Source: Acidobacteriota bacterium (GTDB lineage: Bacteria > Acidobacteriota > Terriglobia > Terriglobales > Acidobacteriaceae). Taken from it: a stretch of DNA of 19,638 bases. Made by a program: the position numbers and the translations under genes. Position 1 is the first letter of the stretch. Every line of letters starts with the position of its first letter. The notes beneath the pieces were generated by a model. It ran no database searches. It was not told the origin of the DNA and worked only from the letters and a program-made list of their open reading frames with translations. Shown here in pieces: positions 1 to 19,638 of the stretch. The stretch lies in contig JAJXXG010000321.1 in the NCBI GenBank assembly GCA_021781255.1, positions 1-19,638 on the forward strand. Reading direction: 5' to 3'.

Positions 1-103
1 GCTTGCCCATGGCCACGCGGCCAGCCACAATGGCCGCCGTACGACGGATGGCTGCCGGATCCTCGACCGACGTGCCGCCAAACTTCATCACAACCAGGCT
101 CAT
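1..103 (-). CDS. lysC: Aspartate kinase, N-terminal fragment (runs off the window)
   Basis: Only the first 34 codons are present. The start is the ATG whose complement lies at 101-103. The translation opens MSLVVMKFGGTSV, with the KFGGTSV nucleotide/aspartate-binding signature of aspartate kinases at residues 7-13. The enzyme phosphorylates aspartate in the first step of lysine, threonine and methionine synthesis. The gene lies 50 bases downstream of asd on the same strand, and asd makes the next enzyme of the pathway, so the two are probably co-transcribed. The ribosome-binding site is weak (GGGAAA about 7 bases upstream). Whether it is monofunctional or fused to homoserine dehydrogenase cannot be seen from this fragment. 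Confidence 0.9.
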   Translation of the reverse strand, partial: MSLVVMKFGGTSVEDPAAIRRTAAIVAGRVAMGK

Positions 104-153
104 GCGAAATTTCCCATTGTTCCAGCCCGTTCAGGGCCGGAAAAGGCTGCGCC

Positions 154-1230
154 TCAGGCGCGCGTGGCGGCCTCAGCCACCGGTTCCAGTTTGCCCAGAC
201 TTGCCAGCAGCTCGGCGTTCAGAATGGCTGCTCCCGCCGCGCCGCGAATGGTGTTATGCGAGAGCGCGGTGAACTTCCAGTCCAGCACGTTGCAGGGGCG
301 CAGGCGACCCACGGTCACCGCCATCCCGCGGCCGCGATTGCGATCCAGCCGGGGCTGCGGGCGGTCGCTCTGCGGAGCCCACTCGACGGGCTGCTCCGGC
401 GCCGTGGGCAGCGCCTGACCGGCCAGCGGCTTGAACTCCGACCACGCGGCAAGTATCTCGTCGTGCGTCGCGGGCTTCGCCAGCTTGATGCTCACGCTCT
501 CCATGTGGCCGTCTTCAACCGCCACGCGGTTGCAGTGGGCGCTGATGCGCGCCGCGAGCGGCGTAACGGCATGGCCCTCAAGCCGGCCCAGCAGCTTGAG
601 CGTCTCGGCCTCCATCTTTTCTTCTTCGCTGCCAATGTACGGCACCACGTTGCCCAGGATGTCCATCGAAGGCACGCCGGGGTAGCCGGCCCCGCTGACG
701 GCCTGCATGGTGGTCACAAGAATCTGCTCGATGCCGAAGCGCTCCTCGAGAGGCTTCAGCGCCATGACCAGGCCGATGGTGGAGCAGTTGGGGTTGGTGA
801 CCATGTAGCCGCCCGTTGCGCGGCGCGAGGACTGCTCTTCAATCAGGTGCAGGTGCTCGGCGTTGATTTCCGGAATCACCAGCGGCACGCTGGGCGCCAT
901 ACGGTAGGCGCTGGAGTTCGACACCACGGCGCAGCCGGCCTCGGCAAAGCGCGGCTCCAACTCGCGGGCAATGCTGGCGTCCAGGGCCGCGAAGATGATC
1001 TTCGGCGCGCCTTCGGGGTCGGCGGGCGCGACGGTCATTCTGGCGATGCGTTCGGGGAGGGGAGTATCGAGCCGCCACTTGGCAGCTTCGCCATACGCCT
1101 TGCCGCTTGAGCGGTCGCTGGCAGCAAGCCAGGCCACCTCAAACCACGGGTGGCTTTCAAGCAGTTGAATGAAGCGCTGGCCGACCATTCCGGTCGCGCC
1201 AAGGATGCCGATTGGGTATTTTTTTTGCAT
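154..1230 (-). CDS. asd: Aspartate-semialdehyde dehydrogenase (archaeal/fungal-type)
   Basis: Cytoplasmic enzyme that reduces aspartyl-4-phosphate to aspartate semialdehyde with NADPH. The protein has 358 aa. A Rossmann GxTGxVGQ loop (GATGMVGQRF) lies at residues 11-20, the catalytic cysteine is Cys149 in NPNCSTIGL, and a conserved CNRVAVEDGH segment lies at 233-242. NPNCSTI is typical of the archaeal/fungal-like branch rather than the E. coli Asd branch. I chose the ATG at 1230 because GGAGG lies 10 bases upstream and the NAD(P) fold begins at residue 5. The frame is open 21 codons further upstream, but that stretch is unlike the family. lysC follows 50 bases downstream, which completes the first two steps of the pathway. 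Confidence 0.95.
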   Translation of the reverse strand: MQKKYPIGILGATGMVGQRFIQLLESHPWFEVAWLAASDRSSGKAYGEAAKWRLDTPLPERIARMTVAPADPEGAPKIIFAALDASIARELEPRFAEAGCAVVSNSSAYRMAPSVPLVIPEINAEHLHLIEEQSSRRATGGYMVTNPNCSTIGLVMALKPLEERFGIEQILVTTMQAVSGAGYPGVPSMDILGNVVPYIGSEEEKMEAETLKLLGRLEGHAVTPLAARISAHCNRVAVEDGHMESVSIKLAKPATHDEILAAWSEFKPLAGQALPTAPEQPVEWAPQSDRPQPRLDRNRGRGMAVTVGRLRPCNVLDWKFTALSHNTIRGAAGAAILNAELLASLGKLEPVAEAATRA

Positions 1231-1362
1231 GGCTGTGAACCCTCCAGTGTACAGGAGGATGGGTTCCCGCCAACACATTGCTTGCGCAGGCATCCAATTT
1301 CCCGCGCTGCAGGCATCCAGGATCTTGAGGCCGGGGAGCGGCCTGGCCCGGGGCCTGCCGCG

Positions 1363-1770
1363 TCAGGCCGCCTTGCTGGGCTGTTCAGCAGGCGCCGCCG
1401 CCTGCCGGTCTGCGCTGCGCATCTCGCGCCAGCATTTGAGCATCCGGTCGCCGTCAGAGCCCTGAATCGGCAGCAGGTTGGCAACGCCACAGCAGAAGTT
1501 GGCCAGACCGAAAACCGGCCACCAGGGCCAGCAGAGAATCAGCAGCAGGTTGATCAGGGGACCGGCGAATGAGATAAGCAGGTTCTTCGCCGGGGGACCG
1601 GCTTCCCTCACCGTATACATGCCCTTCCAGCCGACACCGACGCTTTTGACTTTGATGCCCACGGCCCGCGCCATCGCGATGTGGGCCGCTTCGTGCAGGA
1701 CCATCGCCAGGAGCCCGAGTAGAAGCCCTTCAAAAAACGGGATAAACCACGCAAATCCGGGGACGGACAT
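1363..1770 (-). CDS. Minimal M50-family (site-2-type) membrane metalloprotease
   Basis: A 135-aa integral membrane protein that probably cleaves substrates within the membrane. The zinc-ligand motif HEAAH is at residues 26-30 inside a hydrophobic helix (about 9-32). A SFAGPLINLL helix (67-76) matches the family's second core segment, and NLLPIQGSDG (98-107) carries the third metal ligand Asp106. The protein is very short: there is no PDZ domain and no extra helices, so this is little more than the catalytic core plus a 20-residue Ala/Gln-rich tail. AAGGAGG 5 bases before the ATG supports the start. It is monocistronic, 132 bases upstream of asd on the same strand. Substrate and physiological role are unknown. 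Confidence 0.8.
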   Translation of the reverse strand: MSVPGFAWFIPFFEGLLLGLLAMVLHEAAHIAMARAVGIKVKSVGVGWKGMYTVREAGPPAKNLLISFAGPLINLLLILCWPWWPVFGLANFCCGVANLLPIQGSDGDRMLKCWREMRSADRQAAAPAEQPSKAA

Positions 1771-2214
1771 GTTGGCCTCCTTGCCGCTTATATCCCTGTA
1801 CGCTTTGATTCCTGCCTGGTGCAGAGGAAATCAAACGTCGATTTGATGCCGTCATAAAGCGCTGCAACCCGCGCCAAGTCATGTGCCCGATGCAGCGCGC
1901 AACTCGGGGAAGCTGCCTGCTGCAAAAAGACGCTCACTTGTCCTATCGGCAGCGAACGCCGATTCAACAGGAGGCGCGCCGATTGCCTAGGTCTTTGACC
2001 GCGTGAATTTGTTTCTTGAGTGCATGCTTTCCCAGGTCTCAAAATCGAGACCTGGGGCACCCAGAGTTGGTACGACTTCAAGCGGTCAAATACCTAGTGA
2101 AGCGCGGGATTCAGCCGATGGAGATTCTGAAGGGGCGACATGATGCGTGTCTGTCGCCTTTTGCACGGCGGCGCGGCCCTCAGCCGGGCCGCCATCTGCC
2201 ATGGAGAGAATCCT
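1771..2214. other. 444-base divergent intergenic region with palindromes
   Basis: No convincing gene is present; the short open frames here lack good start contexts and recognisable motifs. It separates the leftward M50 protease gene from the rightward EAL-HDOD gene, so it must hold both promoters. A CTTATA on the plus strand at 1787-1792 (TATAAG in the leftward direction) could be a -10 for the protease gene, but no good -35 accompanies it. An inverted repeat ATCAAA-N6-TTTGAT lies at 1830-1847 and could be an operator. A perfect 10-bp-arm palindrome lies at 2031-2056 and is listed separately. Confidence 0.6.
2031..2062. repeat. REP-like palindrome, copy 1
   Basis: CCCAGGTCTC (2031-2040) and GAGACCTGGG (2047-2056) are perfect inverted 10-mers around a 6-base loop, followed by GCACCC. 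The same CCCAGGTCTC core recurs at 10973 with a variant right arm, and the TGGGGCAC end recurs at 12010-12015. This points to a dispersed palindromic repeat family rather than a terminator. No gene on either strand ends here. Confidence 0.7.
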
Positions 2215-3453
2215 ATGTCTCAACAAGCCATCGAGGAAGCCGTCGAGCCGGTCCTGTACGCGACCCGCCTGCCGATTCTTGCCGCCAGTCAAAAGGTCAT
2301 CGGGTACAAGCTTCTATTCAGAGCGAGTATTCAGAGCTATCTGGCCGGCAGCGGTCCAGGCGACGCCAGCCGCGCCGCGATTGATGTGTCCAGCCTGCTG
2401 GGTCTGACGACCCTTTGTGATAACCGCCTTGCTTTCATCAGCTGCGGGCAGGATATCCTGGTCGAAAATTATCTCCGGCTCCTTCCGCCGGAAAAGCTGG
2501 TTGCGGAAATCGAAAAGGCTGTCGCGCCCGATGACGAAGTGCGGCAGGCTTGCAGCCGATTGAAGGATGCCGGCTGCAAGATTGCTCTGGGCGACTTCGC
2601 GCTCGAAGACGAGCGAGCGCCGTTGGCGGACTTCGCCGATTTCATCAAGGTGGATCTGCAGGGCGCGTCCCGTGACGATGCCGCCACGATTGTTGCCCGT
2701 TATCGCGGGAAAGACTGCCGCATGGTGGCCGAAAACGTGGAGACGCGCGAGGACTTCGAGCTGGCGAAGGAAGCCGGCTTTCGCTATTTTCAAGGATATT
2801 TTTTTCGCAAGCCGGAGAAACTGCGCGCGCGGGGCGTGTCGTCCAACCTGGCGATCTGCCTGCAACTGCTCAAGGCTGTCTGCAAGCCGGTCATGGACTG
2901 GCAGGAAGTGGAGGACATCGTCAAGCGCGATGCGGCGATCTATTACCGCCTTCTGCGCTACCTGAACTCAGCCGCGCTCGGCCTTCGCGGCCAGGTGCGT
3001 TCGGTCCGTCAGGCGCTGACGATTCTGGGCGAGGAGCATTTTCGCCGCTGGTGCAGGCTTGCGCTCATCCTGGATGTGTCGCAGAACCAGCCGTCGGATT
3101 TGATGCTCTCTGCGCTCGTGCGCGCCCGCTTCGGCGAGTTGCTCGGCGCGCGCATCGAACATGGCGACTCCGACCTGTTTCTGCTCGGTCTCTTGTCTTT
3201 GATGGATGCGATTCTTGAGATGCCCATGGGCACGCTGCTTGAAGAGCTGCCGCTGGACCCTGAGAGCAATATGCTCCTGCTGGGCCACGCAGGCCGGCTC
3301 GCACCGATCTACACGCTCATCTTTGCAGTGGAAGCGGGCTCATGGGGCGTCGTCGTCAAGGTCTGCCGGCAGTTGGGCCTGGAAGAGCAATTTGTGGCGG
3401 ACTCGTATCGCGAGGCCATGGAGTGGGCTCAGGCGATTGCCGCCAGCGCCTGA
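2215..3453 (+). CDS. EAL-HDOD signalling protein with degenerate EAL motif
   Basis: A 412-aa cytoplasmic protein of the YuxH-type EAL + HDOD architecture. The EAL-like domain spans about residues 15-205: YKLLFR (31-36) replaces the EAL-type ELLFR, GDFAL is at 126-130, IKVDLQG at 144-150, VAENVET at 171-177 and QGYFFRKP at 193-200. The metal-binding Glu of the EAL motif is Lys32, so cyclic-di-GMP hydrolysis is unlikely. A binding or scaffold role is my inference. The HDOD domain (about 205-400) has the family pattern LLRYLNSAALGLRG (246-259) followed by ALTILG. I chose the ATG at 2215 because GGAGAG lies 6 bases upstream; an in-frame ATG at 2140 would add 25 unlike residues. It converges with idh, 17 bases away. 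Confidence 0.85.
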   Translation: MSQQAIEEAVEPVLYATRLPILAASQKVIGYKLLFRASIQSYLAGSGPGDASRAAIDVSSLLGLTTLCDNRLAFISCGQDILVENYLRLLPPEKLVAEIEKAVAPDDEVRQACSRLKDAGCKIALGDFALEDERAPLADFADFIKVDLQGASRDDAATIVARYRGKDCRMVAENVETREDFELAKEAGFRYFQGYFFRKPEKLRARGVSSNLAICLQLLKAVCKPVMDWQEVEDIVKRDAAIYYRLLRYLNSAALGLRGQVRSVRQALTILGEEHFRRWCRLALILDVSQNQPSDLMLSALVRARFGELLGARIEHGDSDLFLLGLLSLMDAILEMPMGTLLEELPLDPESNMLLLGHAGRLAPIYTLIFAVEAGSWGVVVKVCRQLGLEEQFVADSYREAMEWAQAIAASA

Positions 3454-3470
3454 GCCGTGGTTCAGGCTCG

Positions 3471-4484
3471 TCATCCCATCGCCGCCAGCACGGCATCGGC
3501 GAACTCGCTGGTGCCGGCGTGGCCGCCCACGTCGCGGGTCAGCGTTTTGCGCTCGGCGTAGACCGTTTCTATCGCCTTCTGCACTCTGTTGGCCGCGGCT
3601 TCCTCGTCCAGGTGATGCAGCATCAGAACGGCAGACTGCAGCAGTGCAGTCGGGTTGGCGATGTTCTGGCCCGCGATGTCGGGCGCAGAGCCGTGCACCG
3701 CTTCAAAAATGGCGCACTCGTGTCCCAGGTTCGCGCCCGGCACCAGCCCCAGGCCGCCCACAAGGCCGGCGCACAAGTCGCTCACGATATCGCCATATAG
3801 GTTTTCGAGCAACAGCGTGTCGTACTGGTAGGGATTCATCACCAACTGCATGCAGGTGTTGTCGATGATGTGCTCGCCATAGAGCACGTCAGGAAACCCC
3901 TCGGACACTTTGCGCGCACAGCGCAGAAACAGGCCGTCGGAGAGCTTCATGATATTCGCCTTGTGGATGGAGTGGATCTTCTTGCGGCCGTGCTTGCGCG
4001 CATAGTCAAAGGCAAACTGGGCGATGCGCGTGGAGCCTTTGTCGGTGATGACCTTGATGCTCTCCACCACGCCGGGCACCACTTCGTGCTCCAGGCCCAC
4101 ATACTCGCCTTCGGTGTTTTCGCGCACGATGATCAGGTCCACGCCGGGCCACTTGGTTTCCAGGCCGGGCAGGTTCTTGATGGGGCGAAAGTTCGCGAAG
4201 AGATCAAATTTCTTGCGCAGCGTGACGTTGATGCTCTTGAATCCGCCGCCCACGGGCGTCGTCACCGGCCCCTTGAGCGCCACCTTGTTGCGCGTGATTG
4301 ACTCGTAGAGGTCCGAGGGAATGTATTCGCCGTAAATCTCGAAGGCCTCGGCGCCGGCGGCAAAGCGCTCCCACTCCCACTTGACTCCGGTCGCCTCCAG
4401 AATGCGAACCACCGCCTGCGTGACTTCGGGGCCGATGCCATCGCCTGGAATCAGCGTAACCTTGTGCGTCTTTGTCTCTGCCAT
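3471..4484 (-). CDS. NAD-dependent isocitrate dehydrogenase (IDH3-like)
   Basis: A 337-aa beta-decarboxylating dehydrogenase of the isocitrate/isopropylmalate superfamily, converting isocitrate to 2-oxoglutarate in the TCA cycle. IPGDGIGPE is at residues 12-20, and the substrate loop SINVTLRKKFDLFANFRP (84-101) resembles mitochondrial IDH3 more than LeuB. RENTEGEYVGLEHEVVPG (121-138) also matches IDH3. The catalytic Lys is in HKAN (174-177), and the metal-binding Asp residues are in YGDIVSD (230-236). HGSAPDIAG (264-272) has Asp-Ile after AP, the NAD-type choice instead of the Lys-Tyr of NADP enzymes. The start at 4484 has AAAGGA upstream. It lies 16 bases downstream of nrdR, probably the same transcript. 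Homoisocitrate or isopropylmalate dehydrogenase is a less likely alternative. Confidence 0.85.
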   Translation of the reverse strand: MAETKTHKVTLIPGDGIGPEVTQAVVRILEATGVKWEWERFAAGAEAFEIYGEYIPSDLYESITRNKVALKGPVTTPVGGGFKSINVTLRKKFDLFANFRPIKNLPGLETKWPGVDLIIVRENTEGEYVGLEHEVVPGVVESIKVITDKGSTRIAQFAFDYARKHGRKKIHSIHKANIMKLSDGLFLRCARKVSEGFPDVLYGEHIIDNTCMQLVMNPYQYDTLLLENLYGDIVSDLCAGLVGGLGLVPGANLGHECAIFEAVHGSAPDIAGQNIANPTALLQSAVLMLHHLDEEAAANRVQKAIETVYAERKTLTRDVGGHAGTSEFADAVLAAMG

Positions 4485-4500
4485 CCCTCGTCCTTTGTTG

Positions 4501-4977
4501 TTACTTTTTTCCTTTGGTGGTCCGGTGGCTGTCGAGCAGCCCTTCCAACTCTTCCTTGAACTCGCGCACATCCTTGAAGTCCCGGTAGACACTCGCGAAG
4601 CGGATGTAGGCCACCGTGTCCAGGCCCTTCAGGTGATTCATAATCAGTTCGCCCACTTCGCCGGTGGTGCGCTCGCGTTCCGGCGCCTCCATGAGGAAGG
4701 TTTCGGTGGCGTCCACGATTGCCTCCAGCTTGATCGAGGGCACGGGCCGCTTTTCGCAGGCGCGCAGCAGGCCGCTGAGGACTTTCTGCCGGTCAAAGCG
4801 CTCGCGGCGTCCGTCTTTTTTGACGACCATGTACGGGATTTCATCGATGCGCTCGTAGGTCGTAAAGCGGCGGTTGCACTTCTCGCATTCGCGCCGGCGG
4901 CGAATGGAGTCCGCCTCCTTGCTCTCACGCGAGTCAACCACCCGGTCCTGCCCGAAGCCGCAATAAGGACACTTCAT
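4501..4977 (-). CDS. nrdR: Transcriptional repressor NrdR
   Basis: A 158-aa repressor of ribonucleotide reductase genes. The N-terminal zinc ribbon has CPYC (residues 3-6) and CEKC (31-34), followed by NRRFTTYER, the family signature. The rest (about 49-139) is an ATP-cone that senses ATP/dATP. Length and order match the family exactly. The ATG at 4977 has no clear Shine-Dalgarno sequence; a TAGAAT hexamer ends 9 bases upstream of it, which would fit a leaderless or very short-leader mRNA, but no good -35 is visible. The gene is followed after 16 bases by idh. No nrd genes or NrdR boxes were recognised in the window, so its targets are elsewhere. Confidence 0.95.
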   Translation of the reverse strand: MKCPYCGFGQDRVVDSRESKEADSIRRRRECEKCNRRFTTYERIDEIPYMVVKKDGRRERFDRQKVLSGLLRACEKRPVPSIKLEAIVDATETFLMEAPERERTTGEVGELIMNHLKGLDTVAYIRFASVYRDFKDVREFKEELEGLLDSHRTTKGKK

Positions 4978-5053
4978 ACAAAGCTGATTCTACGGCATGC
5001 AAGGGTTGGCCCGCGGTGAGCTGCGCAGCCGCCTGAGCGGAGCGCAGTTTCCG

Positions 5054-5082
5054 TTGACGGGAAGACCCCGCAACTGTATAAC
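5054..5082 (+). promoter_or_regulatory. Sigma70-type promoter for the exported protein at 5177
   Basis: TTGACG (5054-5059), a 17-base spacer and TATAAC (5077-5082) are each one or two bases off consensus with optimal spacing. It would give a leader of roughly 85 bases before the ATG at 5177. Confidence 0.5.
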
Positions 5083-5176
5083 GTTCACCACCTGGAAGCT
5101 CTCTTCAATGCAGGAATTCCAACCGGCCTGCCCGGGAGCGTGACCACTCAAACACATGAAACAGGAGGAAGTTTAG

Positions 5177-5647
5177 ATGCGTCGCTACATCATCTCTCGT
5201 CTCGCATTGCTGGGTCTCGTCATGGTTTCAGCTGGCGCCGCGCGGCCATTACTCGCCCAGAACGCAAATGCCTGCGCGCTGCTCACTCCTGCAGACATCA
5301 GCAAAGCAACCGGACTCAGTGTCGGCAGCGGCAATGCAGGAAGCGCCATCCCGGGCGTCCTCGGCAGATGCACATGGCTGGGGAGCGGCAACACCAAAGT
5401 GATTGTGACGCTAGCCGATGCGCAGCACATGCAGTTGGCCATAGAGGCCCAGCAACAAACCGGTGGTGACGTGTTGCAGGGGCTGGGGTCGAAAGCAGTG
5501 GGAATCAAAGGCGCCGCATTCACGGGCGGAGGCTACATCGTAAGTGTTCTGGATTCCATGGGCGGCTTCGGGGTCAGCATTCTGGGCGCAGATGGGAATC
5601 AGGCGCGCGTCGTCGCACTGGCCAAGATCGTCGAGGGTCGCCGCTAA
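5177..5647 (+). CDS. Small exported protein of unknown function
   Basis: A 156-aa protein that I do not recognise by function. It starts with a typical signal peptide: Arg-rich N-terminus, hydrophobic stretch at about 9-22, and probable cleavage after LLA (25-27). The mature part opens NACALLTPADISKATGLSVG, with a matching GRCTWLGSG at about 63-71. Cys33 and Cys65 could form a disulfide. The pattern of Cys-x-LLT-x-x-[DE]-I near the N-terminus and a CxW about 30 residues later occurs in small periplasmic proteins annotated only as hypothetical. AGGAGG lies 8 bases before the ATG, and a strong promoter lies upstream. It is monocistronic and converges with the aminotransferase gene. Confidence 0.75.
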   Translation: MRRYIISRLALLGLVMVSAGAARPLLAQNANACALLTPADISKATGLSVGSGNAGSAIPGVLGRCTWLGSGNTKVIVTLADAQHMQLAIEAQQQTGGDVLQGLGSKAVGIKGAAFTGGGYIVSVLDSMGGFGVSILGADGNQARVVALAKIVEGRR

Positions 5648-5655
5648 GTTGCGCC

Positions 5656-5675
5656 CCGGCGACCCAGGTCACCGG
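5656..5675 (+). terminator. Possible weak hairpin after the exported-protein gene
   Basis: CCGGCGACC and GGTCACCGG form a 9-bp stem with one mismatch, starting 9 bases after the stop codon at 5647. The loop is very short and only ATTGCC follows instead of a U-tract, so termination activity is uncertain. Confidence 0.25.
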
Positions 5676-5727
5676 ATTGCCTGTCTGAAGCTGGCGGTCC
5701 CTCTCACTGCGGCGAATGGATTACCGC

Positions 5728-6918
5728 TCAGCTCAGAAACCCGGCAATCGCCGCCACCACCGTCTGCTGCTCGTCTTCGCGCAACTCAGGGAAGATGGGC
5801 AGCGCCAGTACTTCGCGGGCGGCGCGCTCGGACTCAGGGAAGCTGCCTTCTGTGTAGCCGAGGCCCTTTAACGCTTCCTGCAGGTGGAGCGGGACGGGGT
5901 AATAGATTTCCGAGCCGATCTTGCGCGCGGCGAGGAACTCGCGCAAGGCGTCGCGGCGGGCGGTGCGGATAACGTACTGGTGCCACACGTGGCGGCTGCC
6001 GGGAACCTCGTGCGGCAGAACGATGCCGTGTGCTGGATACGGTCCAGCATCCACCAGACCGCCGGCGTGGAAGAGTTCGTCATAGCGCTGGGCCACGGTG
6101 CGCCGTGCCTCGCTCCAGCCGTCGATGTACTTGAGCTTCACCTGCAGGATGGCTCCCTGAAAGCCGTCCATGCGCGCGTTCCAGCCGACCTCGTCGTGGT
6201 GGTAGCGGCGGCGCATGCCGTGCTGGCGCAGCATGCGGGCGCGCTCGGCTACTTCGTCCGATTTGGCCGTGACCATGCCGGCGTCTCCAGCGGCGCTCAG
6301 GTTCTTGGTAGGATAAAAGCTGAAGGCGGCGGCGTCGCCCAGCGCTCCGGCTTTCACGCCCCGCCATTCCGCGCCCCAGGCCTGCGCGGCGTCTTCAATC
6401 AGCTTCAGTCCGCGCTCGTTGCCCAGTTGGGCAAATGACGTCCAGTCAGCGGCTTGGCCATAGAGATGCACAGGCAGAATGGCACCAGCGTCCGCGCCGC
6501 GCTGGCTGCTGAGCACGGATTCGACTGCGCCCGGGTCCAGATTGAAGGTGGCCGGGTCAATATCCGCCAGCACCGGCTGGGCCCCGGCTCGCAGTATCGA
6601 GCTGACTGAGGCGAAGAAGCTGAATGGTGTGGTGATGACGGCGTCGCCGGGGCCGATTCCGGCGGCGGCCAGCGCCAGCCAGAGTGCGTCCGTGCCGGAG
6701 GAGCAGCCAACCGCATGGGCCACGCCCAGTTGCTCAGCGGCGGCGCGCTCAAAGGAGGCCACCGGTTCGCCGAGGATAAACTGTTGCGTTTCTAAGACAT
6801 GCCCGATAGCTCCCAGCAGTTCCCGGTGGAGCGGCTCGTACTGGCGTTTCAGGTCCAGCATGGGCACGGCCTGGCCAGCGGAACCTGGGTGCGCAGGCAA
6901 ATTGACGCTGCTTTTCAC
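5728..6918 (-). CDS. DegT/DnrJ/EryC1-family PLP-dependent sugar aminotransferase
   Basis: A 396-aa fold-type I aminotransferase that probably transfers an amino group to a nucleotide-linked keto-sugar for surface polysaccharide or glycan synthesis. GTDALWLAL (75-83) binds the cofactor phosphate. EDAAQAWGA (175-183) holds the Asp that contacts the PLP pyridine. Lys205 in FYPTKNLSAAGDAG is the Schiff-base lysine. PMLDLKRQY and QFILGEPV (about 19-53) are the family's N-terminal signatures. I chose the GTG at 6918, giving the usual length with a short leader before PMLDLK. The ATG 19 codons in is an alternative start; neither has a strong ribosome-binding site. No sugar-biosynthesis genes adjoin it, so the exact substrate cannot be inferred. 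It diverges from hfq. Confidence 0.8.
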   Translation of the reverse strand: MKSSVNLPAHPGSAGQAVPMLDLKRQYEPLHRELLGAIGHVLETQQFILGEPVASFERAAAEQLGVAHAVGCSSGTDALWLALAAAGIGPGDAVITTPFSFFASVSSILRAGAQPVLADIDPATFNLDPGAVESVLSSQRGADAGAILPVHLYGQAADWTSFAQLGNERGLKLIEDAAQAWGAEWRGVKAGALGDAAAFSFYPTKNLSAAGDAGMVTAKSDEVAERARMLRQHGMRRRYHHDEVGWNARMDGFQGAILQVKLKYIDGWSEARRTVAQRYDELFHAGGLVDAGPYPAHGIVLPHEVPGSRHVWHQYVIRTARRDALREFLAARKIGSEIYYPVPLHLQEALKGLGYTEGSFPESERAAREVLALPIFPELREDEQQTVVAAIAGFLS

Positions 6919-7011
6919 CCGTCCATGGTACCAGTCACTCAGGGTGCGCCGTCTAATACGAAGGCTCGTCGATTTGCCGTGCATCGGGCGGGCGCCTAAG
7001 ACGGGCGGGAG

Positions 7012-7038
7012 TTGAAAAAGGTTGTAATTCTCTATACT
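7012..7038 (+). promoter_or_regulatory. Possible hfq promoter
   Basis: TTGAAA (7012-7017) and TATACT (7033-7038) are good hexamers, but the spacer is only 15 bases. If used, the hfq leader would be roughly 115-120 bases. The leader contains ATTGCGG twice, at 7047-7053 and 7058-7064. Confidence 0.4.
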
Positions 7039-7163
7039 GTTGTCACATTGCGGGAAATTGCGGCTTCGGGACTTCCGGCGCCGTCCCCGCGCCATTGCAA
7101 ATTCGTGCAGGTGCAGGTCGGAAACACCACAAGAATCCCCAACAGAAAGCAGGAGATCGGCAA

Positions 7164-7475
7164 ATGGATAACAAGCCGGCACAAAACATTCAGGACACCT
7201 TCCTGAACACCGTTCGCAAGGACAAGACCCCCATCACGATTTATCTGGTCAGCGGCGTCAAGCTCACCGGAAAGATTCGTTCCTTTGACAAGTACTCCGT
7301 GCTGCTTGAGAACAACAGCCAGGAGCAATTGATCTTCAAGCACGCTATTTCGACGGTAGTGAGCAACCGGAGTGTGCTCCATTCTGAGCACCGGCCGGCA
7401 GTTGCGCACACAGGGCTCGGGCCCTCGGCGGTGTCGGCGCCAGCCCCGGCAGCAGCGACCGCGGAGCAGAGATAG
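7164..7475 (+). CDS. hfq: RNA chaperone Hfq
   Basis: A 103-aa Sm-like protein that forms a hexameric ring and pairs small RNAs with mRNAs. NIQDTFLN (8-15) is the N-terminal helix with the conserved Gln. Sm1 runs through [24 protein letters not shown], about residues 25-48. Sm2 holds FKHAIST (58-64), the Hfq signature, with Phe in place of the usual Tyr. The tail after residue 72 is Ala/Pro-rich and probably disordered. AGGAGA lies 9 bases upstream of the chosen ATG. hflX begins 20 bases after the stop, the same gene order as in many Gram-negative bacteria, so the two are very likely co-transcribed. Confidence 0.95.
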
Positions 7476-7495
7476 CTCGCGGGGAGCGTTCTCAA

Positions 7496-8866
7496 TTGGC
7501 AGAGGTTGAAGGCGGCGGCGCGCACCCGGAGCGCGCGGTGCTTGTAGGGGTAGACCTCGCGGTCCGCCTGCGCAGCCCGCGTCCCGGTCTTGCGGGTGCT
7601 CGTCTCGCGGCAGCGCGTGTTGACGCTGAAGAGGCGGAGACGTCTGTGGCGCAGCCTTCCGCCACCGCCCTTGACGCGGAAGAATCGCTGGCCGAGTTTC
7701 GCGAGCTAGTTGCAAGCGCGGGTGGCGAGGTGGCCGCTGAGTTGATGCAGCGGCGCTCCCGGCCAGACCCGGCTACGCTGGTTGGCGCGGGCAAGGTGGA
7801 AGAGATAGCCGGAGTGGCAGCCTCCACCGGGGCCGACCTCGTGCTCTTCGACCACGACTTGACGCCCACGCAACTGCGCAATCTTGAGGCAGCCCTGCCT
7901 TGCCGCGTGCTGGATCGCACGCAGCTGATCCTCGACATTTTTGCCCGGCACGCCCGCACCCGCGAGGGCCAGTTGCAGGTGGAGCTGGCGCAGCTTGAGT
8001 ACATGCTGCCGCGGCTGACCGGGCGGGGCAAGGCCATGTCGCAACTGGGCGGCGGCATCGGCACCCGCGGACCCGGTGAAACGCAGCTTGAGACCGACCG
8101 CCGACGGATTCAACGCCGCATTGACCAGCTCAAGCGCGACCTGGATGCGGTGCGCCGCGTGCGCCGCCAGCAGCGCCAGCGGCGCGAGGCCGTTCCCGTG
8201 CCGACGGTGGCGCTGGTGGGCTATACCAACGCAGGCAAGAGCACGCTGTTCAACCGCCTGACAGGCGCGCAGGTTCTGCAGTCGTCGCGCATGTTCGCCA
8301 CGCTTGACCCCAAGCTTCGCGCGATCGAGCTGCCCAGCCGCCGCAAGGTGCTGCTGAGCGATACAGTGGGCTTCATCCGCAATCTGCCGCACACGCTGGT
8401 GACAAGCTTCCGCGCCACGCTGGAGGAAGTGGAGCAAGCCGAGGTGCTGCTGCACGTCCGCGATGCCGCGTCCACGTATGGCGAGGAGCAGAAGGCGCAG
8501 GTGGAGAAGGTGCTGGGTGAACTGGACGCACTGAAGAAGCCGCGCATCGAAGTGCTGAACAAGATTGATTTGCTGGCTGAGCACGAACGCGAGGGGCTCG
8601 CAGCGCGCGGCGAAGTCATGGTGTCCGCACGCACCGGCGAGGGCATGGACGCGCTGCGCGAAGCCATCGACCGCGCGCTCCACTCTGACCCGATCATTGA
8701 CGCGGAGCTGCGCGTGCCGCAGCACGAGGGCGCGGTGCTGGCTGCGATTGAAGCGGGCATGGTGGTGCATCGGCGCGAGTACGAGGGCAATCTTGTTCGC
8801 CTCAGCGTGAGCGGCCCGGCGTCGCTGCTGGGACGGCTGCGGCAGTACCGCGTGCGCGGCAACTGA
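7496..8866 (+). CDS. hflX: Ribosome-associated GTPase HflX
   Basis: A 456-aa GTPase that binds the 50S subunit and splits stalled ribosomes in the characterised family members. The N-terminal HflX domain includes [11 protein letters not shown] (94-104) and [15 protein letters not shown] (117-131). The linker has the signature [15 protein letters not shown] at 185-199. The G domain has GYTNAGKST (242-250), SDTVGF (288-293), NKID (355-358) and VSARTGEG (376-383). The start is a TTG at 7496 with GGGGAG about 12 bases upstream; the conserved AVLVGVDL begins at residue 14. It lies 20 bases after hfq and 32 bases before the Nudix gene, on one strand. Confidence 0.95.
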
Positions 8867-8898
8867 AGACCCAGATATACATTGCAGCAGGAGGCATC

Positions 8899-9462
8899 TT
8901 GAATCCGGTCAACCACGACGACGGCCACTCGATCACGACGCTCTCAAGCCGCGAGGTGTATCGCAACCGCTGGATGCGCTTGCGCGAGGACGAAATTCTG
9001 CGCTCGAACGGGCAGAAGGGCATCTATGGCGTCGTTGAAAAAGACGAGGCGGCCATCATTCTTCCGATTCACGAGGGCCATGTCTGGCTGGTGGAGCAGT
9101 TTCGCTACACGATCCAGGAGCGCGCGCTGGAGCTGCCGCAGGGCGGCTGGGAGATGGACGTCGAGAATCCCGAAGAACTGGCGCGCGGCGAGTTGAAGGA
9201 AGAAACGGGCCTGCACGCCGCCGAGATGACGCATCTGGGCACGCTTTGGATTGCCTACGGCTTCACGCGGCAGAAGCAGCATGTGTTTCTGGCGACGGGA
9301 TTGACGCAGACGGAGAGCGATCCCGATGACGAGGAGCATGATCTGGTTGTGCGGCGCGTGCCCGTGGAGGAATTTGAGCAGAGGATGCTGGACGGGACGA
9401 TTCGCGACGCCAGCACGCTTGCCGCCTGGGGACTGTATCAGATGTGGAAGGCGCGGCAGTAG
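8899..9462 (+). CDS. Nudix hydrolase, ADP-ribose/nucleotide-sugar pyrophosphatase type
   Basis: A 187-aa cytoplasmic hydrolase that probably cleaves ADP-ribose or similar nucleoside diphosphate sugars. The Nudix box lies at residues 83-105: Gly83, Glu89, then GELKEETGL at 97-105. The metal-binding Glu98, Glu101 and Glu102 are intact, but the usual Arg of the REUxEE core is Gly97 (Arg96 lies next to it). The preceding VWLVEQFRYTIQERALELPQ (62-81) is typical of the ADP-ribose pyrophosphatase subgroup. The start is a TTG with AGGAGG 5 bases upstream. It follows hflX by 32 bases, making it the likely third gene of the hfq-hflX unit. Confidence 0.85.
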   Translation: MNPVNHDDGHSITTLSSREVYRNRWMRLREDEILRSNGQKGIYGVVEKDEAAIILPIHEGHVWLVEQFRYTIQERALELPQGGWEMDVENPEELARGELKEETGLHAAEMTHLGTLWIAYGFTRQKQHVFLATGLTQTESDPDDEEHDLVVRRVPVEEFEQRMLDGTIRDASTLAAWGLYQMWKARQ

Positions 9463-9487
9463 TGCGCGACCGAGCAAATCCTCGGCT

Positions 9488-10525
9488 TCACTCCTCTCGG
9501 ACGAGCAACTTCTGCGATGGCGCGGCTCTGATCGCCAGTGGCTTGCCATCCACGGTTCGCACTGCTACGGAGTAGAGATCTGTACTTGTCTGGTACGGGA
9601 CCCTGGCCAGCGAGTTGTGCAGGATCAGAGTGATCGGGCTGGCCGAAGTGGATTGCGCATCTGGCAGCACAAGCTGGATGTCGTATTCGTAGCTGCCATC
9701 CTTGAGCATGTCTTTTATTGCAGAACCCAGCCTGACTTCGTGAGATATGCCGCCCTCGAAGAAACGCACTCTCTTATATAGAAATCCCCCTCCTGCGGGG
9801 GAGGTCCCACCCGAAGCGCCCCAGGATTCGTCATAGTAAACCTGCCTCCGTACACCTCCATCGACCAAATAAATCGCCCCGAAAGTCTTCGCCAGGAGGC
9901 TCGCCCATGTGGGCGGATGCTTGTCGTGCGCTTTGGCAACATCCACCACGAGCAACCGCCGCCCCGCGAACGTCTTCAGTGTCTCCAACGCCTGTGCCAG
10001 TGCAGTATCCGCCTGCTTGCCGGGAATCTGCGCTCTGGATGCAGCTGCCAGTTCGCCAGCGAGTGTAGCGCCGGTCGAGTATGGCGTGAGGCTTCCATCG
10101 GAGCGGGTCACGCTGATTAACCAGCCTTTGGCAAGCGCACGCTTCAGCTTCTTCAAAATGTATGCATCGCTTGGGCGCGGTCTGCCGCGAGGAAACACAA
10201 CCAGCAGATGCGTCGGAAATGCCGAAGCATTTTTCCGCTTGATCTTATCCGCCGTTGTCACGCGGACCGGATAGCTTCGGCCATTGGAGGAAACAACAAT
10301 GTTGGATTGGGAAAGCTGCCCGGCGCAGTTCTCAATGCTTTCAATTCGACAGCCCGGCAGAGTGTTCAACTCGATGTGGTAGGTCTGCAGCCCGGCGGGC
10401 CTAGACGGGACCGAATCAGAAGAAAGCGGCCGTGGAAATGCCGCCCCTTGCAGGCCGCGCGGAAATGAAAAGAGCATCACAACAACGCCAAGCGAGCAAA
10501 CTGCAAGGCGCAGCTTCATGCGCAT
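9488..10525 (-). CDS. Secreted protein, distantly VWFA-related-like
   Basis: A 345-aa exported protein. The signal peptide covers about residues 1-28 (MRMKLRLAVCSLGVVVMLF, then a polar end at GLQG). Two beta-strand-like hydrophobic segments, HLLVVFPRG and GRRLLVVDVA, bracket a region with ALAKGWLISVTRSDGSLTPY. This order resembles the VWFA-related secreted proteins abundant in acidobacteria. No DxSxS MIDAS metal site is visible where it would be expected, so any VWA fold is divergent. Two ATGs two codons apart share one AGGGGG site; the downstream one (10519) has the better spacing. Function is unknown. The gene ends 25 bases from the convergent Nudix gene. Confidence 0.65.
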   Translation of the reverse strand: MRMKLRLAVCSLGVVVMLFSFPRGLQGAAFPRPLSSDSVPSRPAGLQTYHIELNTLPGCRIESIENCAGQLSQSNIVVSSNGRSYPVRVTTADKIKRKNASAFPTHLLVVFPRGRPRPSDAYILKKLKRALAKGWLISVTRSDGSLTPYSTGATLAGELAAASRAQIPGKQADTALAQALETLKTFAGRRLLVVDVAKAHDKHPPTWASLLAKTFGAIYLVDGGVRRQVYYDESWGASGGTSPAGGGFLYKRVRFFEGGISHEVRLGSAIKDMLKDGSYEYDIQLVLPDAQSTSASPITLILHNSLARVPYQTSTDLYSVAVRTVDGKPLAIRAAPSQKLLVREE

Positions 10526-10858
10526 GTTCCCCCTTGCCCTTCTGACACTGGTAGGCGGCAGGAAGTTGCACGGGAGGTTGCGATCTTATCCCGCGGGTGG
10601 CCCTGGTCCCGGTGCCCTTTCCAGAGCACGATGAGGGTTCCCCCTGTACCTCGCATTTGGGGGCCGGGGAGGCCCGCGGATCCCAATTGGCAGGATGAAG
10701 CTCGCAGCCTAGCAGGATCACTCCCCACAAACGCCGTTCAGTCAAGCGAGAAGCACTGCCGAATTGCGCGAGTTCTTCGCGCATCACCGGGTGGACGCAG
10801 GATGCGCTGTAATTGGCGGCAGGGGCTGAAGGCCGCGTCAATCTCAGGCGGCATTTTC

Positions 10859-10878
10859 GGCACGGCTGAAGCCGTGCC
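10859..10878. repeat. GGCACGGC-TGAA-GCCGTGCC palindrome
   Basis: A perfect inverted repeat with 8-bp arms around a TGAA loop (9-bp arms if the A-T closing pair is counted). It is preceded by AGGGGCTGAAGGCC about 40 bases upstream. It has no U-tract and no gene ends at it. From memory, very similar palindromes occur many times between genes in acidobacterial genomes. Confidence 0.55.
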
Positions 10879-10972
10879 CTGTTACAAGACCTTGCCAGCG
10901 GCGAGTTTTCCGCGTCCTGTGAAGTCGCGCCCCTTCGCGTGGCGAGGTTGCGCGGGTTGGGTTTCGTGGAGT

Positions 10973-11002
10973 CCCAGGTCTCAAAGGCGAGGCTTGGGGC
11001 GC
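10973..11002. repeat. REP-like palindrome, copy 2
   Basis: CCCAGGTCTC (10973-10982) is identical to the left arm of copy 1. The right arm GAGGCTTGGG (10989-10998) differs at two positions, and both differences give G-U pairs in a transcript, so the stem is preserved. It is followed by GCGC where copy 1 has GCAC. It lies 14 bases beyond the end of the cNMP/DUF1003 gene and could help end that transcript. Confidence 0.6.
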
Positions 11003-11015
11003 ATGGTGGGCGGCG

Positions 11016-11858
11016 TCAAGGATGGGGGCTGCCGTTTGCGCGGAGGAGGTCTTCGACGTCTTCCATCTTGTCGGTGATGAGATTGAGTTTTTGCGAGAGC
11101 GCCTGGATGCCGGCTTCGGCGCGGCGGTTGACATCAAAGTCGAGCTCGCTGCGAAGGCGGTCTTTGGTGTCCTGGCGGTTCTGGCTCATCATGATGACCG
11201 GCGCCTGAATGGAAGCGAGCATGGAGAGAAACAGGTTGAGCAGGATGAAAGGGTAGGGGTCCCATGCGCGGCCTTTGAGGATGATGTTGACGCTTGAGTA
11301 CGCAATGAGGACAACGGCGAAGAGGATGATGAAGTTCCAGGAGCCGCCGAAGCGCGCGACTCCGTCGGCGACGCGCTCGCCAAACGTGGCTTCTGCTTCG
11401 ATGACCTCGTTGGGGTTGCGGCTGGCGCGCAGTTGAATGAGCCTCTGTGATGCGTGAAACTGGCGGCCGAGCACGGAGAGCATGTTGAGGCCGGCCATGG
11501 GCTTGCGCTGCAAGAGGGTGGCAATGTCGTCGCGGTCCAGTTCGACGCAGACGGTGTCTTCCATGGCCATGGCATTGGTCTGATGGGGCGTCTGGTCGAG
11601 CATGGAGGCGAATCCGAAGAAGCCGCCGTGGTCGGGCTCGTCAATCAGGACCTCCTGCTGGTCCTCATCGACGGTGGTCACGCGGACGCTGCCGGACATG
11701 AGGATGTAGGCCTGCTGCGATGCTTCGCCAATTTTGAAGATGCGCTGGCGGGCGGTGAACTGCTTCAGGTCGACCTGCGCGGCGAGAACGGCGAGTTCGT
11801 CGTCGTCGAGCAGTTCGAAAAGGGGGACGTGCTTGAGTTCCTCAGGATCGCAGGGCAT
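11016..11858 (-). CDS. Cyclic-nucleotide-binding-fold plus DUF1003 membrane protein
   Basis: A 280-aa membrane protein. Residues about 10-135 form a CAP/Crp-type nucleotide-binding fold (FKIGEASQQAYILMSGSVRV at 41-60). In the phosphate-binding cassette, GGFFGFASMLDQTPHQTN (78-95), the usual Glu is Phe83 and the usual Arg is His92, so ordinary cAMP/cGMP binding is doubtful. Residues about 158-248 are a DUF1003 domain with two transmembrane helices (174-193, 203-224) and the charged SQNRQDTKDRLRSELDFDVN motif. The C-terminus is a short helix. I chose the ATG at 11858 because GAGG lies 7 bases upstream; a GTG four codons earlier is the alternative. Function is unknown; a membrane-bound sensor is the simplest reading. 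Confidence 0.8.
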   Translation of the reverse strand: MPCDPEELKHVPLFELLDDDELAVLAAQVDLKQFTARQRIFKIGEASQQAYILMSGSVRVTTVDEDQQEVLIDEPDHGGFFGFASMLDQTPHQTNAMAMEDTVCVELDRDDIATLLQRKPMAGLNMLSVLGRQFHASQRLIQLRASRNPNEVIEAEATFGERVADGVARFGGSWNFIILFAVVLIAYSSVNIILKGRAWDPYPFILLNLFLSMLASIQAPVIMMSQNRQDTKDRLRSELDFDVNRRAEAGIQALSQKLNLITDKMEDVEDLLRANGSPHP

Positions 11859-11880
11859 AGGTGACCTCACTTTGGAGACG

Positions 11881-11909
11881 ATTCTTGCCAGAGTGTATCG
11901 CTTTGTCAG
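11881..11909 (-). promoter_or_regulatory. Predicted promoter of the cNMP/DUF1003 gene
   Basis: Read leftward: CTGACA (complement at 11904-11909), a 17-base spacer, then AAGAAT (complement at 11881-11886). The -10 lies about 22 bases before the chosen ATG. The heptamer repeats begin two bases beyond the -35. Confidence 0.4.
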
Positions 11910-11910
11910 C

Positions 11911-11945
11911 TGCTAGCTGCTAGCTTTTAGCTTCTAGCTTTTGGC
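11911..11945. repeat. Tandem heptamer repeat, five units
   Basis: Five consecutive 7-base units read TGCTAGC, TGCTAGC, TTTTAGC, TTCTAGC and TTTTGGC (consensus TTYTAGC). The first two are identical and the later ones drift. The array sits directly upstream of the predicted -35 of the cNMP/DUF1003 gene. The 7-base period is out of step with the DNA helical turn. Confidence 0.8.
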
Positions 11946-11971
11946 GCGGTGGGTGGGTGGGCTCGTGGATT

Positions 11972-12016
11972 CCCACCCATGTCGCCCGCCTGCGGCGGAC
12001 GCTATGGATGGGGCAC
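11972..12016. repeat. REP-like palindrome, copy 3 (long hairpin)
   Basis: An outer stem pairs CCCACCCAT (11972-11980) with ATGGATGGGG (12004-12013, one G-U pair and one extra base). An inner stem pairs CCGCC with GGCGG (11986-11990 and 11994-11998) around a TGC loop. The element ends TGGGGCAC, as copy 1 does. It lies just beyond the stop of the minus-strand gene at 12031. Confidence 0.55.
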
Positions 12017-12030
12017 ACGGCGGCCCAGCT

Positions 12031-13170
12031 TCATTCTGGGTCTAGCAATTCGGTAATTCCGGCTGGCAAATGGATCCTGAGCTCACGCTGATCGAGCACC
12101 TTGTCCGATGATGACTCGACAATTGTTACGCGGATGCTGATGATCGACGAGCTTCCACCGATCAACTCAATTGATCGAGCATTTCCCAGCTCTCGATACG
12201 GGACATCAAAAGTGGGCTGGTATTGCGGAGTATAGGGGTTCTCATATGAGACGAAGCGCTTGTCTTTAAAGTGCCCGATGACTACCCCGCGCTCGGAGCC
12301 GCACTCTAGGTCGACGGTGTTACTTCGCTGCTCAAGCCAGTATGCTTTTGGAACCTGCTCTCTTTCGTAGTTTGCGATCCGGATGTTTGCGGTCAATCCA
12401 ATCAAGCTCGTCCCCCTTGCTCCCTTCTTCTGCGGATATGGATTGTCTACCCACAGTATGAGCATCGACAGACTGCCCATTTCGTTGGGATTTGCCAGTC
12501 TCCAAGAGCCGGGCACTGCATCGTAGATTACGTCTCTCCATTCTCTCCTGATTCCGAGGCTTGTCTCCGGCTCTTGGGTCTTTGCCGGGAGCTCGATTCG
12601 ATAGCCCTCTGTCTGCTCAATTGTTTGAAGGGGTCCCTTATCGAAGGAATAGGTGACCCTTAGCATTTTCTTTACGTAGGGTTTCGGATCTTTGGGAACG
12701 AAGTTACGTCCACCGGCTTGGAAGGTGTGATTTTCGACGTCAAAGATTAGTCGATCATCCGATATGAGTTGTCGCAAGCAATCTGTAACATCGTATTTTT
12801 CCCCGGATCCGTCCGCGGAAGAGTATTCCGCAGAATTGATATAGAGTTTGCTGGGAATAGTCGTGGGCTTTGCGGCTTCTCCCTTCTGTGTTGGAGTTTC
12901 GCTAGCTTCGTAATAGTGGATGTTTCCTTCAGCGTGGAACTGCGAGCCCTTGATATCTCTCCCGGCCTTCATCTTCTGAGTCGGAGCTGACATCACAGGA
13001 GGGTTGGGGATGAAAAAGCCGTATACGATCAAAACGATTCCAATGAGCGCGACGATTGCGATGATCCATGGATGAGCGCGCACTTGTTCTGACCATCCTG
13101 AGGCGTAGAGGCCGATTGCGACGGTGGTCAACGTTATGCCTGCGCCTTGAATTGCCTTTCTATTGTGCAT
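12031..13170 (-). CDS. Two-helix membrane protein with a DUF3395-like segment
   Basis: A 379-aa protein of unknown function. Two hydrophobic helices (about 10-25 and 34-54) form an N-terminal anchor. KAGRDIKGSQFHAEGNIHY (68-86) follows, a Gly/Asn-type motif resembling linkers in bacterial effector-associated proteins. Residues 108-195 read KLYINSAEYSS...YDVTDCLRQLI...RLIFDV...KKMLRVTYSF...GYRIELP. This spacing (AxYG-like, DVTxxLRxLI, KxLxVxYxF, xLxLP) resembles the DUF3395 domain of the mitochondrial J-protein DNAJC11 and many bacterial proteins. The C-terminal half (about 205-379) is beta-rich and unrecognised. The start has GGGTGAG upstream. GC content is visibly lower than in the neighbours, suggesting acquisition. 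Confidence 0.65.
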   Translation of the reverse strand: MHNRKAIQGAGITLTTVAIGLYASGWSEQVRAHPWIIAIVALIGIVLIVYGFFIPNPPVMSAPTQKMKAGRDIKGSQFHAEGNIHYYEASETPTQKGEAAKPTTIPSKLYINSAEYSSADGSGEKYDVTDCLRQLISDDRLIFDVENHTFQAGGRNFVPKDPKPYVKKMLRVTYSFDKGPLQTIEQTEGYRIELPAKTQEPETSLGIRREWRDVIYDAVPGSWRLANPNEMGSLSMLILWVDNPYPQKKGARGTSLIGLTANIRIANYEREQVPKAYWLEQRSNTVDLECGSERGVVIGHFKDKRFVSYENPYTPQYQPTFDVPYRELGNARSIELIGGSSSIISIRVTIVESSSDKVLDQRELRIHLPAGITELLDPE

Positions 13171-13296
13171 GCATTCTCACCCTTCCCCCTTTGACAAACA
13201 GAACTAGGTTCCTGCTGATAGGGGCAATTTATCCTTAGCACGCATATGAGTCAATGATTCGTAATTGGCGAGTGGCATCTCAGATTACAAAACAAG

Positions 13297-13332
13297 ACAC
13301 AAAGGCCGTCCCTTGCGGGACGGCCTTTGTGT
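13297..13332 (-). terminator. Strong intrinsic terminator of the radical SAM gene
   Basis: A perfect 16-bp inverted repeat (ACACAAAGGCCGTCCC and its complement) closes a TTGC loop. Read leftward it is followed by CTTGTTTTG, a U-rich tail. It lies 51 bases after the stop codon of the radical SAM gene and separates it from the next minus-strand gene. The plus-strand side is less U-rich, so mainly leftward termination is expected. Confidence 0.8.
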
Positions 13333-13383
13333 TGAGAACCAAGGTCAGGTTGGAGTGCGCCGAAGGCGCGGTTAGCTGGACGC

Positions 13384-15510
13384 TCAGTCCCCGGCGACGG
13401 GCTCGGCGGGTTGCTGGTTGCGGTTGATGGGGCTGGCCGCGTTGTTGCTGGCTGGGCGGATGGAGTCGAGCGAGACCAGGCCTTCGACGGGCTTTTCGCC
13501 GAGGACGTGTTCGCGGTAGAGCTTGGCCATGCGGGCGTTTTCCGCATCCGCCTTTACCTTGTCCGCAACGGTCTGGTTGCGGGCGCGGAGTTTCTCTTCG
13601 CGGGCGTTCTTGGCGATGCCGAGGTTGTCGAGCGTGTGGTTGGCCTCGGAGTTGACGTGCTCCATGTTGAGAGCCAGGTCGTGGCCGACGTGGGTCATGC
13701 CGACCTTTTTGCCGCCGGCGAAGATTTCGTGGCGGCCGTGCTCCTCATACCACTTGGTGAGGGTGGCGGTCATGTGCATCTTCTCAATGATGTTGCGCCA
13801 GCCGATGCCGGTGTTGTAAGCGCAGAAGCTGATTTCGCCTTCCTGCGTGGCGTAGGGAATGATGCACTGCTCGGTGCGGCGGAAGTCGTAGTTGAAGAGA
13901 TCCTGGAACCACATGCCGGCGATGAAGAGGAAGTTCCAGCGGTCGGAACGGCGCTTCTCGATGTCGGCCATGGTGCGGTCGCCCTTGACGCTGCCGTAAT
14001 CCTTGCCGGTGGCGTTGAAGGTCTTGTCCATCTTCTTGAGCATGTCGGTAATCTTGAAGTGGGTAGGCGACTGAAAGGGGTCGTAGTTGCGCAGCAGCGC
14101 CAGGCCGAAGCCGAGGACGGACAGCATCTTGCCGCGGGCGGCATCGTTGATCTTGGCCAGGTCCTTGGCGACCTTGTCCATGTTGAGGAAGGCGGTGACG
14201 GGCGCGGCTTCCTTGGTTTCCTTGTCGATCATGAGGGCCATGCCGATGCCGCAGTTGGGATGGCAGCCGCAGGAGAGCTGACCCCACTCGGCGGTGGGCC
14301 CGTGAATGAGGTCGGCCCAGTCAGAGAATGTGCTCATGAAGCTGATGGGGAACCAGTCGCGCGCGGGCTCGCCGAGGCCGCACTGCTTCTTGATGTCGTG
14401 GGCCATGTGGCTGAGCGTGTAGCGCTGGGCGAAGCGGCGCTCGTCGGTGATGTCCTCGTCGCGGCCGGTGAAGCTGACGGGCTGGAAGCTGAGGAAGCTG
14501 ATCTTCTTGGGGTTGTCGAGGGCGAACTGAATGATGTGGCCCACCTGCTCGTTGTTGATGCCGTTGATGATGGTGGTGACCGGGACGATGTCCACGCCGG
14601 CTTCGTGCAGGTTGTTGATGGCCTGCAGTTTGACGTCGAACAGGTTGCCGACCTTGCGGTGCGAGTTGGCGGCGTTGCCGATGCCGTCGAACTGGAGGTA
14701 GACGTAGCGGAGGCCGGCCTCGGCGGCTGCGCGGCACAGCTCCTTGCTCTTGGCGAACTCGATGCCGTTGGAAGCGGCCTGGACGCTGTTGTAGCCGACC
14801 TTGCGCGAGTAGGCGATGGCGTCAAGGAAGTAAGGCGAGAGCGTGGGCTCGCCGCCGGAGAACTGGACGCTCATCTGCCGTTTTGGCTTGATGGTGATCG
14901 CGTTGTCCAGCATGGTCTTGATTTCTTCCCAGGTGAGTTCGTGGACGAAGCCGACCTGGTTGGCGTCCATGAAGCAGGGGTCGCACATCATGTTGCAGCG
15001 GTTGGTGAGGTCGATGGTAAGGACCGAGCCGCGGCCGTGGGTAACGGTGGAGGTGCCGTGCTTGTGAAGCTTCTCGTCGTTGTGGGCGCGGATGTCGCGG
15101 CCGGGGAAGCTCTCCTCAAGATGCTTGAAGAAGGCCGAGTCGATGGACATCAGGTCTTCAAAGTGGCCGTGCTTGGGGCAGTCCTTGACCATGAGGATCT
15201 TGCCGTCGCGCTCAATGATCTGGGCCTTGATTTCGCCGACTTTTTCGTTGAGCAGGACTTCATGGGGCAGCTTGCCATCGAGGATCTGCTTGCGGATCTC
15301 GGGAACGCACTTGGGGCAAAGCGAGTCCGTGGTGCGCGGCCAGCCGAGCGGGGGCTTCTCCTTCTGATAGCTCTTGAGCAGGGGCTTGTCGCTCCACTTG
15401 GGCGTGAACGACGGGTTGGGGCTGATACGGTTCAGCCGCTCATAGACAACCCATGCGCCCTTGGCCGCGTAGACGGCGGCTTTCTCGGCGTACTTGATGG
15501 CTTTGGACAT
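13384..15510 (-). CDS. Radical SAM protein, Tes/membrane-spanning lipid synthase-like
   Basis: A 708-aa radical SAM enzyme. CNMMCDPC (172-179) is the CxxxCxxC site for the SAM-cleaving 4Fe-4S cluster, and FSGGEPT (217-223) is the SAM-binding GGE motif. Upstream lie SLCPKC (63-68) and DCPKHG (110-115). Downstream are SCGCHPNCG (413-421), then Cys549 in RTEQCIIPYA and Cys563 in ISFCAYN. This order of N-terminal CPxC, CPxHG, radical SAM core, CxCxxxC and PFCxYN-like end matches tetraether lipid synthases (Tes) and the related bacterial MSS proteins, which join two lipid chains tail to tail. In acidobacteria the expected product is iso-diabolic acid, the core of branched tetraethers. AAGGAGA lies 9 bases before the ATG at 15510. 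The last 100 residues are helical/charged, then disordered. Product assignment is inference. Confidence 0.8.
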   Translation of the reverse strand: MSKAIKYAEKAAVYAAKGAWVVYERLNRISPNPSFTPKWSDKPLLKSYQKEKPPLGWPRTTDSLCPKCVPEIRKQILDGKLPHEVLLNEKVGEIKAQIIERDGKILMVKDCPKHGHFEDLMSIDSAFFKHLEESFPGRDIRAHNDEKLHKHGTSTVTHGRGSVLTIDLTNRCNMMCDPCFMDANQVGFVHELTWEEIKTMLDNAITIKPKRQMSVQFSGGEPTLSPYFLDAIAYSRKVGYNSVQAASNGIEFAKSKELCRAAAEAGLRYVYLQFDGIGNAANSHRKVGNLFDVKLQAINNLHEAGVDIVPVTTIINGINNEQVGHIIQFALDNPKKISFLSFQPVSFTGRDEDITDERRFAQRYTLSHMAHDIKKQCGLGEPARDWFPISFMSTFSDWADLIHGPTAEWGQLSCGCHPNCGIGMALMIDKETKEAAPVTAFLNMDKVAKDLAKINDAARGKMLSVLGFGLALLRNYDPFQSPTHFKITDMLKKMDKTFNATGKDYGSVKGDRTMADIEKRRSDRWNFLFIAGMWFQDLFNYDFRRTEQCIIPYATQEGEISFCAYNTGIGWRNIIEKMHMTATLTKWYEEHGRHEIFAGGKKVGMTHVGHDLALNMEHVNSEANHTLDNLGIAKNAREEKLRARNQTVADKVKADAENARMAKLYREHVLGEKPVEGLVSLDSIRPASNNAASPINRNQQPAEPVAGD

Positions 15511-15756
15511 GTTGTGCGCTCTCCTTGATCGATATTTACCCGCGGTGGTCACTTGCCCGGGCTCGCGCCAGCCGCGTTAGGGGTAGGGCTGAACGCAGAA
15601 AATTCATCCCAAGGTTAACCTTTCAGCCCGGTCAGCCCAATCCTGGAGCAGCGAACGGCGATATGTGCGCCTGAATGGGGATGATGGGGAAGTGAACGGG
15701 TCTACCAGGCGGGAGCCGGAGGCGGGGTCTTCGTATTGATTTGGAATGGTTTATCA

Positions 15757-16716
15757 CTATGGTTCGGGGCTGCCGGTGGTGGCGACCTGGTTGATGATGC
15801 GCTGGACGAGGACGATGCGGACGTGGATGCGTCGGGCTACGTCGGGGAGGAACTCGGTGATGAAGTTATCAATGGGCGCCGTGGCCAGGCCGGTGGCATA
15901 GCGCGACGCGGTTGCGGTGCCGTTGGTTTGCAGGCCCGGCACGTAGAGATTAACGATCTCGTTTTCAATCCCGGAGCCCAACAGGTTGGCATAGTTCAAC
16001 ATGCCCTTGCCGTTGTCGCCCTGGGTCCAGGCGATCTGGACGACGGCATGGAGGGCGCGGCGCGGAATGGAGGCTTTGGGCATGCGGTGGTAATGCGGAT
16101 CCTGGTGCGTGATGGACGGGATGAGAAACGTGCCGAAGACCTCGCTCGTCACGTCTTCGGCGTAACTGACGCCGACGTAGCGGCCGAAGCCGGGCATGCC
16201 GGGGCCGTAAGGGGAATGAGCGTCCGAGCCGACGGAGATGCCGGCGTTGCCTGCGATGGTGACGGCGTTGAAGGGGTCGAGGAGGTTGCGTACGGCGAGG
16301 CGCGCTTTTTCCTTTGGCGTCAGCGGCTTGACATCAGGTCCAGTGAGAAAGCGAGCAAACCAGTTTTTGGAGGGCGGGCACTTGGGCGGCGTGGCCTGGA
16401 CGCCTGGGTTGGCGGCGGTGGCTCCTGACTCTGCGCCCCCGGGAGCGAGGGGCTTTGCAGAAGCGACGGCAGCGGACGGAGTTGCAGGCGCGGCTTTGCA
16501 GGGCTGGGTTGCTCCGGTTCCATTTTGCGCCGGGGGCTGGGTCTGGGGCTTTGGCGCTTCCGGCAAGGGCTGCTCAGGTGGAGTGGGCGCGCTCTGCGCC
16601 CAGGCCGCGGCAGAGATGGGCAGGAAGACGGGGAGAAGCGCGAGCGCGAGGCGGTATCGTCCCGTCGGGTGAAGGGCGCTGCTTGATGGGTTGTCATCCT
16701 TTCTCAGTTTCAGCAA
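15757..16716 (-). CDS. Exported Pro/Ala-linker protein with an acidobacterial-type domain
   Basis: A 319-aa exported protein of unknown function. The signal peptide includes ALALLPVFLPISAAAWA (about 24-40), cleaved before QSAP. Residues about 42-115 are a Pro/Ala/Gln-rich linker containing two cysteines (one in TQPCKAA, one in PKCPPS). The conserved part (about 130-315) includes LTPKEKARLAVRNLLDPFN, GISVGSDAHSPYGPG, FLIPSITHQDPHYHRMP and NEIVNLYVPG. I know this domain only as a recurrent, uncharacterised acidobacterial family. Its Gly/Tyr-rich repeats could suit an outer-membrane or periplasmic location. The start is a TTG at 16716 with GAGGG 8 bases upstream; a Met start is not available in this frame before the signal peptide. 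It lies 246 bases upstream of the radical SAM gene, same strand. Confidence 0.7.
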   Translation of the reverse strand: MLKLRKDDNPSSSALHPTGRYRLALALLPVFLPISAAAWAQSAPTPPEQPLPEAPKPQTQPPAQNGTGATQPCKAAPATPSAAVASAKPLAPGGAESGATAANPGVQATPPKCPPSKNWFARFLTGPDVKPLTPKEKARLAVRNLLDPFNAVTIAGNAGISVGSDAHSPYGPGMPGFGRYVGVSYAEDVTSEVFGTFLIPSITHQDPHYHRMPKASIPRRALHAVVQIAWTQGDNGKGMLNYANLLGSGIENEIVNLYVPGLQTNGTATASRYATGLATAPIDNFITEFLPDVARRIHVRIVLVQRIINQVATTGSPEP

Positions 16717-17029
16717 TCGTTACGCCCTCACAGGTCAAGGTTGGTCCGATCGTTTTGAACGAACAGCATACCCCTCCCGCAACGGCTTCAGCTCTGCCTG
16801 CTATCGGCCACGGACGGGTGATGCAGCTTCTGGTATAGAACCCTGACGCAGAATTTGCTTGAAAGGTAGCTTGAAGACGAGCAAAGAGTTGCCCGTCCAG
16901 AGACGGAATTGAGGCTATTCCGTTGACGGGAATGATGTTGACCATCGCGGCACACTCTCGTGCTTCAGGGCTTTGGCGGCATTGACGCGCACGCGGGCTC
17001 CCCGCAGACTGGAAGCGAGGTAATGTGTT
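16717..17029. other. 313-base divergent intergenic region
   Basis: No gene is supported. It carries the start signals of the leftward exported-protein gene and of the rightward small-protein/RlpA pair. TTGACC at 16938-16943 is a candidate -35 but has no good -10 at the right distance. A 15-base sequence here (16918-16932) also occurs at 5049-5063; see the rejected items. No hairpin stands out. Confidence 0.5.
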
Positions 17030-17257
17030 GTGAGCTCTTATCCTCCCCCAGGGCCCGGCGCAGGCCGCGTGAGCCAGCGCATTGAAGAAGCCATTGAACT
17101 GATTGAGTTGGAGCTGCGCCACGCCATCGCCTACGTGAATGATGCGGTGGTTCCGCAGGTGCGCAGCGAATCGATTACGGCGATGCGAAAGCTTTCGGAC
17201 AAATTGCGTAATCTGGCCGACCGCATCGACCAGCCCAGGGGCCCCGGTGGACAATGA
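17030..17257 (+). CDS. Small helical protein coupled to RlpA
   Basis: A 75-aa protein of unknown function. Residues about 14-68 are predicted to be almost continuous amphipathic helix (RIEEAIELIELELRHAI, then ITAMRKLSDKLRNLADRI), with Gly/Pro-rich ends. There is no signal peptide or membrane helix. The start is a GTG with GAGG 10 bases upstream. Its stop codon overlaps the start of rlpA (ATGA at 17254-17257), so translation of the two is probably coupled. The length recalls XseB, but the XseB signature is absent. A cytoplasmic helper of cell-wall processing is only a guess from context. Confidence 0.65.
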   Translation: MSSYPPPGPGAGRVSQRIEEAIELIELELRHAIAYVNDAVVPQVRSESITAMRKLSDKLRNLADRIDQPRGPGGQ

Positions 17258-18075
17258 CTCGAGATGACGCGCAACGGCGCGGCCGGGTTCTGGCGGGCTG
17301 GGCGGGATTGGGGTTCGCGCTGCTGGTTGTGACCGGCTGCGGCCACCACAAGACCACAACGCAACTGCCCGCGCCGCAATCGGCTCCGCCCGAGATTCAG
17401 GCATCCACTCCCGAGACCGAGCAGCCGTCTCCCGCGTTGCAGCCGCCGGTGGAGACGGGGCGCATTACCATGACGCCTGTGCCGCGGGGCGGTGTGAGCG
17501 ATGAGGACCTGGACTACATTGCCACGCACCAGCCGATTCTTTCAGAAGAGGGCGATGCCACGTGGTATACCGCGCGCAAAGGACGCAGGGCCGCCAATGG
17601 CCAGGTGTTCAGCAACCGCGCCCTGACGGCGGCGCACCGCACGCTGCCGATGGGCTCGCTGATTGTGGTGACGAATCTGGAGAACGGGCAGTCGGCAGCA
17701 ATGCGCATCAGCGACCGCGGCCCGTTTGCTCCGGACAAGGTGATCGACCTGACGATTGCATCGGCCAAGGCGACGGGCGTTTATCGCATGGGCGTGGCAC
17801 GGGTGCGGATTGACGTGTATCGCACCCCGAAGCCGATAGACGAGGGCGGGCGGTGGTGCGTGCAGATTGGGGCATTCACGAGCGAGCGCAAGGCAGAGAA
17901 GCTCAAGGCGCAGCTTCTGCGCAAATATCCCGGCTCGCACGTAATCGACTTTGCCGGCGAGCACAGCTACTGGGTTCGCATCCGCCCGGAAGGAGATAAC
18001 CGGGAAGTGGCCGAGTCCATTGCGCGCCATGTGCATCCTTCTCAGGGCGACGCGTATCTGACGCGACTGGATTGA
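17254..18075 (+). CDS. rlpA: RlpA-family lipoprotein with SPOR domain
   Basis: A 273-aa lipoprotein that, in characterised relatives, cleaves denuded glycan strands at the division septum. The signal sequence ends in the lipobox VTGC with Cys29, followed by a Pro/Gln/Thr-rich linker to about residue 95. The double-psi beta-barrel domain (about 97-190) has GDATWYTARKGRRAANGQ (100-117), TAAHRTLPMGS (125-135) and RISDRGPF (151-158), so the catalytic His128 and Asp154 of lytic RlpA are both present. The SPOR domain (about 199-270, WCVQIGAF at 201-208) would bind denuded peptidoglycan. It overlaps the preceding small gene by four bases. It converges with the TldD-like gene, 23 bases away. Confidence 0.9.
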   Translation: MTRDDAQRRGRVLAGWAGLGFALLVVTGCGHHKTTTQLPAPQSAPPEIQASTPETEQPSPALQPPVETGRITMTPVPRGGVSDEDLDYIATHQPILSEEGDATWYTARKGRRAANGQVFSNRALTAAHRTLPMGSLIVVTNLENGQSAAMRISDRGPFAPDKVIDLTIASAKATGVYRMGVARVRIDVYRTPKPIDEGGRWCVQIGAFTSERKAEKLKAQLLRKYPGSHVIDFAGEHSYWVRIRPEGDNREVAESIARHVHPSQGDAYLTRLD

Positions 18076-18098
18076 GCCGATACCGCTGGAACGGTCGC

Positions 18099-19638
18099 CT
18101 AGTCCGGCGGCGGATAGAAGGGCAGCTTGTCGTTTTTCTCGTTGGCGCGGCGGATGGTTGCGTCGTCCAGCAGCAGCGCCGGGGCGAGCACGGTTTGCGG
18201 AACATCGCCAAAGTAGTTGGCAACCCAGAGGTCCTTTCCCGCGGCCTCAACGCCGGAGCGGAGGGCGCGCTGGTCGAGGTCATCGAGCGTGGCTCCGCGC
18301 ACGAGTTCGCGGTGGCCGTCGGGGCTGACGCGGTAGAGCAGGCGGGGTGACAAGCCCGCGCCCAGCGTCGAGACGTAATAGACGCTTTTCAGCTCGCGGT
18401 CTTTGGCTATTGCGGCGAGTTTCTTCTCCAGATCGCTGTCGGTGAGGCCGTTCTGCGCGGTCACCTTCAGGACGCCAACGGTGGGGCGGGGCGGGCCGGT
18501 GATGCCGGCGCGTCCGTGGCCGTTGGACTGGGGAAAGTCGCGCACGGGCTCGCGGCCGATGAGGTAGTTTTCCAGCCGTCCGGCGATGACGAGCTTGACC
18601 GCCTGCGCGGGCACGCCCTGATCGTCCACGTCATAGGCTCCGACGAGGCTGACGCCGTCATCGGTCTTGATTCCTGGGTCGTCCACGACGTCGAGAAACT
18701 CCGGGAGCACGCGGGCGTGGTAGCTGCTGGCGAAAGAGCCGCCGGTGCGCGCTTCGGTGCCGACCGCGGGGCGGGTTGCAGCCACTGCAGGCGCGAGCAG
18801 GGCGCGCAGCGTGTCGGTGGTGGCGTCTGCGCTGAGCAGGACCGGGCCGTGATACTCCTCCTCAACCAGCGGCGCTTTGCGCAGGTCGGCGAGCGAGGCG
18901 ATGAGCGCGACGGCGTGCTTTGTGAAGACCTCGGGCGTGTCCAGGTCTTTGAGCGCGGCAGCGGTGCTGGCGTAGGAGCGGTCCAGCTTCATGCCGTCGC
19001 TGGCCTGCGTGCCGGTGGCGAAAGCCTCCTGAAACTGCGCCGCGGATTTGCGCACGATGGTTCCTTCGCTGTTCACGAGCCAGGTGGTGGTGACGCGCGC
19101 ATGGAACTCGGCGGTGGAGTACTGCACGTCGCGCTCGGCGGCCTTGACGGAGGCATCGGTGCGGTAGAGGCCGCTGGCCTTTGCCGCCTGTGCTGTCCAC
19201 TGCTCCTGATCCAACTGCAGCTTGAGCGGAGTTTCGAGCGAAAGGACGGGCTTCTCCCGGCTGAAGTCGTCTGCCTGCGGCGGCGTCTCGACTTCCTTGA
19301 GCGCGGCGAGTTTGCGGGCGTAGGCGGCGAGCGCGGTTTTGTAGGCGCGGTCCGTGGCTGCCCATAGCGCCGAGCGGAGGGCGATGGGGTCGTCGTCGAG
19401 GGCAGCCAGTTCGATTGCGCCATCGCCGCGCTGACCGGAGCTGTCGGTCTTGTAGTCGCCTACGCGCACGGAGACGCGCGCGATGCGCGCATGGCTGCGC
19501 TGCGAGCCCTGCGTTGCGCCGAAAGCGGCATTGGTCTGGAAATCGTCCACATCTTCAATGCGGTACTGGATGAAGAAGGGTTTTTGAAAGCCCGGCAACT
19601 GGAGCTGGGTCATGTTGCGGTCGAGTTCCGCGAGCATG
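18099..19638 (-). CDS. TldD/PmbA-like protein without HExxxH (5' end outside window)
   Basis: At least 513 residues are visible and the frame stays open at the window edge, so the N-terminus, probably including an export signal, lies beyond. The MLAELDRNM...LPGFQKPFFIQYRI start of the visible part is typical of the secreted TldD/PmbA-like proteins of acidobacteria and related phyla. Long helical middle segments are followed by YHGPVLLSADATTDTLRALL and by GGSFASSYHARVLPEFLDVV, where a TldD would carry its HExxxH zinc site. Here only YHARVLPE is present, so the metalloprotease site seems lost. The PQSNGHGRAG stretch near the C-terminus fits the family's glycine-rich end. The role could be structural or that of an inactive partner; the substrate is unknown. 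Confidence 0.75.
   Translation of the reverse strand, partial: MLAELDRNMTQLQLPGFQKPFFIQYRIEDVDDFQTNAAFGATQGSQRSHARIARVSVRVGDYKTDSSGQRGDGAIELAALDDDPIALRSALWAATDRAYKTALAAYARKLAALKEVETPPQADDFSREKPVLSLETPLKLQLDQEQWTAQAAKASGLYRTDASVKAAERDVQYSTAEFHARVTTTWLVNSEGTIVRKSAAQFQEAFATGTQASDGMKLDRSYASTAAALKDLDTPEVFTKHAVALIASLADLRKAPLVEEEYHGPVLLSADATTDTLRALLAPAVAATRPAVGTEARTGGSFASSYHARVLPEFLDVVDDPGIKTDDGVSLVGAYDVDDQGVPAQAVKLVIAGRLENYLIGREPVRDFPQSNGHGRAGITGPPRPTVGVLKVTAQNGLTDSDLEKKLAAIAKDRELKSVYYVSTLGAGLSPRLLYRVSPDGHRELVRGATLDDLDQRALRSGVEAAGKDLWVANYFGDVPQTVLAPALLLDDATIRRANEKNDKLPFYPPPD

What the first reader, a model, noticed from the sequence alone, without database searches (positions are those of the whole stretch)
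13384..15510. Candidate membrane-spanning lipid (tetraether/iso-diabolic acid) synthase
The cysteine layout (CPKC 65-68, CPKHG 111-115, CNMMCDPC 172-179, CGCHPNC 414-420, Cys549, Cys563) matches the tetraether synthase Tes and bacterial MSS families better than any other radical SAM group I know. It would join two acyl tails by a C-C bond between chain ends. At 708 aa it is about 200 residues longer than archaeal Tes as I remember it. The extra length includes a hydrophobic segment near 463-475 and a charged/disordered C-terminal tail from about 585, which could tune membrane access. No ether-lipid genes adjoin it.
Basis: partly seen in the sequence, partly recalled or inferred. Interest (0 to 1): 0.8.

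Follow-up and report, generated by a model that had tools for sequence, protein, structure and literature searches.

The report
Divergent tetraether-synthase-like enzyme of Acidobacteria
A soil bacterium carries a radical enzyme shaped like the archaeal enzyme that welds lipid tails together; nearly every sampled genome of its bacterial class has it, so it is a strong, testable candidate for the enzyme that makes their membrane-spanning lipid, iso-diabolic acid.

The parts
13384..15510 (-). Coding sequence of the 708-aa radical SAM protein (P0002), ATG at 15510, stop at 13386-13384
   Evidence: an in-frame GTG at 15552 would add 14 aa
15427..15504 (-). N-terminal amphipathic helix (residues 3-28), candidate membrane-surface anchor; not in MJ0619
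   Evidence: AF2 model; hydrophobic moment 0.48, no transmembrane-like segment
15145..15339 (-). Rubredoxin-like metal ribbon (residues 58-122; ligands C65, C68, C111, H114)
   Evidence: PF23545 E 1e-13; maps to MJ0619 C9/C12/C33/H36
14998..15105 (-). Region 136-171 where Tes binds its N-terminal [4Fe-4S]; ligand motif absent here, conserved H151 and mostly H149-x-H-G instead
   Evidence: mapping; CX3CX2CX2H in 31 of 31 Tes-type rows, 0 of 34 of this clade; 0 of 361; 12 of 121 close relatives have some Cys in the region
14974..14997 (-). Radical SAM motif C172-X3-C176-X2-C179
   Evidence: PF04055 E 5e-19; invariant in the 79-row alignment
14251..14271 (-). C414-G-C416-H-P-N-C420: C420 is a probable C-terminal auxiliary cluster ligand; C414 is fixed in this clade
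   Evidence: C420 = MJ0619 C338; C414 in 361 of 361 listed relatives but in only 4 of 31 Tes-type rows, L136 and L138-L140
13912..13914 (-). M533, equivalent of the labile cluster ligand Met439 of MJ0619
   Evidence: 361 of 361
13864..13866 (-). C549, probable C-terminal auxiliary cluster ligand (MJ0619 C455)
   Evidence: 361 of 361
13852..13854 (-). Y553, equivalent of active-site Tyr459 of MJ0619
   Evidence: 361 of 361
13822..13824 (-). C563, probable C-terminal auxiliary cluster ligand (MJ0619 C470)
   Evidence: 360 of 361
13387..13725 (-). C-terminal extension (residues 596-708), folded to about 670 with helix 636-668, then a disordered tail
15757..16716 (-). Upstream co-oriented gene of unknown family (319 aa, signal-like N-terminus), often near the target in relatives
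   Evidence: no Pfam match; homolog near the target in 29 of 80 loci at E 1e-5
17254..18075 (+). RlpA-like (DPBB + SPOR) gene, synteny marker of this locus
   Evidence: found in 25 of 57 relatives with >4 kb upstream and upstream of four of the seven Tes-linked copies

Best explanation
It is a membrane-surface radical SAM lipid-coupling enzyme of a divergent sister clade of Tes. Shown by sequence and model: Tes fold, radical SAM site, rubredoxin-like site, C-terminal [4Fe-4S] site with labile Met, SAM-loop residues. Inferred: reductive SAM cleavage makes a 5'-deoxyadenosyl radical that takes a hydrogen from a tail-end carbon of an iso-C15 acyl chain in a phospholipid; the carbon radical is parked on a sulfur of the C-terminal cluster, as reported for MJ0619; [quoted passage not shown] The N-terminal auxiliary cluster, on the protein surface in MJ0619, has been lost, so electron delivery may differ. 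Ether bonds are a separate step; where canonical Tes is present it is a second coupling enzyme.
Against: I found no biochemical or genetic test of any member. It misses the curated Tes cut-off and one Tes cluster. A core gene of the class would correlate with any trait universal in the class, and the expected absence from lineages without iso-diabolic acid was not tested. Bryobacterales/Solibacteraceae MAGs carry it (for example L070), yet Solibacter usitatus is reported to give no iso-diabolic acid while making brGDGTs (PMC10087280); whether S. usitatus itself has the clade was not checked. A Thermotoga-type Mss elsewhere in these genomes could not be excluded. 4 of 249 genomes have neither enzyme. 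G252, G075 and G117 are close kin, so the linkage cases are not 7 independent events. The Tes rows in the AF2 alignment could pull the model towards Tes.
Confidence: 0.7

Rival explanations
1. It couples lipid chains but at other positions or on other substrates: for example mid-chain cross-links (GMGT-like) or macrocycles within one lipid.
For: Same fold and C-terminal cluster site as Tes, so the class of chemistry is likely, but regiochemistry is not fixed by sequence; the clade differs from Tes at many positions (100/100 split, branch 1.63).
Against: Gms, the known cross-linking enzyme, is a SPASM protein (PMC11186832, passages) and the target has no SPASM match up to E 0.01; the abundant lipid in these bacteria is tail-to-tail iso-diabolic acid.
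Confidence: 0.12
2. Another enzyme (Thermotoga-type Mss or an unknown one) makes iso-diabolic acid, and this clade does a different radical reaction on lipids or cofactors, such as C5/C6 methylation or the pterin methylation of old annotations.
For: The clade misses both the Tes and TrsS curated cut-offs; databases still name members pterin dimethyltransferase; Mss homologs are reported in some Acidobacteria (11 of 97 Black Sea MAGs, against 17 of 97 for Tes homologs; PMC11868695).
Against: The catalytic-side residues of Tes are kept, including the labile Met; PMC9433317 could not corroborate the pterin role of MJ0619; linkage and partial replacement with canonical Tes.
Confidence: 0.12
3. It is in effect a Tes that makes branched tetraethers from diethers.
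For: Tes fold and profile kinship. E. aggregans is reported to make brGDGT (PMC8941075), has this clade's gene and a DUF2229 protein, and shows no Tes-profile match over the cut-off.
Against: Canonical Tes is a separate gene in 30 of 249 genomes, and one DUF2229 subtype tracks it (10 of 10 vs 0 of 51), not this clade; 7 of the 8 clade carriers searched have no DUF2229 match at 1e-5, so most of its work there cannot depend on that route to ethers.
Confidence: 0.06

Closest known systems
Tes / GDGT-MAS (MJ0619, PDB 7TOL/7TOM; NCBIfam NF045702)
   Different: 30% identity in the structural alignment, below the curated cut-off, no N-terminal cluster motif, fixed C414 and H151, N- and C-terminal extensions, separate clade
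Canonical-type Tes of Acidobacteriota (for example L081, L111-L140)
   Same: Often in the same genome and sometimes at the same locus
   Different: Keeps the N-terminal cluster motif (31 of 31), over the cut-off, patchy (30 of 249 Terriglobia), tracks a DUF2229 subtype
Mss of Thermotoga maritima (Sahonero-Canavesi 2022; known here only through passages of PMC11604127 and PMC13274423)
   Same: Reaction proposed for it: coupling of fatty acyl tails into diabolic acids; PMC13274423 reports that Mss models keep the catalytic architecture of Tes
   Different: T. maritima has no Tes-profile match at 1e-20, against 3e-95 for the target; no Mss sequence was available for a direct comparison
TrsS radical SAM (seleno)protein (NF045646)
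   Same: Second-best NCBIfam profile, 207 bits
   Different: Far below its cut-off of 490 and below the Tes score
Gms GMGT synthase
   Same: Radical SAM enzyme joining sp3 carbons of lipid chains (PMC11186832)
   Different: Gms has a SPASM domain; the target has no such Pfam match

Membership tests
Tes equivalog (NF045702) | Score above the curated cut-off of 450 bits | tested here: not met
   319.5 bits
Tes equivalog (NF045702) | Rubredoxin-like C-X2-C...C-X2-H | tested here: met
   C65, C68, C111, H114
Tes equivalog (NF045702) | N-terminal auxiliary [4Fe-4S] with CX3CX2C and a His | tested here: not met
   gap/H151/S154; motif in 0 of 361 listed relatives
Tes equivalog (NF045702) | Radical SAM CX3CX2C and SAM-loop Gln/Ser/Arg | tested here: met
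   C172/C176/C179, Q343/S346/R350
Tes equivalog (NF045702) | C-terminal [4Fe-4S] cysteines with labile Met; active-site Tyr | tested here: met
   C420/C549/C563, M533, Y553; which three Cys of MJ0619 are ligands is inferred from conservation
Tes equivalog (NF045702) | Whole-length fold of GDGT-MAS | tested here: met
Tes equivalog (NF045702) | Placement inside the clade that holds MJ0619 | tested here: not met
   Split 33 vs 31 rows, 100/100
Tes equivalog (NF045702) | Makes a C-C bond between lipid chain ends | not testable with these tools
   needs expression and lipid analysis
Mss (Thermotoga type) | Sequence clustering with experimentally shown Mss | not tested
   paper not held, no Mss sequence reached; only the indirect T. 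maritima control
Gms | C-terminal SPASM domain | tested here: not met
   no SPASM match up to E 0.01
TrsS (NF045646) | Score above the curated cut-off of 490 bits | tested here: not met
   207.1 bits

The most novel reading that the evidence does not exclude
This clade is the missing iso-diabolic acid synthase of Acidobacteriota: a bacterial sp3-sp3 lipid coupler that dispenses with one Tes cluster (a fixed His in its place), works on ester lipids as a core function of a whole class, and stands beside canonical Tes, which with a PlsA/Ger-like reductase subtype serves the abundant brGDGT tetraethers used in soil palaeothermometry. E. aggregans, a brGDGT producer with no canonical Tes, would then be the case where the clade plus another DUF2229 reductase yields small amounts of tetraether.
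Probability: 0.35. Interest if true: 0.8.

Novelty: new variant of a known kind. Interest (0 to 1): 0.6.

Why it matters
Iso-diabolic acid makes up a large share of acidobacterial membranes and is the likely building block of brGDGTs, which are widely used to reconstruct past soil temperature and pH. In the passages I saw, bacterial Tes homologs are only hypothesised to make them (PMC8941075, PMC11868695). A near-universal gene with a clean structural signature, distinct from canonical Tes, turns the question of which enzyme makes iso-diabolic acid into one expression or deletion experiment, and could let metagenomes separate two kinds of membrane-spanning-lipid producers.

Tried and rejected
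Rejected: a plus-strand reading (shadow ORF). Rejected: pterin methylase, because that label on MJ0619 could not be corroborated (PMC9433317). Rejected: a Gms-like SPASM enzyme. Rejected: a transmembrane segment at 463-475 (best 19-residue hydropathy in the whole protein 0.92).

Led nowhere: the window's own genome is not held, so its other Tes-type copies, if any, and its lipid genes are unknown. Led nowhere: obtaining an Mss sequence (paper not held; the passages give no usable Mss identifier). Led nowhere: an operon. Genes downstream of the target in the window were not found near the target in relatives, except HflX in 1 of 80 loci; the DegT query was cut out of frame and tested nothing, and loci end 10 kb from the target. 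The 1e-20 count also takes in some other radical SAM proteins: Bacillus subtilis and Thermus ring among the controls, and at 1e-10 all 14 controls ring. Absence of other families from the fold list is not evidence against them. Not in print, as far as searched: a test of an acidobacterial Tes-type enzyme (search listings; open-licence PMC papers only).

Rows dropped: from the tree I left out L093, L137 and L117_3411 (fragments); the 79-row alignment used 17 of the 121 P0002-group proteins and left out the same three; the counts cover the 120 best-listed hits of each plus P0002, not the roughly 8000 scored in each. Neighbour annotation in the Tes-linked loci covered ten ORFs from five of the seven loci.

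Full report
What is there. The finding's coordinates hold one open frame on the minus strand, ATG at 15510 to stop at 13384, 708 aa. The listed cysteines are at the listed positions. The annotated ORFs around it are unrelated (semialdehyde dehydrogenase, isocitrate/isopropylmalate dehydrogenase, NrdR, DegT aminotransferase, Hfq, an HflX-type GTPase, NUDIX, cNMP-DUF1003, an RlpA-like protein, TldD/PmbA); none is a known ether-lipid gene. The best-listed proteins are 93% (unnamed) and 92% identical (a Terracidiphilus MAG), and the nearest loci are Acidobacteriota MAGs.

Residue-level comparison. Lloyd et al. 2022 (PMC9433317: abstract, passages and part 1 of section 2 read) name residues of MJ0619. 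I rebuilt the chain from the printed alignment and checked 16 residues named in those passages; all agreed. Kept in the target: C9/C12/C33/H36 (C65/C68/C111/H114), the radical SAM cysteines (C172/C176/C179), Met439 (M533), Tyr459 (Y553), Gln268/Ser271/Arg275 (Q343/S346/R350), and C338/C455/C470 (C420/C549/C563). Not kept: the N-terminal auxiliary cluster ligands (C73 to gap, C77 to H151, C80 to S154). That C338, C455 and C470 are the cysteine ligands of the C-terminal cluster is my inference from conservation; so is H83 (T157 here) as the unnumbered histidine ligand.

The difference is a clade property. In a 66-row alignment of family members from Acidobacteriota, the N-terminal cluster motif is in 31 of 31 Tes-type rows and 0 of 34 rows of the target's type, and one row is a fragment that covers neither. 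Among 361 listed relatives (P0002 and 120 from each of three searches) none has the motif, 12 of the 121 closest have some cysteine in the region, HxHG is in 343, H151 in all, C414, C420, M533, C549 and Y553 in all, C416 and C563 in 360 each. C414 also occurs in 4 of 31 Tes-type rows. A maximum-likelihood tree of 64 rows separates the target's clade (33) from the Tes clade that holds MJ0619 (31) with 100/100 support and a long joining branch (1.63 plus 0.41). The program warns that some joins within it are between long branches.

Distribution. Of 297 Acidobacteriota genomes, 172 match the Tes profile at 1e-20 and 32 exceed the cut-off. In the class of Edaphobacter aggregans (Terriglobia by the titles of the loci), 245 of 249 genomes match at 1e-40 and 30 exceed the cut-off; searched with the target itself, 241 of 249 match at 1e-120. 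Of the eight without it, four carry a canonical Tes and four neither; three of those four give no match to the target at all and one a weak radical SAM match. Lacking the clade is commoner among Tes carriers (4 of 30) than others (4 of 219), Fisher p 0.009, not corrected for relatedness. Branches of the clade also occur in Pyrinomonadaceae/Blastocatellia and Polarisedimenticolia by source names of listed hits. T. maritima, a diabolic acid producer, has no Tes-profile match at 1e-20; at 1e-10 all 14 control genomes ring.

Linkage. In 26 Terriglobia genomes that hold both a canonical Tes and the clade, the two lie within 15 kb in 7 (G501 0.6 kb, G252 0.8 kb, G353 1.1 kb, G486 3.1 kb, G117 4.0 kb, G075 6.2 kb, G425 11.4 kb). 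By my arithmetic about 0.2 would be expected at random in 5-Mb genomes; G252, G075 and G117 form one subclade, so these are not seven events, and fragmented assemblies may hide others. In G252, G075, G117 and G486 an RlpA-like gene lies upstream, as in the window and in 25 of 57 close relatives with more than 4 kb upstream. The window gene thus sits at the locus where some other lineages keep a Tes next to it. Of ten neighbouring ORFs annotated, the recurrent ones are RlpA, DUF4440 and MutY-like proteins; a short-chain dehydrogenase and a second radical SAM protein each occur in 2 of the 7 loci, and an acyl-CoA dehydrogenase in one.

Ether step. DUF2229 proteins with an activase domain resemble PlsA/Ger in my recollection of its domains; T. 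maritima, which has the modified PlsA of PMC8788747 (passages), rings in this search. In 61 Terriglobia genomes all 10 canonical-Tes carriers have one, against 14 of 51 others; the subtype scoring above 180 bits is in 10 of 10 and 0 of 51 (the 180-bit line was drawn after seeing the scores, and relatedness is not corrected). One of the ten, G337, lacks the target's clade. Domains were checked in four proteins. In eight genomes carrying this gene only E. aggregans has a DUF2229 match at 1e-5, of the lower-scoring subtype, and it is the one of the eight that the passages I saw name as a brGDGT producer (PMC8941075). It shows no Tes match over the cut-off. So the presence of this clade does not predict the ether candidate, but in E. 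aggregans the clade is the best available coupling enzyme for its brGDGT as well.

Lipids. Iso-diabolic acid is 26.8-49.2% of fatty acids in five Occallatibacter, Terracidiphilus and Telmatobacter strains (PMC12935467, passages) and 11.8-30.4% in the six columns of the Edaphobacter table of PMC11354219 (passages). PMC13274423 (passages) cites iso-diabolic acid in acidobacterial subdivisions 1, 3, 4 and 6. Against this, S. usitatus is reported to give none while making brGDGTs (PMC10087280, passages).

Prior work. Zeng et al. 2022 (PMC8941075, passages) found one Tes homolog at 32% identity in E. aggregans and 40-42% homologs in Koribacter and Solibacter, and proposed a role in brGDGTs. From the identity values I infer that the first is the target's clade and the others canonical-type; I did not see their sequences. 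JGI names already call some members tetraether lipid synthase. What appears new here is the clade definition, the missing cluster, its near-universality in the class, its link with canonical Tes and the separate tracking of the ether candidate.

Mechanism and judgement. The catalytic side of Tes is complete, so sp3 C-C coupling with a cluster-bound intermediate is the most likely chemistry, on iso-branched acyl chains of mostly ester phospholipids, with membrane contact through the N-terminal amphipathic helix. Chemistry, substrate and product are inferred, not shown. Confidence 0.7.

Noticed in passing
L092 1198-3087 (- strand; genome of Acidicapsa dinghuensis, G002): A 629-aa paralog keeps the radical SAM and rubredoxin-like ligands but lacks the cysteines at the C414, C416, C420, C549 and C563 positions as well as the N-terminal cluster motif; an open frame with a long branch, possibly a new function. 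L093 in E. aggregans is a shorter relative (389 aa).
   Followed up: partly
L141, L142, L143, L163, L164, L165, L166: Canonical Tes and the target's clade lie at one locus; RlpA-like upstream in four, DUF4440-type and MutY-like genes nearby in several.
   Followed up: partly
G316, G322, G311, G333, G337, G339, G075, G117, G345, G324 (L167, L168 read; L170 fetched only): A DUF2229/BadF-type protein subtype (most frames about 1030-1100 aa) occurs in all ten canonical-Tes genomes and none of 51 others in the sample: a candidate ether-forming partner of bacterial Tes.
   Followed up: partly
L148/L149 (G135), L151/L152 (G197), L153/L154 (G111): Pyrinomonadaceae-like genomes carry two diverged copies of the clade, about 65% and 52% identical to the target.
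   Followed up: no
window 15757-16716, - strand: A 319-aa protein of no Pfam family with a signal-like N-terminus sits just upstream of and co-oriented with the target, with homologs near the target in 29 of 80 loci.
   Followed up: partly
window 2140-3453 + and 11016-11870 -: An EAL-HDOD protein and a cNMP-binding/DUF1003 fusion protein.
   Followed up: no
L045, L052, L072; protein P0162: Records titled Rhodanobacteraceae, Verrucomicrobia and Leptolyngbya carry acidobacterial-looking versions of this gene, which suggests mis-binned or contaminated assemblies.
   Followed up: no
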